Source of the DNA: Chloroflexota bacterium
Lineage (GTDB): Bacteria > Chloroflexota > UBA11872
Reading direction: 5' to 3'
Assembly (NCBI GenBank): GCA_028873795.1
Contig: JAPPNP010000025.1
Span: 5,930 to 69,929 of the forward strand
DNA: 64,000 nucleotides
Positions 1-64,000 of this stretch are shown here, in pieces. Positions within the stretch are counted from its first letter, which is position 1; every line of letters begins with the position of its first letter. The notes below the pieces were generated by a model. It did no database searches and was not told the origin of the DNA. It worked only from the letters and a program-made list of their open reading frames with translations. Position numbers and translations under genes: made by a program.

Positions 1-312
1 CACCACACGCGGGGCGCGGTGGCTGGGGGCGGCTCGGCGCGCGGGGGCGGCCGCGGGGCCGCCCTCGCCCGCCCGAGTCCCGGCGCCATCCGCGCCTGCG
101 GCGCCTTGGGCGCCGTCGTCCAGCGGCGGCGCGCTGGGCATGACAATGGCCAGGGCCACGTAGACCAGCAGCCCCACGCCGCTGGAGAGAAACACGGCCA
201 CGACCCAGAGCATGCGGACGATCACCGGATCCACGCGCAGGTATTCCGCCATGCCGCCGGCAACGCCGGTGAGCATGCGATCGACCTGGCTTCGGTAAAG
301 GCGTTGGGTCAT
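1..312 (-). CDS. PspC-domain membrane protein, 3' end outside window
   Basis: The minus strand read from an ATG at 310-312 stays open to position 1 and gives 104 residues; the stop lies beyond the window. Residues 3-60 match the PspC fold: a basic start (QRLYRSQVDRMLTGV), then GGMAEYLRVDP and one hydrophobic segment at about 33-58 ending in IVMP. PspC domains sit in the cytoplasmic membrane and in other bacteria belong to envelope-stress (phage-shock) systems; no such partner is visible here. The rest of the visible protein is a low-complexity Ala/Gly/Pro/Arg tail. It is divergent from the cyclophilin that starts at 458. The family call is firm, the role is inferred. Confidence 0.85.
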   Translation of the reverse strand, partial: MTQRLYRSQVDRMLTGVAGGMAEYLRVDPVIVRMLWVVAVFLSSGVGLLVYVALAIVMPSAPPLDDGAQGAAGADGAGTRAGEGGPAAAPARRAAPSHRAPRVV

Positions 313-457
313 GGCGCGTCCTGTCGTCAGGGTTGACCAGATTCGTCCGGGCCAGTTTAGAACGGCAACGTCACCAGCGCCGCGCCCGCACGCGACACTG
401 GGGCGAACGCGCTGCGACAATGCCAATGGCGCGGATGCGGGCGAAGGGGCGTGGGAA

Positions 458-1120
458 ATGTGGCGACTTGCACTGGTGGCGTTGCTGTTGGTTGTCGTGG
501 CCGTGGGGTGCGGCGAAGCCGAACCTGAAGGGCCCAAGACCTACACCGCCTATCCGACCATGGACATTCCCGCCGGTGAGCCCTGGGTGATCATCACCAC
601 CAGCCTGGGGCGTATGACCTTCACGCTCTTTTCCGAAGAGGCGCCGCTAGCCGTCAACAACTTCCTCTTCCTGGCGAATGAGGGCTATTTCGACGGGGTG
701 ACCTTCCACCGATTGATCCCCGGCTTCATGGTCCAGGGCGGCGACCCCAGCGGCACGGGAACGGGAGGCCCGGGCTACTCCTTCGAGATCGAGCCGCCGC
801 AACGGCCGTATGTCCGGGGCGGATTGGCGATGGCTAACAAGGGCACGCCGAATTCCAACGGCTCGCAGTTCTTCATCATCCTGGACGACCTTACGGACCA
901 GGGCCGGCTGTCGCCGGACTTCACGCTCTTCGGCCAGATCAAAGAGGGGCACCAGGCGTCGTTCAACACCCTGGCGAAGATTGAGGCGGTGCCGGTCGGC
1001 ACGGCGACCGACGGCGAGTCGTCGGCGCCGCAGCAGGAGATCACGATATCGGAAATGAAAACCGGCGTGACGCTCAACTGCTCCGGCGAGGGGGCGATCG
1101 GATTCACCTGCAAGCCGTGA
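458..1120 (+). CDS. Lipoprotein cyclophilin-type peptidyl-prolyl isomerase (copy A)
   Basis: Cyclophilins catalyse cis-trans isomerisation of Xaa-Pro bonds and help extracytoplasmic proteins fold. The 220-residue product starts with a lipoprotein signal whose lipobox VAVGC places the lipidated Cys at 18, followed by GEAEPEGP. The cyclophilin domain spans about 43-205. Active-site stretches are intact: FHRLIPGFMVQGGD at 83-96 (catalytic Arg85, Gln93) and NSNGSQFFI at 132-140. Two Cys near the C-terminus could form a disulfide. The reading frame is open upstream to 311, but the ATG at 458 is chosen because it begins the signal peptide exactly as in copy B and follows GAAGGGG at about 442-448. 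A near copy lies 857 bp downstream. Confidence 0.92.
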   Translation: MWRLALVALLLVVVAVGCGEAEPEGPKTYTAYPTMDIPAGEPWVIITTSLGRMTFTLFSEEAPLAVNNFLFLANEGYFDGVTFHRLIPGFMVQGGDPSGTGTGGPGYSFEIEPPQRPYVRGGLAMANKGTPNSNGSQFFIILDDLTDQGRLSPDFTLFGQIKEGHQASFNTLAKIEAVPVGTATDGESSAPQQEITISEMKTGVTLNCSGEGAIGFTCKP

Positions 1121-1314
1121 GGGCTCGGTGCCGACGCGGCGTGCTCGGCCGTCGGCGCTGGAGTCCCGCACTGACGTGAACTGACCCCCGAGCGAGGTGA
1201 GGGGCGTGGCTGGCACGACTGAAGGCTCACCCGCCGCACGACCCGAGTGCGACAAAGCCTGGAACGCGCTGCGACAATGCGGCCGGCGCGGATGCGGGTG
1301 AAGGGTTGAGTGAG

Positions 1315-1983
1315 ATGTTGCGACTCGCACTGGTGGCGTTGCTCGTGGTTCTGGTGGCGGTGGGATGCGGTGAAGCCGAGCCAGAGGGACCCAAGACCTA
1401 TACCGCCTATCCGGCCATGGACATTCCCGCGGGCGAGCCCTGGGTGATCATCACCACCAGCCTGGGGCGCATGACCTTCACGCTATTCTCCGAAGAGGCG
1501 CCGCTGGCGGTGAACAACTTCCTATTCCTGGCCAACGAGGGCTATTTCGACGGGGTGACCTTCCATCGCCTGATCCCGGGCTTCATGGTGCAGGGCGGCG
1601 ATCCCAGCGGCACGGGAACGGGAGGCCCGGGCTACTCCTTCGAGATCGAGCCGCCGCAACGGCCGTATGTCCGGGGCGGATTGGCGATGGCTAACAAGGG
1701 CACGCCGAATTCCAACGGCTCGCAGTTCTTCATCATCCTGGACGACCTTACGGACCAGGGCCGGCTGTCGCCGGACTTCACGCTCTTCGGCCAGATCAAA
1801 GAGGGGCACCAGGCGTCGTTCAACACCCTGGCCAAAATCGAGGCGGTGCCGGTCGGCACGGCGACCGACGGCGAGTCGTCGGCGCCGCAGCAGCAGATCA
1901 CGATTTCGGCGATGAAGACCGGCGTGACGCTCAACTGTTCCGGTGACGGTTCGACCGCGGCCGGATTCAACTGCCGGCCCTGA
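1315..1983 (+). CDS. Lipoprotein cyclophilin-type peptidyl-prolyl isomerase (copy B)
   Basis: This is a tandem paralogue of the gene at 458-1120, 222 residues, with the same lipobox (Cys18), the same GEAEPEGP start after the Cys and the same active-site motifs (FHRLIPGFMVQGGD, SNGSQFFI). The ATG at 1315 is preferred over an in-frame TTG at 1306 because AAGGG at 1301-1305 is then well spaced. The sequence before the start, with GAACGCGCTGCGACAATGC near 1262, also matches the sequence before copy A, so the duplicated unit included upstream DNA. Bases 1603-1832 are identical to 746-975, whereas the 5' half differs at many synonymous positions. It is probably lipid-anchored on the outer face of the membrane and has the same activity as copy A. 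Confidence 0.92.
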   Translation: MLRLALVALLVVLVAVGCGEAEPEGPKTYTAYPAMDIPAGEPWVIITTSLGRMTFTLFSEEAPLAVNNFLFLANEGYFDGVTFHRLIPGFMVQGGDPSGTGTGGPGYSFEIEPPQRPYVRGGLAMANKGTPNSNGSQFFIILDDLTDQGRLSPDFTLFGQIKEGHQASFNTLAKIEAVPVGTATDGESSAPQQQITISAMKTGVTLNCSGDGSTAAGFNCRP

Positions 1984-1995
1984 GCGCCGCATGTG

Positions 1996-2018
1996 GGGGC
2001 GGGTTTCAAACCCGCCCC
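1996..2018. repeat. GC-rich palindromic repeat, possible bidirectional terminator
   Basis: A perfect 11-bp inverted repeat (GGGGCGGGTTT / AAACCCGCCCC) with a one-base centre lies 12 bp after the copy B stop and 7 bp before the end of the convergent gene at 2026. A related palindrome is at 58600-58627. It could form a strong hairpin in transcripts from either side, but no T-run follows, so a terminator role is inference. Confidence 0.6.
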
Positions 2019-2025
2019 TAGACGC

Positions 2026-2955
2026 TCACCGCACGAACCAGCGGATGGCGTGGCGCGACTCGCCGTCCTGGAAGCGCAGCGTGTAGGGATCGCATATGCG
2101 GCGGATCACGCGGCCGTCGGCGCGCAAGATCAGCCAGCCGAAGTCCCAGGCCCGCGTCGCATAGCGCAGCGGGATCGACGCCCGAACCCGCGGCAGCGGG
2201 TGTGTGCCGGCGATGAATAGCCGCTGCTCGGTGTAGTAGTAGCTCGACCCAACCTGGACGAAGACCTCGTGGTCGGTGGCGGCGGCTCCCGGTTCCGCCA
2301 GATCGGCGCAGAGCCCCCGGACCGCGGCCTTGACCTCGCCGCCGTCGGCGCAAACCTCGCCCAGCGCGTCCGGCGAACCGTGTACCACCGTGCCCGCGGC
2401 GTCGTGCGCCAGCACCTCGGTCCAGTTGTCCCGTACCAGAAAGTCGAAGTGCTCGAAGTCGTAGATGAAGGTGCTGCTCGGGGCGTTGGTCTCGGCATCC
2501 CAGCTGTCCAGCACGTGGTACTTGGGCATGTCGGGATGGCTGTCGATGGGCGCCGCGCCGGTCGCGGCGGCGCTCGGCCGTCCGTCCAGATGCGGTCGCG
2601 CGATCGCCTGCGTGCCGTCCTGGTTGTAGAGGAAGAATGACATCGACGGCCGCGGGCCGAACGCCTCAGGGAGGCTCACCGGCTGTCGCAGCGTCATGAT
2701 GCCGGCCGTCCACCGATCCTCGATCAGATAGGTCGTCCGAAACTCCGCGAACTCGCGCACGACCTCCGGGCTGTCCGACGACGTGTCTACGTGCTCGTTG
2801 TGGCGAAACTCCGTGCCGATGTGCAGGTCGGCGCCCCGTCGAATGGCGTCGGCCAGCGCCTCCACGCTGCCGTCGCGTACACGCCGCTCGGCGTCCAGCG
2901 AGAGCGCCCGGACCAGGCGGCTTGGGGTGCTGGTGGCAGGTGAATCCGGGATCAC
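2026..2955 (-). CDS. Uncharacterised 309-residue soluble protein
   Basis: I do not recognise this family. The GTG start at 2953-2955 overlaps the stop of the upstream membrane-protein gene by four bases (GTGA), so the two are probably translationally coupled. The protein has no signal peptide or membrane span, is acidic and rich in aromatic residues, with stretches such as EFRHNEHVDTSS, FFLYNQDGTQ, FIYDFEHFDFLVRDNW and VGSSYYYTEQRLF. The even pattern suggests a beta-rich globular fold. The same frame is open upstream to 3576, but that part is opposite-phase shadow of the membrane gene. No function is proposed beyond a likely link with the membrane partner. Confidence 0.7.
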   Translation of the reverse strand: MIPDSPATSTPSRLVRALSLDAERRVRDGSVEALADAIRRGADLHIGTEFRHNEHVDTSSDSPEVVREFAEFRTTYLIEDRWTAGIMTLRQPVSLPEAFGPRPSMSFFLYNQDGTQAIARPHLDGRPSAAATGAAPIDSHPDMPKYHVLDSWDAETNAPSSTFIYDFEHFDFLVRDNWTEVLAHDAAGTVVHGSPDALGEVCADGGEVKAAVRGLCADLAEPGAAATDHEVFVQVGSSYYYTEQRLFIAGTHPLPRVRASIPLRYATRAWDFGWLILRADGRVIRRICDPYTLRFQDGESRHAIRWFVR

Positions 2956-3875
2956 GCGGTCCACTCGATGCGACGGCCGATCGCGCGACCGAAAAGACGC
3001 GGGATCCAGCGCGAAATCAGAAGCAGCGGGCGCGCGAACAGCGGCACCGGCGGCGCCCCCTGCTCGGCCCGGCGTTGCTGCTCCTCGGTCCAGAGGTCCG
3101 AATACATGCCGTAGGTGGCCGTGATGAGGAACGGCCGCACCAGCTTGATGGTCGCCCACACCAGTGGCGGCAACATGGCTGCGTACGTCGCCCTGGTTCC
3201 GGATGCTTCGTCCAGCGTGAAGGCCAGCGTCGTCAGCACAATCGCCAGCGGCACCGCCGTGGGCGCTGACGACACGACGAAGGTGCCGAATACGATGGGA
3301 AATCGCCGGCCGCTCATGCGCCACGACTCGATCGTCGCCAGCGTGGCGGGCAGGTTGCCGTGCACCGCGAAGAACGGCGCCAGGAGCGTGCGCGAGTGGA
3401 TGTAGAGCGCCGCGACGCCGATCAGCACCACCCAGGCGGCCGTCACCACCACGCCCAGCCCACCTTCGACCGGCGCCTCGTTCCGCTGCCACTCGAACAG
3501 ATTCAACAGGACCAGGATCGGCGCCCAGAAGATGACCGTGGTGTGCACGTTGGTCCACAGATATCGCGGGAGCCACCAGAGTCCCTGGCGCATTGCGCTG
3601 ATGAAGCCGAGGCGCACGCCATGAAACCCGGCGGCCACGGCAATCATCACCACCACCGGCGCGGCCGACGCCGAGATGGCGTTAAGGACGTAGAGCGACG
3701 CCGATCGACCGAATCCTTCCGGCAAGTCGGACGCTGTGACATAGGCGGCGACCGCCGCCGGCGCGGCAAAGGCGCTGAGGATCTGGATATACAGCCATGG
3801 ACTCTCGCGCAGGATGCGCAAGCCGCGACGCGTGTAGCCCAGCGACCCGGTCCACGCGGCGACAAGGCTTGCCAT
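2952..3875 (-). CDS. Polytopic membrane protein of unknown function
   Basis: The 307-residue product contains about six hydrophobic segments, for example around 31-45, 68-85, 112-126, 145-160, 195-220 and 235-250, separated by short basic loops, and ends in a soluble basic tail (RWIPRLFGRAIGRRIEWTA). It has no transporter signature that I can name; the Trp/Arg-rich loops and spacing recall the loosely defined membrane families annotated as DUF or glycerophosphodiester phosphodiesterase membrane domains. It starts with ATG at 3873-3875 and is followed by the overlapping gene at 2026-2955, so the pair probably forms a two-gene operon. Confidence 0.75.
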   Translation of the reverse strand: MASLVAAWTGSLGYTRRGLRILRESPWLYIQILSAFAAPAAVAAYVTASDLPEGFGRSASLYVLNAISASAAPVVVMIAVAAGFHGVRLGFISAMRQGLWWLPRYLWTNVHTTVIFWAPILVLLNLFEWQRNEAPVEGGLGVVVTAAWVVLIGVAALYIHSRTLLAPFFAVHGNLPATLATIESWRMSGRRFPIVFGTFVVSSAPTAVPLAIVLTTLAFTLDEASGTRATYAAMLPPLVWATIKLVRPFLITATYGMYSDLWTEEQQRRAEQGAPPVPLFARPLLLISRWIPRLFGRAIGRRIEWTA

Positions 3876-4232
3876 GCGTCAGCCGATCACCCGCTGCGAA
3901 GTCTGATCGCCGTTGCCATGCTCGGGTCGCCGTACCGCCTGCGCGTAGATCGGACGCTCGCCGCGTGCGCTCCGGCAAGCCGGGCGCGGGGTGCCCGCGG
4001 GCGCCACTCGCATCCCGCTACCGGTCCTCACGGGAAGGGTCGTTTGGTCCCATGCAACGCCCGATTCTGGCATAGCCGCGCGAGCTGACGTTGCCGCCAC
4101 CGGTTCGGTCATTGCGCCCGCGCGCTGCAGGCTGTCGGGACGCGGCGTGACGGCCGGCGAGTCGCTTCGCGGCGACTCCGGCGGGCTATGCTTCGCGAAT
4201 CTGGCCAAACGGGAGCGCCATCAGCGTCTGAC
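3876..4232. other. Intergenic region with no supported gene
   Basis: This 357-bp stretch separates the divergent membrane-protein gene and the HAD gene. Short open frames on both strands have no recognisable motif and Arg/Pro/Ala-rich composition typical of GC-rich noncoding frames. An inverted repeat near 4153-4182 (GGCGAGTCGC / GCGGCGACTC) may form a hairpin. I see no RNA gene or clear promoter. Confidence 0.5.
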
Positions 4233-4937
4233 ATGCCGGGTTCAACCATCCACGTCGTGTTCTTCGACATCGACGGCACCTTGGTCGATCACGCCGGGGC
4301 GTCGCGCGCCGGAGCGCTCGGTCTGTTCGACCGGCACCGAGACCGGCTGACAGATTCGGACGAGCGTCTCCTTCAACGCTGGGACGATCTAACGGAAGTG
4401 CATTTCGATCGCTACCTGCGGGGCGAAACGTCGTATGCGGGCCAACGCCGCGAGCGAGTTCGCGGCCTGTTCCACGTCACGCCGAATGAGATGCCCGACG
4501 CCGAAGCCGATGAGATCTACGCGGTCTACCGCGAGATATATGAGCAGAGCTGGGGAGTGTTTCCGGATGTCATCGACACCCTCGATGCCTTGGCTGGTCT
4601 CCGCCTTGGCGTCATCACCAACGGCGGATCGGTGCACCAGCGGCAGAAGCTTGCCGGGGTTGGCGCGCTGGATCGATTCGCAGCCGTCGTCGCGTCCGAG
4701 GACCTAGGGGTCGCCAAGCCTGACTCGAAGATTTTCACGGCGGCCTGCGAGGCCATGGGCGCACCGCCGTCGGCGTGCCTGCACGTCGGAGATCGATTGG
4801 AAGTGGACGCGATCGGCGCCCGCCACGCGGGGCTCACGGGCGTTTGGATTGACCGGCGCAACGAGGGTCCTGGACCGGCGAACGTTGAATGGATAACCAG
4901 CCTGACCGAACTTCCGGCGCTGGTTTTCGAGCGCTAA
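4233..4937 (+). CDS. HAD-family phosphatase (subfamily IA)
   Basis: The 234-residue protein has all four haloacid-dehalogenase motifs: DIDGT at 12-16 (nucleophile Asp12, acid/base Asp14), TNGG at 129-132, Lys162 in AKPDSKIF, and GDRLEVD at 186-192 for Mg2+. A helical cap lies between motifs I and II (about 20-110), as in subfamily IA phosphatases such as phosphoglycolate or pyrimidine-nucleotide phosphatases. The substrate cannot be read from the sequence. The frame is open from 4188, but ATG 4233 puts the catalytic motif at the usual distance from the N-terminus. It is a cytosolic housekeeping or detoxifying enzyme; no operon partner is evident. Confidence 0.88.
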   Translation: MPGSTIHVVFFDIDGTLVDHAGASRAGALGLFDRHRDRLTDSDERLLQRWDDLTEVHFDRYLRGETSYAGQRRERVRGLFHVTPNEMPDAEADEIYAVYREIYEQSWGVFPDVIDTLDALAGLRLGVITNGGSVHQRQKLAGVGALDRFAAVVASEDLGVAKPDSKIFTAACEAMGAPPSACLHVGDRLEVDAIGARHAGLTGVWIDRRNEGPGPANVEWITSLTELPALVFER

Positions 4938-5050
4938 CGCTCGCCGGCACGGACCACCCAGACTCCACGTCTTGCGCCGAAGACGCGGCGCCATGGCCGC
5001 ACGGCATGATGTGAGACCGGAAGTTGCCTCACGATTGCGCCCGTCGCCGC

Positions 5051-6439
5051 ATGCTGCCCCAAACGATTCGGACCAAACGGCTCACCCTTCGACCGCACCG
5101 GCCGGACGACATCCAGGCCATGTCGCGCTACATGGCCGATCCGAAGTTCTCGGATGACACCTCGGCATCGCCGCGGACTGACCCGGAGGCGGCCGCGCGG
5201 GAGTGGTTGTCGTGCGCGCAGCAGCTCGACTGGCGCACCGAGCCTCATTGGGGGATATGGCTCGACCGACAACTGGTCGGCGGCGTCGACCTCCGGATCG
5301 AGGTCTCCAACCGGCGGGCCGAGATTGGCTATGAAGTGGCGCGCGCGCACCGGAATCGCGGGATCGCCACCGAGGCCGCCGCGGCCGTGATCGAGTCCGC
5401 CTTCGCGGCGGAGCCGGATCTGAATCGTGTCTTCGCCAGGGCCGACGCGCGCAACCAGCCGTCAACTCGCGTTCTACGGAAGCTGGGCATGCGCTACGAG
5501 GGCACGTTGCGCGAGCATTCGGCGAAGTCCGGCACGCCTGCGGACGAGGTGCAATACGGGCTGCTGCGTCGCGAGTTCGAAGGCTCGCCGCAGGCGCCGA
5601 AGGGCGCCGCCCGCGGTTGGCCGCGCCTAGGGCTCGATCCGATCCGGATGTTCGATCTGCGGCTTTCGGATCTGCTGCACCTGAACACGTACTTCGTCAA
5701 TACGTTTCTGGAAGACGAACGCGGAAACTGCGGGCTCTTGCGCGAGTTTGGGGATCGCCTGTATGCGGCGCTGATGCCGCTGCCGGACGTGGTCGACCAC
5801 TTCTCGAAGGCCTCGCCCGGGTTCCGCGCCGGACTGCGTGAGGCCGAAGCGCATCCGCTGGAACTCTCGCCCGAGGAGCTGCGATCCACGCAAGAGGCGA
5901 TCCTGCAGCGCTGCGCGTGGAACGTCGGCATGGCCAAGTCGCCGGCGACGTGGGACGCCTTGCCGTGGGGCCATTGGGACCCTCGCGAGATTCACGACCG
6001 CGCCGACGTTCGCAGCCGCGTGGTCCTGGACATCGGCGCGGGCACCGGCCAGGCCACCTTGCGGTGTGCGCCCTACGCCGAGCGGGTCTTCGCGCTGGAG
6101 CCTGTCGGCGTGCTGCGCAAATACATCGAGCGCAAGATGTCGGCGCACGGATTCCGAAACGTCACCACGATCGACGGACTCCTCGAGCGGGTGCCGCTGG
6201 CGGCGAACGCCGTGGACGTGGCGATCTTGACCAACGGGTCGTTCGGTTGGAAGCCGGATGACGAACTGCGCGAGATCGATCGTGTGGTGAGGCGCGGCGG
6301 GACCGCCCTCATGTTGGCGCCCTGCCGACCGAGTGATTCGGAGATCCTGGACCGGATCCGCCGCGCCGGCTACGACGCGTTTGACCTCGAAATGCCGACC
6401 ATGGGGACCTTCCCCGGCTTCATCAAGCGGTACCCCTGA
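5051..6439 (+). CDS. GNAT acetyltransferase-SAM methyltransferase fusion
   Basis: One continuous 462-residue frame joins two enzymes. Residues 3-176 form a RimJ/RimL-type GNAT domain: TIRTKRLTLRPHRPDD at the start, acetyl-CoA motif RNRGIATEA at 101-109, and the family ending EVQYGLLRREF. Residues 195-310 are a mainly helical linker region. Residues 320-462 form a class I SAM-dependent methyltransferase with motif I VVLDIGAGTG at 324-333 and an acidic ALEP after the second strand. The ATG at 5051 fits the GNAT start better than TTG 5024. Substrates are unknown; the fusion suggests successive acetylation and methylation of one target or of related ones. No frame break is visible at the junction. 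Confidence 0.82.
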   Translation: MLPQTIRTKRLTLRPHRPDDIQAMSRYMADPKFSDDTSASPRTDPEAAAREWLSCAQQLDWRTEPHWGIWLDRQLVGGVDLRIEVSNRRAEIGYEVARAHRNRGIATEAAAAVIESAFAAEPDLNRVFARADARNQPSTRVLRKLGMRYEGTLREHSAKSGTPADEVQYGLLRREFEGSPQAPKGAARGWPRLGLDPIRMFDLRLSDLLHLNTYFVNTFLEDERGNCGLLREFGDRLYAALMPLPDVVDHFSKASPGFRAGLREAEAHPLELSPEELRSTQEAILQRCAWNVGMAKSPATWDALPWGHWDPREIHDRADVRSRVVLDIGAGTGQATLRCAPYAERVFALEPVGVLRKYIERKMSAHGFRNVTTIDGLLERVPLAANAVDVAILTNGSFGWKPDDELREIDRVVRRGGTALMLAPCRPSDSEILDRIRRAGYDAFDLEMPTMGTFPGFIKRYP

Positions 6440-6535
6440 CGGTCAATAGCCGTCTGACGGATTCAGTGTCGGAGGTCGCGCGTGGCTGGACTCGACCGCA
6501 ATCGAGGCGCAGGCGTCAACAGCGGTCGGGCCCGG

Positions 6536-7585
6536 CTAGGGCGCAACCATGACCTTGATGCTGCCCGATCCTCGATCGGCGGCCGTGGCAAAGGCCTCGC
6601 GCGCGTCGTCCAGCGCAAAGTCGTGGGTGATCAGTGTGTCGGCAACCTCCGGATTTTGGGCCATCAGCGCCATCGCCTCCTCGAAGTCTGACACGCCGTC
6701 CGGCGTGGCGTAGACCGCGGACCCGGTTAACCTGACCTCTTTCGCCACCAGCCGAAAGAGCTCGACCTCGTTGTGCTCCCACTGCACGCCCACGACCGAC
6801 ACCGATCCGCCTTTTCGTACGAACTCCAGGGCGAGGTTCACCGATCGAGCCGCTCCGCCAATGGCTTCGATGACCACGTCCGGTAGCGGCGCCCCATCAA
6901 GTTTGTCGGCGATCTCCTCTTCGGTCGCGGTGTCGTCCACGTGCAGCACGCGGGTGGCGCCAAGCGCCCGCGCGGCCTGTTCCTGCGTCGGGTGGCGCGC
7001 CATGATGGTGATCTCGGCCGCCCCCGCCGCCTTGGCGGCAGCCACCGCGCACAAGCCAATCGTGCCGGCGCCGACGATGCCGACCGAGGGGCGATAGCCC
7101 GGCTGCGTCATTCTCAAAGCGTGCAGGGCCACGGCGACGGGTTCGACCAGCGCGCCTTCGCGGTCGTGCAGATCCTGGCGCAGCGGCACGAGGCACACCG
7201 TCGGAATCTCAAAATAGTCGGCCAGGCCGCCGGCCTTGTCCGTGTAGACGCCCAGCACGAAGTCGCCCTTTTCGCAGATGTTGTAGAAGCCCGCCCGGCA
7301 GTTCCGGCAGACACCGCAGCGAGCGAGCGGCTCTATGGCGACTCGGTCGCCCACTCCAACTCGCGTAGGGCCGTCACCAATCTCCACGACTTCGCCGCAC
7401 ACCTCGTGGCCCATGTAGATCTCGCTGGTGTCGAGACCCCGCCGCAGCCGGCTGACGGTATGGACGTCGCTGCCGCAGATGCCGGCGCTGAGAGTTTTTA
7501 CGACGGCCGTGCCCGGCCGGGCCCGAGGCTCCGGTATCTGTTCCACCAAGACGGCGTCTGTCTTGCTCGCTCTGACCGCTCGCAT
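6536..7585 (-). CDS. Zinc-dependent medium-chain alcohol/polyol dehydrogenase
   Basis: The 349-residue enzyme is an MDR-family dehydrogenase. Catalytic zinc ligands are visible as Cys37 in GICGSD and His60-Glu61 in MGHE; the structural zinc site has Cys90, 93, 96 and 104. The Rossmann motif VGAGTIGLCAV starts at about 167. It oxidises an alcohol or sugar alcohol with NAD(P)+; the overall form resembles sorbitol, threonine or galactitol dehydrogenases. The start is the ATG at 7583-7585, with GGAGGG a few bases upstream; the frame continues upstream but without motifs. It is divergent from another MDR enzyme at 7876 and close to a sugar-uptake operon, so a carbohydrate substrate is likely. Confidence 0.9.
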   Translation of the reverse strand: MRAVRASKTDAVLVEQIPEPRARPGTAVVKTLSAGICGSDVHTVSRLRRGLDTSEIYMGHEVCGEVVEIGDGPTRVGVGDRVAIEPLARCGVCRNCRAGFYNICEKGDFVLGVYTDKAGGLADYFEIPTVCLVPLRQDLHDREGALVEPVAVALHALRMTQPGYRPSVGIVGAGTIGLCAVAAAKAAGAAEITIMARHPTQEQAARALGATRVLHVDDTATEEEIADKLDGAPLPDVVIEAIGGAARSVNLALEFVRKGGSVSVVGVQWEHNEVELFRLVAKEVRLTGSAVYATPDGVSDFEEAMALMAQNPEVADTLITHDFALDDAREAFATAADRGSGSIKVMVAP

Positions 7586-7875
7586 GGAAACCCTCCCCCG
7601 TCCGCGAGGACTGCGGCTTGTCGCAGCGCTGCTGCCCGTCTTCGCCCGTCGCACTTCGCCGCGTGACGCGCCAGCCGAACCGCCGGCGCGGCCCCGCCCA
7701 CCGATTGCGCCGCAGCGTTGTGGCGAGTCCCGCCGCAACCGGCCTGACCCGAAGGCGCACGACATTCTCGCGCAACTATGATTCGGCCGCGAACTACTCA
7801 ACGCCTGAGCAAATGTCCGGCTACAGTAGCCGTGAACATCGACGTTCGGCGCCCTGTGATCGAGGGAGGTGAGGT

Positions 7876-8904
7876 GTGGCCACCATGATCGGCGTGCGCG
7901 TGCTCGGCGACCACACCGTCAGCGTGGATCAGTTCCCCATTCCAGACCCTCCGCTGGGCGACGTTCGCATCAAGATCATGGGCGCGGGCGTCTGCGGCAG
8001 CGATCTCTTCCACTTTCGCAGTTCTCCCGAGCAAATCGGCGAGCGGAACAAGCTGGTCACCGGACACGAGCCGGCCGGCCTTGTGGATGCGGTTGGCGAC
8101 GGGGTGCAGGGCCTCCAGGTCGGCGATCGCGTCGCCGTCTATCACGTGGCCGCGTGCGGCCACTGCCGCGAATGCCAGGACTTTCGGCCGAAGTATTGCG
8201 GCAATAGCCGGATCATGGGGCTTACGGTGAATGGCTCCGACGCGGAGTACATGCTGGCGCCGGCGCACCATTGCCACCAGCTGCCCGACAACATCTCATT
8301 CGAGGATGGCGCGCTCGCGGCCTGTATTGGCGGCACGGCCTGGTCGGCGTTGCGCCAGCAAAACGTCTCCGCCACTGATACCGTGGGCATCTATGGGCTG
8401 GGGCCGGTGGGCCTCGCGGCGGCGCTGCTGGCCAAGTCGCTCGGTGCGCGCGTCATCGGCACCGAACCCTCGCGGCCGCGGCGCGAGCTTGCCAGGCGGC
8501 TCGGCGTGGACGTTACGATCGATCCGACGACGGGCGACGCGGTCGCAGCGGTGCTCGAGGCCTCTGACGGCGGGCTGCTGAAGGCCATCGAGGTTTCCGG
8601 CAACCCAACGTCCAGGGCGAACGCCGTTCTCCAGGCTGCGCCCCTGGGATCGGTCGCCTATGTCGGCGTGGGCGCACCGGCGTTTGAGGTCGATGCCTGG
8701 ATCCTCATCGATCGGCAACTCAAGCTCATCGGATCGTGGATATTCGAGCCCCCCGAGTTGGACGAGCTCCTCTCGTACATGAGCCGGCGCAATCTCAGCT
8801 TCGATCCATTCGTCACGCATCGATTTCCACTGACCGAGGCCCAGCGCGCGTACGAACTGGCTAACACGCGCGAGGTTGGCCGTGTCATGTTCACGTTTGA
8901 CTAG
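7876..8904 (+). CDS. Zinc-dependent medium-chain dehydrogenase
   Basis: The 342-residue MDR enzyme has Cys40 (GVCGSD), His64-Glu65 (TGHE), structural Cys94, 97, 100 and 108, and a Rossmann motif GLGPVGLAA. It is only moderately similar to the divergent enzyme at 6536-7585, so the two probably act on different steps or substrates. GTG 7876 is chosen because GGAGG at 7865-7869 is six bases away; ATG 7885 (MIGVRVLG) is a realistic alternative. The gene ends inside the convergent SMP-30 gene with a 14-bp overlap. The substrate is unknown; the neighbourhood points to sugar or polyol oxidation. Confidence 0.9.
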   Translation: MATMIGVRVLGDHTVSVDQFPIPDPPLGDVRIKIMGAGVCGSDLFHFRSSPEQIGERNKLVTGHEPAGLVDAVGDGVQGLQVGDRVAVYHVAACGHCRECQDFRPKYCGNSRIMGLTVNGSDAEYMLAPAHHCHQLPDNISFEDGALAACIGGTAWSALRQQNVSATDTVGIYGLGPVGLAAALLAKSLGARVIGTEPSRPRRELARRLGVDVTIDPTTGDAVAAVLEASDGGLLKAIEVSGNPTSRANAVLQAAPLGSVAYVGVGAPAFEVDAWILIDRQLKLIGSWIFEPPELDELLSYMSRRNLSFDPFVTHRFPLTEAQRAYELANTREVGRVMFTFD

Positions 8905-9799
8905 CAACCGGGCCGAGCGGCACCGGGATGCCCGGAACATTCACGCGAATCCGGTAGAGGCTGGTGCAGGCCGTGATGAAGAGGGTCTTCCAGTCGCCAT
9001 CGCCCCAGGCAAGGTTCGCGGGCGGCTCGGGCGGAACGATCCGCCCGAGCAGTTGACCCCGCGGGCAGAACACCCACACGCCGCCGGGACCGGTGCAATA
9101 GACGTTTCCCCGGCAGTCGATCTTCATGCCGTCCGTCCAGCCCTTTTCAGACGAATCCAGTTCGGCGAAGACCCACCCTCCGGCCAGGCGGCCATCTGGA
9201 TGCAGGTCGAACGCTCGGATGTGCCGACGGTCGGTATCGCCCACGTAGAGCCGCCGTTGATCTGGCGACAGCGCGATGCCGTTGGGCATTGCAAAGTCGT
9301 CCGCGAGCAGGTCGATCACTCCGTCGGGCTTGACCCGGTAGAGCCCCTGGAACGGCAATTCCTTGCCCTCGGTGCCATTCCGCAGCCCGTAGGTTGGGTC
9401 GGTGAAATAGATCGTGCCGTCGGGCCGGACGACGAGATCGTTGGGGCTGTTGAGGCGTTTGCCCCGATACCGGTGGGCTAGGAGCTTAGCGCGGCCGTCC
9501 GTCTCAATGCGTGTAACGGCGCGCGAGCCGGATTCGCAGATGACGAGCCGGCTCCGGGCGTCCAGCGTTAGCGCGTTTGCGCCATTGCTTGGTGCGCGAA
9601 AGGTCCGGACCACGGGGCCTTCGGGCAACTGCCGCCAGTGAATGATCCTGTTGCCGACCACATCGACAAAGAGCAGATGATCGCCCCGCCAGACGGGGCC
9701 TTCGGTGAATCTGAATCCGGCCGCCACGCGCTCGATGGCCGCGTCGGACGATACGAGGTCGGCAAATCGCGCGTCCCGAACCTCGACGGCGGCGGTCAT
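8891..9799 (-). CDS. SMP-30/gluconolactonase-family lactonase
   Basis: The 302-residue protein is a six-bladed beta-propeller of the SMP-30/gluconolactonase/LRE family, which hydrolyses sugar lactones with a divalent metal. Visible hallmarks are FTEGPVWRGDHLLFVDV at about 30-46, NGANALTLD, LNSPNDLVVRPDGTIYFTDP with the metal-binding Asn and Asp, and MPNGIALSPDQRRLYVGDT. The start is the ATG at 9797-9799; the frame is open far upstream but overlaps the permease there. It is the last gene of the sugar-importer operon, five bases after the permease, and probably opens the lactone formed by a nearby dehydrogenase. Confidence 0.9.
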   Translation of the reverse strand: MTAAVEVRDARFADLVSSDAAIERVAAGFRFTEGPVWRGDHLLFVDVVGNRIIHWRQLPEGPVVRTFRAPSNGANALTLDARSRLVICESGSRAVTRIETDGRAKLLAHRYRGKRLNSPNDLVVRPDGTIYFTDPTYGLRNGTEGKELPFQGLYRVKPDGVIDLLADDFAMPNGIALSPDQRRLYVGDTDRRHIRAFDLHPDGRLAGGWVFAELDSSEKGWTDGMKIDCRGNVYCTGPGGVWVFCPRGQLLGRIVPPEPPANLAWGDGDWKTLFITACTSLYRIRVNVPGIPVPLGPVASQT

Positions 9800-9804
9800 G
9801 GGCG

Positions 9805-10749
9805 CTAGCCCCTGAGGCCTCCGGTGAGAAGCCCGCGCACAAAGTACCGCTGGAGGGCGAAGAAGACGACGAGCGGTAGAAGCATCGAGACGAATGCTGC
9901 CGCCGTCAGCAGCTCCCAGTCCGCGCCGCGCGACGACACGAGACTGGCGATCGTGAGCGTGAGCGGACCTCGGTCTGCGGAGACTGGCGGCAGGATCCCG
10001 GGCACGAGCTCGGGGCTTCCGCCCAGAAAGATCAGCGCCACGAGCAAGTCGTTCCAAATCCAGAGGAACATGAAGATTGCGAGCGAAGCCAGAGCGGGCG
10101 TGGACAACGGGAGGACAATCTTGAAGAAGACCACCCGACTCGAGGCGCCGTCCACCTGTGAGGCTTCCAGCATTTCGCGGGGAAGCGCGGCAAAGAAGTT
10201 TCGCAGGAGAAAGACGGCAAACGGCAATCCAAACCCCATGTGCACCAGCCAGATCCCGAGGTATGTGGCATTGAGCTTGAAGAAGCCGAGGAGATTGAGC
10301 AGCGGGATCAGCGTCATTTGCAGAGGGACCACCAGCAGGGCTATCACGAAAAAGAACAGGAAGTCGCGCAGCCGGAAACTCATCCACGCGAACGCGAAGG
10401 CGGCGAAGGAGGCAACCAGGATCGTGAGGAATGTTGCCGGAACTGTGATCAAGATGCTGCTCACGAAGCTGTCACCAACACCCCGTCGAAAAAGAACGAA
10501 GGCGTAGTTCTCGAGCGTGAACTCGAACGGGAGCTGAAATGCGGTCCACCATCCGGACGTCGCCACGTTGAGCTTCGGTCGAAACGAGCTGACAAGGAGC
10601 CCGACGCTCGGAAACGTCCAGAGCAACGCAATGGCGATGAGGACAAGGTGCAGCGGTCCCCGCGATGCAGCCCGAATCACCCGCTGAATCCACGTATCCG
10701 GCTGAAGGCGAATCGCCTTGAGGCCCTGGGTAGCGTTGGTTGGCCTCAC
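9805..10749 (-). CDS. Carbohydrate ABC transporter permease (MalG type)
   Basis: The 314-residue inner-membrane protein has about six transmembrane segments and the EAA loop that docks to the ATPase (EMLEASQVDGASSRVVFFKIVLP at about 198-220), typical of MalG/AraQ-type CUT1 permeases. It follows the MalF-type permease with a two-base gap and is followed by the SMP-30 gene five bases on, so one transcript is likely. No ATP-binding gene lies in the operon; importers of this type often share one MsmX/UgpC-like ATPase encoded elsewhere. The transported sugar cannot be deduced. Confidence 0.93.
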   Translation of the reverse strand: MRPTNATQGLKAIRLQPDTWIQRVIRAASRGPLHLVLIAIALLWTFPSVGLLVSSFRPKLNVATSGWWTAFQLPFEFTLENYAFVLFRRGVGDSFVSSILITVPATFLTILVASFAAFAFAWMSFRLRDFLFFFVIALLVVPLQMTLIPLLNLLGFFKLNATYLGIWLVHMGFGLPFAVFLLRNFFAALPREMLEASQVDGASSRVVFFKIVLPLSTPALASLAIFMFLWIWNDLLVALIFLGGSPELVPGILPPVSADRGPLTLTIASLVSSRGADWELLTAAAFVSMLLPLVVFFALQRYFVRGLLTGGLRG

Positions 10750-10751
10750 GG

Positions 10752-11639
10752 TCAGCGCTCGCGCTCTTGCCGGCGAAACCGCCGGATATTGATCGCGATG
10801 ACGGGTAGCGAGAGGAATAGCAGGATGACCGAGAGCGCCGTGGCGATCCCGAACTCTCGGTATTCGAACATCTCCTTGTACATCCGATTAGCCACGACGT
10901 CGGTCTCGAACAATCCACCGGTCATCACGAAGACCAAGTCGAAGACTTTCAGTGCGGATATCACCAGCACAGTTGCGACGACGTAGATCGTCGGCATGAT
11001 CGATGGGCGAATGATGTGCCAGAAGACCTGCCATTCCTTGGCGCCGTCGACCCGCGCGGCTTCGAGCAACTCTTGCGGCAGGCCGCGGATGGCCGCGGAA
11101 AACACCATCATGGCGAAGCCCGTGGTCATCCAGACCGCCGCCACAATGACTGCGACATTGTTGATGCCGTAGAACGGAATGACCTCCTTGCTGATGAGAA
11201 ACGGATGTGAGTCAAAGCCAAGGGTCGTAAGCGCCGCGTTTGCCGCTCCCCACTGCGGGAACCCCGTCGGCTGAAACCCGTAGACGAATCTCCAGATCAC
11301 TGCGGCCGCCGTGAAGGAGATGGCCATCGGCAGGAACACGAGCGTCTTCACGATCACGTCGTACCTGACGCGCTCGATCATCACGGCGATCAGCAAGCCG
11401 AGTGCGGTCGTGACGCCGGTGAATACGATCATCCACAGGAGGCTGTTCAGCAGCGCCAACTGCGTTTCTTCCTTGGCGAAGACGCGGGCGTAACTCTCCA
11501 GGCCGACGAACTCCGTCGAATTGGAGTTCATCAAGCTGCGGCGAAACGTGTCGACGGACGGGTAGACCAGGAACACCGCGAGCGCGAGGAGTCCGGGAAA
11601 AGCCCAGATCCAAGGCGCGATCCGACTTGTCCTAATCAA
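10752..11639 (-). CDS. Carbohydrate ABC transporter permease (MalF type)
   Basis: The 295-residue protein has about six membrane spans, beginning at APWIWAFPGLLALAVFLVYP, and an EAA loop (ELLEAARVDGAKEWQVFWHIIRP, about 188-210) as in MalF/UgpA-type CUT1 permeases. It pairs with the MalG-type protein at 9805-10749 to form the heterodimeric channel of the importer and lies 64 bp after the binding-protein gene. The ATG at 11637-11639 gives the normal family start. Its role is sugar import across the cytoplasmic membrane; the substrate is unknown. Confidence 0.93.
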   Translation of the reverse strand: MIRTSRIAPWIWAFPGLLALAVFLVYPSVDTFRRSLMNSNSTEFVGLESYARVFAKEETQLALLNSLLWMIVFTGVTTALGLLIAVMIERVRYDVIVKTLVFLPMAISFTAAAVIWRFVYGFQPTGFPQWGAANAALTTLGFDSHPFLISKEVIPFYGINNVAVIVAAVWMTTGFAMMVFSAAIRGLPQELLEAARVDGAKEWQVFWHIIRPSIMPTIYVVATVLVISALKVFDLVFVMTGGLFETDVVANRMYKEMFEYREFGIATALSVILLFLSLPVIAINIRRFRRQERER

Positions 11640-11703
11640 CCGCTGCCCCGACAGTCACCGGCTCAGCAGCCCGGGGGCCGCTGGCATGCCAATCGAAGAA
11701 TCG

Positions 11704-13176
11704 TTACAGGTCCGCGACGATGCGGTCGAAGTCGGCCAGGATCTCGTCGAGACTGTCCGGATTTCTGAGGTACTTGATGCTGGACTCGAAGAACTTCGGC
11801 TGAAGCGGAGCCCCCCACGTGTTGTCGTTGCCGTGGCGGTAGATCTTGGCCTCTTGGAAGACCCGCGCGATCTCCCGGTTGACCGGATTCGCGTATGCCT
11901 CAAGCGGAATCAGCCGGTTGCTCGAAAGGAATCCCCCGGTGCTTGCCCACAGCTGCTGCGTGCCCGTGGACGTGATGTAGCGAATGAAGGATCCCGTCTC
12001 GGGACGGTCGGTCAGCGAGACCATCACGCCGGAGCCGCCGCTGCTCGCGCCCTCGAATTCCGGGTTGATCGTCGGGTAGCGGAACACCGAGAAATCCTCG
12101 CCCGGCCGCAACTCCGGGAACCGGTCGGCGATGGTGCCGAACACAAAGGAGCCCATCTGGTGCATGTAGGCGCGTGGCGGGTCCATGAACGGCAGCACCG
12201 CCGCGTCCGACCAGCGGGTGGACAGAATCGTGTCCACGCCGCCGAACACGTAGTCGGGGTTGAGCGCAATCTCGCCCCACCGCTCCCACTCGCGCTTGAT
12301 GCGAGGGTCCGACCACGGAATCTCGTGGGCTCCCCAGGCGTCGTAGACCTGTGGCCCGTGGTCGGCCAGCACGTACTCCTGAATGAAGTCGGAGCCCTGC
12401 CAGCCGCTGTGAACGTCGTGCTCGGTGCCCATGGCCCACGGCTTCTCACCCTGAGCCACGATCCGGTCCGAAAGGTCAATCATTTCGTCCCACGTGGTCG
12501 GGGCCTCAAACCCCTGGGCCTTGAACCGACTGGGGCTGTACCACACGAGACCTCGCATGTAGAGATACATGTGCACGCCGTAGACCGTGCCGTCAACCGA
12601 GCTCATGTCGATGAACGCGGGCGAGTATTGCTCGGCGAACTCGTCCATGTTCAGGAAGGTCTCGAGTGGGACCAGGTGCCCGTCTCGCGCGAGTTGGCTG
12701 GCGTGGCCAATGCCAAAGAGCACGGCAACGTCCGGCGGGTGCCCACCCTCGGTACGGGCGGTCATCGTGGCAAACATGTCGGGGGACTGCTCGTGGGCGA
12801 CCCTGCCGCCAGTGGCTTCCTCCCACGGCTTGACGATGGCTTCGAACGCTTCCAGCTCGGCGCCGCCCCACGGCGTGATGACTTCCACCGTGCCGAACTC
12901 GGCGGGAACTTCGACTTCCTTCACGACCTCGGTCTTCACCAGCCGCTCAACTGGGACTTCCTTGACCACTTCCTTGGTCACGACTGTCTCGACCGCGACT
13001 TCCTTGATCACTTCCTTGGTCACGACCGTCTCGACCGGGACTTCCTTGATGATCTCCTTCGTGACGACTTGGGTTTCGCCGCACGCCGCCAGCACCGCTG
13101 CGCCGGCACCGGCCATGACGCTGAGCAATCCGGCCCGGATGACCTGCCGGCGACTCATACCATTTCGACCGTCCAT
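11704..13176 (-). CDS. Sugar-binding ABC transporter lipoprotein
   Basis: This 490-residue solute-binding protein captures the sugar outside the cell for the two permeases downstream. It opens with a twin-arginine-like signal (SRRQVIRAG) and lipobox LAAC; the lipidated Cys is followed by GETQ and then four 14-residue repeats of the type VVTKEVIKEVPVET that form a tether. The mature lobe domain of the extracellular-solute-binding family 1 type starts near 95 (VEVITPWGGAELEAFE). The ATG at 13174-13176 is chosen for its GGGGAGG Shine-Dalgarno; a GTG or ATG a few codons on either side is possible. It is the first gene of the operon, with a promoter candidate about 107 bp upstream. Confidence 0.93.
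   Translation of the reverse strand: MDGRNGMSRRQVIRAGLLSVMAGAGAAVLAACGETQVVTKEIIKEVPVETVVTKEVIKEVAVETVVTKEVVKEVPVERLVKTEVVKEVEVPAEFGTVEVITPWGGAELEAFEAIVKPWEEATGGRVAHEQSPDMFATMTARTEGGHPPDVAVLFGIGHASQLARDGHLVPLETFLNMDEFAEQYSPAFIDMSSVDGTVYGVHMYLYMRGLVWYSPSRFKAQGFEAPTTWDEMIDLSDRIVAQGEKPWAMGTEHDVHSGWQGSDFIQEYVLADHGPQVYDAWGAHEIPWSDPRIKREWERWGEIALNPDYVFGGVDTILSTRWSDAAVLPFMDPPRAYMHQMGSFVFGTIADRFPELRPGEDFSVFRYPTINPEFEGASSGGSGVMVSLTDRPETGSFIRYITSTGTQQLWASTGGFLSSNRLIPLEAYANPVNREIARVFQEAKIYRHGNDNTWGAPLQPKFFESSIKYLRNPDSLDEILADFDRIVADL
12898..13068 (-). repeat. 42-bp tandem repeat encoding the lipoprotein tether
   Basis: Four imperfect 42-bp units within the binding-protein gene encode 14-residue repeats rich in Val, Lys and Glu (TKEIIKEVPVE, TKEVIKEVAVE, TKEVVKEVPVE, KTEVVKEVEVP). 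They follow the lipidated Cys directly and probably hold the sugar-binding domain away from the membrane. The repeat is coding and not a CRISPR. Confidence 0.85.
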
Positions 13177-13593
13177 TCGTGCCGCCTCCCCACCCGCATG
13201 ACTCGGGCGCCCAATCTTCACAACGCCGGATCGCCACCCATCCCCACATCTGACAGCCGTGGCTCGGATGAGATGGTCGGCAAGGATAGCCGATTGATTC
13301 GGGATTTGACAATCGCAGGTGCGATAGACGGTAGAGAAAAGTTTTAGGCGGACAGATCCTCGACGGCGAATTTGCGTGTTGCTGCCGCCGCCTGGCTACG
13401 AATTGTGCGCGCTTAGTCGAGGCCCACGATTGCAAGTAAAGCTCGATGGATGACGCGTTTGAAGTTGAAATGTCGGCGATGGGGACGATCCAGGGGTCTA
13501 TCGAGCGGTTTGTCTAGTTCTCGATCTAAGTTGAATGTCGCGGCTTCAGCGGTCGCCGATTGCTTTGAATCGGCCGTCAACTAAGCACCGGCA
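13177..13593. other. Intergenic region, leader of the sugar operon
   Basis: No gene is supported in these 417 bp between the sugar-binding lipoprotein start and the end of the acetyltransferase gene. The part from 13290 to 13590 is visibly richer in A and T than its surroundings. It holds the promoter candidate at 13283-13312 and presumably operator sites, but I see no clear long palindrome or riboswitch. Confidence 0.5.
13283..13312 (-). promoter_or_regulatory. Sigma-70-type promoter candidate for the sugar operon
   Basis: On the minus strand TTGTCA (13312-13307) and TATCCT (13288-13283) are separated by 18 bp and lie about 107 bp before the binding-protein start codon. The hexamers match the sigma-70 consensus at five and four positions. 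This is a pattern match only. Confidence 0.4.
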
Positions 13594-14811
13594 TCAGTAC
13601 CGGTCGGGCCAAAAGCAGTAGCCGTCAATTCGCGGGAATAGTGCCGCCAGAACCTCGTCTGAGGTCCGGTGCGTGCGCGCGTTGCCCGAATCCCGTAGTT
13701 CGTTGAACGACTTGTAGCCGAAGAGAAGTTGAATGAGCCCGAGCCGATCTATCGATAGCTCGACGGGCGGCGCCTGTCCGCCAAGCGCAATGCGGCCATC
13801 GCCGATGTCGGTCCTGACGCGGAGCGTTTCAGGCAAAGGCAGGTGACACGCGGCTGACCGTTCGACCAACGCCGGCGTGCACGTTCCCAGCACGGCGTCG
13901 AGGTCGACGATGCAGGCCATGTACCCGGCGTTGTCGGGGCGTGTCACCACGGACGCGCCGCCGCATCGGGTCAGCAGCGGGCCCAGCCCCTTGTCTGAAG
14001 GTAGACAAGCCAGCAAGCCCGTCGCGCCGCGCGATCTGGCCATCTCGGCCAAACCGCCCGCAAGGGCTCTCCCAGCGGCGTCATCGCGCGCCGCCGCTTC
14101 CGACACGGCCAGGCAATCGCCCGTGAGCTCGGTGTCGACCACCGCATACCCCGCGGGTTGCCCGTGTGCATCGCGACTCACCAGCGCCTGGGGTTTCTTG
14201 AACCAATCCGAACCCTGCCTGGCGCCTCGCCACGCGCCTTCGCGCCGGACGACCGAGCCGTCGAGTCCTGCGTAGGCCCCGTTGCACAGCCGCGTGATCG
14301 GTTCCCAGTCCGAGGGCTGGAGGTCTTCAAGCGAACCGGCCCGCCCACCCGCCGCGAGCGCGTCGAGCGAGACCCGAATCTCATACTCCGGGCAGATGGT
14401 GGCGAAGCCGAAGCGGTGATAGAAGTCCGGAATCCCGAAGAGCGTGCAGACGGCATAGCCCCGCGCAGCGGCTAACCGCTCGCAGGCCGCCATCAGGCGG
14501 CTGGCATAGCCCTTCATGCGATGCGGTTCGGGCGTCCCCACGCCGGCAACGCCGGCGCTGCGAAGCTCCCCGCCCCACGCCCGCACCGTGACGTCGACAA
14601 CCCAGAGCTGGCTCACCAGCTCCCCATCCGCCTCGAGCCACAGGCGGTCGACGATCTCCTTGGAAACCCAGCCGGCGGCGTCACCGGCATCGTTGAGCGT
14701 GACCGGCACGCGCTCGGTGAACTGCTTGAGATCCTCGCCCCCGCCAGACGCGCGGGATCGATTCGAGTCGGCGCTTCGCGTCGCATCGCCACCGTCCATG
14801 CCGCGGAGCAT
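13594..14811 (-). CDS. Eis-like GNAT acetyltransferase with SCP2-type C-terminal domain
   Basis: The product of about 405 residues matches the three-part layout of Eis/YhbS-like acetyltransferases: an N-terminal GNAT domain with the acetyl-CoA-binding segment EPHRMKGYASRLMAACERL and FGIPDFYHRFGFA, a second GNAT-like domain, and a C-terminal sterol-carrier-like domain ending VELSIDRLGLIQLLFGYKSF. Eis proteins acetylate amino groups, including those of aminoglycosides; that substrate is not established here. ATG 14811 is chosen among nearby options (14799 is another); the frame upstream is shadow of the divergent fucU-like gene. It has no operon partner. Confidence 0.8.
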   Translation of the reverse strand: MLRGMDGGDATRSADSNRSRASGGGEDLKQFTERVPVTLNDAGDAAGWVSKEIVDRLWLEADGELVSQLWVVDVTVRAWGGELRSAGVAGVGTPEPHRMKGYASRLMAACERLAAARGYAVCTLFGIPDFYHRFGFATICPEYEIRVSLDALAAGGRAGSLEDLQPSDWEPITRLCNGAYAGLDGSVVRREGAWRGARQGSDWFKKPQALVSRDAHGQPAGYAVVDTELTGDCLAVSEAAARDDAAGRALAGGLAEMARSRGATGLLACLPSDKGLGPLLTRCGGASVVTRPDNAGYMACIVDLDAVLGTCTPALVERSAACHLPLPETLRVRTDIGDGRIALGGQAPPVELSIDRLGLIQLLFGYKSFNELRDSGNARTHRTSDEVLAALFPRIDGYCFWPDRY

Positions 14812-14863
14812 AGCCGTCCGCATGTGCCACGATGCCGCCGCGCCGGCACTTGAGGACGCCCCC

Positions 14864-15289
14864 ATGTTGAAAGGCATCGACCCGGTTCTCGGGCCGGACC
14901 TGCTGCGTGTGCTTGCGGCCATGGGGCACGGCGATGAGATTGTGATCGCCGATGCCAACTTTCCGGCCGAAGCCAACGCCCCACGGCTCGTACGCCTCGA
15001 CGGCGTCAACGCCACGCGCGCCGCCGAAGCGATCCTGTCGGTGCTGCCGCTCGACGAGTATGTCGAGGCGCCGGCGGCGGTGATGGCGGTGGTCGGCGAC
15101 CCGGACGCCGAGTTGCCCATCGTGGACGAGTTCCGCCGCATCGCCGAGGCGGCCCACAGGGCGCCGGTGCGTATCGAGCAGGTCGAGCGCTTTGCCTTCT
15201 ACGAGCGCGCGCGACGGGCCTTCGCGATCGTAGCCACGGGCGAACGGCGGCCCTACGGCAACTTGATCCTCGCCAAGGGCGTGCTGTAG
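14864..15289 (+). CDS. fucU: FucU/RbsD-family sugar mutarotase
   Basis: The 141-residue protein matches FucU, which interconverts alpha and beta anomers of L-fucose (RbsD relatives do so for ribose). The diagnostic start LKGIDPVLGPDLLRVLAAMGHGDEIVIADANFP carries the conserved His22 and Asp30, and the C-terminal YGNLILAKGVL fits the active-site Tyr/Asn segment. GAGGA lies eight bases before ATG 14864. Fucose isomerase, kinase and aldolase are absent nearby, so it probably serves sugars imported by systems such as the one at 8.9-13.2 kb. It is cytosolic. Confidence 0.88.
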   Translation: MLKGIDPVLGPDLLRVLAAMGHGDEIVIADANFPAEANAPRLVRLDGVNATRAAEAILSVLPLDEYVEAPAAVMAVVGDPDAELPIVDEFRRIAEAAHRAPVRIEQVERFAFYERARRAFAIVATGERRPYGNLILAKGVL

Positions 15290-15517
15290 CCGCGCGGTCC
15301 GGACGCACGCGCAGCATTTACGTTGCGGGACGCACCGGCGCAGATCGGTTCACTCGACGCGAACTCGTGTGCCATTCAGGCCGAGACGATTGGCCCGACC
15401 CGGCGATCGCCACTACCATTCTCGAATCGCGAGATGGCCCTCCCAATTGCCAGATGACGGCATCTCGGTTGATGACCCGGCACACAGCCTGAAGGAATAA
15501 CAAGGGAGAACCGCCGC

Positions 15518-16543
15518 ATGTTGGCCATATTCAGACGGTCCGTCCTGGCAGTGGCGCTGATCGCCGTCATTTTCGGGACCGCGTGCTCCGAGACCGAAGT
15601 CGTTGCGGAGAAGGACCCGATCGTCTTCAGCGATCTGAACTGGACCAGTGCGCAGTTTCAGAATCGCGTCGCCCAATACATCGTCGAAAAGGGCTACGGC
15701 TACCCGACCGATCTGGTGTTCGGCGCCACCCTTCCCTTGCTGCAGGGACTGCGCCGAGGCGACACCCACGTAACCATGGAAATCTGGCTGCCGAACCAGG
15801 AGGATGCCTGGGTGGATGCGCTGGCAGCGGGCGACGTCGAATTGGTCGGCGAGAGCCTTGGCCGCGACTGGCAGTCGGCGTTCGTGATCCCCGCATACCT
15901 TCAGGAGCAGTATCCGGAGCTGGACAGCGTTGAAGATCTGAAAGAGGAGAAATACAAGGCGCTATTCGCCACGGTCGAAACGCGTGGGAAAGCGCGACTG
16001 GTGTCTTGCGTCATCGGGTGGGTGTGCGAGGAGATCAACGCCGAGCAGATCGAGGCCTACGGACTCTCGGACCACGTCCACGTCATCAATCCCGGAGACG
16101 GCGCGGCGGCCAACGCCGACCTCTACGGTGCATATGAACGAGGGGAGCCGTGGCTCGGCTACCAATGGGGAACGAACGATCCGGCGGCCGAGCTTGAGTT
16201 GGTCCGGTTGAAGGAGCCCGAGTACAGCGACGAGTGCTGGGCGACGACCAAGGCTTGCGCCTACCGAGACGCGACGATCTCCATTGCCGTGTATCGAGAT
16301 ATCCCTGATCGGGCGCCGGATATCGTCGAGATGCTACGAGCCTGGAATCTGAATCTCGAGCTCTACAAGGATGTCGGCAAGTGGCGGCTTGAAAACCGGG
16401 ATGCCAGCATCAACGAAACGGCGCTCTGGTGGCTCAAGAGCAACGTGAGCGTATGGTCGGGCTGGGTGACGCCCGAGGCGGCGGAAGCCATCAAGTCCGC
16501 GCTTGACGCCAACGAGATTCCCGACGGTTGGCCGAAGGCTTAG
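15518..16543 (+). CDS. Glycine-betaine/proline-type ABC substrate-binding lipoprotein
   Basis: The 341-residue protein has a lipoprotein signal (lipobox FGTAC, Cys23) and an OpuAC/ProX-type domain: DLNWTSAQFQNRVAQYIVEKGYGYPT near the start, then repeated short motifs around Trp residues (WLPNQEDAW, YQWGTNDP, WNLNLELYKDVGKW) that could form an aromatic cage for quaternary ammonium compounds. AAGGGAGAA lies just before ATG 15518. The usual permease and ATPase genes are missing on both sides, so it must work with a transporter encoded elsewhere. Choline, betaine, proline betaine or carnitine are plausible ligands for osmoprotection. Confidence 0.88.
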   Translation: MLAIFRRSVLAVALIAVIFGTACSETEVVAEKDPIVFSDLNWTSAQFQNRVAQYIVEKGYGYPTDLVFGATLPLLQGLRRGDTHVTMEIWLPNQEDAWVDALAAGDVELVGESLGRDWQSAFVIPAYLQEQYPELDSVEDLKEEKYKALFATVETRGKARLVSCVIGWVCEEINAEQIEAYGLSDHVHVINPGDGAAANADLYGAYERGEPWLGYQWGTNDPAAELELVRLKEPEYSDECWATTKACAYRDATISIAVYRDIPDRAPDIVEMLRAWNLNLELYKDVGKWRLENRDASINETALWWLKSNVSVWSGWVTPEAAEAIKSALDANEIPDGWPKA

Positions 16544-16569
16544 CGCGCTCGACGCCGCCGGCTGGAGGT

Positions 16570-17418
16570 CTAGACCAGTAGCGGCGCCAAGAACTGTTGG
16601 GCTAGCACCAGCCCCTTGAGCGCGTCGTTCTCGGGATTGGTCCTGGCGCTCCAGAACGGGTCCTCGTGCTCGACGACCAGCGGACCGTCGTAGCCGATCT
16701 CCAGCAGCGCCGTGATGAAGGCGGACCAGTCGATCACGCCAAATCCCGGAATCCGAAAGCGATACGTTCCCTGCCCGATCCGCCCGCGCTCGGCGCCGAT
16801 AGCGCCGAACCGGTAGCGCGCCTCGGGCAGGAATTCGGTGTCCTTCGCGTGCGCCTGGTAAATGCGAGAGCCGAACTCCCGCGCCGCGCGGAGATAGTCG
16901 ATGCCCAGCCAGACCAGGTGCGACGGATCGAAGCACAGCCCCAGCGTCTCGTGGGGCACGGCGTCGAAAATCGCCTCCCAGTGCGCCGGCGCATAGGCCA
17001 GGTTGCGCCCGCCATCTGCCCAGTTCTCCATCACCAGGCGCACGCCGAGCCGCTGCGCGTGGTCCAGCACCGGCGCCACGCCTTCCGCGAAGAGGCGCAC
17101 GTTGACGTCGAACCCCAGGTCGGGGGCCATCTGGTGGCCCAGCCATGCCAGCGGAATCTGCTCGGCGGCGGCGTAGTCCAACGCCTGGCGCGCTTTGGCC
17201 GCCTGCGCCGCCCGCGCCTCCGCATCGGTGGCAATTGGCTGGCAGATCATGCCCGTGGTGGACGTCGGCTCCAGGCCGTGACGCTCGCAGATGGCGCGGG
17301 CGTTGGGCTGGAACAGCGGCACGTCGATGGCCTGGTAGCCGTTCGCCGCGCCCCAGCGCACGAACTCCTCGAAGTCGATCGGCGAAAAGTGCCCGTTGTG
17401 GAAGTAGCCGAGCCTCAA
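16570..17418 (-). CDS. Sugar phosphate isomerase/epimerase (AP endonuclease 2 fold)
   Basis: The 282-residue protein is a TIM barrel of the xylose-isomerase-like family (IolE, tagatose epimerase and relatives). Candidate metal ligands lie in the expected order: Glu in RLVMENWAD, Asp and His in CFDPSHLVW, His in YQAHAKDTEF, and Glu in PLVVEHEDP. It would isomerise or epimerise a keto-sugar or inosose with a divalent metal. It is divergent from the ABC exporter at 17570 and convergent with the betaine-binding gene. The exact substrate is unknown, but the enzyme fits the carbohydrate theme of the region. Confidence 0.85.
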   Translation of the reverse strand: MRLGYFHNGHFSPIDFEEFVRWGAANGYQAIDVPLFQPNARAICERHGLEPTSTTGMICQPIATDAEARAAQAAKARQALDYAAAEQIPLAWLGHQMAPDLGFDVNVRLFAEGVAPVLDHAQRLGVRLVMENWADGGRNLAYAPAHWEAIFDAVPHETLGLCFDPSHLVWLGIDYLRAAREFGSRIYQAHAKDTEFLPEARYRFGAIGAERGRIGQGTYRFRIPGFGVIDWSAFITALLEIGYDGPLVVEHEDPFWSARTNPENDALKGLVLAQQFLAPLLV

Positions 17419-17569
17419 GGCGACCTCGCTGGCTGATTCGTGATTGGCGACATCGCCGCGGCGACCGCGCTCGGATCGAGAAGGTGATTGGCGCGTGGGA
17501 GACGACCGCTCGTTTCCCGCACTTCATTATATCCGCGATTTTCCGAATTCTCGGCGGGAATCGGCACTG

Positions 17570-19417
17570 ATGGCGGCGGCGATCGCCGTCAGACTATTGG
17601 AGACACGCCGCTGCAGAATATTCGACACCCCTATCGCCGCTAAGCCAGAAGCTGCCGAATCCTCCAGGTCCGCCGCCATCGTGCGGCAGGAGCTCCGGCG
17701 ACGCTGGCGCGCCGTTGCGCTTGCGTCGGGGCTCATGTTGGGCAGCGCGGCCCTCAGCATCGTTCCAGCCCTGCTTGTCGCCGCGCTGATCGATCACGCC
17801 CTGCCCGGCGGCGACCTCGGATTGGCGGCGGCGCTCGCCGCCGGGATGGCCGCAGCGGGCCTCGCGCTTCTCGTGCTGTCGTCCTTTGAGAGCTACATGC
17901 GGGCCTCGATCGGCGAAGCTGTGTCGCAGCGTCTCCGCCGGAAGGCTTTCGACTGCGTCTCGGCCGCCGAACTCGTCGAGCTCGAGCAGATGCCCTCGCA
18001 GCAGCTCGTGTTTCGACTCACCAGGTCATGCGGGCGCATCGGCGAGATGTATGTGTCCGAATCGTTGCTCCCCGCGGCCTCTCACACACTGCTGTTGGTC
18101 GCCGCGCTGGCGGCCATGTTCGTCATCGCCTGGCCGCTGGGAATCATGGCTGTCGTGGTGATTCCAGTCCTGGCGCTTGGCGTTGGCCGCCTCGGATCAC
18201 TTTCCACGCGTCTCGACCGAGAGTTCTTTGGGCATCTCGAGCGCGGTCAAGGATTTCTTCAGGAGGTGCTTGCCGGCATTCGCGTGGTCCGCGTGTTCGA
18301 CGCCACGGCGCACGAGCGCCGGCGATGGCTCGAATGGATCCACGCGCACTGGCGCGCCAAGGCCAAAACCGTCGCCCTGCACGACGTGGTGATTGCCCGC
18401 ATCGGTCCGGCCGCACAGGCGCTCGTCACCGCAGCGGCATTTGGATTTGGCGCCGTCCTCATCGCCGGCGACCACCTGTCGCTCGGCGGGCTGATCGCGG
18501 CGGCGGCGCTGGCGCCTCGGGCCTATGTGTCCGTGCAGCGCCTGCTGACGCTCCAGGGAAACCGGGCGCGGATCGAAGCGGAGTATGAGCGCGTGGATGC
18601 CCTGTTCGACCTGTCCCCGGAGCGGGTCGGCGGCAGGACACCGCCGCCGCTTCCGGCGGCTGACTCCGGATCTCGGATTGAGTTCCGAGAGGCCACATTC
18701 CGCTACGCGCGGGAAGACGCGGGCGTCTTCGGCGTCTCGTTCTCGGTCGAGCCGGGTGAATTCCTCGGCATCGTGGGTGAGACCGGCAGCGGCAAGTCGA
18801 CGCTGCTGGACCTGCTGGTCGGCTTCTATGCGCCGCATGAGGGAGCGGTGCATGTCGATGGGGTCGACACGCACGAGATTGATCTCTCGTGGCTGCGCCG
18901 CCAGGTCGGCTTCGTGCCCCAGGAGCCCAGGCTGTGGGACGCGACCATCGCCGACAACATCCGCTATCCGACGGGCGCGGCCGGTGACGCGGAGCTCCGG
19001 CAGGCGCTGCGGGACGCGCAGCTCGACGAATTCCTGGCCAGACTGCCGCAAGGGCTAGAGACCATTGTTGGCGAGCTCGGCCAGAGTATTTCCGCTGGCG
19101 AGCGGCAGCGGATCGCTGTCGCTCGCGCGCTCCTGAGAGACCCGCGCCTGCTCATCCTGGATGAAGCCACGGCCTCGTTGGATGCGGCTACCGAGCGAGA
19201 CTTGCGGCGCGCGCTTGCGTCGTCCCGGCGCGGCCGCACCCTGATCGTCGTCACCCATCGGATCGAAACAGTGATGGGCGCGGACCGGATTGTGGTGATG
19301 GACCGCGGCCAGGTGCTCGAGCAGGGGTCGCCGGACGAGCTTCTCCAAGCCGGCGGTCGGTTCGCCAGTCTACGTCGGGCCCAGGCCGGTGACGCGGCGG
19401 TAGGCCGGTCGGGATAG
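17570..19417 (+). CDS. ABC exporter half-transporter (fused permease-ATPase)
   Basis: The 615-residue protein has an N-terminal six-helix exporter domain (about 35-320) and a C-terminal ATPase: Walker A GETGSGKST near 402, signature SISAGERQR near 505 (a variant of LSGGQ), Walker B LLILDEATAS near 527, and the switch His in VVTHR. It would function as a dimer in export of lipid, peptide or drug; the cargo is unknown. ATG 17570 is preferred because GGCGGGAA precedes it; the frame is open from 17444 but that part lacks membrane character. It stands alone, convergent with the large protease gene. Confidence 0.9.
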   Translation: MAAAIAVRLLETRRCRIFDTPIAAKPEAAESSRSAAIVRQELRRRWRAVALASGLMLGSAALSIVPALLVAALIDHALPGGDLGLAAALAAGMAAAGLALLVLSSFESYMRASIGEAVSQRLRRKAFDCVSAAELVELEQMPSQQLVFRLTRSCGRIGEMYVSESLLPAASHTLLLVAALAAMFVIAWPLGIMAVVVIPVLALGVGRLGSLSTRLDREFFGHLERGQGFLQEVLAGIRVVRVFDATAHERRRWLEWIHAHWRAKAKTVALHDVVIARIGPAAQALVTAAAFGFGAVLIAGDHLSLGGLIAAAALAPRAYVSVQRLLTLQGNRARIEAEYERVDALFDLSPERVGGRTPPPLPAADSGSRIEFREATFRYAREDAGVFGVSFSVEPGEFLGIVGETGSGKSTLLDLLVGFYAPHEGAVHVDGVDTHEIDLSWLRRQVGFVPQEPRLWDATIADNIRYPTGAAGDAELRQALRDAQLDEFLARLPQGLETIVGELGQSISAGERQRIAVARALLRDPRLLILDEATASLDAATERDLRRALASSRRGRTLIVVTHRIETVMGADRIVVMDRGQVLEQGSPDELLQAGGRFASLRRAQAGDAAVGRSG

Positions 19418-19523
19418 GTCGGACCGGGCGCAACCCTCACCGCTGAAGTGAAGTCATTTCCCGGACCAGGGTGCATTGATCCGGCTCGTATTGGGCCTGA
19501 CGAATCGGAAGTGAGATGCGCAG

Positions 19524-22500
19524 CTAACCGGTCAGGCAGTTGGGATAGTCGCCCCTGGCCGGAAGGCCCCTGGCCGGATAGGGCGGCCCGGGGTTGAGCC
19601 GCTCGAAGAACCCCGCATCGGCCGCCGTCACATTGCACCAGTAGAAGCCAAGGGCCTGGAAGGTGGCGATATCCGGCACGTGCCGCCACTGCCCGATGGT
19701 GGCGTCGTAGCCAAAGATGCGGTCGTCGCCGCCGTCGAAGCGCCGCACCAGCAGGTTGGGCTCGGGGAACTGGTCGTCGAGCGGAATGGCGCCCACGACG
19801 CCGACGGGGACGGTGTATCGCGTGTTCACGATGGGCCAGGGAATCTGGTAGACGAACGGGCTGTAGGGCGGCACCCAGCGCCGCACGATGCGCCCGTCGG
19901 ATGCGCGACGCACTACGAGATAGGTCTGGCCCAGGGTCGCGTCCCGGATGACACCGGCCAAGACCACCGACCGTCCGTCGGCGGAGATGGCGCCGATAGG
20001 CAGCTCGAGCGAGGCGCCGGGGACGTCATGGCGCTCGAGGCGGAGGCGGTTGCCGGGGAGTTCGACGGCAGTGGCCGTGGCGGTGGCGCCAATGACGTGT
20101 TGCACAGTGGCCGGAGCCACCGGCGCCGGGGGGCTAGGAGGCGGCGGTGGAGCCGGTCCGCTAGGGCTGCGCGGAGGTTGCGGCGGCGACGGCGGCGACG
20201 GCGGGGATGGTGGGGACGGTGGTGACGGCGGGGATGGCGGCGTCGGCGGCGACGGAGTGGGCGACGGCGATGGAGCCGGCGCGGGCTCTGGCGCCACGGG
20301 GTTGTCCGAAACTGCGGCAACGCGCTTGGCTGCGCCGAGGGCATCGCTAAAGCGGGCGGTCGCGCGCAGATAGTGCCCCTCGTCGTCGGCAACCGGCGTG
20401 TAGGCGGCTGCGGTCGCTCCGCTGATCATGGTCCAGGCACCACGGTCACGCGATCGATCCCAGGTCCACGTCAGGTCGGACACACTTCCCTCAGTTGCGG
20501 TCAGGCTCGCGGTCAGTTCCTGTCCGACTTGTGGCTGCGTCGACGACAGGGTCACCGTTCCGGCGTCGTCCGTCTCGGTGACCGTGATCGTGACATCGAT
20601 CGTGGCGGACTGCGCCGACGGATCCCGGGCAGTGACCGTAACTCGGTGCTCGGGTTCGGTTTGCCGATCCAGAGCCTCTCTCGTCCGCAACTGGCCCGAC
20701 GCTGGATCAATGCCGAATCGGGAGGCGCCGGGGCCGCTCAGGGCATAGGTGAGGATGTCGTCGTCGGGGTCGCTGGCCTCCACCGGCGCGCCGATGTCCG
20801 CGCCCGCCGGCGCGCTTTCGGCCACGCTGCGTGCACCGGTCTCGGTGGACGGGAACTCGGGCGCGCCGTTTACCGGCGGCACCGCCCGCACGGCATAAGG
20901 CGATTCGGCCTGTGCGGATTTGCCCGACCCGTGCCCATCGGCGTAGTGGGCGGTGACACGCAGGTGGTGCCCGAGGTCGGCCGCGGTCGGCGTGTATGTT
21001 GCCGACCCGGCACCGCTGATGGCGCTCCAATCGATTCGGTTCGACGAACGCTCCCAATCCCACGTCACGCCTGACGGGCTGCCGTCGGGGTCTGTCAGCG
21101 TGGCGGTGAGCGGCGTCGCGATTTGCGGCTGTAATTGGGAGAGGGTTATGGAGCCCGGGATGTCAGACCGGTGCCCGTAAACGGTGAGGCTCCACGATTC
21201 CAGGGTGGAGTCGAAGAAGCCCGAGATTCGGTCAGACACCCGCAGCGTCCACACGCCGGCGGGATGTTCACCCAGGTGCCGGGCCGATCCGAATCGGAAC
21301 GTGCCGCACAGCTCACAGGCAAATGTATGGCGACTCGCCACGTCATTGGGGGCAGCGCTTGCGGTCAATTCTGGATCGTAGGGAATGCTCAATATGGAGA
21401 CCGCGCCCGACGGCGATATCAACTCGACCTGCAAGTCCCTAAAGGTCGGAGCGCCAAACGTCGCGTTAACCTCAACGTATTCGGTGAAGTGCACGTCCGA
21501 GCCCATGGTGATGCTGCTGGTGATCGACGTGCCGTCGTCGGGGATCGCCAGCTCGACCTCGGCAGCTTCCGCGGTTTCCTGAACGAATTCCGGCAGATTG
21601 GTCCAGCTCCTGGCCAGGTCCACGGCGGCCGTCGCGTCCACCACGCCAAAGCCATACTCATGATTGAAGCGGTAGTGTTCGGTGGTGGATCCATATTTGA
21701 GAGCGCCAAGCTCCCAGCTGGGATTTGCCGGGTCATTCTGGCGCGCGGAGGCGGCGAGAATGAGCTTTAGGTCCCGCCAGGTGAGGTTGGGGTTGGCTTC
21801 GCGAAGCAGCGCCGCCACGCCGGACACCATGGGCGTAGCGGCAGACGTACCGCCAAAATTACCCCGATAACGGTTGCGACTGGCGGTGGTGGCGATTCTG
21901 GCGGTGCCTAGCCGAGAGTCGTCAGACGGCGCACAAACCCACAGGTTGGGGCCCATCTCGGAGTAGGTCGATCGCACGCCCTGGTCGTTGACGGCGCAAA
22001 CGGCCGTTACGGCGTAGTGGTTCGCATAGCCTTCGAGATTTGAATAGTCACCCCTGAGCGCCCCATTGCCAGCCGACCAGGCATAGAAGGTGCCCAGTCC
22101 CGAATACCCATCCGTCACACCCGCCGTCACCGCCAGATCCCAGATCAAGCCGGATGCGTTCAGGCGGGGACTGTCAACGTAGCCCCAACTGTTGTTGGAG
22201 ACGGCCGTGGCCTCCATGTCTCGTGTCATGGCATCCGCCGCGTTGGCATCGGACGGCTGCTGCAGGAAGTTGTAGCCATAGACGACAGCCCGGGGCGCCA
22301 CGCCTCGAATGCCCACGCTGTTGTCTCGGGCCGCAATGATCCCCGCGACGCTCGTGCCGTGCGTCTCTGACGGGTCGTAGATGTCGGACTGACCTGTGTA
22401 GTCATGATTGAGCGATCGGTTGACGTTATCGGACAGATCCTCATGTTCGTAGTCCATGCCATCGTCGACTACCGCCACAAAGATTCCCGAACCCAAGCTG

Positions 22501-24053
22501 CCGGCAGACCAGAGCTCTTCAATGTTAATATCTTCGTCTAACCTGCCGTTAAATTGCTCTGAATTATTCAAATACCACTGACATCCATACAGTGGATCAC
22601 TGATGGCGGTAATAATGTCCGTGCAGCGCTCCAAGAATCTCACGTAGCCTGCGTCTTCGACTGCAAGGATGGTATACGGACCGGTATCTTCTCCGCCTTG
22701 TCGCGTCACGCGAATGAAGTATGTTCCAGCCGGTAGGTGGTCACGAATAATGAAGCCGCCGAAAAGGAAATCGAAATCAACGAGATATACATCGACTGGT
22801 CTTGTATTGCTATCAAGTACTATCCCTTCAATATCCACTACAAAGCTAACGCCGAAGATTCTCACGTAGGTGTCCCGGGCGAGCGTGAGACGGAAGTAAT
22901 CGACATCGTGCGATGGATCAATCCTTCCTCTGTCAGCTTCGCCAAGCATCACGTCCGTTGCTGCATTGGTGGTATTTCCGGGCTCATTGACGCTATCCAC
23001 GTGCAACGTATATGGGCCTGTAGATTCGCTGATACCGCCAAGGACTTTGATGTAGTACTCGCCAGCCTCCAGGCGTAGTCGAAACGCAAAGTGAAGCAGA
23101 TGGGAAAGAAAGCCAATTTCATTCGAGGCGATCACAGCGCCGGTGGAATCGAGGATCCTGCCGCCCGTATCGAGAATGCTGCCCGTGGTGCGAATGACGA
23201 GGTCGGTATCGGAGGCAAGGTCGAGCTTGAAATAATCCGCATCAGTGCCGGGCTCAATGATCCCGTTGGCGAACCCGTCGAGCGCGACGGGCTGCGCGTC
23301 GTCGATGCCGGTGGAGTCCACAATCTGCTTGGTGTGGATCGTGTAGGCGCCAGTGGCGCCTCGGTGACCGGTGACCTTGATGAAGTACTGGCCGGGTTCG
23401 ACGCTGGCCCACAGGAAGAAATGAGCGGCGCCGTGCGGCAGGTATCCGTCGTTGTTGTCGTGAATGACCTCGCCGCCGGAGCTTTGGAGTTCGCCGACGG
23501 TGTCCAGATCGCCTGAGGTATAGACGAACAGGCCGGCCGCACGCGACAGACGCACGCTGAAGTAGTCAACATCCGTCCCGGAATCGATGACGCCACTGAC
23601 CGGCGTTTCCAGCGTGAGCGCCGTCGCGGATTCTCTCGAGTCGCCGTGGTCCTCGGGAGTGCCGGAAGTGGTGGTTGACCAGTCGCCATCACCGTCGGCG
23701 TTGACGGCCCGCACCTGCACGTCGTATTGCACATCGACGCTCAGGCCCGTGACCGCGAAGTTGAGCTCGCCGGAGGTCCAGGCCTCCTCTACCACTTCCC
23801 ACGCGGCGTCGGCCTTGTCGACGGCGGCGCTTTCGATCGTCCGCACGTCGTAGGCCGTGATCGCGGAGTTGCCGGTTTCGGTGGGTTCGGTCCACACGAC
23901 AGTCAGCGAGCGGTCCCCCGGCGTAACGGTCGTGATCGTCGGCGCATGCGGCACGCCGTGTCCCGCCTGAACGCCGCCAAACGCGGAAAGCAAGCCGACC
24001 AGCACGACGAGTCCGGCAGCCGACAGCCGAGGCCTGATCGGCCGAAACCTCAT
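19524..24053 (-). CDS. Secreted multidomain kexin-like subtilase (S8 family)
   Basis: The 1509-residue protein has a signal peptide (1-30), a fibronectin III domain (36-131), three PPC-like beta domains (about 138-240, 246-352, 360-465), a subtilase domain (about 485-815) with Asp530 in VVDDG, His565 in ETHGTSVAG, Asn663 and Ser737 in GGTSAATP, a P domain (825-960), an Ig-like domain, a cadherin-like domain (1063-1160), another Ig-like domain, a Pro/Ser linker (1254-1312) and a Cys-containing C-terminal module. DDG after the catalytic Asp and the P domain place it in the kexin branch. No propeptide precedes the catalytic domain; a candidate is encoded separately at 24170-24913. It should digest external proteins. 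Bases 22500-23100 are richer in A+T. Confidence 0.93.
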   Translation of the reverse strand: MRFRPIRPRLSAAGLVVLVGLLSAFGGVQAGHGVPHAPTITTVTPGDRSLTVVWTEPTETGNSAITAYDVRTIESAAVDKADAAWEVVEEAWTSGELNFAVTGLSVDVQYDVQVRAVNADGDGDWSTTTSGTPEDHGDSRESATALTLETPVSGVIDSGTDVDYFSVRLSRAAGLFVYTSGDLDTVGELQSSGGEVIHDNNDGYLPHGAAHFFLWASVEPGQYFIKVTGHRGATGAYTIHTKQIVDSTGIDDAQPVALDGFANGIIEPGTDADYFKLDLASDTDLVIRTTGSILDTGGRILDSTGAVIASNEIGFLSHLLHFAFRLRLEAGEYYIKVLGGISESTGPYTLHVDSVNEPGNTTNAATDVMLGEADRGRIDPSHDVDYFRLTLARDTYVRIFGVSFVVDIEGIVLDSNTRPVDVYLVDFDFLFGGFIIRDHLPAGTYFIRVTRQGGEDTGPYTILAVEDAGYVRFLERCTDIITAISDPLYGCQWYLNNSEQFNGRLDEDINIEELWSAGSLGSGIFVAVVDDGMDYEHEDLSDNVNRSLNHDYTGQSDIYDPSETHGTSVAGIIAARDNSVGIRGVAPRAVVYGYNFLQQPSDANAADAMTRDMEATAVSNNSWGYVDSPRLNASGLIWDLAVTAGVTDGYSGLGTFYAWSAGNGALRGDYSNLEGYANHYAVTAVCAVNDQGVRSTYSEMGPNLWVCAPSDDSRLGTARIATTASRNRYRGNFGGTSAATPMVSGVAALLREANPNLTWRDLKLILAASARQNDPANPSWELGALKYGSTTEHYRFNHEYGFGVVDATAAVDLARSWTNLPEFVQETAEAAEVELAIPDDGTSITSSITMGSDVHFTEYVEVNATFGAPTFRDLQVELISPSGAVSILSIPYDPELTASAAPNDVASRHTFACELCGTFRFGSARHLGEHPAGVWTLRVSDRISGFFDSTLESWSLTVYGHRSDIPGSITLSQLQPQIATPLTATLTDPDGSPSGVTWDWERSSNRIDWSAISGAGSATYTPTAADLGHHLRVTAHYADGHGSGKSAQAESPYAVRAVPPVNGAPEFPSTETGARSVAESAPAGADIGAPVEASDPDDDILTYALSGPGASRFGIDPASGQLRTREALDRQTEPEHRVTVTARDPSAQSATIDVTITVTETDDAGTVTLSSTQPQVGQELTASLTATEGSVSDLTWTWDRSRDRGAWTMISGATAAAYTPVADDEGHYLRATARFSDALGAAKRVAAVSDNPVAPEPAPAPSPSPTPSPPTPPSPPSPPSPPSPPSPPSPPQPPRSPSGPAPPPPPSPPAPVAPATVQHVIGATATATAVELPGNRLRLERHDVPGASLELPIGAISADGRSVVLAGVIRDATLGQTYLVVRRASDGRIVRRWVPPYSPFVYQIPWPIVNTRYTVPVGVVGAIPLDDQFPEPNLLVRRFDGGDDRIFGYDATIGQWRHVPDIATFQALGFYWCNVTAADAGFFERLNPGPPYPARGLPARGDYPNCLTG
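20182..20253. repeat. 9-bp minisatellite coding for the Pro/Ser linker
   Basis: Eight adjacent 9-bp units close to GGCGGCGAC on the plus strand encode repeated Pro-Pro-Ser on the minus strand, inside the protease gene. Copy number of such a short in-frame repeat can vary without breaking the frame. It likely forms a stiff spacer before the C-terminal module. Confidence 0.8.
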
Positions 24054-24169
24054 GCGACGCCTATGCCGGCGCGCATCCGTCCGGGTTCCCCGGGCGAGGC
24101 GTCATCGGGGTGCGGGCACAGGCGCCAGGGTCGACTGGCCGCTGGCGACTTGCTGTGAATGTGGCGGCC

Positions 24170-24913
24170 TCACTTCGCTTCGATTTCCCTCCACCAGTTG
24201 GGGCTCGAGAGCACCACGCCGTCCTGGCCAGCCAACGCGTTCGCCAAGTCGAGTGACGGAAAGCCGGGTTCGGTGTCGATCAGAAAGCCATTCGGAAGAA
24301 AGCCCAACGCCGACATCCGGGCCGTGGAAATGTTGTTGCGGGCGAAGAAGCCTGCGACGGCGGCCTCGTCCCAGTCAGGGTCGAGCACCAGCAGCACGCC
24401 GCCGGGAAGCGCCATCAGACCGCCGCCGCTTTCCGACCGAAACACGGGAAGCGTGTCGCGGCCGTGCCGGCCCTGTTTGCGGACGATGTGGTCGCTGCCG
24501 ACGCGAGCCATGACACCGTCGGACGCCGCGATGTTCGCCGTCTGGTCAACGACGAGATCCGTCTGCAGCACGACCCGGCGCGTCGCGTCTCCGTCATGCC
24601 AGCTATAGACCGTGCCCTGATTCGCGGCCGTTTGCGGGGAAGCCGTTGCCGCATCAGTGGGTTCGGTCGGCAAGCGCTCGAGCCTCGACAGGTCGGGCAA
24701 GTCGGGGAGCTTGAGCGGCGGCTCCGTGGGCGCCGGCGTGGGCTCGTTCGTCGAAGTTGCTGAGGGTGTGTTGGTGACCGCCAGTGAGTTCTCAGCCGGC
24801 GTCGGGTTCGGAGCCAGGGCTACTCGGGCGGCAAGGACCCCAGCGGTGGCGGCAGCCAACGCCACCGTGGACGCAAGGGCGACTGCGAAGGTGCTGAACC
24901 TGGGGAATCTCAT
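24170..24913 (-). CDS. Secreted protein with subtilase-propeptide-like domain
   Basis: The 247-residue product has a signal peptide (1-29), a Thr/Pro-rich low-complexity stretch (about 35-95), and a C-terminal domain at about 155-247 with the pattern of an inhibitor-I9-like subtilase propeptide: GGVLLVLDPDWDEAAVAGFFARNN, then LPNGFLIDTEPG and SLDLANALAGQDGVVLSSPNWW. Propeptides normally head their own protease and end in a PNW/PDF-like stretch just before the mature start. Here the protease gene begins 116 bp downstream on the same strand. The inferred role is a chaperone or inhibitor in trans. AGGTGG precedes ATG 24913. Recognition is by pattern alone. Confidence 0.72.
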   Translation of the reverse strand: MRFPRFSTFAVALASTVALAAATAGVLAARVALAPNPTPAENSLAVTNTPSATSTNEPTPAPTEPPLKLPDLPDLSRLERLPTEPTDAATASPQTAANQGTVYSWHDGDATRRVVLQTDLVVDQTANIAASDGVMARVGSDHIVRKQGRHGRDTLPVFRSESGGGLMALPGGVLLVLDPDWDEAAVAGFFARNNISTARMSALGFLPNGFLIDTEPGFPSLDLANALAGQDGVVLSSPNWWREIEAK

Positions 24914-25189
24914 GTCAACCCACCTGGCGCGGCTGACGTTTCAGCGATCCCGGCGTTTCGCGACTATACGTAAACTGATCGATTCGTACTAAATAGGGAT
25001 ACGACAGTACCGATTGGATTATATCTGTTTTGGAGACGCTTTCTCGGTTCGCGCGCAGGGCGACTGGCGTCTGGGCCCCGCGTCGCGCGCCCGGTCGTGC
25101 CGGCGAACACGATGCCCCGGTGACACACCACGGGGCTTGGGCCCCGTTCCGTCTGGTCTAGCGGCCGGCGGTGAGCAATGGCATGGCGG
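24914..25189. other. Intergenic upstream region of the propeptide gene
   Basis: No intact gene is supported. The part at 24950-25030 is AT-rich and, read on the minus strand, contains a perfect TATAAT at 25018-25023, about 105 bp before the propeptide gene, without a convincing -35 box. The remainder (25040-25189) is GC-rich with no recognisable coding pattern. This leader could be shared by the propeptide and protease genes. Confidence 0.4.
25018..25023 (-). promoter_or_regulatory. Candidate -10 element (TATAAT) of the propeptide-protease pair
   Basis: A perfect -10 hexamer on the minus strand lies in an AT-rich patch upstream of the secreted propeptide-like gene. No good -35 partner is seen at 16-18 bp, so the call rests on one hexamer. 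Confidence 0.25.
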
Positions 25190-25336
25190 CTACCCGGTCA
25201 GGCACTTGTCGAATTTGCGCGAGCTGGCTCCGTGCTGACTGGATGGGAAGGTCCTCGGCTGAACCGCTCGAAAGAAGGCGGCGTCCGCAGCGGTCACGAT
25301 GCGCAAGTTGAAGCCCAGGGCCTGTCCGGCCGATTG
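25190..25336 (-). pseudogene. Remnant of the protease C-terminal module
   Basis: Read on the minus strand, this 48-codon segment plus TAG matches the last 46 residues of the 1509-residue protease: it keeps QALGF, IVTAADAAFF (VTAADAGFF in the protease) and the terminal CLTG. The residues between these anchors have diverged. Similarity stops about 10 bp from the stop of the methyltransferase gene, so the rest of the older gene is gone. No start codon or signal belongs to it. I read it as the tail of a deleted paralogue of the protease, or of another protein with the same C-terminal module. Confidence 0.75.
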
Positions 25337-25346
25337 GCAGCTTCGC

Positions 25347-26162
25347 CTATGCGGACGGCTTGCGAGCGATCAGCAGAAACGCGCCCGGCAATCGCTGAAC
25401 GGCCTCCAGATCGTCACCGAACCGCCAGGTCGCCGAGCTGGGGAACTCTTCCAAGCGTTCGATGTGGAGGCCGGCCTGCGCCACGCTGGTGACGATGTCG
25501 CCGAGGGGCCAGGTCCAATCCCACTTCGTCTCGGGGGCGTCCTCGCCGCCGCTGAAATGACACCACCCGGTGGATGCTTCCGGCTGCCGCGCGAAGTAGT
25601 CCGTCACGACTTCGATCGATCCCTCGCGCACCTCGACGCAGGCGATGACGGGATGCTCCTCGCGCACGATGAGCCGTCCCGAGGGCCTGAGCAGACCGTG
25701 GATCGTCGTCGCCCAGCGGTCGAGATCGGGTAGCCAGACCAGGGCGCCGCCGCCCGTGTAGACGATGTCGAAGGACTCGGGGCCAAGCAGGTCCTCGGGG
25801 AGCGCGCAGACGTCCGCGGCCACGAATTCGGCGGGAATCCCCGCGGCTGCGGCCTTGGCGTGCGCCAGCTCGATCTGCCTGGGGCTGATGTCGACGCCGG
25901 TGACCGTGGCGCCCAGGTTGGCCCATGAGAGCGTGTCTTCACCGGAGGCGCACTGCAGGTGGCACAGACGCAGGCCCCGCACGTCCCCGGCGGCCTGACG
26001 ATCCGACTCCGCCAGCAGGCACCCGCCCTCGGCAAAGAATCTGGCCGGCGGCCAAATCTTCTGGCGCTTGTCGGCGATGGCGTCCCAGGCGATGCGATTG
26101 GCGGCGGTGTAGGAGGTTCTGGGATCGCCCGTCTGGCCCGACCCGCTTGGCACGGTGCTCAC
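25347..26162 (-). CDS. Class I SAM-dependent methyltransferase
   Basis: The 271-residue enzyme begins with a GTG at 26160-26162, shortly after the TauD-like gene. Motif I is LQCASGEDTLSWANLGATVTGVD, the variant (LQC-x-G-x-DTL) seen in a set of class I methyltransferases; later motifs are FDIVYTGGGALVWLPDL and a C-terminal TWPLGDIVTSVAQAGLHIERLEEFP. It has no membrane or signal segment. The methyl acceptor is unknown; relatives act on small molecules. The frame is open to 26381 but that region is shadow of the TauD gene. Its stop lies close to the protease-tail remnant. Confidence 0.85.
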   Translation of the reverse strand: MSTVPSGSGQTGDPRTSYTAANRIAWDAIADKRQKIWPPARFFAEGGCLLAESDRQAAGDVRGLRLCHLQCASGEDTLSWANLGATVTGVDISPRQIELAHAKAAAAGIPAEFVAADVCALPEDLLGPESFDIVYTGGGALVWLPDLDRWATTIHGLLRPSGRLIVREEHPVIACVEVREGSIEVVTDYFARQPEASTGWCHFSGGEDAPETKWDWTWPLGDIVTSVAQAGLHIERLEEFPSSATWRFGDDLEAVQRLPGAFLLIARKPSA

Positions 26163-26184
26163 AAGCGATGCACCCGGGAGCCGG

Positions 26185-27039
26185 TTAGACCGGCAGGTCG
26201 CCCCGAATCGTGGTGCGGTGCATGTGGCGGGTGTATTTCGGGTCGAAGGCCGTGGCCTGGTGCAGGGTGCAGCGGTTGTCCCAGAACACGATGTCGTGCA
26301 GCCGCCACACGTGCCGGTAGACGAACTGCGGTTGCGTCGCGTGGTCGTTGAGCTCTTGCAGCAACGCCTCGCCCTCCGCATCCTCCACGCCTTCGATTCC
26401 GGCTACGAGCGACGGGCTCACGTAAAGCGCCTTGCGTCCGGTGTCCGGATGCGTGCGCACCAGCGGGTGAATAGCCGTGGGCACCTTGGCCGCCTGCTCC
26501 GCGGTCAGCGTGGGCCGCTCCATTGCGGACTCCTGAAACCGGCGATTGATGAAGTCGGCATAGGAGTGCCGCAGGCAAAGCCCGTCGATGCGCTCCTTCG
26601 TTTCCGGCGACAGTGTGTCGTAGGCCGAATAGAGGTTGGCGTAGAGCGTGTCGCCGCCCGTCGGTGGGATCTCCAGCGCGTAGAGCAGTGAGCCGAGAGA
26701 CGGGAGCCGCATGTAGGAGAGGTCGCTGTGCCACTCGCGGCCCGCGTCTTGCAGCCCGACCGGCACTCCGTTCACACGCTTGTTGGAAAGCACCAGGACC
26801 TCCGGCTGCTCCGGCAGCAGAAACTGGTTCAACACATGGAGCTCGAGCTCGCCGAACCGGGCGCTGAAGGTCGCATGGTCCGCCGGTGAGATGTCCTGAT
26901 CGCGGATGACCACCACGTTGTGGTCCAGCAACGCCTGGTGAATGGTCTGAAACTGCTCGTCGTCGTCTGGACGGGTGAGATCGGCGCCAATGACCTCGGC
27001 GCCCAGGGCGGAGGAGACCGGCCTGACCTCTATCGCCAT
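26185..27039 (-). CDS. TauD/TfdA-family Fe(II)/2-oxoglutarate dioxygenase
   Basis: The 284-residue enzyme carries the TauD facial triad: His104 and Asp106 in WHSD, the distal His260 in WDNRCTLHQA, and the 2-oxoglutarate-binding Arg275 in MHRTTIRGD. TauD relatives hydroxylate sulfonates, aryloxyalkanoates, carnitine precursors or other small acids, releasing succinate and CO2. No sulfonate transporter lies nearby, so taurine is only one option. The ATG at 27037-27039 begins the standard N-terminus (IEVRPVSSALGAEVIGADL). The methyltransferase gene follows 22 bp downstream, so the two may be co-transcribed. Confidence 0.92.
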   Translation of the reverse strand: MAIEVRPVSSALGAEVIGADLTRPDDDEQFQTIHQALLDHNVVVIRDQDISPADHATFSARFGELELHVLNQFLLPEQPEVLVLSNKRVNGVPVGLQDAGREWHSDLSYMRLPSLGSLLYALEIPPTGGDTLYANLYSAYDTLSPETKERIDGLCLRHSYADFINRRFQESAMERPTLTAEQAAKVPTAIHPLVRTHPDTGRKALYVSPSLVAGIEGVEDAEGEALLQELNDHATQPQFVYRHVWRLHDIVFWDNRCTLHQATAFDPKYTRHMHRTTIRGDLPV

Positions 27040-27122
27040 GAATCAGTCTCGATATCCGGGGCGCCCGCAAGCCGTGCGGGACGTGGGGCGCTCATCGTAG
27101 CAGCGCGCTGCCGGTACCCGGG

Positions 27123-28418
27123 CTATGCCGAGGGCGCCGTCAGCGGGGCCAGCAGCTCGTCGGTGATATAGCGGCCCAGGCCGAAGATCTTGCGGTCGGC
27201 GTACCACAGGATGCGCTCGCCGCGGTGCTCGGTGACGCTGGCATACATCGAGAGCCACTTCATATAGAACGGGAACACCCCGATGTTCTGCGTGTCGAAG
27301 AGCAACCGGGGCTGGCTGAACCAGATCGGCTGGTGGGCGCCGGGCCGGAATTCACCCACGGCGATGAACTGCGGCCGGCGCGCATGGAAGTCGCGCGGGC
27401 CGCGACCGCCGAATCCGTGCCCGTCGTGGTTCTGCAGCATGAGCAAGAACCGTCCGTCATCCAGCGCGAAGATGGGGCACGGCGAGACGGGATTGAGCAT
27501 GGGCCGGCCATCATCGCGGTTGCGCAGCGGTTCCGTCGGGCGCCAGGTGCGGCCGTCGTCGTCGGAGACCGTGTACCAAATCTGGCCCGACGCCGTGCGG
27601 GCCACGGTGAAGAGGCGGCCGTCGGGCAGCAGCACGGCGCTCGGCTCCTCGCAATAGGAGTAGTTACGCGAAGCCTCGGGCTCGTAGGGCACCGGCACCC
27701 GGATGGCCGTTTCGTCGTCCTGCAGCCAGGTGATCTGCACGTCGCGCGGATGCGGCGACTCGTCGATGTTCTCGAACCGCATGAATTCGGCCTGGCTGTC
27801 GCGGCGGGACATGGTGAAATCGTCCTCGCGGCGCGCCGTCTTGACGTACGAGTTCGTCCAGCGGGTGAAGCCGATGAGGGGGCGGTCCCGCGCGTCGCGG
27901 ATGGGCTTCTGCCACACCACGCAATTGGCGCCGATGGAGCGGTCCGGGTGGTCGTTCGCGCTGGACCGGTAGGGAATCACGACCTCCCCGTCGATCCAGG
28001 TCCTGCCGTCGTCATCGGAGTACTTGCAGCGCAGGAAGCTGGTCTGATAGCTGTCGCCGATGGCCCGGCCGTGGTTGTAGAAGCAGTAGATGCGCCCGAG
28101 GCGGCTCATGATCGGAAACCCGAACGCGCTCACCTGGCCGGGCTTCGCCCCAGGGCCGTCAATGACGCCCACCGCCGACCACGTCCGGCCGCCGTCGGAG
28201 CTTCGCGAGTACGCCACCCGGTAGTCGGCCCCGTGCGGCTGGCTGGCCAGCGCGAAGATCGCCAGCAGATCGCCGCCCGGCGTGACGTCCACCAAAACGT
28301 GGTCCACCGCCTCGATCCAGTACGAGGGCTCCTTCGGCAGATACAGCACCAGGTCGGGGTCGGTGCGTCGCCAGTCCTCGCTGAAGCATTCGTGATCGCC
28401 TGGAGTCGCCGTTGTCAT
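27123..28418 (-). CDS. Sialidase-fold (BNR/Asp-box) protein, cytosolic
   Basis: The 431-residue protein has three Asp boxes, SSDGGRTW, SDDDGRTW and SDDDGRTW, spaced as in six-bladed sialidase-type propellers, plus arginines that could line an active site (for example IGFTRWTN, TVARTASG). No signal peptide is seen, unlike secreted sialidases. Families with this fold include sialidases, rhamnosidases and uncharacterised BNR glycosidases, so a glycoside hydrolase or carbohydrate-binding role is plausible but not proven. It lies between the TauD dioxygenase and a small methyltransferase on the same strand. Confidence 0.82.
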   Translation of the reverse strand: MTTATPGDHECFSEDWRRTDPDLVLYLPKEPSYWIEAVDHVLVDVTPGGDLLAIFALASQPHGADYRVAYSRSSDGGRTWSAVGVIDGPGAKPGQVSAFGFPIMSRLGRIYCFYNHGRAIGDSYQTSFLRCKYSDDDGRTWIDGEVVIPYRSSANDHPDRSIGANCVVWQKPIRDARDRPLIGFTRWTNSYVKTARREDDFTMSRRDSQAEFMRFENIDESPHPRDVQITWLQDDETAIRVPVPYEPEASRNYSYCEEPSAVLLPDGRLFTVARTASGQIWYTVSDDDGRTWRPTEPLRNRDDGRPMLNPVSPCPIFALDDGRFLLMLQNHDGHGFGGRGPRDFHARRPQFIAVGEFRPGAHQPIWFSQPRLLFDTQNIGVFPFYMKWLSMYASVTEHRGERILWYADRKIFGLGRYITDELLAPLTAPSA

Positions 28419-28544
28419 GGGTTCACCTATGCGGGCTTGTCGCTGTGGCAGTGGTCACAGCCTAGCGGCAGGGTGAGGCGGCTGCCCACGATCGATGACG
28501 AGCGTTGATCGGCTGAAGGGACGCTGGCGCCGACAGACCAATAC

Positions 28545-29126
28545 TTACGCGCGCTTGCGCGCTTTCACGAAGACACTCTTGGCCAGCGAACCGTGCATCT
28601 CCACATCGAGCACCTCAGCGCGGTCGATGTCGAGTCCGGCCAGCGCCGCCGCGACTTCATCGACGGACGCCAGCGCGTCCGCCTCCATGAAGTTCCACGC
28701 CGTAGCCATGGAGCGCTCCCACTCCGCCACGATCAGCGTGCCGCCGGTTGCCAGCGCCTTCGTCGCGGTGGCCAGGACGGCGCGACGATTCGGGCCCTTG
28801 GGTGGGAGAGCGTAGGCGCTGACCACCAGGTCGAACAATCGAGGCGGCCGCCACTGCGCGGCGTCGGCGACGACAAACGTTGCTTTGAGGCCGTGGTCGC
28901 GTGCGGCGGTGCGGGCCAGATCGATGGCTGCCTCGGCGAAGTCCACGCCGGTGACGTGCCAGCCATGCTCGGCCAGCCCAAGCGCCAGTGTTCCAGGCCC
29001 GCAGCCGAGGTCGAGCGCGTGGCCTGGGGTTAATGCAGCGCCGATGGCCAGAAAGAGCGCCTCCGTGCCTGTCCCTGGATCGGGGTCTGCGCCGGTGTAG
29101 AGTCGATTCCACGACTCACGGTCCAT
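28545..29126 (-). CDS. Small class I SAM-dependent methyltransferase
   Basis: The 193-residue protein is a TehB/UbiE-like class I methyltransferase: motif I ALDLGCGPGTLALGLAEHGWHVTGVDFA at about 37-64, an acidic motif II VVADAAQW, and FDLVVSAYALPP after strand 4. The ATG at 29124-29126 gives the typical MDRESWNRLYTG start. It is monodomain, without transmembrane segments. The acceptor could be a metalloid, thiol or small metabolite; nothing in the sequence decides. It sits in a set of minus-strand genes with three Fe(II) dioxygenases. Confidence 0.88.
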   Translation of the reverse strand: MDRESWNRLYTGADPDPGTGTEALFLAIGAALTPGHALDLGCGPGTLALGLAEHGWHVTGVDFAEAAIDLARTAARDHGLKATFVVADAAQWRPPRLFDLVVSAYALPPKGPNRRAVLATATKALATGGTLIVAEWERSMATAWNFMEADALASVDEVAAALAGLDIDRAEVLDVEMHGSLAKSVFVKARKRA

Positions 29127-29193
29127 GGACGACCTCCGGACCCAACGGGTCGTTGCCCCGGTGAATCATCCGTTCACGGTGCCGTGCCGCCGG

Positions 29194-30042
29194 CTAACTT
29201 CGAGACGGCTCGCTCATCTCTTCGCGGGCCTGGCGGACGAGCTCGGGCAAGTGGTCGTCGTTGGCCAGCCGTTGCTCCAAATGCCGCATCCGGCCCGGAC
29301 CTGCCGTTCGGATCATCGCGTCGCCGTAGGCCCGCTCGGCCCAGAACCTGACCATCGTCGCAACGTCCTCCCGCAGCGCCTCCAAATCGTCGTCGTGGAA
29401 GCGCTGGGACATATTGATGGTGAACATGCGCCGGCGGGTTCCGCCGCCGAACGACGCGTGCTTCAGGTCGTGAATGAACAGCACCATGTCGCCCGGTTGC
29501 GATTCCAGCGCCACCGCAGGCACGTCGCGGCCGTCGATGCCCAGGTGCTCCTCGAGCGACGCCGACCGGCTGCTGGGCATGATCTCCTGCAGCCCCTCGG
29601 CATAGCCGTCACCGCGAATGTGGCTCCCCGGAATCACCCGCAGGCACCCCGAGTCGCGCGTGACGGGGTCCAGGTAGAACGCGATCTTGATGGAGCGGTA
29701 TTTCATGCGGGCGAACCCGTCGGAGTGCCAGCGCGTGTCGCCCACGTAGAAGTTGCCGTCGCTCCCGGTGTAGTTGTAGTCGTCGCCAAGCAACGCGCTG
29801 ACGACCCCGTCGATTCGCGGGTCGTCGAGCAGCGCGCTCAGATACTCGTTCTGGTCGATGAACGGCACCAGGGCCGACCGACGCTCATGATCGTGCGCCT
29901 GGCGGTTGTGGCCGCCGCCATGAGCCGCCCACACCCGTTCGAATTCCTCGGTGATCCGTTCGGCTTCGTCGGCGAAGGCTCCCGGAAATGTCAGGTAGCC
30001 AAAGGTCTCGAAGAACGCCAGTTGCTGATCGGAAAGCGTCAT
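29194..30042 (-). CDS. Phytanoyl-CoA dioxygenase (PhyH) family protein 1
   Basis: The 282-residue enzyme has the Fe(II) triad of the PhyH family: His106 and Asp108 in RWHSDGF, distal His195 in DLKHASFGGG, with an Arg cluster (203-205) for 2-oxoglutarate. The family oxidises phytanoyl-CoA, ectoine, alkyl-sulfur compounds and secondary metabolites. The typical start LAFFETFGYLTFPGAF and the GCLRVIPGSH segment confirm the call. It has no export signal. The substrate is unknown; two further dioxygenases (26185-27039, 31252-32016) share the cluster. Confidence 0.92.
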   Translation of the reverse strand: MTLSDQQLAFFETFGYLTFPGAFADEAERITEEFERVWAAHGGGHNRQAHDHERRSALVPFIDQNEYLSALLDDPRIDGVVSALLGDDYNYTGSDGNFYVGDTRWHSDGFARMKYRSIKIAFYLDPVTRDSGCLRVIPGSHIRGDGYAEGLQEIMPSSRSASLEEHLGIDGRDVPAVALESQPGDMVLFIHDLKHASFGGGTRRRMFTINMSQRFHDDDLEALREDVATMVRFWAERAYGDAMIRTAGPGRMRHLEQRLANDDHLPELVRQAREEMSEPSRS

Positions 30043-30114
30043 GATGCCGACCCTTCATCCAGTCGACCGCACGGCGTCAAGTCTAGCGACGAATCGGTCA
30101 TGGGGACGGCGAGA

Positions 30115-30654
30115 TCAAGCTGTCGTCGACTCGTCGCGTGCTCGCCGTGCCTTCGCCAGCACTCCCATCACGAACGCTTCCTTCCCGGCCGTGTATGCGC
30201 CCCGGCTGTTGGGAAACCTCTGCGCCAGGTCGAGCTTCAGCCGCTGGTACTCCGCGGCCGCGTCTGGATGGCTGCGCACGTAGTCGCGGAAGAGCAGCAT
30301 CGCGTCCCAGGCAGAGTGGGCCACTTCCAGCATGTGCAGTTGGTGCGTGCGGCGCCCCTCCGGATTGAGCCGGCGAAACAAGTGCCGGCGCGGCATGCCG
30401 CGTTCGCCGCGGAACTCCCACCAGATGTTGGCCAATGGCCCGAAGGTGACTCTGGCTTCGTCCCAATCCTGGACGCCTACCAAAATGTCGACGGTTGGTT
30501 TCCCGGCCATACCCGGAATGGATGTGCTCCCCGCATGCTCGATGCGCAGGATGTGTTGGCCAACGCAGGCGTCGATCTCGGCGCGTTCGCGCTCGTACAT
30601 GGCCGGCCATTTCGGGTTGTAGGGGACGACGACGAGGCGCGTCTCCGCCGGCAC
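30115..30654 (-). CDS. GrpB/UPF0157-family protein 1
   Basis: The 179-residue protein has the conserved nucleotidyltransferase-like core of the GrpB family: VVVPYNPKWPAMYERERAEI, then RIEHAGSTSIPGMAGKPTVDILVGV with the GS and xxD pattern. The family has unknown biochemical function; some members are fused to coenzyme A kinase. GTG 30652-30654 (VPAETR) is chosen because it aligns with the start of the upstream paralogue; a TTG at 30675 two bases after that gene's stop is also possible. The two copies stand in tandem and are close in sequence. Confidence 0.85.
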   Translation of the reverse strand: MPAETRLVVVPYNPKWPAMYERERAEIDACVGQHILRIEHAGSTSIPGMAGKPTVDILVGVQDWDEARVTFGPLANIWWEFRGERGMPRRHLFRRLNPEGRRTHQLHMLEVAHSAWDAMLLFRDYVRSHPDAAAEYQRLKLDLAQRFPNSRGAYTAGKEAFVMGVLAKARRARDESTTA

Positions 30655-30676
30655 GCGGACGACCGGGCGCTTCAAT

Positions 30677-31210
30677 TCAGCCGTCCGTGGTGGGGACGTT
30701 GCGGCGCGCCCGCTCGAGGATTCTCTGGATGAGCGGAGCCTTCGCCTCCTGGTAGGCGGGCCCGTCGAGATCTTTGCGCGCGAGGTCATATTTCAGACGT
30801 TCGTACTCGGCCACGGCATCCGGATGGCCGCGGAGGTAGTTGCGAAACGCCAGCATGGCGTTCCATTCCGGGTGTGTCGTCTCAAGCATGTGCAGGTGGT
30901 GCGTGCGACGACCCCTCACGGTGCCCCGTCGAAAGTAGTGTCGGCGCGGGATGCCGTGCTCGCCGACGTATTTCCACCCGACGTCGGCTAGCGGGGCAAT
31001 CGTGATCCTGGCTTCGTCCCAGTCACACACGCCCACCAGGATGTCGATCGTCGGTTTCGCGGCCAGTCCCGGTACGGACGTGCTCCCCACGTGATCGATG
31101 CGCAGGATGTGCGGACCGATGCCCGCGACAATCTCCGCGCGCGCCTTCTCGTACGCGGCTGGCCATTCCGGGTCGTACGGCTTGACGAGTACTCGTTCAC
31201 GAATCGGCAT
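30677..31210 (-). CDS. GrpB/UPF0157-family protein 2
   Basis: The 177-residue paralogue keeps the same core: VLVKPYDPEWPAAYEKARAEI, RIDHVGSTSVPGLAAKPTIDILVGV, the central GIPRRHYFRR and RRTHHLHMLE stretches, and a C-terminal helical region. It starts with ATG at 31208-31210 and is followed directly by the second copy at 30115-30654. The fold belongs to the nucleotidyltransferase superfamily, but no substrate is known. Tandem duplication of GrpB genes is unusual enough to note. Confidence 0.88.
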   Translation of the reverse strand: MPIRERVLVKPYDPEWPAAYEKARAEIVAGIGPHILRIDHVGSTSVPGLAAKPTIDILVGVCDWDEARITIAPLADVGWKYVGEHGIPRRHYFRRGTVRGRRTHHLHMLETTHPEWNAMLAFRNYLRGHPDAVAEYERLKYDLARKDLDGPAYQEAKAPLIQRILERARRNVPTTDG

Positions 31211-31251
31211 CTACTTCGACCCAACCCCGCTTGCACGCGGGGCGTTCCGGC

Positions 31252-32016
31252 TCAATCATCCGTCCTCGGCACGCGCCGCAGGAGATTCTGCTCGGCCGGC
31301 GGCAGAGTTCGGTAGAACGACTCCAGCAGCATCGGCGTCTCCTCGTTGGCTTCCAGCCGCAACTCGCCTTCGAGGTGGTACCAGTCGCGGTTGTAGACGA
31401 TCACCGCAAACGGACGCGGCTCGTCGGTGCGATTCGCGGTGCCGCGGTGCAGCGTGCGGGCATCGCTGATAAGCACGTCGCCCGCGCGCAGCAGCAGCGG
31501 CGCGAGCTCGATCTCGCCCGCGGCCAGCTTTGCCTGTGCCTCGTCCCTGGTGAGGTGCTGCGTCCGTTCCGACGTGCTGTAGGGCCCGTTCTCGAGGGTC
31601 ATGTCCACGCTCGTGAAGCGCACCGAGAGCGTCGGCGGCGGATAGCGCAGGTCGGGCTGCTCCGGGAAGAGCGGCCGGATGTCCGAGTGGACCTGCTGGT
31701 CCTCCGATCCCGCCACCGGCGTATCGGTGCCGTAGTAGGCGATGAACATGTTCTCGCCGAGGATGCGCCCCACGATCTTGTTGACGACGGCATCTCCGAA
31801 GAACGCGGACTGATAGAAGGGCGGGGCGAAGGGCAGGCCGATGGCCCAGCGATTCGCCCGCCGATTGCCCTCCGGGATCCGGGCCGCGACCGTCGCCAGC
31901 AGCGGCAGAAACCCCTCGTGGAAGGCGTCGATCGCCGGCTTGGGAAAATGATTCGGCAAGACGCAGTGCCCGACGTCCAGGATGTCGGCGACGCATTGGT
32001 CGACGTCGATGCTCAC
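31252..32016 (-). CDS. Phytanoyl-CoA dioxygenase (PhyH) family protein 2
   Basis: The 254-residue protein has the Fe(II) ligands His110 and Asp112 in QQVHSDIRPL and His190 in TLHRGTANRTDEPR, with Arg201 placed to bind 2-oxoglutarate. It is distant from the PhyH protein at 29194-30042 and begins at ATG 32014-32016 (MSIDVDQCVADI). Relatives hydroxylate small molecules; no substrate can be assigned. It is the first gene in the minus-strand run that ends near 25347 and is divergent from the cyclophilin at 32172. Confidence 0.88.
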   Translation of the reverse strand: MSIDVDQCVADILDVGHCVLPNHFPKPAIDAFHEGFLPLLATVAARIPEGNRRANRWAIGLPFAPPFYQSAFFGDAVVNKIVGRILGENMFIAYYGTDTPVAGSEDQQVHSDIRPLFPEQPDLRYPPPTLSVRFTSVDMTLENGPYSTSERTQHLTRDEAQAKLAAGEIELAPLLLRAGDVLISDARTLHRGTANRTDEPRPFAVIVYNRDWYHLEGELRLEANEETPMLLESFYRTLPPAEQNLLRRVPRTDD

Positions 32017-32171
32017 CAGATCTCCTCACGCCCGGCGGCGCGCCCCGGCACGGCTCCAAAACCGTAGCGCACCGCGTGAAGCGTCGGGTCCGAGGCGCGC
32101 CGTATGGCGACCCTGCGGCAGACGCGGCAGAATGGAAGGCGGGCCGACGGTTGGATTCGGAGCTTGGGGCC

Positions 32172-32831
32172 ATGTGGCGAGCAATCGTGATTGCGTTGGT
32201 CGTGGCGATCGCGGCAGTTGCGGTCGCCGCGTGTGGCGAGGCGGAGCCGGAGGGCCCGCCGACGTTCGCGGCCGAGCCGGAGATGACGGTTGAGGAGCTC
32301 CGACCCTATAGCGTGGTCCTCACCACCAGTCTCGGACGGATGACCTTCAACCTGGTGCCGCAAGAGGCGCCGCGGGCGGTGAACAGCTTCCTGTTCCTGG
32401 CCCAGGAGGGCTACTACGACGGCATAACCGTGCATCGCGTGGTGCCGGGCGTGCTCATTGAAACCGGCGACGCTACCGGCACGGGCACCGGCAACGCGGG
32501 CTATACCTTCGAGATCGAGCCGCCGCAGCAGCCCTATCGGCGCGGTGATTTGGTCATGGCAAATTCCGGCGCGCCGAACTCAAACGGGTCACGCTTCTAC
32601 ATCATTCTCAACGACCTCACGGACGCTGAGTTGCCACCGAACTACACGATTTTCGGACGCGTCAAGGAGAACCACGCGCCGTCGTTGGCGACGCTGGACA
32701 AGATCGGCGGCGTGGCGCTGGGTCCGGGACCGGACGGTGAGACGTCGGCGCCGGTGGACGAAGTCACAATCCAGACCACCAAGATCAACTTCGGCTGCCT
32801 TCCCAGCATGACCATCTACAGCGGCTGCTAG
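32172..32831 (+). CDS. Divergent lipoprotein cyclophilin-like protein (copy C)
   Basis: This 219-residue protein is the third member of the lipoprotein cyclophilin family in the window. Its signal ends with lipobox VAAC (Cys21) and the mature part again begins GEAEPEGP. The domain is alignable throughout with the two tandem copies at 458-1983, but key active-site stretches differ: MVQGGD is LIETGD and SQFFI is SRFYI, so two residues that line the proline-binding site in cyclophilins are replaced. Isomerase activity may be weak or lost while folding or binding is kept. ATG 32172 is chosen by alignment with the other signals; the open frame extends upstream to 32076. Confidence 0.9.
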   Translation: MWRAIVIALVVAIAAVAVAACGEAEPEGPPTFAAEPEMTVEELRPYSVVLTTSLGRMTFNLVPQEAPRAVNSFLFLAQEGYYDGITVHRVVPGVLIETGDATGTGTGNAGYTFEIEPPQQPYRRGDLVMANSGAPNSNGSRFYIILNDLTDAELPPNYTIFGRVKENHAPSLATLDKIGGVALGPGPDGETSAPVDEVTIQTTKINFGCLPSMTIYSGC

Positions 32832-32870
32832 CAGCGCGGGACAGGGTCGGCTCGCCGGCCGCCGTCGATC

Positions 32871-32898
32871 CGTCGTTCCGGCGGAAGCCGGAATCCAG
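32871..32898. repeat. Dispersed palindromic repeat (TTCCGGCGGA type), copy 1
   Basis: The sequence CGTCGTTCCGGCGGAAGCC and its continuation GGAATCCAG is a short imperfect palindrome that recurs at 50658-50686 (opposite orientation) and 58546-58573. It lies between the cyclophilin copy C and the tRNA genes. Such REP-like elements are noncoding and intergenic. Confidence 0.75.
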
Positions 32899-32980
32899 TC
32901 CGGCCGAACCTGGAAGCCGGCGGCCGATTCCCCGGACTCGCCGGGCCGCGACCGTGGCCCAACGGGAAACGCAACCTTCC

Positions 32981-33056
32981 TGGTGGCGAGAGCCAGAATC
33001 GAACTGGCGACACATGGATTTTCAGTCCACTGCTCTACCGACTGAGCTATCTCGCC
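32981..33056 (-). tRNA. tRNA-Phe (GAA)
   Basis: The minus strand folds into a cloverleaf: acceptor GGCGAGA pairs with TCTCGCC, D-arm GCTCAGTCGGTAGAGC, anticodon stem-loop GTGGACTGAAAATCCAT with anticodon GAA, and T-arm with GTTCGATTC. The 3' CCA is encoded. It is downstream of tRNA-Val on the same strand, 37 bp apart. Confidence 0.96.
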
Positions 33057-33093
33057 GTTCGCGCGCTCCACGGCCGAACACGCGCGCCGCCGG

Positions 33094-33166
33094 TGGGCGA
33101 TGCAGGACTCGAACCTGCGACTTCTACGGTGTAAACGTAGCGCTCTCCCAACTGAGCTAATCGCCC
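33094..33166 (-). tRNA. tRNA-Val (TAC)
   Basis: Acceptor GGGCGAT pairs with ATCGCCC, the D-arm is GCTCAGTTGGGAGAGC, the anticodon stem-loop CTACGTTTACACCGTAG gives anticodon TAC, and the T-arm is GCAGGTTCGAGTCCTGC. The genome continues ACCG after the acceptor, so CCA must be added post-transcriptionally, unlike the neighbouring tRNA-Phe. Confidence 0.95.
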
Positions 33167-33227
33167 ATCGCCGCCGGGCCGAGCCCGGCGGCATCCTACC
33201 TTACGGCTCGGACGCTTCCGTCAGCGG

Positions 33228-34091
33228 TCAGTTCGATCCGAGCTCCGGGGTCCCCAGGATCACCGGCAATCCGGTTTCGGGATTCGTGGGCACGTACACC
33301 ACGCTGCCCGAGCCCATCTCGCGCAGTGCCTGGATGTACTTGTCCTGCAGCACTGCCGCGGTGAGCGATTCGTTGATCCGCCGGTTGGCCTCGGCAATAC
33401 CGTTGGCCTCTTCGATCCGGCGCTGGGCCTCTTCCTTGGCCTCGTCGACCCGGAAGCGGCGTTCCTGAATCGCTTGCTCGGCGGCCAGCTTGTTCTCGAT
33501 GGCCTGGGTAATGACGGCCGGCAGAGTCACGTCGCGCAACAACACATCTTGGATGGTCACGCCGCGCTCATTGAGTGACGAATCGAGTTGGTTCTGAATG
33601 CGGCTGCCGATTTCCTCGCGCGCGGTCGTATACAGCGCCTCAGCCGTGAACTGCGCCACCACGTCACGAATCGCGTTGCGGATGGCCGGACGCACGATGA
33701 TTTCCTGATAGACGCCTTCCGGGCCAACCTGATTTCGGACCTGCGGCGCCTGGTCGAAGTTGAGCACGAATAGCGTTGTGATGTCGAGGCCGACGGACAA
33801 CCCCTCGGAAGTCAGCGTCCGGACGGTCTGATCGGAGGCGCCCACCTCTTCCGCTCGGGAGCTCATCGTGATCGACTGCGTGCGCACGCTATACGTGTCG
33901 AGCGTCGCCCACGGCAGCTTGACCAATAGGCCCTGCGGCTTCGGAATCGGGTCCACCACGCCGAACGTGTTGATCACACCGACCTCACCAACGCCCACGA
34001 AACGGACGCTGAATAGCCCGATGATGATCACCGCGATTACCACAATCACGGCGATGCCGAGGACTGAATTGCCGTATCTGCGCTGGGCCAT
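33228..34091 (-). CDS. Prohibitin/SPFH-domain membrane protein
   Basis: The 287-residue protein has an N-terminal membrane anchor (about 10-32, VLGIAVIVVIAVIIIGLFSV), an SPFH/band-7 domain (about 30-200) beginning VGVGEVGVINTFGVVD, and a coiled-coil tail rich in Glu/Arg/Ala (AEQAIQERRFRVDEAKEEAQRRIEEA). Prohibitin-like proteins form ring or microdomain assemblies in the membrane and often protect or present membrane proteases. ATG at 34089-34091 is followed by MAQRRYGN. It is upstream of the tRNA-Val gene on the same strand and divergent from the glycosidase gene. Confidence 0.92.
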   Translation of the reverse strand: MAQRRYGNSVLGIAVIVVIAVIIIGLFSVRFVGVGEVGVINTFGVVDPIPKPQGLLVKLPWATLDTYSVRTQSITMSSRAEEVGASDQTVRTLTSEGLSVGLDITTLFVLNFDQAPQVRNQVGPEGVYQEIIVRPAIRNAIRDVVAQFTAEALYTTAREEIGSRIQNQLDSSLNERGVTIQDVLLRDVTLPAVITQAIENKLAAEQAIQERRFRVDEAKEEAQRRIEEANGIAEANRRINESLTAAVLQDKYIQALREMGSGSVVYVPTNPETGLPVILGTPELGSN

Positions 34092-34204
34092 GCGGACCTT
34101 CCTCTAACAACCGTTGGTTTGGAGGCGCGGTGCCGACGATTGCCGGTGCGCCGTACCTGCCTTGATACCATCCACGCGCTCTACGCTCAAGGATACGTCG
34201 CACG

Positions 34205-35545
34205 TTGCCGATATCCACGAATCTTCCGCGGTCGGCGGGCGCTCGATTGTCGCGACGGCGGTTCCTCGCCGTTGTGGCGGCGGGAGCGGTCACCGCGGCG
34301 TGCGGCGAAGCCGGCGACAGCGTGACTCCCACGGCAACCGTCGCCGCACCCGCCCCGCCGACAGCGACGCCGGAAGGCCCGGCGGTGACTGCCGGCGTGC
34401 TCACGCCGAAAGTCCTCACGCCAAGCCCCGCTTCCCCCGCCGCCGCTTCACCGAGCACGGCCACGCCGGCGCCGGTGGCGCCGACTCCCGATCCAAATGA
34501 CCCCGACGCGGCGCTGCGCCGACTGGACGGCTACGGATTCCAAGCGCATCTCTACAACCAAGACCGAGATTTCATCGTGCAAAAGACGCTCGACGCGGGC
34601 TTCAACTGGCTCAAGCAGCAGGTGGAGTGGTCGCAGACTGAGCCGATCGAAAAGGGCGGCTATGACTGGCGAGAGCTTGACAAAATCGCGACCGCCGTTT
34701 CGGCTGCGGGCCTGAATCTGATGCTGAGCGTGGTTCGCGCGCCTGGCTGGGCGCTCGGCGAAGGGGCCCACGGCCCTCCCGCGGATCCCAAAGACTTCGA
34801 AGACTTCATGCGCGTCGTCGCCACCAGGTACCGCGGCGCCGTGCAGGCCTACGAGCTTTGGAATGAGGCCAATCTCTCACGCGAGTGGGGCTACGGCCGC
34901 ATCAACGCCGGAGAGTTCGTGGAGCTGCTGCTGGCTGGCCGCCGCGGCGTGCGCGCGGGCGATCCCGATGCCGTGACCATCGGCGGCGCGCTCACCCCTG
35001 CCGGTGATGTCGACATTCCCGATCAACAAGTGCAGGCCGTGGACGATGTGTCCTTCCTCCGCCGCATGTACGAGTACAACAATGGCATCGTCCGCGACGG
35101 ATTCGACGCCTGGGGCGTGCACCCGGGTGGATTCAATAACGCCCCGCGTCAGGAGATCGGGTCCCCGCGCGGCGACGGCTGGAACGGGCATGCCAGCTTC
35201 TACTTCCAGCGCTTCACGCAGCACCGCCAGATCATGGAGGAATTCGGCGACGGCGCGAAGCCCATCTGGATCACTGAGTTTGGCTGGTCAACCACCAATC
35301 AGGACCCGGCCTATGGCTACGGCGTGGACAACTCCGAAGCCGATCAGGCGGAGTTTCTCGTTGACGCCCTCAGGCTCGTGCGCGAGCAGTACGACTACAT
35401 CACGCACGCCTTCGTGTGGAACCTCAACTTCCAGGCCGTCGTGGGACCGGAAGACGAGAAGTTTCCGTTCGGCGTGCTGCGCCCCGACGGTACGCACCGC
35501 CCGTCCTATGACGCGCTGGCCGCCATGCACAAAGGCGACGCGTAG
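34205..35545 (+). CDS. Lipoprotein glycoside hydrolase, clan GH-A type
   Basis: The 446-residue protein has a twin-arginine-like lipoprotein signal (SRRRFLAVVAAGAVTAAC, Cys33), a Pro/Thr/Ala-rich linker (about 40-100) and a TIM-barrel glycosidase domain. The acid/base glutamate is Glu221 in ELWNEANL and the nucleophile is Glu358 in WITEFGWST, in the Asn-Glu/Glu arrangement of clan GH-A (families such as 5, 10, 39). It would act outside the cell, tethered to the membrane, on a plant- or alga-type polysaccharide or oligosaccharide. TTG 34205 is the best start given AAGGA upstream; a TTG at the SRRRF motif is an alternative. The exact family is uncertain. Confidence 0.85.
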   Translation: MPISTNLPRSAGARLSRRRFLAVVAAGAVTAACGEAGDSVTPTATVAAPAPPTATPEGPAVTAGVLTPKVLTPSPASPAAASPSTATPAPVAPTPDPNDPDAALRRLDGYGFQAHLYNQDRDFIVQKTLDAGFNWLKQQVEWSQTEPIEKGGYDWRELDKIATAVSAAGLNLMLSVVRAPGWALGEGAHGPPADPKDFEDFMRVVATRYRGAVQAYELWNEANLSREWGYGRINAGEFVELLLAGRRGVRAGDPDAVTIGGALTPAGDVDIPDQQVQAVDDVSFLRRMYEYNNGIVRDGFDAWGVHPGGFNNAPRQEIGSPRGDGWNGHASFYFQRFTQHRQIMEEFGDGAKPIWITEFGWSTTNQDPAYGYGVDNSEADQAEFLVDALRLVREQYDYITHAFVWNLNFQAVVGPEDEKFPFGVLRPDGTHRPSYDALAAMHKGDA

Positions 35546-35557
35546 CGCTCGAGTGCG

Positions 35558-35818
35558 CTACTGCGTGAAATAGTCGGCGTTGATCTCCGTGTACTGCGAC
35601 CACTCCTCCGGTACGTCGAAGTCCGGAAAGATGGCCGTCACGGGGCAAACCGGCTCGCAGGCGCCGCAGTCGATGCATTCCACGGGGTCGATGTAGAGCA
35701 TATCGGTCGTCTCATACTCGGGCGCATCCGGTCCCGGGTGGATGCAGTCGACCGGGCAAACGTCCACGCACGAAGCGTCCTTCGTACCGATGCATGGCTC
35801 GGCAATTACGTACGTCAT
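35558..35818 (-). CDS. 7Fe ferredoxin (3Fe-4S/4Fe-4S)
   Basis: The 86-residue electron carrier has the cysteine pattern of FdxA-type seven-iron ferredoxins: Cys9, 17 and 58 for the 3Fe-4S cluster and Cys21, 48, 51 and 54 for the 4Fe-4S cluster. A strong AGGAGG precedes ATG 35818. It passes electrons among redox enzymes in the cytosol. It is encoded alone, convergent with the glycosidase gene (12 bp apart) and downstream of the glycogen phosphorylase gene. Confidence 0.93.
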
Positions 35819-35853
35819 CGACGGGGGAATCCTCCTGTGTCGGCGCAAGCGCT

Positions 35854-35877
35854 GTCCGACCGGTCTGCCGGTCGGAC
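35854..35877. other. Perfect inverted repeat between glgP and ferredoxin genes
   Basis: A 10-bp perfect stem (GTCCGACCGG / CCGGTCGGAC) with a four-base loop lies 36 bp upstream of the ferredoxin start and after the phosphorylase gene. It could be a hairpin terminator, although no T-run follows in the direction of transcription, or a protein-binding palindrome. Confidence 0.5.
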
Positions 35878-35945
35878 CGGTACCTCAGGGTAAACGCTGG
35901 AGCGATCACTCACAAAAGCGTTGGGTGCGGCGAGGGAGGCGTGCA

Positions 35946-38528
35946 TTAGGCCGCCGCGGCCCCGCTGCTCCAGCGAATCAGCCCGGCGTCGTATGGCCCG
36001 GCCAGCAGCGTATGGCGCGGAACCACCCGAACTGCCATGCCCAAGCGCCCGCTCTCGGACAGCACCGCGCGTCCGGCGAACCAGTGGGTGCCGTCCGCAT
36101 CCGTGCCGGCATGCTCCGTCACCTCGGCCCGACCTCCGATCAGCGTTCCTTCGTAGTCCACATGCCCCACGAACACCTCGACCGTCACGTCGTCCGGACT
36201 CAGGCCCGCCAGCGCGAGGCGGGTTCGCACGGGCACCACCATTCCGGCGTCAACCTGGCTGGGGCCATCGGCGTGAACCTCCACGATGTGCACGTGAGGC
36301 CATTGCGCCACTACATGCTCGAGCCAGTGGGCCAGGTCGCTGGCCGCGCCGCCGTGATGCTCGCCCAGGCGCCGGCCGAGCAGATGGGCGGGGCCATAGA
36401 ATGACTCAACATAATCTTGCACCATGCGATTCGCGCTGAAGCGCGTCAGGGCGAGGACCATGGCGCGTCGAGCCATGCGCACCCACGCGGTAGGCGTTTC
36501 TCCCGCGCCGACGTCGTAGAACAACGGGGCCACCGTGTGTTCGAGCAGGTCATAGATGGCCGCCGCATCGCTCGCATCCCGCTGCCGCTCGTCGTCAACA
36601 TCCGGCCGGCCGATCGCCCAGCCCGCATCCGGCGTATAGGCCTCGTCCCACCAGCCGTCGAGGACACTGGCGTTGAGCACGCCGTTGGCTGCCGCTTTCA
36701 TGCCGCTGGTGCCGCTGGCCTCCTGCGGGGGAATCGGCAGATTCAGCCAAACGTCGCAACCCTGCACCAGGTCGCGCGCCAGGCCCATGTCGTAGTCCTC
36801 GACAAAGACCAAGCGACCCTCGAATGCGGGATCGCGGCTGAGGGCCGTAATCTCCCGCAGCAGATTCTTGGCCAGATCGTCGTTTGGATGGGCCTTGCCG
36901 GCAAAGATGATCTGCACCGGCCGGTGGGAGTCCGCGACGATGGCCTTGAGTCGATTCACGTCGTGCAGCAGCAGCGTAGGGCGCTTGTAGAGCGCGAAGC
37001 GGCGCGCGAACCCAACCGTGAGCACATCGCTGTGCAGGGCGGCGGATGCCTGCGCCAGCTCATGCGCCGCCGCTCCGCGGTGCTCCGCTTGCGCTCGCAG
37101 GCGGCGGCGGACGTTGGCCACCAGACGCTCGCGGCGCTGCGTATGAACTCGCCAAAGCTCGTCGTCGGGGATGGCGGCCAAGCTTTCATCGATGCCCTGC
37201 GGATCGGTGCGCTCGGCCCAGTGCCGCCCCAGGTAGCGCTGTAGCAGGCTGTCGAGTTCGCGCGACACCCAGGTGCGCAAATGCACGCCATTGGTCACGT
37301 GTCCAATCGGCACCTCGCCGACCGGGACGCCGGGCCAGAGCCGCTGCCACATCTGACGGCTCACCCCGCCGTGAAGTGCGCTCACGCCATTTCGCCAGGC
37401 CGAGCCATGCATGGCCAGGGTCGTGATGCCGAAGGGCTCGTCGTCGTTGGCGCCGTCAACCCGGCCGAGCGCGAGCGCCTGCTCGACATCGATGTTGGAC
37501 GCCTGCAGATAGGCGCCGGCGTGACGCCGCACCTGGTCCGGCGAAAACTCGTCGTGGCCGGCCGCCACGGGTGTGTGGGTGGTGAAGACGTTGGTCGCGC
37601 GCACGATCTGCATGGCCGCGGCCTCGCTGAGCCCGGTTTGTGCGCGGAGCGACTGGAAGCGCTCGAGAATCAGAAACGCGCTATGCCCCTCGTTCAAGTG
37701 CGCCACGGTCGGCGTTAGGTCGAGCGCGTCCAGGGCGCGCATGCCGGCGACTCCGAGCAGCAATTCCTGCCGAATCCGAATATCGCTGTCGCCGATGTAC
37801 AGCCGCGACGTGAGCTCACGGTCGGCCACGGTGTTCTCCGGGGTGTTGGCATCGAGCAGAATCAGCGGCACGCGGCCAACGTCCATCCGCCACAGGCGAA
37901 CCGAGACCTCATGCCCGTCAATCGGCACCCGAACCGTCAGCGGCTGCCCGTCGGCCGAGCGCGCCGCGACCACCGGCAGGATCTCCACGTCGTTCTCGGG
38001 AAACTGCTCGCGCTGCGAGCCGGAGGGGTCGATTGACTGCCGGAAATACCCCTGGCGATAGAGCATGCCGACGCCGACCAGCGGCACGCCGAGATCGCTG
38101 GCCGCCTTGAGCTGATCCCCCGCCAGCACGCCCAGGCCACCTGAATACAGCGGCACCGACTCCGCCACCCCAAACTCCATGGAGACGTAGGCCACGCGCA
38201 GTCCCTCGAGGCGCCCGTGCGTTTGCTCGAACCACGTCGGGCGGCTCAGATATTGGTCATAGGCTTCCGCCACGCGGTCAAGGTCGGCAGTGAAGATCGG
38301 GTCCTCGGCCAGCACTTGGAGCTGGCCGGGGGCGGCTCGGGTAAGCACGGCCACCGGATTTCCCTGCGAGGCGTGCCAGGCTTCGGCGTCGATGCGCCGA
38401 AACAAGTCCTGCGCCGCGGGCGTCCACGCCCACCACACGTTGTAGGCGAGATCGCGCAGGCGCTCGAGGCGCGGCGGAAGCGCGGGCCGTACGGTAAAGA
38501 TGCGACTCGGGCGCACCTCGACGGTCAT
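35946..38528 (-). CDS. glgP: Alpha-glucan phosphorylase (GT35)
   Basis: The 860-residue enzyme releases glucose-1-phosphate from glycogen or maltodextrin with PLP. It matches the bacterial/archaeal short form with a DUF3417-like N-terminus (LRDLAYNVWWAWTPAAQDLF) and catalytic sequence YVSMEFGVAESVPLYSGGLGVLAGD. The PLP-binding Lys lies in ASGTSGMKAAANG around residue 610. Upstream parts carry substrate-binding HLNEGHSAF and TTHTPVAAGHDEFSP. It is cytosolic and links to glycogen turnover, though no glycogen synthase or branching enzyme lies nearby. The ATG at 38526-38528 gives the family start. Confidence 0.95.
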   Translation of the reverse strand: MTVEVRPSRIFTVRPALPPRLERLRDLAYNVWWAWTPAAQDLFRRIDAEAWHASQGNPVAVLTRAAPGQLQVLAEDPIFTADLDRVAEAYDQYLSRPTWFEQTHGRLEGLRVAYVSMEFGVAESVPLYSGGLGVLAGDQLKAASDLGVPLVGVGMLYRQGYFRQSIDPSGSQREQFPENDVEILPVVAARSADGQPLTVRVPIDGHEVSVRLWRMDVGRVPLILLDANTPENTVADRELTSRLYIGDSDIRIRQELLLGVAGMRALDALDLTPTVAHLNEGHSAFLILERFQSLRAQTGLSEAAAMQIVRATNVFTTHTPVAAGHDEFSPDQVRRHAGAYLQASNIDVEQALALGRVDGANDDEPFGITTLAMHGSAWRNGVSALHGGVSRQMWQRLWPGVPVGEVPIGHVTNGVHLRTWVSRELDSLLQRYLGRHWAERTDPQGIDESLAAIPDDELWRVHTQRRERLVANVRRRLRAQAEHRGAAAHELAQASAALHSDVLTVGFARRFALYKRPTLLLHDVNRLKAIVADSHRPVQIIFAGKAHPNDDLAKNLLREITALSRDPAFEGRLVFVEDYDMGLARDLVQGCDVWLNLPIPPQEASGTSGMKAAANGVLNASVLDGWWDEAYTPDAGWAIGRPDVDDERQRDASDAAAIYDLLEHTVAPLFYDVGAGETPTAWVRMARRAMVLALTRFSANRMVQDYVESFYGPAHLLGRRLGEHHGGAASDLAHWLEHVVAQWPHVHIVEVHADGPSQVDAGMVVPVRTRLALAGLSPDDVTVEVFVGHVDYEGTLIGGRAEVTEHAGTDADGTHWFAGRAVLSESGRLGMAVRVVPRHTLLAGPYDAGLIRWSSGAAAA

Positions 38529-38624
38529 ACGCGGGGTTGTTTGCGTGGGGTGAAACGTCGGCGCGTTGGCGCGGCGTGCGGCGAACGACGAGTGATCATG
38601 GCGCGGGGCGTATGCGACGAACGG

Positions 38625-39287
38625 CTACGCCGCGATCACCCACAGATTGGCGGCGACGGTGTCGTCAACCACGGCTGGCTGATCGTCCACATGCACGACG
38701 ATGTGACCAGCCGGCGTGTGCTCGACGACATCGATCACCCGGCCGGGGACGAGTTGCTTCTCCTCGAAATAGCGCAGCAGATTGGTGTCGTCCTCCGCGG
38801 GCTCCGACAGTCGTACCACCCGCACTTTGGACCCGATCTCGGCCGTCGATAGCTTGAAGAGGTTGCCCACGTCGGTTTCCGGGTAGTTGCCCGGAATCGG
38901 CAGTCCATGCGGGCACGTGGGCGGATGGCCCAGCGCCTCCGAGATTCGGTCCGTGAGCTCGGGCGAGATGGCGTGCTCCAGGCGGTCGGCCTCATGGTGC
39001 ACCTCGGCCCAGCCGAGTCCGAGCGTCCGGATCAGCCAGTGCTCGATAAGCCGGTGACGGCGGGCCAGCTTCTCGGCGGTGCGCTCACCGCCGAGCGTGA
39101 GGAACACCTCGCGCTGCGGAGCGATCCACACGTGACCGTCGCGCACCAGCCGCTCCAGAGATGCCGACACGGTTGGAGCGGACACCCCCAGGCGCTCCGC
39201 GAGACGGGCGGCGATGACAGGCCCGCCCTCGGCGCGCAACCCATAGATCGCCAGCAGATAGTCTTCCGCCGTGCTCGTCAGCGCCAT
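38625..39287 (-). CDS. DtxR/MntR-family metal-dependent regulator with FeoA-like domain
   Basis: The 220-residue repressor has an N-terminal winged helix (about 1-65: ALTSTAEDYLLAIYGL, VSAPTVSASLERL), a metal-binding dimerisation domain with His/Glu residues (GWAEVHHEADRLEHAISPEL) and a C-terminal SH3-like FeoA domain (about 150-220). Such proteins bind palindromic operators when loaded with Fe2+ or Mn2+. It follows the ABC ATPase gene 53 bp downstream, so it probably controls its own operon; a palindromic candidate site lies at 40466-40494. ATG 39287 is chosen; GTG 39293 is possible. Confidence 0.92.
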   Translation of the reverse strand: MALTSTAEDYLLAIYGLRAEGGPVIAARLAERLGVSAPTVSASLERLVRDGHVWIAPQREVFLTLGGERTAEKLARRHRLIEHWLIRTLGLGWAEVHHEADRLEHAISPELTDRISEALGHPPTCPHGLPIPGNYPETDVGNLFKLSTAEIGSKVRVVRLSEPAEDDTNLLRYFEEKQLVPGRVIDVVEHTPAGHIVVHVDDQPAVVDDTVAANLWVIAA

Positions 39288-39340
39288 AGTCACGCATTCT
39301 GCCACGAGGGAAAGACTGGACGGCGTTCGAGGTGAAAGGG

Positions 39341-40444
39341 CTAGGCCGGGCGTCCGCGGGCGGCGGGCGGCGCGAAGGCCGCGCCGGGTTGCCGTCGCGG
39401 AGCCACGCCGGCCCGCAGGAAGGCCAGCACGTCCCCGTCGAGTTGGACCCTGGCTCGCGTCCCCGGCGGGGGCAGAAACGTCGGGCCCGCGCGGCATTCC
39501 ACAATGAGCCCGGAGTCAAAGCGCACGCGCACGAGCTGGTCGTGCCCGAAGAACCGCCGCGACTCAATCACGCCCTGGCCGCTCGGATCCTCGGAGATCT
39601 GGAGCGCCTCCGGTCGCACGTAGAGGTCGACCGTGCCGATCATGGGCTCCGAAATCGTCACCGTTCCGAGGTCGCACACCACCGCGCGCCCGATGCCCGC
39701 GCCCTCGATCACATTGAATTGGCCGATGAAGTCGGCCACGGCTCGACCGACGGGCTGGCGATAAATCTCGTGCGGTGGCGCGACCTGCAGCACGCGGCCG
39801 TCAATCATGACCGCCACCTGGTCGGCCAGGCTCAGAGCCTCCTCTTGATCGTGGGTCACGAACACGGCGGTCGCGCCGGATTCTCGCAGCACGCGGCGCA
39901 CGTCATTCCGCAGATCGTTGCGCAGCGATGCGTCGAGATTGGAGAACGGCTCGTCCAGCAACACGACGCGCGGCTTGGGCGCCAGCGCGCGGGCCAAGGC
40001 CACGCGCTGCTGCTGACCGCCGGACAGCTCGTGCGGCATGCGTGACGCCAGCGCCGAGAGACCCACCAGCTCCAACGTCTCGGCAACCCTGGCGGCGCGT
40101 CCGTTGCGGCGCGACAAGCCGAATCCCACGTTGGCCTGCACGTCGAGGTGGGGAAACAGCGCATAGTCCTGAAACACCAGGCCAACGCGTCGTCGCTCGG
40201 GCGGCACGCTCACGTCGGGTCCCTGGACCACGGAGCCGCCGAGCACGATCATGCCGGCATCAGGCCGATCCAGGCCCGCAATCAGACGCAGCGTCGTCGT
40301 CTTGCCGCACCCGCTCGGTCCCAGCAGCGCCAGGATGGTTCCGGCGGTGACGTCGAACGAGGCGTCGTCGAGGGCCGTGGCGGCCCCATAGGTCTTGCTC
40401 AGGCCGTCGCAGCGCAGGGCGATCGGCGGCGCTTCCGGCGTCAT
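39341..40444 (-). CDS. ABC transporter ATP-binding protein, iron/spermidine type
   Basis: The 367-residue ATPase has Walker A GPSGCGKTT, Q-loop FQDYALFPHL, signature LSGGQQQR, Walker B VVLLDEPFSNLD and switch VTHDQEEAL, followed by a C-terminal TOBE domain (about 290-350). FbpC, PotA and related importers share this layout. It stands next to a DtxR-type regulator, which favours ferric iron, but no permease or binding protein is adjacent. It is first in a two-gene operon preceded by a palindrome. Confidence 0.9.
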   Translation of the reverse strand: MTPEAPPIALRCDGLSKTYGAATALDDASFDVTAGTILALLGPSGCGKTTTLRLIAGLDRPDAGMIVLGGSVVQGPDVSVPPERRRVGLVFQDYALFPHLDVQANVGFGLSRRNGRAARVAETLELVGLSALASRMPHELSGGQQQRVALARALAPKPRVVLLDEPFSNLDASLRNDLRNDVRRVLRESGATAVFVTHDQEEALSLADQVAVMIDGRVLQVAPPHEIYRQPVGRAVADFIGQFNVIEGAGIGRAVVCDLGTVTISEPMIGTVDLYVRPEALQISEDPSGQGVIESRRFFGHDQLVRVRFDSGLIVECRAGPTFLPPPGTRARVQLDGDVLAFLRAGVAPRRQPGAAFAPPAARGRPA

Positions 40445-40465
40445 CCGCGCATCCTAACGCGCAAG

Positions 40466-40494
40466 CCTTGGCTAATGCCGAATATTAGCTAAGG
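40466..40494. promoter_or_regulatory. Candidate operator palindrome for the DtxR-type regulator
   Basis: Inverted arms CCTTGGCTAAT and ATTAGCTAAGG (10 of 11 positions paired) are separated by six bases, 22 bp upstream of the iron-type ABC ATPase gene. TTAGCTAA is itself palindromic and resembles the TTAGG/GCTAA words of DtxR-family boxes. A TAATAT -10-like hexamer overlaps it on the minus strand. Position and symmetry suggest autoregulation; binding is inferred. Confidence 0.5.
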
Positions 40495-40509
40495 CGAACC
40501 GCCGATTCC

Positions 40510-41625
40510 CTAGCCGTGCGGCACCAGGGCGCTGCGCGTGATGTGGCCGGAGTCCTGCTGCGCGAAGGCTTCGTTGATGTCGGCCAGCGGGAAGTGATGC
40601 GACAGCACCCGGTCGAAAGGCAGACGCGTCACGTGGTCTTTCAAGAAATCCAGGGCATGTCGCAGGTCCTGCGACGTGTAGTGGGCTACGCCGATGATCG
40701 AAATGCTGCGGAAGACGATCCACGACGGATCGAACTCGGTATGCCATCCGACATTGATGTTGCCGATCTCGAGGTACCGCCCACCCGGCGCGGTCATTTG
40801 CAGCCCCTCGGTCACCACCCCGGGATGCCCCACGAGCTCCAGCGTGACGTCGGCGCCCAGACCGTCGGTGAGCTCTCGCACGCGGTCCACGCGCTGCTCC
40901 GGCGTCTCGTACTCGCGCATGTCCACGATTTCGTCCGCGCCGAACGCCCGGATCAGATCGATGCGCTCATCCACGCCGTCGATGGCGATGACCTTGGAGG
41001 CCCCGTGCGCCTTGGCGACCGCGGCTGCATAGACGCCGAGCCCGCCCGCGCCCTGAATGGCCACCGTCTCATTGAACGAGAGGCGGGCGCGGCGCAGACC
41101 GGAAATCACCTGCACCAGCGCGCAGTTGAGTCCGGCCACCATGTCGTCGGTGAGGTGGTCGGGCACCTTGTACATCGTGTGGTTGGGGTGCAGGTAGTAG
41201 TACTGTGCGAATGTGCCCCGGAAGTGCGGCCACTCCTCCAGCCCGCCTTGGCGATCATGCTGCCGCGTGGGACAGGCATAGGTATGACCCTTGAGGCACG
41301 TCGGGCATTGCAGGTCGGGATAGAGATACGAGAAGAGAACGCGATCACCTTCCCGGAGCGGCTCGCCCATCGAGTCGGTCGTCACGCCCGCGCCCAGGCG
41401 GTGGATGCCGCCGGTGCCTTCGTGCCCCAGGCAGGCCGGCATCGGCCGGCCCATCTTGACCATGTCCATCTCGCCGCGCCAGTAGTGCATGTCCGAGCCG
41501 CAGATGTTTGCCAGGCTCATCTTGACCACCGCGGCGCCCGGCTCAGGATCCGGGATTGGAAACTCGCGCAACTCGAAGGGCTTGCGAAAACCCAAGAACG
41601 CGGCGGCCACGCCTTTCTCGGCCAT
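40510..41625 (-). CDS. Zinc-dependent medium-chain dehydrogenase, incomplete structural Zn site
   Basis: The 371-residue MDR enzyme has the catalytic zinc ligands Cys42 (ICGSD) and His68-Glu69 (LGHEG) and Rossmann motif GAGGLGVYAAA. The structural zinc lobe has Cys107, 110 and 118 but lacks the usual third Cys (Gly in its place), so that site may be empty or altered. The ATG at 41623-41625 is preferred over GTG 41634 because the GGGGGAG box is then properly spaced. It is distinct from the two MDR genes near 7-9 kb. Substrate unknown; relatives oxidise alcohols or sugar derivatives. Confidence 0.9.
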   Translation of the reverse strand: MAEKGVAAAFLGFRKPFELREFPIPDPEPGAAVVKMSLANICGSDMHYWRGEMDMVKMGRPMPACLGHEGTGGIHRLGAGVTTDSMGEPLREGDRVLFSYLYPDLQCPTCLKGHTYACPTRQHDRQGGLEEWPHFRGTFAQYYYLHPNHTMYKVPDHLTDDMVAGLNCALVQVISGLRRARLSFNETVAIQGAGGLGVYAAAVAKAHGASKVIAIDGVDERIDLIRAFGADEIVDMREYETPEQRVDRVRELTDGLGADVTLELVGHPGVVTEGLQMTAPGGRYLEIGNINVGWHTEFDPSWIVFRSISIIGVAHYTSQDLRHALDFLKDHVTRLPFDRVLSHHFPLADINEAFAQQDSGHITRSALVPHG

Positions 41626-41717
41626 TGCTTTCACTCCCCCCGGTCTCGGCGGCGGTTCGCGATGCGCGGGCTTTAGCCTATCCCATTGTCTAGCCGCGGC
41701 ATGACCCCAGTGGCCAC

Positions 41718-43493
41718 ATGACGCCCGACGCCTGGATTCTCATCGGCGTGCTGGGCGGTGCGCTGGTGCTCTTCGCCAGCGAACGGGTGCGACCCGATTT
41801 GGTCGGCGTCCTAGCGTTGCTGGCGGTGGCCTTCGCCGGCCTCGTCACGCCGGATCGGGTGTTCAGTGGCTTTAGCAGTCCCGCGGTGATCACGGTGGCG
41901 GGCATGTTCGTCTTGAGCGCCGGCCTCGTCGAGGCCCGCGTGCCGGCGGCGATCGCCGCCGGAATCGCCCGCCTTGGCGGTGGCTTGCGGCTGCGCATGG
42001 GGCTGCTCGTGCTCATCGTAGGCGTGATGTCGGCCGTGATGAACAACATTGCCGCCACCGTCATCCTCATTCCCGCGGCCACGTCCCTTGCGCTTGGCGC
42101 CAAGTCCGTTCCCTCGAAGCTGCTCATTCCGGTCTCGTTCGGCTCGCTCCTCGGAGGCCTGGTCACCCTCATTGGCACGCCGCCCAACCTACTCGTGAGC
42201 GACGCGCTCGCACGGGCCGGCGAGACGCCGTTCGGCATGTTCGATTACGCGCCGACCGGCCTCGCGGTCATGGCGGTGGGATTGCTCTATCTGCTGATTG
42301 CCGGGCCGCGGCTCATCCCCGCCCGCGAGAGTGCCGACGTCGACCGCGAAATTCAGCAGACGCGCGAGTTCATGGTCGAGCTCGAGGTGCCGGGCGATTC
42401 GGAACTTGCCGGACGCACCCTGTCGCAGCTCCGCTGGCGGCCTCGATTCAAAGTGGCCGTGGTCGAGATCATCCATCTCGGCGTCCGCAACCGATTCCCG
42501 GGACCGTCGGACGCCGTGTATGCCGGCGACCGGCTGATTGTGGAGGGTGAGCTCGAAGACGTCACCCGCTTTGCCCAAACCGAGCGATTGCGATTTGCCG
42601 GTGAGCACACCGGAGCTTCCCGTGATGACGTGAGCGATGGAACGGCCGTGGTCGAGCTCGTCGCCGGACCGGGCCTGAGGTTTGCGCACCAGACGATCGT
42701 GCAAATGAACTTTCGACGGCGGTACGGCGGCGTGGTGCTGGGCATCTGGCGCCAGGGCCAGCGTTTGGGGCGACCCATTCGCGAAGTTCGGATCCGGCCC
42801 GGCGACGTGCTGGTCGTCCGGGTGCCCATCGATCGCGTCGACACGTTCGCCCGCTCGCGCGAATTCATCCTCATCGGCCGCCGGCCGGCGCGTCCGGCCG
42901 TCCGCCCGCACATGGCCGTGGCGGTGCTCATTCTCGGGGCGGTCGTCGCCCTGGCCGCCGCGGGCATCGCGCCGATCGCCGTCACCGCCGCCGCCGGCAT
43001 AATTCTGATGCTGCTCTTCCGCGTGCTCCCCTACCAGCGTCTCTATACAGCCGTCGATTGGCGCACGATCGTGCTCATCGGCACGCTCATCCCGCTGGGC
43101 GACGCGATCACGTCCACCGGGCTGGCCGATCTCGCGGCGCAGTGGGCCGAGGAGTATGTGAGCCCCATTGGGCCGCTGGCCGTGCTCGCCGGTCTCTTCG
43201 TCGCCACCGCGATCTTGACCCAGCTGATGTCCAACGCCGCCGCCGTGGTGCTCATCGCCCCATTGGCGCTCGAGATTGCCGCGGGCGCGGGAATCTCCCC
43301 GCAGCCGGCCCTCATGATGGTGGCCATCTCGGCTTCGACGGCGTTTCTCACGCCCATCGGCCACCAGGCCAACCTGCTGGTCTACAACGCGGGCGGCTAC
43401 CGCTTCGTCGACTTCCTCCGGGTGGGCGCGCCGCTGACGCTGCTGATCCTCGTCACCTCGCTGATCGTCGTGCCGATCGTCTGGCCGATCTAG
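41718..43493 (+). CDS. SLC13-family permease with internal TrkA-C domains
   Basis: The 591-residue membrane protein has two blocks of transmembrane helices (about 5-195 and 395-590) around a cytosolic region (about 210-390) with two TrkA-C-type domains. The motifs MNNIAATVILIPA and SNAAAVVLIAP recall the helix hairpins of DASS/SLC13 transporters, and TLIGTPPNLLVSD and LTPIGHQANLLVY fit their substrate sites. Members move dicarboxylates, citrate or sulfate with Na+; the TrkA-C insertion marks the YfbS/SAC1-like branch. ATG 41718 is taken. It lies alone between divergent neighbours. Confidence 0.88.
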   Translation: MTPDAWILIGVLGGALVLFASERVRPDLVGVLALLAVAFAGLVTPDRVFSGFSSPAVITVAGMFVLSAGLVEARVPAAIAAGIARLGGGLRLRMGLLVLIVGVMSAVMNNIAATVILIPAATSLALGAKSVPSKLLIPVSFGSLLGGLVTLIGTPPNLLVSDALARAGETPFGMFDYAPTGLAVMAVGLLYLLIAGPRLIPARESADVDREIQQTREFMVELEVPGDSELAGRTLSQLRWRPRFKVAVVEIIHLGVRNRFPGPSDAVYAGDRLIVEGELEDVTRFAQTERLRFAGEHTGASRDDVSDGTAVVELVAGPGLRFAHQTIVQMNFRRRYGGVVLGIWRQGQRLGRPIREVRIRPGDVLVVRVPIDRVDTFARSREFILIGRRPARPAVRPHMAVAVLILGAVVALAAAGIAPIAVTAAAGIILMLLFRVLPYQRLYTAVDWRTIVLIGTLIPLGDAITSTGLADLAAQWAEEYVSPIGPLAVLAGLFVATAILTQLMSNAAAVVLIAPLALEIAAGAGISPQPALMMVAISASTAFLTPIGHQANLLVYNAGGYRFVDFLRVGAPLTLLILVTSLIVVPIVWPI

Positions 43494-43496
43494 ACC

Positions 43497-44645
43497 CTAT
43501 CCGGTCGCGCCGGTTTCGAAGCGGTCGAGACGGAACATCTCGATGTCGTGCCGCGATTGGCCGTCCAGCGCCAGCTCGGCCGCAATCTCGCCAACCGCCG
43601 ACGCAAACTTGAAGCCATGCCCGGAGCACGCGGAGATCAGCGTGACGTTGGGGTGCTGAGGGTGGATGTCCATGATGAAGTGACCGTCGGGCGTGCTGGT
43701 GAACATGCAGGTCATCAATTCCAGCGCGCGGCCGTTGGCTCCCGGAAAGTAGGGGGCCAGGCAGGTACGCAGGAGCGCCTCGTCCGACTCGTCCGTGGCT
43801 CGCTGCAGCGCCTTCGGAGTGACGCCTGTCTGCAAATGGTGCATGCGGCCAAGCTTGAGGCCGGGCGGACCGTATCGAGGCAGGCCGTAGAAATACTCCT
43901 CGTCGCCGGGAGGCTGGAGCAGCCACACCGGCAGACGGTCCGGCTCGTAGAGCTCTGCATCATCAGGCTCGAACCACCCGACAACCTGGCGCGTCACGTC
44001 CAGCGGCAGACTCAAGTCCGCCAGCAACTCGGCCATCCAGGCTCCGGCCGTGAACACGAGCCGGTCGGCACGGTAGACGTGTTGTTCCGTGTGGACCTCG
44101 ACGCCGTCGCTCGTTGCCTCCCAGCCGGTGATGGGTTCCCGCGTCCGCACCTCCGCTCCGTGGCCGCGCGCCGCCGACGCGTGCGCCAATATCGCCCGCT
44201 CCGGGAGCAAGAATCCGGCCGACGGATCGTGCACGCCGATCATGTCGTTCGAGAGATGCAGGGCGGGATACCGCCGCTGGACCTCGGAGGCATCGAACAC
44301 CTCGTGCTCCAAGTCATAGCGTTCGGCCGCCAGCAGCGCGCCCCGCACCACGAGCGCATCGGGGCGTCCCATCGACAGTCCGCCCGTGTGAATAAACAGC
44401 GTCTCGCCGCTGATTGCCTCGAGTTCGCGCCACAGCGTCTGGGCTCGCTGGACCAGCGGCACATAGCCGGGCGCGTTGTAGTAGGCGTGCCGCATGATGC
44501 GCGTGTAGCCGTGGGAGCTGCCCTGGTCGTGCGCCAGGTCGAACTGCTCCAGCGCCAGCACTCGCACGCCCCGGCGCGCCAGATGGAATGACGCGGCGCT
44601 GCCCATCGCCCCCACGCCTACTACGATGACGTCCCAATCAGACAT
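43497..44645 (-). CDS. MTOX-family FAD-dependent oxidase
   Basis: The 382-residue flavoprotein resembles N-methyltryptophan oxidase (SolA) and monomeric sarcosine oxidase. It has an N-terminal Rossmann motif VIVVGVGAMGSAASFHLARRG, SSHGYTRIMRHAYY with FAD-contacting residues, and the C-terminal segment TCMFTSTPDGHFIMD, whose Cys corresponds to the residue that holds FAD covalently in the family, followed by SGHGFKFA. It would oxidise an N-methyl or secondary amine and release H2O2. ATG 44645 is preferred (MSDWDVIVVG); GTG 44669 is possible. It ends 3 bp after the permease stop. Confidence 0.9.
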   Translation of the reverse strand: MSDWDVIVVGVGAMGSAASFHLARRGVRVLALEQFDLAHDQGSSHGYTRIMRHAYYNAPGYVPLVQRAQTLWRELEAISGETLFIHTGGLSMGRPDALVVRGALLAAERYDLEHEVFDASEVQRRYPALHLSNDMIGVHDPSAGFLLPERAILAHASAARGHGAEVRTREPITGWEATSDGVEVHTEQHVYRADRLVFTAGAWMAELLADLSLPLDVTRQVVGWFEPDDAELYEPDRLPVWLLQPPGDEEYFYGLPRYGPPGLKLGRMHHLQTGVTPKALQRATDESDEALLRTCLAPYFPGANGRALELMTCMFTSTPDGHFIMDIHPQHPNVTLISACSGHGFKFASAVGEIAAELALDGQSRHDIEMFRLDRFETGATG

Positions 44646-44701
44646 GCGGCCAGCGTCTTCGTCGCTCACGCGCCGCCTGCATTGTGCGAAAGGCCCCGGC
44701 T

Positions 44702-45586
44702 ATGAGCCAGCCGCTGCGAGTGGTGCTGCTCGGCACCGGCACGCCCGACCCGCGACCGCATCGCGGCGGGTCCTCGACCTACGTCGGCGTGGGCGATGCC
44801 GGCGTGGTGTTCGACCTGGGACCCGGGGCGACGCGAAATCTCGCGGCCGCGGGAATCGATCCCGTCACGATCGGCCATGTGTTCTTCACCCACCTGCACT
44901 TCGACCACTCCACCGACTACCCGCACTTCGCGCTGTCGCGCTGGGACCAGGGCGCCGGACCCGGCGACGACCTCAACGTCTACGGGCCGCGGCCGCTGGA
45001 GCGCATGACCGAGCGCCTGTTCGGCCATGACGGCGCCTTTGGGCCCGATCTCGTCGCGCGCACCAACCATCCCATGAGCTTGCAGGCCTACCGCAACCGC
45101 GGCGGAGAGATGCCCCGCCAACGGCCGCGCTTCGCGGTCCGGGAGCTCAAGGTGGGAGACACCGTCTCCGCCGATGGATGGACGGTTCGCGTGGGGCATG
45201 CGCTGCACGCCCAGCCCTATCTCACGTCGCTGGCCTACCGGCTCGACGCCGAGGCCGGATCGGTCGTGATCTCGGGGGACACGCGCCCATTGCCGGAGAT
45301 CGTCGAGTTGGCGCGTGGGGCGCACACCCTGGTCCACATGGCCATGCAGGTCGACGCGGCGCGCGACCAGTGGCCCGACATCTACTCCGCGTGCACCACC
45401 GCCCGTGGCGCCGGCGAGATCGCCGCCGCGGCGGGCGTCCAGCGGCTGGTGCTGGTGCACGTCATGACCGAAGCCGACGACCCGGCGTACATGCAGGCGA
45501 TGGTGGACGAAGCGCGCGAGGTCTTCGACGGCTGCGTCATCGGCGGCGCCGACGGGCTGTCGTTGACGTTTTCCGAGACCGACTAG
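44702..45586 (+). CDS. MBL-fold metallohydrolase (RNase Z-like branch)
   Basis: The 294-residue protein has the metallo-beta-lactamase core: GTGTPDPRPHRGGSS at the start, metal motif THLHFDHSTDYP (His-x-His-x-Asp-His), ISGDTRP with the bridging Asp, and a final His in LVHVMTEAD. The layout with no CPSF box fits RNase Z, arylsulfatase or phosphodiesterase-like members. It is probably a cytosolic Zn-dependent hydrolase; the substrate is open. ATG 44702 is used instead of the upstream GTG. It ends within the convergent kinase gene; both stops share a CTAG. Confidence 0.87.
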   Translation: MSQPLRVVLLGTGTPDPRPHRGGSSTYVGVGDAGVVFDLGPGATRNLAAAGIDPVTIGHVFFTHLHFDHSTDYPHFALSRWDQGAGPGDDLNVYGPRPLERMTERLFGHDGAFGPDLVARTNHPMSLQAYRNRGGEMPRQRPRFAVRELKVGDTVSADGWTVRVGHALHAQPYLTSLAYRLDAEAGSVVISGDTRPLPEIVELARGAHTLVHMAMQVDAARDQWPDIYSACTTARGAGEIAAAAGVQRLVLVHVMTEADDPAYMQAMVDEAREVFDGCVIGGADGLSLTFSETD

Positions 45587-46194
45587 CGCGCCCGGGCGAC
45601 TTTCTCGAGGAGCCGGTCGGGCAGCGTGTCCCATGGACGTGGCTCCACGACCGCGAGCCCGTGGCGCGAGGCCTCCTCGGCAAGCCATTGGCCGAACATC
45701 CACTTGGCTTTGGACTCGGCTTGAAGCTCGTCTCGGCCTCGGCCCACCGCCCTGGTTCCGCGACGAGACGCCAGCGCGGTTCGAAGCGCTGACTCATCGG
45801 GCTCCACGATGAACGCGGCGCGTATCCAGGCCGCGCGTTCGAGCACTGGTGGGCGGGCAAGCAGCGACGGCACGATGCCATCACCCTCGATCACGATGGG
45901 CAGCTGCTGGTCGACGTGGTTCTCCACAATCGCCTCCAGCGCGGCGGACATGACGTGGCCGACATCTATCAGCGCTGCACACTGCTCCTCCGGCGTGCCT
46001 CGTCGGAAACCGGGCTGCGTGTCGAGGTAGAGCGCCTCCGTCCCGCTGGGCAGCGTGACCTCGGCCCGTTGGAACGCGAGTCGCAGGTCATCGACCATCA
46101 ACCACGGCACGCCGAGTGCCCGGCCCAAGCGCTCCGCCGCGGTCGTCTTCCCGGCTGCCGAGTGCCCGCCGATGAGCAGTACGAGCCAGTCCAC
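45583..46194 (-). CDS. P-loop kinase-like protein
   Basis: The 203-residue protein has a Walker A motif, GGHSAAGKTTAAERL, at about 9-23 and the size and layout of small P-loop kinases: MVDDLRLAFQ, IEGDGIVPSLLA (possible Walker B) and a lid-like stretch SRRGTRAVGRGRDE. Substrate candidates range from nucleosides to 2-phosphoglycerate-type acids. The ATG at 46192-46194 starts MDWLVLLIGG. It ends on the same CTAG as the MBL gene and lies 33 bp after the PPK2 gene on the same strand. Confidence 0.8.
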   Translation of the reverse strand: MDWLVLLIGGHSAAGKTTAAERLGRALGVPWLMVDDLRLAFQRAEVTLPSGTEALYLDTQPGFRRGTPEEQCAALIDVGHVMSAALEAIVENHVDQQLPIVIEGDGIVPSLLARPPVLERAAWIRAAFIVEPDESALRTALASRRGTRAVGRGRDELQAESKAKWMFGQWLAEEASRHGLAVVEPRPWDTLPDRLLEKVARAR

Positions 46195-46227
46195 CGCGCT
46201 CCGCCCGCTAGGAAACCCCGGCGCGAG

Positions 46228-47121
46228 CTACCAGACCTCGTCCTTGGAGTAGAGGCTCTTGGCGGGTCCGATCAGCTTGGGATCGGGCTTGGGCACGCGC
46301 CGGTCGACGTCGGGGTCGTACTCCAGGCTCCGCAGCACGAAGCGCATGCAATTGAGGCGGGCGCGCCGCTTGTCGTCAGACTTGACCACCACCCAGGGCG
46401 ACGCCTTCATGTCGGTACCGGCGAACATCAGCTTCTTTGCCTCGGTGAACTCGTCCCACAGGGGCAGCGACCGCATGTCCACGGGGCTCAGCTTCCACTG
46501 CTTGAGGCTGTCTTGGGCGCGGGACAGCACGCGCCGCAGTTGCTCCTCCTGGCTCACGGAAAACCAGAACTTGAACAGCCGCAGGCCCTCGTTGATCAAC
46601 ATTTGCTCGAACAAGACGGTGTCGCGCAGGAATCGCACCGTCTCGGCCGGCGTGCAGAACCCCATCACCGGCTCGACCACCGCCCGGTTGTACCAGGAGC
46701 GGTCGAAGAACACGATCTCCCCTTCCGACGGCAGGTGCTGCACGTAGCGCTGGAAGTACCACTGCCCGCGCTCCCGTTCGGAAGGGGCCGGCAGTGCAAC
46801 CACCGTCGCGCCACGGGGATTGAGGTGCTCCATGAATCGCTTGATCGTGCCGCCCTTGCCCGCGGCGTCCCGCCCCTCGAACAGCAGCACGACGCGCTCC
46901 CCGGTCTCCTTGACCCATTTCTGCATTTTCAGCAGCTCGACCTGCAGCGCGGCCTTTCGGCGTTCGTAGGCACGCCGGCCCATCTTGGTGTCATAGGGAT
47001 AGGAGTCGCTGATGATCTCGCGGCGGCCGGCGCGTTCTACCTTCCGCAAGATCCCCTTGGGAATCCCATCCGTGGGAAGCAGGAGACCAGTGTCGTCTCG
47101 CACTGCGGTCGCGGTTGCCAT
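46228..47121 (-). CDS. ppk2: Polyphosphate kinase 2 (PPK2)
   Basis: The 297-residue enzyme uses polyphosphate to phosphorylate nucleoside mono- or diphosphates, or runs in reverse. Conserved PPK2 features are Walker A EGRDAAGKGGTIKRF at about 82-96, FFDRSWYNR (Walker B) near 138, and EEQLRRVLSRAQD followed by LKQWKLSPVD. One PPK2 domain suggests class I or III; class is not decided. A promoter candidate lies only six bases before the start codon, which suggests a leaderless mRNA. The gene links to energy storage along with the glgP gene upstream. Confidence 0.93.
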   Translation of the reverse strand: MATATAVRDDTGLLLPTDGIPKGILRKVERAGRREIISDSYPYDTKMGRRAYERRKAALQVELLKMQKWVKETGERVVLLFEGRDAAGKGGTIKRFMEHLNPRGATVVALPAPSERERGQWYFQRYVQHLPSEGEIVFFDRSWYNRAVVEPVMGFCTPAETVRFLRDTVLFEQMLINEGLRLFKFWFSVSQEEQLRRVLSRAQDSLKQWKLSPVDMRSLPLWDEFTEAKKLMFAGTDMKASPWVVVKSDDKRRARLNCMRFVLRSLEYDPDVDRRVPKPDPKLIGPAKSLYSKDEVW

Positions 47122-47127
47122 GGGAAT

Positions 47128-47156
47128 ACCCTATTTCCGTGTCCCACACCCGTCAA
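47128..47156 (-). promoter_or_regulatory. Promoter candidate giving a leaderless ppk2 transcript
   Basis: On the minus strand TTGACG (47156-47151) and TAGGGT (47133-47128) are 17 bp apart. Transcription would begin about at the start codon of the polyphosphate kinase gene, and no Shine-Dalgarno is visible. The -10 hexamer is weak. Confidence 0.35.
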
Positions 47157-47285
47157 TTTCCATTTCGAACCAAAATTTGAAAGGTCGAGTCGAGGCCGGT
47201 GCCATGCACCGCAGTGCCCGTCCCGGCCAGCGGCCGAGAGTGCCGCCGTGTCGGCGCCGGACCGGTCGAGCCGGCCCCTCCCGCG

Positions 47286-49847
47286 CTACAGCGCCGCCAA
47301 CACCTCGCGCTGGCGCGCCAGCCGCTCCGATCGAGCCGCCGCGAAGCGCTTGATGCCGGCGTGGATCGAGTCGGCGTCGAGATTCGCCTCGGCGATCACG
47401 TCCGGCTCGGTGCCGCCGGTCAGCCACTGGTTGTCCCAGTCCGACCACAGCGAGTACTCGTCGGTTAGCGGACCCAGGTCGCGCACCGGCGGCATCCGCC
47501 GCGTGCCGGTGGATACCACCATCGCGTCATAGCGCGCTCCGGCCGGTATGAGGTGGTCGCGATAGGCCTGCGGCTGGCGTTGAAAGAGCTCCTCGCTCAC
47601 CACGGCAACCACCCGCACGTTCACGCCCTCCGCTTCCAGCTGGGGCAGCACCCGCATCAGGTTGACCGTCGAATTCGAGCCCTGCACGAACACCGTGCCC
47701 TGCGGCTCGCTGCCCGCGTCCCAATCGCGAATCAGGTACATGCCCTTGGCCGCCGCCAGCGGATCTGAGTCGGCGAATCCGGCGCGGTCGGCCACTGGAA
47801 AGTCGGGCCGCGCCACTTCGATGGTGATCAGCCCGACCTTCGGGTCGCGGGCCGCCAGGGACGCCGCGGCGAAATATCCCGGCGCCACGTCGTTGTAGTC
47901 CCAGAAGCTCAGGTTGATGGCCTGATCCCGCGGAAACAGCTTCCACACCTGCGGCGCGAAGATGCCGAAATGCGTGCGGGCGTCGGCGGCGGTTTCCGGC
48001 CCGGAGTGCCCCGCCAAGATGTGCAGCACGCCCATGCGGAACGGGCTGTCCTGATTCTGCTGGCTCCAGACGCGAGCCGGCAGATACATCAGCGGCGTGA
48101 ACGCGCCGTAGGTGCCGCTGAGCGCCCAGACGCCGGCGTGGCGATCGGGATCGAGCGACGCCGACTGGCTCACCAGTCCGATCGCCGACGAGGCGTTGCC
48201 GGCCTCCTCGATTGGCGCCTTCATGCGCGTGCCCAACGGATTGTCCACCGGGTCGTAGTGCCCCCAAATTGCGCCGTTCTCCACATTGATGGAGCTGGAA
48301 AGGTCGGCGGCCAGCGTGATGAACCGGTTGTCCGTGACGTAGTTGACCCACTTGATCAGCTCGGAGATGGCGCGCCGGGTTCCGGCAACCTCGCCCGGCT
48401 GCTTGGCCAGCGCGATCTCCACCGTCGCCGTCTCGCCCGTGATCTCGTTGGTGACCTCGACCGACTGCGGCTCCAGCGGAATGTTCTCCGGGCACAGCCG
48501 CTCGTCCATGAATGGATTGGCCGTCGGATCGATGCGCAGCGGCAGGTTGTCGTTCACCGAGTCGCCGATCTCGACCAGCCGGTCCGCCAGCCAGTTGCCC
48601 AGTCCGTTCTGGTTGAGCACCGACATCGCCACGTCGATATTCGTCTTGAATTGGATCAGCCGCTCGCGCTCGTCGGCCACGGGGCCGTCGCGGATGCCGT
48701 CGAACTCGACGCCGTAGCGCCGCTCGAACGTCTCGGCCAGCGCCACGAAGTACGGCTCGTTCATCTTCAGCTCATACGGGTGGCTGTGATAGCCGACGAG
48801 TTGGTCGCCGAATCCGGGCAGATGTCCGTTGTCGGCCGCCGGCCACCAGCCCTTGGTCGTCGTCCCGACGACGATGATCGGGCGGCGGTCGTTCGGGTCC
48901 CACTCTTCCATCGCCCGCAGGCCGGCCATGATCTGGTCGTAGTCGTTCCCGTCCTCCAGCGAGATCACGTTCCAGCCGTAGGACGTCCACTGGTCCTCGA
49001 TCACGTAGCCCTGGGTCAGCGACGGGTCGATGACGCCCCCGACGAGCGAATCGTCGATGCCGGCGTTGTTGTACGAGAGCAGCACGCGCAGCCGCTTGCC
49101 CACCTGCTGCGCCAGCGCCTGGGTCTTCAGTTCCTGCGCGTGACCCTCGGTCATGGCGAACTCGCCCTCGAGCGCAATCACCTTGAGCGAGTCGTCGGCG
49201 CCGACGAAGTCCCAGAAGGCCGCCTTGCCCGCCGCCGTGGCGACGCCGATGCCGGACGGCCCGCCGTTGACGTCGTTGGTCAGGTCAGTGGTCTCGGAGT
49301 GGCCCGCCAGCGAGCGAATGCCGCGGATCTTGGCCTGCGCGAACAGCGGGTGATCCTCCAGCCCGTGGTCCTGCAGCAGCGTGTCCAGGGCGCCGCGGCC
49401 CCGACGGAATCCCAGCGCGTCGATCGGCAGCATGCCCACGTTGGGGTCGACGGCGTAGCGGTCGTCGCCCGTCGCCGCGTGCTTCTGCGCCATGGCCTCG
49501 CCCATAATCATCCAGAGGGCGTAGGCGGTGGGGATGTTGTGCCCCCCGGCCAGCATGAACCGGTCGCAGAACGGGTGCTTGGGCCGGCGGTAGTCATAGC
49601 GCAGCGCGCCGTTCTCGGGTCCGCCCAGGTGCAGCGCCACGTTGTACGGCGTATAGGCAAGCGGACCGCCAAAGTGCCCGGTCTGGGCGTAGTTGCCCAG
49701 CAGCACCAGGGTCATCGCGGTCATGAAGCCGACGTCTTCGATCCGCTCGCGGTCGTAGGTGGGGACCTCAACCGTCTGGTCGATCGCCACCGACTGCACC
49801 GCGCTTCCGCGGGCGGTAACGCTTTGGCTGCCGTTGCTGTGCGCCAT
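47286..49847 (-). CDS. Long transketolase-like thiamine-diphosphate enzyme
   Basis: The 853-residue protein is longer than classical transketolase (about 660). The N-terminal ThDP domain has GPSGIGVATAAGKAAFWDF and EGEFAMTEGHAQE with SYNNAGID for Mg2+/ThDP; the pyrimidine and C-terminal domains follow, with VWALSGTYGAFTP and FVQGSNSTVNLMRV. Transketolases move two-carbon ketol units between sugar phosphates, but this long form resembles the pyruvate-dehydrogenase-E1-like branch as much as TktA, so the donor is uncertain. ATG 49847 is set by AAGGAGCAG just upstream. Single gene. Confidence 0.85.
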   Translation of the reverse strand: MAHSNGSQSVTARGSAVQSVAIDQTVEVPTYDRERIEDVGFMTAMTLVLLGNYAQTGHFGGPLAYTPYNVALHLGGPENGALRYDYRRPKHPFCDRFMLAGGHNIPTAYALWMIMGEAMAQKHAATGDDRYAVDPNVGMLPIDALGFRRGRGALDTLLQDHGLEDHPLFAQAKIRGIRSLAGHSETTDLTNDVNGGPSGIGVATAAGKAAFWDFVGADDSLKVIALEGEFAMTEGHAQELKTQALAQQVGKRLRVLLSYNNAGIDDSLVGGVIDPSLTQGYVIEDQWTSYGWNVISLEDGNDYDQIMAGLRAMEEWDPNDRRPIIVVGTTTKGWWPAADNGHLPGFGDQLVGYHSHPYELKMNEPYFVALAETFERRYGVEFDGIRDGPVADERERLIQFKTNIDVAMSVLNQNGLGNWLADRLVEIGDSVNDNLPLRIDPTANPFMDERLCPENIPLEPQSVEVTNEITGETATVEIALAKQPGEVAGTRRAISELIKWVNYVTDNRFITLAADLSSSINVENGAIWGHYDPVDNPLGTRMKAPIEEAGNASSAIGLVSQSASLDPDRHAGVWALSGTYGAFTPLMYLPARVWSQQNQDSPFRMGVLHILAGHSGPETAADARTHFGIFAPQVWKLFPRDQAINLSFWDYNDVAPGYFAAASLAARDPKVGLITIEVARPDFPVADRAGFADSDPLAAAKGMYLIRDWDAGSEPQGTVFVQGSNSTVNLMRVLPQLEAEGVNVRVVAVVSEELFQRQPQAYRDHLIPAGARYDAMVVSTGTRRMPPVRDLGPLTDEYSLWSDWDNQWLTGGTEPDVIAEANLDADSIHAGIKRFAAARSERLARQREVLAAL

Positions 49848-50091
49848 CAATCGCTGCTCCTTGAGAGTCGAGGCTGGGGGAGGGGCATCGTCAGTTTTCC
49901 CCGAGTGCACCCGTCACGCCGCGAACCAGGCAGGTGGCCTCGAACGCGCCACGCGAAAGGCGCCTCAAAGAGTACCCGATGGTCCGCTGCCAAAGGGCGC
50001 GCAATCGCGAAACTCAACGCCATAGGCGGACGAGTCGAAAGGCACACAGATCTCAAGACTTCACGGACCTCGGCCAGCTTGTGCGGCGGCG

Positions 50092-50535
50092 CTATTCAGT
50101 CAACAGCAAATCCCGCAGACACACGGGATATAGCGGTCCGTCGAGCGGCTGGGTGAGGTCGATCCAAACGGCTTCGATGCGCTTGCCGCTTGACTCCATC
50201 CCATTGATCCCTTCGGCGCCGTAGAGCGACCGGTCCACCAACTGCGCCTCGAAGAGAAACTCGATCTGATGGGCCTGCTCGCCGTCACGCTCGAAGATGT
50301 TTTCGATCGTGGTCAGATGCCGCACCTGCTCGATTTCCGCCTCGATTTCCTCCATGATTTCGCGATTCACGGCTTGTTCCGCCCGTTCCCCAAATTCAAT
50401 TCGGCCGCCCAATGGGCGGTAGTAGTGGTCGCCGTCGGGCGCGGTATATCGACGCACGAGCAGGCGCGGACCGTCGCGAATCACCGCCAGCGCCACCGGG
50501 CGAATGTGGGACTGGGACTTCCGCTTGTCAGGCAT
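50092..50535 (-). CDS. Nudix hydrolase with altered box
   Basis: The 147-residue protein has a recognisable Nudix box, GGRIEFGERAEQAVNREIMEE, but the Gly that follows the EE in the consensus is Glu (EEIEAEI). The N-terminus RPVALAVIRDGPRLLVRRYTAPDGDHYYRPLGG is typical. Nudix enzymes cleave nucleoside diphosphate derivatives, including damaged nucleotides or capped ends; the substrate is unclear. It stands 244 bp after the transketolase start region. No signal peptide. Confidence 0.87.
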   Translation of the reverse strand: MPDKRKSQSHIRPVALAVIRDGPRLLVRRYTAPDGDHYYRPLGGRIEFGERAEQAVNREIMEEIEAEIEQVRHLTTIENIFERDGEQAHQIEFLFEAQLVDRSLYGAEGINGMESSGKRIEAVWIDLTQPLDGPLYPVCLRDLLLTE

Positions 50536-50657
50536 CAGTCCGCCATCCGATCAAGCCGGTCGGAACCGTGGCCAAAAGACACGGTGGCAGTCCCGCTGCC
50601 GGGACCCGCAGTGTCGCTGCGGCGAGTCGCGGGACACTTTGCCCGGGAGGCGCGGAC

Positions 50658-50686
50658 CTGGATTCCGGCCTCCGCCGGAATGACGG
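50658..50686. repeat. Dispersed palindromic repeat (TTCCGGCGGA type), copy 2
   Basis: CTGGATTCCGGCC and TCCGCCGGAATGACGG are the reverse complement of the repeat at 32871-32898 and 58546-58573. It is intergenic, between Nudix and trpS, 20 bp after the end of the tRNA synthetase gene. Confidence 0.75.
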
Positions 50687-50705
50687 ACCAATATTCCCCA
50701 CTACC

Positions 50706-51767
50706 CTATGGCGCGCCCTCCGGCGGAGGCGGCGGGCCGTCATTCAGGTAGTCCAGGCTGAGCGCCGCGCGCACCTGCTCCAGCAACGCCTCGCCCCGGC
50801 GTTTGGTCACCGCCGTGCCCGCCGCCAGCACGTCGCGCACGTCGTCGGGCCGCGCCGCCCATTGGGCTCGCTGGTCGCGGATCGGCGCCAGGAACGCGTT
50901 CATGGCGTCGAACAGCCGGTCCTTGACCTCGACGTCACCGACCCGTCCGGTCCGATAGCGGGCCTTGAGATCGTCCACTTCGTCCGTGTTCCGATTGAAG
51001 GCGTCGTGATACATGAACACCGGGTTGCCCTCAACCGTGCCTGGATCGGTGGCGCGCAGGCGCTTGGGGTCGGTGAACATGCTGCGCACCTTGGCCCGCA
51101 GCGTCTCCTCCGAGTCCTTGAGAAAGATGGCGTTGCCGGCCGAGGTGCCCATCTTGCCCTTGCCATCGATGCCCACCAGTCGCGGCACCGCGCCTACACG
51201 GCCCTCCGGCACCACGAACACGTCCCCGAACCGCCGGTTGAAGCGGATGGCGACGTCGCGCGTCATCTCGATGTGCGGCAGCTGGTCGTCGCCAACCGGC
51301 ACCAGGTGCGCCAGCGGCAGCAGGATGTTGGCGATCTGCATGATGGGGTAGTTGAAGAAGGCCACGGGAACCGACTTGCTCGTCGCTTCAAGGTCCGCCA
51401 GCTCGGCTTTCAGCGTCGGATTGCGCTGCAAGTGGCCCAGCCCCAGAAACCAGCTCAGGTGCAGCGTGAGTTCGGCAAACTCCGGCACGCCGCTCTCGAT
51501 GACGAAGTGCGAGATGTCCGGATCCAGCCCCACGCCCAGCCAATCCAGCGCCACCTCCCAAAGCCCCCAGCGAATCCAGGGCAGGTTGTCGGCGTAGTCC
51601 GAGACCTGGTAGTCCGCCAGCAGAAAGAACGACTCGTACTCGTCCTGCAGCTCCAGCCACTGCGAAAACGCCCCGGCGTAGTGGCCCACGTGGGACGGCC
51701 CCGAGGGGCGCAGCCCGGTCAGGATGCGGCGGCGTTCAGCGGCGGGGGCGTTGGCGGGCTCCGACAT
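50706..51767 (-). CDS. trpS: Tryptophanyl-tRNA synthetase
   Basis: The 353-residue class I synthetase charges tRNA-Trp. The HIGH-like motif is PSGPSHVGHYAG near 21-32 and the KMSKS-like motif is GKMGTSAGN. PVGDDQLPHIEMTRDVA contains substrate-site residues. The same frame is open well upstream to 53666, but that part is shadow of the transhydrogenase; ATG 51767 (MSEPANAPAAERRRIL) with GAGGTCACC before it is the start. The chain is of the normal bacterial length. Confidence 0.93.
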   Translation of the reverse strand: MSEPANAPAAERRRILTGLRPSGPSHVGHYAGAFSQWLELQDEYESFFLLADYQVSDYADNLPWIRWGLWEVALDWLGVGLDPDISHFVIESGVPEFAELTLHLSWFLGLGHLQRNPTLKAELADLEATSKSVPVAFFNYPIMQIANILLPLAHLVPVGDDQLPHIEMTRDVAIRFNRRFGDVFVVPEGRVGAVPRLVGIDGKGKMGTSAGNAIFLKDSEETLRAKVRSMFTDPKRLRATDPGTVEGNPVFMYHDAFNRNTDEVDDLKARYRTGRVGDVEVKDRLFDAMNAFLAPIRDQRAQWAARPDDVRDVLAAGTAVTKRRGEALLEQVRAALSLDYLNDGPPPPPEGAP

Positions 51768-51841
51768 GCGGGGTGACCTCAACAGCAAACTGGGACAGCC
51801 TATAGTGCCACTGGCGCAACCGCCCGAACGCGCCGCGTGGC

Positions 51842-53272
51842 CTACCGGACCAGCTTGTTGACTCCGTTCAGTCCGGCGACCTTGTAAGCCTCGGCGAACG
51901 TCGGGTAGTTGAAGATCGTTTCCACGAAATAGTCGATGGTGCCCTCGAGCTGCATGACGGCCTGGCCGATGTGCAGCAGCTCGCTGGCCTGATTCCCGAA
52001 GATATGGACGCCCAGAACCTTGCGCGTGTTGGGATCGAACAGCAGCTTCAGAATTCCGAAGTCGTCGCCGATAATCGCGCCCCGCGCAATCTCCTTGTAG
52101 CGGGCGACGCCGCTCTCGTAGGCCGCCCCCTCCATCGTGAGCTGTTCTTCGGTCTTTCCGACCAGGGCGATCTCGGGAATGGTGTAGATGCCGATGGGCA
52201 ACTCGTCGTCGATGCTGGGGCAATCCAAACCCAGGGCGTGGCGCGCGGCCAGGCGGCCCTGCTCGGCCGACGTGGACGCCAGCGCCGGCTGTCCGATCAC
52301 GTCGCCCACGGCGTAGATGTGCTCCAACTCCGTCTGAAAGAACTTGTTGACCTTCACCCGTCCGCGGTCGTCGGCGGTCAAGCCGGCGGCGTCGAGATTC
52401 AGCAGACCCGTGGCGCCCCGACGGCCAATGGAGTACATCACCACGTCGCTCACGGTGCGCGCGCCGGTTTCGAGCACCGTGACCGGACGACCCCTGGCGT
52501 CGAACTCCACGGTTTCCACCCGATGCCCGAGGCGCATCGTGATGCCGTCCTCGCGCATGCGGAACTTGAGCGCTTCGCCAATCTCCTCGTCGACGATGTC
52601 GAGCAGTTCCTTGCGCCCGTCGATCAGCGTCACCGCCACGCCGAGCGTGGCAAAGATGCTGGCGTACTCCGTCCCGATAATTCCGCCGCCCACGACGGTC
52701 AGCGACTTCGGAATCCTCGGCAGATCCAGGATCCCGTCGCTGTCGACGACGCGCTCTTGGTCGAAGGGAATGTGCGCCGGCCGCGACGGGCTCGACCCGG
52801 TGGCCAAAATGACCTTGTCGGCGCTGACTTCGATGATGGAGTTCTCGGTATGGATCGCGAGCATGTGGGGGTCGACGAAATGCGCCACGCCGTTGAGCAG
52901 CTCCACGTCGTTGCGCAAGAACCCGTCGCGCACGACGTCCACCTCGGCCTGAACCACCTGCGCCGTGCGCAGCAGCAGGTCGTGCATGGTGACGTCGGCC
53001 ATCACGCGGTAGGACTCGCCGTAGAACGACCGCTGGCCGATGCCGGTCACATGAATCACGGCCTCGCGCAGGGTCTTCGAAGGAATCGTGCCCCGATGAA
53101 CCGCCTGGCCGCCGACGTAGCGTTGGCGATCGATCGCGGCGACGCGCTTGCCGCCCTTGGCGGCCTGGATCGCCGCGCGACGTCCCGCCGGCCCGGTGCC
53201 AATGACGACAATGTCGTAATGCGGCTTGTCGTTTAGCGTGCCGCCAGGGCCAGGGGGTTGGGTTGCCTGCAT
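51842..53272 (-). CDS. sthA: Soluble pyridine nucleotide transhydrogenase (SthA-like)
   Basis: The 476-residue flavoprotein matches the Si-specific NAD(P)+ transhydrogenase: an FAD motif VVIGTGPAGRRAAIQAAKGG at the start, the segment GGQAVHRGTIPSKTLREA in place of the redox-active Cys pair of lipoamide dehydrogenases, an NAD motif VVGGGIIGTEYASIFATLG and YAVGDVIGQPAL. It balances NADH and NADPH in the cytosol. ATG 53272 is chosen over GTG 53278. It is divergent from modA with about 76 bp between the starts. Confidence 0.92.
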   Translation of the reverse strand: MQATQPPGPGGTLNDKPHYDIVVIGTGPAGRRAAIQAAKGGKRVAAIDRQRYVGGQAVHRGTIPSKTLREAVIHVTGIGQRSFYGESYRVMADVTMHDLLLRTAQVVQAEVDVVRDGFLRNDVELLNGVAHFVDPHMLAIHTENSIIEVSADKVILATGSSPSRPAHIPFDQERVVDSDGILDLPRIPKSLTVVGGGIIGTEYASIFATLGVAVTLIDGRKELLDIVDEEIGEALKFRMREDGITMRLGHRVETVEFDARGRPVTVLETGARTVSDVVMYSIGRRGATGLLNLDAAGLTADDRGRVKVNKFFQTELEHIYAVGDVIGQPALASTSAEQGRLAARHALGLDCPSIDDELPIGIYTIPEIALVGKTEEQLTMEGAAYESGVARYKEIARGAIIGDDFGILKLLFDPNTRKVLGVHIFGNQASELLHIGQAVMQLEGTIDYFVETIFNYPTFAEAYKVAGLNGVNKLVR

Positions 53273-53348
53273 GCGCACAAACCGTTTGCCACAACAGTTC
53301 CGCGGGCATCGTAGCGTGACAATCAGCGCCGTATGTAGGGCTACGACC

Positions 53349-54191
53349 GTGACCGGATGGGTGAGCGCGCTTGTGTTGAGATACCGGAGCGGTGGACCGG
53401 ATTCGCTGACGGCATGGCGCGCCGTGGCTGTGGCGGGCTTGGTGGCAATGCTGGTGAGCGGCGCCTGCGGCCCGGTTCACGACGACGAGATCTCCGTCTA
53501 TGCCGCGGCCTCCCTCCGCGATGCGTTCACCGAAATCGCCCGCGAGTTCGAGGAAACCCGGCCAATCACGCGTGTGGTGCTCAACTTCGCCGGCTCGCAG
53601 GTGCTGCGGGCGCAGATTGAGCGTGGCGCTCCGGCCGACGTCTTCGCCTCGGCGGATGAGGTCCACGCACGGGAGTTGGAGGCGGCCAGTCTGTTGGCGA
53701 CGTCACCGCGCGCGTTTGCCGCAAACGCGCTGGCGCTCGCCGTGCCGGCAGACAATCCACGAGGGCTCGGGACGATCGAGGAACTGACCTATGCGGACGT
53801 CCGGTTGGTCATGGGCGTCGCGGACGTGCCCGTCGGTCGCTACGCGCGCGCGGCGCTGCAGCGCTATGCCCTCGCCATCGGGAACGACGGGTTGGTGGGT
53901 GCCGTGCTCGACAATGTGGCCTCGTTCGAGACGAATGTCCGCCTGGTGGCGGCGAAGCTGGAGTTGGGCGTGGTGGATGCCGGATTCGTCTATCGCACCG
54001 ATGTCCTCGCATCCGACGGCGCGCTGGTCGAGATTGCGCTTCCGCCCGCGGCGGTAGTCGCGGCGCCCTATCCCATCGCGGTGACGCAGCGCGCCGCCGG
54101 GCGCGCGGCGGCGACGGCCTTCACCGACTTCGTGCATTCGCCGGCCGGCCAGCGCATCCTGGAGGCGCACGGCTTCCAGACTTTCGGCTGA
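53349..54191 (+). CDS. modA: Molybdate-binding protein ModA, lipoprotein type
   Basis: The product of about 280 residues carries a lipoprotein-like signal with lipobox VSGAC, then the ModA core: ISVYAAASLRDAFTEIAREFEE, NFAGSQVLRAQIERGAPADVFASAD, LDNVASFETNVRLVAAKLELGVVDAGFVYRTDV. It binds molybdate or tungstate outside the membrane and delivers it to ModBC. The start is uncertain: GTG 53349 and GTG 53361 are possible, and the frame is open to 53226. It precedes modB by 20 bp, so all three genes form an operon. Confidence 0.9.
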   Translation: MTGWVSALVLRYRSGGPDSLTAWRAVAVAGLVAMLVSGACGPVHDDEISVYAAASLRDAFTEIAREFEETRPITRVVLNFAGSQVLRAQIERGAPADVFASADEVHARELEAASLLATSPRAFAANALALAVPADNPRGLGTIEELTYADVRLVMGVADVPVGRYARAALQRYALAIGNDGLVGAVLDNVASFETNVRLVAAKLELGVVDAGFVYRTDVLASDGALVEIALPPAAVVAAPYPIAVTQRAAGRAAATAFTDFVHSPAGQRILEAHGFQTFG

Positions 54192-54211
54192 GGCTGATTC
54201 GGCAACCACCC

Positions 54212-55018
54212 ATGCGGCGCGCGCAGACCTTTACCTGGGGCGGACTCGTCGTCGGGCTATCGGCGGCGATCCTCGTTGCTTTCATTGGCATCCCCGTTGG
54301 AGCCCTGATCGCGCGCGGCTTCATCGAAGGCGACGTACTCGAGGCGCTGCGCAGTCCGGTCGCCACCACCGCGCTGTGGCTGTCGCTGGCGACGTCGGCC
54401 ATCGCCGTTGCCGTGGCCGTGGCGCTGGGAACGCCGGCCGCCTATTTGCTCGCGCGCCGGTCCTTCCCCGGGCGCAGCATTGTCGACACCCTGATCGATC
54501 TGCCGGTGGTGCTGCCGCCGGTCGTTGGTGGGCTGGCGCTGCTGGTGGCGCTGGGACGCAACGGCGTGATCGGCGGACCGTTTGACGCTGCCGGCGTCGA
54601 CGTGGCCTTCACCACCGGCGCGGTCGTCCTGGCGCAGCTCTTCGTCGCCGTGCCGTTCTACATTCGCGCCGCGCGCGCGGGGTTCGAGAGCGTCGACCGT
54701 CGGCTCGAAGCCGTCTCCGCAACGCTTGGCGCCGGCGGATGGCGCACCTTCCGGCGGGTCACGGTGCCCCTGGCCCTGCCGTCGCTCATCGGCGGCGCGG
54801 TCATGTGCTGGGCCCGTGCCCTGGGCGAATTTGGCGCCACCATCATGTTCGCCGGCAACGTCTTTGGACGCACCCAGACGATGCCGCTGGCCATTCTCGA
54901 AGCCATTGAGACTGACGTGGACGCCGCGTTGGCCATCGCCATCGTCCTGATCGTCCTGGCATTCGCGGGGCTGCTGGTCTTCAAGGGACTGGCGCGGCTC
55001 GGAGGACGGGTCCTGTGA
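54212..55018 (+). CDS. modB: Molybdate ABC transporter permease ModB
   Basis: The 268-residue inner-membrane protein has about five to six spans and the short EAA loop LEAVSATLGAGGWRTFRRVTVPLALPSLI, typical of ModB. DLPVVLPPVVGGLALLVALG is conserved in the family. It forms the channel with ModC. The GTG of modC overlaps the modB stop (GTGA at 55015-55018), so translation is coupled. Confidence 0.93.
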   Translation: MRRAQTFTWGGLVVGLSAAILVAFIGIPVGALIARGFIEGDVLEALRSPVATTALWLSLATSAIAVAVAVALGTPAAYLLARRSFPGRSIVDTLIDLPVVLPPVVGGLALLVALGRNGVIGGPFDAAGVDVAFTTGAVVLAQLFVAVPFYIRAARAGFESVDRRLEAVSATLGAGGWRTFRRVTVPLALPSLIGGAVMCWARALGEFGATIMFAGNVFGRTQTMPLAILEAIETDVDAALAIAIVLIVLAFAGLLVFKGLARLGGRVL

Positions 55019-56100
55019 TTCGGGCCGACATACGCACGACGGTCGGCGGCTTCGACCTCGCGGTCGACCTCGCCGTGGATCGAGAGATCACGGTGCTTTA
55101 CGGCCACTCCGGCGCCGGCAAGACGCTCACGCTGGAGGCCATCGCCGGACTGCTGACTCCCCGCGAAGGCCGGATCACCCTGCACGACCGGCTCGTATTC
55201 GACAGCGCCGCCGGCGTCGACGTGCCACCGCAGCGCCGTGACCTCGGCTATCTGGTGCAGAGCTACGCGCTCTTCCCGCACCTGACGGTGGCGCAAAACA
55301 TCGCCTATGGCCTGAGCCATGTCCGCCGCGCCGAGCGGCGCGAGCGGGTGGAGCGCTTTGCCCGCATGTTCGGCGTGGACGACCTGCTGCGCCGCCGTCC
55401 GGCGCGCATTTCCGGCGGCCAGGCCCAGCGCGTGGCCCTGGCGCGCGCGCTAGTGCGCGAGCCCCGGGTGCTGCTGTTGGACGAGCCCTTCGCGGCGGTC
55501 GACTCGAGCAACCGCCGCACCATGCGGCGGGAGCTTCGACAGCTCGCGCAACGCCTGGATCTGAGCGTGGTCATGGTCACCCACGACCTCACCGAGGCCT
55601 ACAACGTGGGCGACCAACTGGCGGTCATCGACCGCGGACGCGTGCTGCAGGCGGGCCCGCGCGACGAGGTCTTCCACCGTCCCGCCTCGGCGCGCGCCGC
55701 CGAGCTGCTCGGGGTCCAGAACATCCTGCCGGGGCGGGTCGTGGGCGCCGACGGCGGCCGCGTCCACGTGGCGACCGGCCTCGGCATGGTCGAGGCGCAG
55801 GCCGAGTCACGCCCCGCGACCGACCACGTCCAGCTCGCCGTTCGCGCCGAGCAGATCATTCTCGAGCGACCCGACAGGCCCTCGACCCACCGCGAGAACC
55901 GCTTTCAAGTCACCATCATCGACGAGGCGGCTTTCGGTTTCTCGCACACGCTGGTCGTCCGCGCCGACGACGCCGCGTCCGGCGCACCAACCCTAGAAAT
56001 CGACGTCCCGGCGCATCCCTACCAGGTGCTCAACGTCCCCGCCCACCGCGACTGGCGCATCCACATCCCACCCGAAGCGGTGCACGTTATCGGCGAATAG
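55015..56100 (+). CDS. modC: Molybdate ABC transporter ATPase ModC
   Basis: The 361-residue ATPase has Walker A GHSGAGKTLT, Q-loop LVQSYALFPHL, signature ISGGQAQR, Walker B VLLLDEPFAAVD and switch VTHDLTEA, and a C-terminal TOBE/MOP-like region after about 290. The Ser/Ala start of the P-loop and the C-terminal domain fit ModC rather than general sugar ATPases. It energises molybdate uptake for molybdoenzymes, none of which lies in the window. Confidence 0.93.
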   Translation: MIRADIRTTVGGFDLAVDLAVDREITVLYGHSGAGKTLTLEAIAGLLTPREGRITLHDRLVFDSAAGVDVPPQRRDLGYLVQSYALFPHLTVAQNIAYGLSHVRRAERRERVERFARMFGVDDLLRRRPARISGGQAQRVALARALVREPRVLLLDEPFAAVDSSNRRTMRRELRQLAQRLDLSVVMVTHDLTEAYNVGDQLAVIDRGRVLQAGPRDEVFHRPASARAAELLGVQNILPGRVVGADGGRVHVATGLGMVEAQAESRPATDHVQLAVRAEQIILERPDRPSTHRENRFQVTIIDEAAFGFSHTLVVRADDAASGAPTLEIDVPAHPYQVLNVPAHRDWRIHIPPEAVHVIGE

Positions 56101-56130
56101 CCTAACTGTGGCTGCCGGCGGAATCTCGCG

Positions 56131-57213
56131 CTAGCTCGCCCCGTTCAACCGCGGCATCACCTCGTCCACCAGCAGCGTCATGGACTGCACCCACTGGTCG
56201 CGGGGTTGCCACTCGTGCGCCATGGCCAGCAGCACGCCGAACCCGCCCACGTCGTCGTACAGCTTCTGCAGCTTCGCGGTGACGTCGTCGGGACTGCCCA
56301 CGATGAAGACGTTGTCCACTAGGTACTCCACCGTCACGTCCGAGTCTGGCATGTCCGTGTCAATCTTCATCGCGTCCAGCATGCGCACCTTCGGCATGAT
56401 GTGCAGGAAGTAGTTGCGGAAGTCGCGTGCCAGCGTGCCTTCCAGGGCTTCCTTGCGCGCCTTCTCGGTGGTCTCGGCGATATAGACCTCGCGCGCGATG
56501 CGCCATTGCGAGCGGTCGGGCGTTCGGCCGGCCTCCAGCGCGCCCTCTTCCACAGACTCCCAGTGCGTCTTGATCACGCGCGTCGGCACCAGGTTGATGC
56601 TCATCGGAATCCACCCGCGAGCGCCCGCCAGCGTCAGCGTGCCGGAGTTCTCCGACACTCCCGCCACCCCGATCGGGGGATGCGGCTTCTGGTAGGGCTC
56701 CATGTGGACTCGCAGGCCGATCAGGTCGTCCGGCTCGGGAATGTTGAAGTCCCAGAACGCTGTTCTGTAGCGCCCCGGCTTCGGGTCGTTCCAGAGCATG
56801 AGCACGGTTTCGATGGCTTCCCGCGTCATGGCCCGGTGCTCGCCCGTCTTCGGGTCGAAGCCAAACACCTCGAAGTCGCCGGGAAATCCGCCCGACCCCA
56901 CGCCCCACATGAAGCGGCCCTTGGCCATGTGGTCCAGCTGGGCGATTCGGTGGGCAATCATGAACGGGTTGTGGTTGGGCATGCAGGTCACGCCCGTCCC
57001 GAACTTCATGCGCTCGGTTTTCGCGAGCGCGTGGGCGATGAAGATGTCGGGCGCGGGGATGTTCTCCCACTGCGTCGTGAAGTGCTCGCCGATCCAGGCT
57101 TCGCTATAGCCCAGGTTCTCGAGCGTGATGAGCATGTCGAGATCGTCTTCCAGCGTTTCGGTGACGTTCGACCCCGGTGGGTGCAGGGGCATGGCGAACA
57201 GTCCGACGTCCAT
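56131..57213 (-). CDS. Luciferase-like (LLM) flavin-dependent oxidoreductase
   Basis: The 360-residue protein is a bacterial-luciferase-like TIM barrel: MDVGLFAMPLHPPG at the start, YSEAWIGEHFTTQWENIPAPDIFIAHALAKT, GTGVTCMPNHNPFMIAHRIAQLDHMAKGRFMWGVGSG. It could use FMNH2 with O2, or coenzyme F420; the sequence does not settle this. Substrates include alkanes, thiols and amines. GGAGG precedes ATG 57213. It is convergent with modC. Confidence 0.9.
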   Translation of the reverse strand: MDVGLFAMPLHPPGSNVTETLEDDLDMLITLENLGYSEAWIGEHFTTQWENIPAPDIFIAHALAKTERMKFGTGVTCMPNHNPFMIAHRIAQLDHMAKGRFMWGVGSGGFPGDFEVFGFDPKTGEHRAMTREAIETVLMLWNDPKPGRYRTAFWDFNIPEPDDLIGLRVHMEPYQKPHPPIGVAGVSENSGTLTLAGARGWIPMSINLVPTRVIKTHWESVEEGALEAGRTPDRSQWRIAREVYIAETTEKARKEALEGTLARDFRNYFLHIMPKVRMLDAMKIDTDMPDSDVTVEYLVDNVFIVGSPDDVTAKLQKLYDDVGGFGVLLAMAHEWQPRDQWVQSMTLLVDEVMPRLNGAS

Positions 57214-57373
57214 CGCAACCTCCGTCCCGTATAGGGTCGGTGCGGGATCACTCTGAGCCGCGATTGTCGGCCAGCAGCGGATACAGCGTCAACGCGGCGG
57301 CCGGTGACCGTGAGCGCCGCCGACCGCCGGCGCGCTCATTGCTACCGTGGACGGCGGGACCGCGCACGGTGCG

Positions 57374-58066
57374 ATGTCGATGGCCGAGTGGGTAGCCGAC
57401 CAGGGACAGCTGCTGCTGACCCTGCTCGAAGAGCATCAATACCTCGTGCTCGCCCTCGCCGTCGGCTTCGAGGCGGTCGGCGTGCCGCTGCCAATCTCTG
57501 CCGAGGTCGTCGTGGTCACGATGGGCTTTCAGGTCTACCGCGGCGAGGCCAACCCTTGGGCCGTCATGGGCACGGTGGTGGCGTCCGCCACGGCGGGCGT
57601 GAGCGTGCAGTATTGGATCGCGCGCGGCATCGGCCGACCCCTGCTCGATCGCTACGGACGAATCCTGCGGATTCGCCCCGCGCACCTTGAGCGCCTCGAG
57701 CGCTGGTTCGCCCGGCGCGCCTTTCCGGTGGTTGTGGTCGGCCGCGTTGTACCGGCCGTGCGCCTCATCATTCCCGTCGTGGCCGGGGTCGCGCGGGGCG
57801 ACTTTCGCCGCTTCGTGCCCGCCGCGGCCGCCGGAATCTCGCTCTGGGCCCTGCTCTACATGGGCATTGGCTGGGCCTTCGGCGACACCGTCGAGCACGT
57901 ATTCACGAACGTGCTGGCGGACCCGACGCTCGCGGCGATCGTGGCCGGCGCCGTCGGTGGCTTACTCGCAGTCCTCGTCGTGCTCCGCTTCCGCCGTCGC
58001 CTGGCCCCGCTTGTCGCCGGCCCCTGGGCGCGCCTCAGCGAGCGAATCGGGCGGCGCCGAAACTAG
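57374..58066 (+). CDS. DedA-family membrane protein
   Basis: The protein of about 230 residues has the DedA/VTT pattern: PLPISAEVVVVTMGFQVYRG, two re-entrant helices, RVVPAVRLIIPVVAGVARGDFRRF and a C-terminal hydrophobic stretch with basic tail. DedA proteins contribute to lipid transport and membrane homeostasis, and some flip undecaprenyl phosphate. The start is ATG 57374 (MSMAEWVADQG); GTG 57347 is possible. It is 10 bp before the end of the convergent RidA gene. Confidence 0.88.
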   Translation: MSMAEWVADQGQLLLTLLEEHQYLVLALAVGFEAVGVPLPISAEVVVVTMGFQVYRGEANPWAVMGTVVASATAGVSVQYWIARGIGRPLLDRYGRILRIRPAHLERLERWFARRAFPVVVVGRVVPAVRLIIPVVAGVARGDFRRFVPAAAAGISLWALLYMGIGWAFGDTVEHVFTNVLADPTLAAIVAGAVGGLLAVLVVLRFRRRLAPLVAGPWARLSERIGRRRN

Positions 58067-58076
58067 CTCCCCGCCG

Positions 58077-58457
58077 CTAGTCGAGCACCGCCGTCGCCTC
58101 GATCTCCACCAGGCCGCCCGGGAGCGCCAGTTCCACGCCCACTGTCGACCGCGCGGGCTTCGTGTCGCCGAAGTACTCGATGTAGACCTCGTTCATGCCC
58201 GAGAAGTTGGCGATGTCGGTGATGAATACCGTCACCTTAACCACATCTTCGAGCGTCGCCCCGGCGGCTTCCAGCGCGGTCTTGACGTTCTCGAGCGTCT
58301 GCCGCGTCTGCGAGGTGATGTCGTCGCCCACGAGCTTGCCGTTGGCGTCGAGGCCCAGCATGCCGGCGGTCGTCACTACGTTGTTCTTGCGGACCACGAG
58401 CGTGTACGGGGCGATGGGCGCGGACATGCTGTCCGGGTTGATGCGCTGGATTCCCAT
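58077..58457 (-). CDS. ridA: RidA-family deaminase
   Basis: The 126-residue protein is a YjgF/RidA trimeric enzyme, hydrolysing reactive enamines/imines from PLP enzymes. Signature stretches are TAGMLGLDANGKLVGDD, ALEAAGATLEDVVKVTVFITD and KPARSTVGVELALPGGLVEIEATAV, with the catalytic Arg in PARST. GAGGAAGAA precedes ATG 58457. It is encoded alone, convergent with the DedA gene. Confidence 0.93.
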   Translation of the reverse strand: MGIQRINPDSMSAPIAPYTLVVRKNNVVTTAGMLGLDANGKLVGDDITSQTRQTLENVKTALEAAGATLEDVVKVTVFITDIANFSGMNEVYIEYFGDTKPARSTVGVELALPGGLVEIEATAVLD

Positions 58458-58545
58458 GGGCGTTTCTTCCTCAGTTCGACACGGTTCCCGAGGGTACACG
58501 GCGGGATGGCGCACGGCCGCCCAGGAAACTCTTGCTCAACCCCTC

Positions 58546-58573
58546 CGTCATTCCGGCGGAGACCGGAATCCAG
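58546..58573. repeat. Dispersed palindromic repeat (TTCCGGCGGA type), copy 3
   Basis: CGTCATTCCGGCGGA and GACCGGAATCCAG match the repeats at 32871-32898 and 50658-50686. It lies just before another palindrome at 58600-58627, so two repeat families adjoin here. Confidence 0.75.
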
Positions 58574-58599
58574 CGCCCGCCTAACCTATTCGCCCGCGA

Positions 58600-58627
58600 G
58601 TAGGGGCGGTTCGCGAACCGCCCCTAC
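58600..58627. repeat. GC-rich palindromic repeat, perfect 28-bp palindrome
   Basis: GTAGGGGCGGTTCG and its exact reverse complement abut without a loop. The core GGGGCGG/CCGCCCC relates it to the palindrome at 1996-2018. It sits between the RidA and amidohydrolase genes, about 69 bp before the latter's start. Confidence 0.75.
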
Positions 58628-58695
58628 CTGATTTGAATACGCCTCCCCACGCGCGACGGCTACCATGGCGTCCCCCGTCAGTGGAGGACCTGCCG

Positions 58696-59859
58696 ATGTA
58701 CGACCTCCTGATATCCGGCGGCACCGTCGTCGATCCCGCGCAGGGCCTCAACCACCGCCGCGACGTGGCGATTTCGGGCGGCCACGTGCGCGCGGTCGCC
58801 GAGCGCATCGACCCCGCAAAGGCTCACCACGTCCTCGGTGCCTCGGGCCTCCTGGTCACGCCTGGCCTCGTCGACGTCCACGTGCACGTCTACGACGGCG
58901 TGAGCCATTACGGCGTCGACGCCGACACCTACGTCCTGCCCAGCGGCGTCACCACCGCCATCGACGCCGGATCGGCCGGCGCCGACACCTTCGAAGGTCT
59001 CAGGCGCTACGTGATCGAGGTCTCCGAAACGCGCCTCAAGGCCTGTCTCAACATCTCGACGACGGGCATGGTCTCGCCGGTGGTGGGCGAGCTCGAGGAC
59101 ATCCGGCTCATCGACCCCAAGAGGGCCATCGAGGTCTGCGAGCGCCACAGCGACGTGATCGTCGGCGTCAAGGCCCGGATCAGCGAGAACCTCGCCGGGA
59201 ACAACGCGCTGCCCGCGCTGCACCGCGCCCGCGAGGCGGCGGACGCCGTGGGGCTGCCGATCATGATCCACCCCAACGCGCCCGTCTGCACGCTGGACGA
59301 CATCCTCCGCGAGATGAAGGCCGGCGACTTGCTGACCCACTGCTATCACGGGTTGGACGAGGGAATCCTGGACGACGACGGCCGCGTGCGCGCCTCGGTT
59401 CGCGACGCCGTGAATCGCGGTGTCCACCTCGATGTGGGGCACGGCCAGGGCAGCTTCTCCTGGAGCGTGGCCGAGTCGGCAATGGCGCAGGACCTGATCC
59501 CAAGCACGATCAGCAGCGATCTGCACGCCTACAACTTCGACGGTCCCGTCTTCGACCTGGCCACGACCCTCAGCAAGTTCCTGCACCTGGGCCTGGACCT
59601 GCCCGACGCCCTGCGCCGCTGCACCGTCACGCCGGCGGAAATCCTGGGCATGCAGGGCCAGATCGGCACCCTTGCCGTCGGCGCCCACGCCGACGCCGCC
59701 CTGTTCCGCGAGGAGATCGGCGCCCACACCTTCGAGGACGCCCACGCCCAAACCCGCATCGGCGAGCGCCGCCTGGTGCCCGTCAAGGTCGTCAAGGGCG
59801 GCAAGGTCATCGACGCCGTCGCCCGCGGCTGGCACGGCCACCATCATCACCATCACTAG
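58696..59859 (+). CDS. Amidohydrolase/deacetylase-family metallohydrolase with His-rich tail
   Basis: The 387-residue enzyme is a two-metal amidohydrolase: VDVHVHVYDG has the first His-x-His pair, a Lys in GVKARIS is placed to bridge the metals if carbamylated, then MIHPN, LTHCYHG and SDLHAYNFDG carry the remaining ligands. It fits the EF_0837/AHA_3915-type branch that hydrolyses N-acyl or cyclic amide bonds. The C-terminus ends in Gly and six His residues before TAG. GGAGG lies eight bases before ATG 58696. It is encoded alone and has no signal. Confidence 0.9.
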   Translation: MYDLLISGGTVVDPAQGLNHRRDVAISGGHVRAVAERIDPAKAHHVLGASGLLVTPGLVDVHVHVYDGVSHYGVDADTYVLPSGVTTAIDAGSAGADTFEGLRRYVIEVSETRLKACLNISTTGMVSPVVGELEDIRLIDPKRAIEVCERHSDVIVGVKARISENLAGNNALPALHRAREAADAVGLPIMIHPNAPVCTLDDILREMKAGDLLTHCYHGLDEGILDDDGRVRASVRDAVNRGVHLDVGHGQGSFSWSVAESAMAQDLIPSTISSDLHAYNFDGPVFDLATTLSKFLHLGLDLPDALRRCTVTPAEILGMQGQIGTLAVGAHADAALFREEIGAHTFEDAHAQTRIGERRLVPVKVVKGGKVIDAVARGWHGHHHHHH

Positions 59860-59877
59860 GCGAGTCGTTCCGGCGGC

Positions 59878-62800
59878 TCACGACCAATCGCGCGAGGGCG
59901 GCGCGCCCAGCCCGTCGCTTGTGGCGGGCTGGCAGGTGTGGGCCATCACCTGCACCGCCCCGTGCTCGTCCTGCATCTCGCCGTAGACCAGCATTACCGG
60001 CGAATCCAGGATCGCGCGCTGGTAGCGGGTGAAAACCGACGGGCGAATGATGATATTCACCAGCCCGGTTTCATCCTCCAGCGACAGGAAGGTGTAGCCG
60101 CGCGCGGTGGGCGGGTGCTGCCGGTTGATGACGATGCCGGCCACGGTGACCATGACTCCGGTGCGGGCCTGCTCGCGCAGGGCGTCGGGAACGCCGCTGT
60201 CACCCAGCCCCTGGAACTGCCGCCCGCTGCTCTGCCCGTCGTAGTGATTCCCGGTGCGGCGGGCGCGCTCGCCGTAGCGCCCCGCCGTGGGTGGATGCAG
60301 CGAGCGGCCCCGACCGCGGCGCGGGCGTGGGATCGGTGGCCGCACGCCAGCCGGAATTGAAACCCGGGGGATGCGAGCGCGCCGTGATAGCTGTGCGGCG
60401 CCGTCCGAGGGTGCGCGTCGCTTCTCGGCCAGCTCCAGTAGGTCGGCGGCGCGCAGCACGCCGGCTTGCGCCAGCGCCGGCCGCAGGAACTCCAGACCGC
60501 GCCAGCGGGTCGAGAGGCCGGTGGCGGCGAAGTCCATCCGCACCTGCACCAGCGCGTCGGCCGGCGGCAGCGCCACCGGCTCCTCCAGCTCCGCCACCAG
60601 GTTCGGCAGCTCCCCGCCGTGGGCCGCCGGCGCATGGGCCTGCACCTGCCAGAGCGCCGCGCGCCGGTTCAGCCCCAGCCCCCGAAAGGCCCCGGCCGTG
60701 GCCAACGCTTCCAGGACGTTGATCGGCAACCGCGTCCGGCGGCAGAAGTCTTCCAGCGAGCGATACGGCCCGCGGGCCAACGCCTCATCCAGGCGCTCAC
60801 GGTGGGCCTCGCCCAGGCCCTCCACGTCCTGATAGCCCATGCGCACCGCGCCGTCCGGCTCCACCGTGCACTCGAAGCGGCTGTACCGGATATCCACGGC
60901 ACGCACCGTCACCCCGTGCCGCTGCGCGTCGCCCACCAGCGTGTGCGGGCTGTAGAAGCCCATCGGCTGGCTGTTGAGAATCGCGCAGGTGAACTCCGCG
61001 TGGTGATGCACCTTCAGCCACGCCGAGACGTACACCAGCAGCGCGAAGGCGCAGGAATGCGCCTCGGGAAATCCATAGCCCGCGTAGCCTTCGATCTGGG
61101 CATAGATCTGCTCCGCCGTCGCCGCGGGGATGCCGCTGCGGGTCATGCCCTGCATCAGGTCGTCCTGCAGCGCCTGGATATGCGCCAGCGAGCGCTTGCG
61201 GCTCATCGCGCGCCGCAGCGCGTCGGCCTTGGTTGCCGAGAACCCGGCCGCCACCATGGCGATCTGGAGGCACTGCTCCTGGAAGATCGGCAGACCCAGC
61301 GTGCGCTGCAGCACCGATGCCAGGCCCGGCCACACGGGATCGTCGGCCTCCTGCCCGATGCGGCGCAGGATCCAGCGCCGGTGCATCTTGGTGGTCATCG
61401 GCCCGGGCCGGATGATCGCCACCTGCACCACCAGGTCATAGAAGCACCGCGGCCGCGTCTGCGGCAGCACGTGCATCTGGGCGCGGCTTTCCACCTGGAA
61501 CATGCCGATGGTGTCGGCCGCGCAGATCGCGTCGTAGACCGTGGGGTCGTCGAAGCTGAAGTCCGCCAGCGCCAGGCGCCCGCCGTGCCGCCGTTCGATG
61601 AGCCGGAAGGCCCGCTGGATCAGCGTCAGCATGCCTAGCCCCAGCAGGTCGATCTTCAGCAGGCCGGCGTCGGCGCAGTCGTCCTTGTCCCACTGCGCCA
61701 CGGTGCGCCCCTCCATCGTCGCCGGCTCGATCGGCACCGACGCATCCAGCGGGTGCGAGGCGATGATCATGCCCCCGGTGTGAATGCCTAGGTGCCGGGG
61801 AAAGTCGACGATCTGCCGGCTCAGCTCCAGCAGCTCGCGGCCCACGCGGTTGGAGACCTCGCGCGGCACGTCGCCGCCCGCCTGGTCCGGGTGCGGCATC
61901 TCCACGCTGGGATGCCATTGCAGCCGCTCCGCCAACCGGTCCACCTGGGCCGGCGGCAGCCCCAGCGCCTTGCCCACGTCGCGGATGGCCGACCGCCCGC
62001 GAAAGCAGATGACGTTCGCCACCATGGCCGCGCGGCGGCGACCGTAGCGCTCGTAGACGTACTGGATCACCCGCTCGCGCTCCTGGTGCTCGATGTCCAG
62101 GTCGATGTCGGGCGGCTCGTCCCGGTCCGGGGACATGAACCGCTCGAACATCAGCCCGGCGGCGATGGGATCGACCATCGAGATGCCGAGGGCGTAGCAG
62201 AGGATCGAGCCGGGCGCCGAGCCGCGAGTGTTGACCAGGATGTCGTGGCGGTGACAGAAGTCCACCAGGTCGCGGACGGTGAGGAAATAGCCCGCCAGCC
62301 GCAGGTCCTTGACGTACCGCAGCTCCCGCCGCACGCGCTCACGCACCGTCTCGCCGAGGTCGGGATAGCGCCGCCGCGCGCCCTCCCAGACCAAGCGCTC
62401 CATGTAGCCGTATTCGGACTCGCCGTCGGGCGTGGGAAACGTGGGCAAGCCGTAGTCGAGCTTGCGGCTCAGGTCGAAGTCGCACATCTCGGCAATGCGC
62501 AGGGTGTTGCCGACCGCCTCGGGGACGCCGTCAAAGAGCCGCGCCATTGCATCGGCGGACTTGAGCGCAAACTCGTGGTTGGGCCGCAGCCGCCGCCCCG
62601 CCGTTTCCAGCGTGGCGGTGTGCTTGATGCAGACCAGCACGTCCTGCAGCCGTGCACGGGATTGGTCGTGGTAGTGGACGTTGTTGGTGGCGACCAACGG
62701 CAGGCCGGTGCGCCGCGCGACCTCGAGCAGTCCGGCGCTGGCCAGATGCTCCGCCTCGAGACGATGGTCCTGGAGCTCGAGGAAGAAGCCGCCGGGCTCG

Positions 62801-63264
62801 AACAGCTCGGCATAGGTGCCCGCCAGCTCGACGGCCTGGCGGTCGTCGCCGCGCAGCCCCGCGGTTGGAATCGCGCCCCGCAGGCAGCCCGACAGTCCAA
62901 CCAGGCCGCGCGTGTGCCGCGCCAGGGTGTCGAGATCGAGCTCCGCCGTTCCCTTGGGCCGGTCGCGGTGCGCCGCCGTGGCCAGCCGGCAGATGTTGGC
63001 GTAGCCCTCCCGGTCGCGCGCCAGCAGGGTGAGGTGGCGGCCCTCGGTCATGCTCGCTTCCATGCCCACGATGGGATGCAGGCCGTGCTCGCGCGCCGCG
63101 TGGGAGAACCGCACCGCGCCGTAGACCCCGTCGTGATCCGTGATCGCCAGCGCCGTCAGCCCAAGCTCGGCGGCACGCGCCGCCATTTCCTCGGGATGCG
63201 ATGCACCATCGAGAAACGAGAAGTTGCTGTGCGCGTGCAGCTCGGCGTAGGCGGGCTGGGTCAA
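59878..63264 (-). CDS. dnaE2: Error-prone DNA polymerase III alpha subunit (DnaE2/ImuC)
   Basis: The 1128-residue polymerase starts with the PHP domain (AELHAHSNFSFLDGASHPEEM), then DNA polymerase III alpha core motifs (GSAPGSILCYALGISMVDPI, FERFMSPDRDEPPDIDLDI, HTGGMIIA, GMFQVESRAQM) and a C-terminal OB-fold. Adjacent imuB and the size support DnaE2 rather than the replicative DnaE1. The start is TTG 63262-63264, whose last two bases overlap the imuB stop (TTGA), with AGGGAG upstream; no ATG is available near the PHP start. It carries out mutagenic lesion bypass with ImuB. Confidence 0.93.
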   Translation of the reverse strand: MTQPAYAELHAHSNFSFLDGASHPEEMAARAAELGLTALAITDHDGVYGAVRFSHAAREHGLHPIVGMEASMTEGRHLTLLARDREGYANICRLATAAHRDRPKGTAELDLDTLARHTRGLVGLSGCLRGAIPTAGLRGDDRQAVELAGTYAELFEPGGFFLELQDHRLEAEHLASAGLLEVARRTGLPLVATNNVHYHDQSRARLQDVLVCIKHTATLETAGRRLRPNHEFALKSADAMARLFDGVPEAVGNTLRIAEMCDFDLSRKLDYGLPTFPTPDGESEYGYMERLVWEGARRRYPDLGETVRERVRRELRYVKDLRLAGYFLTVRDLVDFCHRHDILVNTRGSAPGSILCYALGISMVDPIAAGLMFERFMSPDRDEPPDIDLDIEHQERERVIQYVYERYGRRRAAMVANVICFRGRSAIRDVGKALGLPPAQVDRLAERLQWHPSVEMPHPDQAGGDVPREVSNRVGRELLELSRQIVDFPRHLGIHTGGMIIASHPLDASVPIEPATMEGRTVAQWDKDDCADAGLLKIDLLGLGMLTLIQRAFRLIERRHGGRLALADFSFDDPTVYDAICAADTIGMFQVESRAQMHVLPQTRPRCFYDLVVQVAIIRPGPMTTKMHRRWILRRIGQEADDPVWPGLASVLQRTLGLPIFQEQCLQIAMVAAGFSATKADALRRAMSRKRSLAHIQALQDDLMQGMTRSGIPAATAEQIYAQIEGYAGYGFPEAHSCAFALLVYVSAWLKVHHHAEFTCAILNSQPMGFYSPHTLVGDAQRHGVTVRAVDIRYSRFECTVEPDGAVRMGYQDVEGLGEAHRERLDEALARGPYRSLEDFCRRTRLPINVLEALATAGAFRGLGLNRRAALWQVQAHAPAAHGGELPNLVAELEEPVALPPADALVQVRMDFAATGLSTRWRGLEFLRPALAQAGVLRAADLLELAEKRRAPSDGAAQLSRRARIPRVSIPAGVRPPIPRPRRGRGRSLHPPTAGRYGERARRTGNHYDGQSSGRQFQGLGDSGVPDALREQARTGVMVTVAGIVINRQHPPTARGYTFLSLEDETGLVNIIIRPSVFTRYQRAILDSPVMLVYGEMQDEHGAVQVMAHTCQPATSDGLGAPPSRDWS

Positions 63265-64000
63265 TCGAGCGCTCCCTGGGCAAACCAGCGACCCTGGGCG
63301 CGGTCGTGGTAGAGCACCAGGCCGCGGCCGTCGTCCAACTGCACGTGCAGGTAGTCCCGGTCGACGGGTTCCGCCCACCACTCCGTCTGCACCCGCTGCG
63401 GCCCGTAGCTGGCGACGACTTTCCTGGTCGCGCCTTCCAGCGTCACCCAGCGCGCGTCCTTGTCTTGGCCGAGGCGCACCGGGCGGGGCGGAGCGAAGAG
63501 CCGCGTGAGCCCGCGCGCGCCCACCAGGCCGGTCAGCCACACCGCCGGGGGCGGGAACCCGTCGCGCGTGGGATTTGTCTCGACGTAGGCGTCAAGCCGG
63601 CGGGCGGCCGTCTCGAGCGTGAAGGCGTCGGGACAAAGCGCCATGCGGAACAGCGCGGCGTCGCCCAACTGCGCCCGCAGCCGGCTGATCGCGTGGTTGG
63701 CGCGCGCCACGCGCTCCGATCGGTTGCCGAGCAACGACCGCTGCGTACCGACGCCCGGCGCCAGGTGCCGCACGTCCAGACTGATGCGCACCACGCCGGG
63801 CTGGTGGGATGAAATCTCCGGCATCACCGCGCCGGCTTGAGCCGTGTCGGCCCACGCCTCGAAGCGCCAGCGGGCCGCGTCACGAAAGGTGGCGGCCGCG
63901 GCGGACGGCTCGGGCAACGGCAGCGCGAACTGTTGCACCGTGCCGTCGGCGCGCTCGATCCGGCCGCCGACCTGCTGCGCCATCCGGTCCCGCTGGGCCA
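63261..64000 (-). CDS. imuB: ImuB-like Y-family polymerase homologue, 5' end outside window
   Basis: The minus frame is open from 64000 and ends with TGA at 63261-63263; about 246 C-terminal residues are visible, so the polymerase domain lies outside. The end WWAEPVDRDYLHVQLDDGRGLVLYHDRAQGRWFAQGALD is the typical ImuB tail; the middle has PRPVRLG. ImuB lacks polymerase activity and links ImuC to the sliding clamp. The TTGA overlap with dnaE2 couples the two. An imuA gene may lie just beyond the edge. Confidence 0.87.
   Translation of the reverse strand, partial: AQRDRMAQQVGGRIERADGTVQQFALPLPEPSAAAATFRDAARWRFEAWADTAQAGAVMPEISSHQPGVVRISLDVRHLAPGVGTQRSLLGNRSERVARANHAISRLRAQLGDAALFRMALCPDAFTLETAARRLDAYVETNPTRDGFPPPAVWLTGLVGARGLTRLFAPPRPVRLGQDKDARWVTLEGATRKVVASYGPQRVQTEWWAEPVDRDYLHVQLDDGRGLVLYHDRAQGRWFAQGALD

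Follow-up and report, generated by a model that had tools for sequence, protein, structure and literature searches.

A stand-alone propeptide-like protein encoded beside a propeptide-less kexin-like protease in Chloroflexota: a probable split zymogen

The propeptide of a subtilase is normally part of the protease itself, where it serves as both folding helper and safety lock, and the residues that follow the motif corresponding to PNW run into the active site. According to a 2022 survey, subtilase propeptides act intramolecularly, with the protease ASP of Aeromonas sobria as the exception (PMC9549277). ASP is a kexin-like S8 protease without a propeptide, and its chaperone, ORF2, is encoded by an adjacent gene; ORF2 is needed for maturation, places its C-terminus at the ASP active site and inhibits the enzyme with an IC50 of 84 nM (PMC5638518, which cites Kobayashi et al. 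2015). Pairs of the ASP/ORF2 type also occur in Vibrio, Shewanella, Chromobacterium and Pseudoalteromonas (PMC5638518). Stand-alone I9-like proteins are known as well, namely the yeast protease B inhibitor, POIA1, Arabidopsis SPI-1, TgMIC5 and Plasmodium SUB1-ProM (PMC6993865).

The 64,000-nucleotide stretch of Chloroflexota DNA analysed here (the window) contains two minus-strand reading frames that form a similar pair (Table 1). Both begin with ATG and they are 116 bp apart; coordinates, shared strand and gap are exactly those given in an earlier sequence-only reading of this DNA, which had proposed a split zymogen without naming a precedent, although ASP/ORF2 provides a functional one (PMC5638518). 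No promoter or terminator signals were found between the two genes, an absence that carries little weight in a GC-rich genome. The large protein is the sole S8 protease found in its genome, and is arranged as signal peptide, fn3, PPC-like domains, S8, P domain, cadherin domain (residues 1076-1159, Pfam), Ig-like repeats, proline-rich stretch and C-terminal tail. Its closest solved relatives in the PDB were kexin and furin (E 3.5e-50), with an alignment running through residue 964, followed by the A. sobria protease, and motifs place the catalytic triad at D530, H565 and S737 (VVDDG, THGTSVAG and GGTSAATP). As for the features of a kexin-like subtilase, the S8 domain with its Asp/His/Ser triad and the C-terminal P domain are present and the cis prodomain is absent: no Pfam model for Inhibitor_I9, S8_pro-domain or the fervidolysin prodomain matched the window protease, and a related protease of genome G360, used as positive control for cis-prodomain detection, did match PF16470. 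The usual place of the propeptide is occupied by the PPC-like domains, with a weak Pfam match to PPC at residues 271-337. An AF2 model of low overall confidence was all-beta over residues ~31-466, with no alpha/beta propeptide-like domain before S8, and it agrees with the Pfam results in bearing out the earlier description, in which a signal peptide leads into fn3 and PPC-like domains and a propeptide is missing.

Table 1. Positions in the window of the gene pair, its encoded domains and its surroundings
Feature	Position	Strand	Basis
Protease gene, 1509 aa, kexin-like S8 without own propeptide	19524..24053	-	ORF, Pfam, PDB matches
Protease signal peptide, residues 1-30	23964..24053	-	sequence; equivalents in 8/8 paired proteases
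fn3, residues 38-131	23661..23942	-	Pfam PF00041 E 2.5e-10
PPC-like beta domains, ~residues 132-470	22644..23660	-	PF04151 weak; significant in relative L095; AF2 all-beta
Peptidase_S8 catalytic domain, residues 521-803	21645..22493	-	PF00082 E 3e-43; motif alignment
P domain (P_proprotein), residues 858-957	21183..21482	-	PF01483 E 5e-11
C-terminal tail module, residues 1400-1509	19527..19856	-	72-83% identity to three other large proteins of the same genome
Small protein gene, 247 aa, stand-alone propeptide	24170..24913	-	ORF; homologues upstream of similar protease in 7 other genomes; fused in G692, G616
Hydrophobic N-terminus, residues 1-31, either signal peptide or membrane anchor	24821..24913	-	hydropathy maximum at residue 9
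Low-complexity P/S/T/E/D/N/Q/G-rich linker, residues 32-102	24608..24820	-	composition
Conserved propeptide module, residues 103-247, start YSWHDGD	24173..24607	-	alignments
Core propeptide domain, residues 157-247, fervidolysin-prodomain-like	24173..24445	-	hhalign, PF22148 segment of G979, C-terminal spacing
Lineage-specific insertion, 5.9 kb, gene pair its sole content	19437..25356	.	flanks joined in five same-genus genomes
Remnant of second protease C-terminal tail, upstream of small gene	25194..25325	-	tblastn, blastn

A search for the pair in related genomes had been set beforehand as a test, and it returned seven further genomes with the small gene first. A protease-based scan found a 57% identical relative in MAG contig RHO1_bin_22 (L037), and the neighbouring gene upstream of it encodes a homologue of the small protein, 60% identical across the domain; profile searches then added G407, G309, G350 and G398, and later G657 and G644. 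All eight stand-alone proteins, including that of the window, are encoded directly upstream of a co-oriented, propeptide-less protease, and every one of these proteases begins with a signal peptide of its own, after which come fn3 and PPC-like domains. In the relatives, the first candidate protease start follows the stop codon of the small gene at -4 to ~57 bp, compared with 116 bp for the window pair. Distances among the partners and among the proteases were correlated (Mantel r 0.83, exact p 0.00025); this co-divergence shows joint inheritance and would fit joint function, and it may partly reflect co-inheritance alone. Pattern scans for the small protein in genome and viral contigs gave no match, nor did tblastn of the small protein against plasmids. 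Three matches to the full-length small protein (G011, G049 and G057) covered the low-complexity N-terminal half only and were dropped.

Among 297 relatives, S8-P sequences above 200 bits were confined to five paired genomes, G499 and G360, and all other subtilases scored at most 103 bits, besides more fragments in the paired genomes. The G360 protease (L081, 297 bits) belongs to the same S8-P-cadherin family neighbourhood and differs from the paired enzymes in carrying its S8_pro-domain (PF16470) in cis, as a kexin-type protease; a stand-alone partner was not found in that genome. For the related protease of G499 (L054/L080), neither a partner nor a recognisable propeptide was found. The sequence around its catalytic Ser is altered (GGASSPVTAM). 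Two of the paired genomes have unusual protease arrangements. In G309 (L083/L084, G309:C128), a frame of 7664 codons behind one small gene encodes repeated fn3/PPC/P modules and three or more S8 units. In G398, three tandem proteases are distributed over two contigs and one small gene was found; the contigs, C19 (L048) and C47 (L079), end and begin in a shared GTSAAAPIVAGVGGGGGG stretch and are probably neighbours in the genome.

The window small protein ends in PNWWREIEAK, and no relative of it was found in Pfam, NCBIfam or the PDB; the domain and the family profile, searched against the same libraries, yielded chance matches only. The AF2 model of the domain, built from a two-sequence alignment, reached a pLDDT of 51, and a fold search with this low-confidence model returned no significant match, just weak ferredoxin-like folds. 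Its relationship became apparent through other proteases. The domain of the small protein is part of a single polypeptide with S8 in G692 (frame of 1728 codons) and G616 (frame of 1552 codons), where it immediately precedes S8 and no fn3 or PPC domains intervene (E 2.4e-13 and 3.6e-12, respectively, in whole-genome searches), and the profile of the eight split members aligned with these two fused domains at 98.9% in hhalign (E 2.6e-17). A blind search of 387 genomes of the phylum gave one further match, in an S8 protease of G979 (residues 198-273), a more distant fused relative; a profile of the eight stand-alone domains only matched the same residues with E 2e-11 in a one-sequence database, and Pfam assigns residues 201-269 of this protease, above cut-off, to Fervidolysin_NPro-like (PF22148). 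A direct match to PF22148 was absent in all stand-alone members and in both close fused members, G692 and G616.

The link was also approached from the propeptide side. The ten-member profile aligned with 14 fused bacterial propeptides at 62% in hhalign (E 7e-5, with 71 columns in register); none of 500 column shuffles scored as high, and three control segments of those proteases reached at most 4.4%. Across comparisons, the core domain scored 62-87% against bacterial fused propeptides. With six sequences hhalign was unspecific, a catalytic control segment scoring equally high, and the propeptide set became distinct once four sequences were added. Other propeptide groups, i.e., other I9-like ones and the long actinobacterial type, gave no match above controls in the profile comparison. 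The small protein is accordingly placed, through a transitive profile link, as a homologue of PF22148 prodomains. The pattern of a subtilase propeptide ending in PNWW, as first read from the letters, thus holds as far as a propeptide is concerned, on the strength of the profile link and the fused relatives; its type is fervidolysin-like rather than I9 proper. As evidence against itself the sequence-only reading had named relatives with a propeptide in their own N-terminus together with a pair that is not conserved. What was found is the domain of the small protein itself at the cis-propeptide position of G692 and G616, and a conserved pair.

Two features of the stand-alone proteins bear on how they might act. 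First, all eight stop exactly 8 residues after the conserved Asn of the last conserved motif, PNW, whereas the linker, which in all homologues consists of 57-75% PSTEDQNG, varies in length from 74 to 194 residues; the combination of a fixed free end and a variable linker suggests docking of the C-terminus in the active site. The last seven residues are variable in sequence (final K, Q, R or E), hence the tail does not preserve a substrate-like specificity. Second, the homologues L046, L047 and L094 (genomes G309, G350 and G657) have a lipobox and the others a long hydrophobic segment. The partner in the lipobox relatives is clearly predicted to be membrane-tethered, and the window protein may equally have a cleavable signal peptide or a membrane anchor. 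Its earlier description as a second secreted protein is thereby corrected, in that it may be tethered to the membrane rather than free. With a hydrophobic or lipobox N-terminus and a P/S/T/E/D-rich linker behind it, the family is organised like a domain tethered through a flexible arm, an organisation also seen in the lipase-specific foldase Lif (PMC7046727, PMC13381987).

We consider it quite likely that the pair is a split zymogen, in which a propeptide supplied in trans is both steric chaperone and product-like inhibitor. The conserved pair, the fused relatives and the prodomain homology all support the split arrangement that had been proposed; the chaperone and inhibitor mechanism is what we infer from it. 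Both chains would be exported separately, the small protein bringing its own membrane-targeting N-terminus and flexible linker and probably being tethered to the membrane, as the lipoboxes of three relatives suggest, with both options standing for the window protein itself. Its core domain (157-247) would then dock on S8 and template the folding of the protease, and, until the small protein is degraded or released, its free C-terminus may occupy the active-site cleft and inhibit the enzyme in the manner of a product.

By analogy, the window pair would work like ASP/ORF2. In both cases a propeptide-deficient protease is combined with an adjacent partner gene, here at eight of eight loci, and ASP ranks among the top PDB hits for the window protease; the position of the ORF2 C-terminus in the ASP active site suggests the same role for the free end of the partner here. 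However, the ORF2 gene lies downstream of its protease and the partner gene here upstream, and ORF2 ends in Gln-Pro-Lys whereas the end varies in the window family. In our case, moreover, descent from a fervidolysin-type prodomain is visible through fused relatives, and the N-termini are lipoprotein- or TM-like. ORF2 gave no match to the window protein or the family profile among the PDB chains searched, a set that perhaps does not include the ORF2 chain. The fervidolysin-type prodomain (PF22148) and I9-like propeptides share with the window protein the homology through the transitive profile link and the position in the fused relatives, but the window protein is a separate exported product, lies below direct Pfam detection and has a free end in place of a cleavage site at its C-terminus. 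Lif/LipH is likewise a membrane-anchored steric chaperone acting in trans on a separately exported enzyme (PMC13381987, PMC7046727); that enzyme is unrelated, no sequence relation is known, and the partner here derives from a cis propeptide.

Alternatively, the small protein could be an inhibitor only, that is, a membrane-anchored, propeptide-derived protein that shields the producer from its own protease and has no folding role. A membrane tether would suit self-protection, and the eukaryotic stand-alone propeptide-like proteins are known as inhibitors: like the window partner, they are a propeptide-like fold made as an independent product that acts on a subtilase, and the gene of SUB1-ProM also adjoins subtilase genes (PMC6993865). 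They are, however, seen as regulatory, chaperone-independent and possibly convergent, and PfSUB1 keeps its own propeptide (PMC6993865). Every paired protease here is without a recognisable propeptide of its own and no other candidate for folding is visible, and the fused forms place the domain at the cis-propeptide position, all of which makes a purely inhibitory role unlikely. Adjacent genes, a membrane-targeted N-terminus and a long linker would also be expected of a co-transcribed substrate of the protease or of its cell-surface anchor, but this is highly improbable for a protein whose conserved domain is a prodomain homologue, is fused before S8 in relatives and ends at a fixed C-terminus, which is not expected of a substrate. 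That a single gene was broken by a frameshift or insertion, or mis-assembled, as the existence of fused relatives might suggest, can be practically dismissed, because each half has its own start and export signal, ~450 residues of fn3/PPC that the fused forms lack precede S8, and the arrangement is kept in eight genomes with differing spacers.

Returning to the split zymogen, the catalytic units served by the partner may differ among genomes. The first S8 unit is without catalytic His and Ser in G309 (L084, unit at residue 541) and in G657 (L094, unit at 536), where DGT/EGT and GPK are found instead; the partner in these genomes must therefore serve another unit. These two dead units are sisters with a support of 100/99, which indicates that a pseudoprotease beside the propeptide gene is conserved. 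We put forward tentatively, as a possibility that we hold with some doubt, that the membrane-tethered propeptide, anchored by a lipid or a TM segment, is a foldase and lock that can be reused for several catalytic units, such as those of G309 and G398, with the conserved dead unit perhaps being a docking scaffold.

Within its genus the pair is new. In five same-genus genomes, the sequence of 17330-19436 abuts that of 25357-28504 (26187-28504 in one of the five), and the propeptide domain was not found in 300 other genomes of the phylum; since the insertion is missing in the genus and the domain absent from those genomes, the pair most likely arrived as a unit. In the tree of S8 units, a branch with a support of just 77/65 sets the split proteases apart (one change), the proteases fused to the same domain adjoin them, and the cis-propeptide subtilases are placed outside. 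Most simply, the split was derived once, when the propeptide became separate and fn3/PPC modules were inserted, in an order that the tree does not firmly resolve; one enzyme would have been split into two partners, with more distant relatives keeping the fused form. The 110-residue C-terminal tail of the protease recurs in three large proteins of the same genome (contigs C80, C3 and C85), and is possibly a lineage-specific module for surface attachment or sorting. Upstream of the small gene lies a remnant of this tail, which matched residues 1466-1509 with 47% identity in tblastn (E 5e-5) and gave 73% over 90 bp in blastn (E 3e-9); it is taken as the trace of a lost tandem copy or of recombination. 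Together with the occurrence of the tail in other proteins, it points to the protease being a local chimera or a collapsed tandem. Further along the window, a methyltransferase region (28545-29126, within 28504-29183) has no aligned counterpart at that place in the same-genus genomes, and is possibly a second small insertion beside the first.

The split propeptide described here is a second line of such an arrangement in subtilases besides ASP. With fused relatives at hand, the route from a cis to a trans propeptide can be both read and tested, and whether propeptide action requires covalent linkage can be addressed directly in natural enzymes. The propeptide family is missed by current domain libraries, which suggests that other proteases regarded as propeptide-less may have overlooked partners in their neighbourhood. 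For extracellular proteases, the pair offers an on/off switch that is separable from the enzyme.
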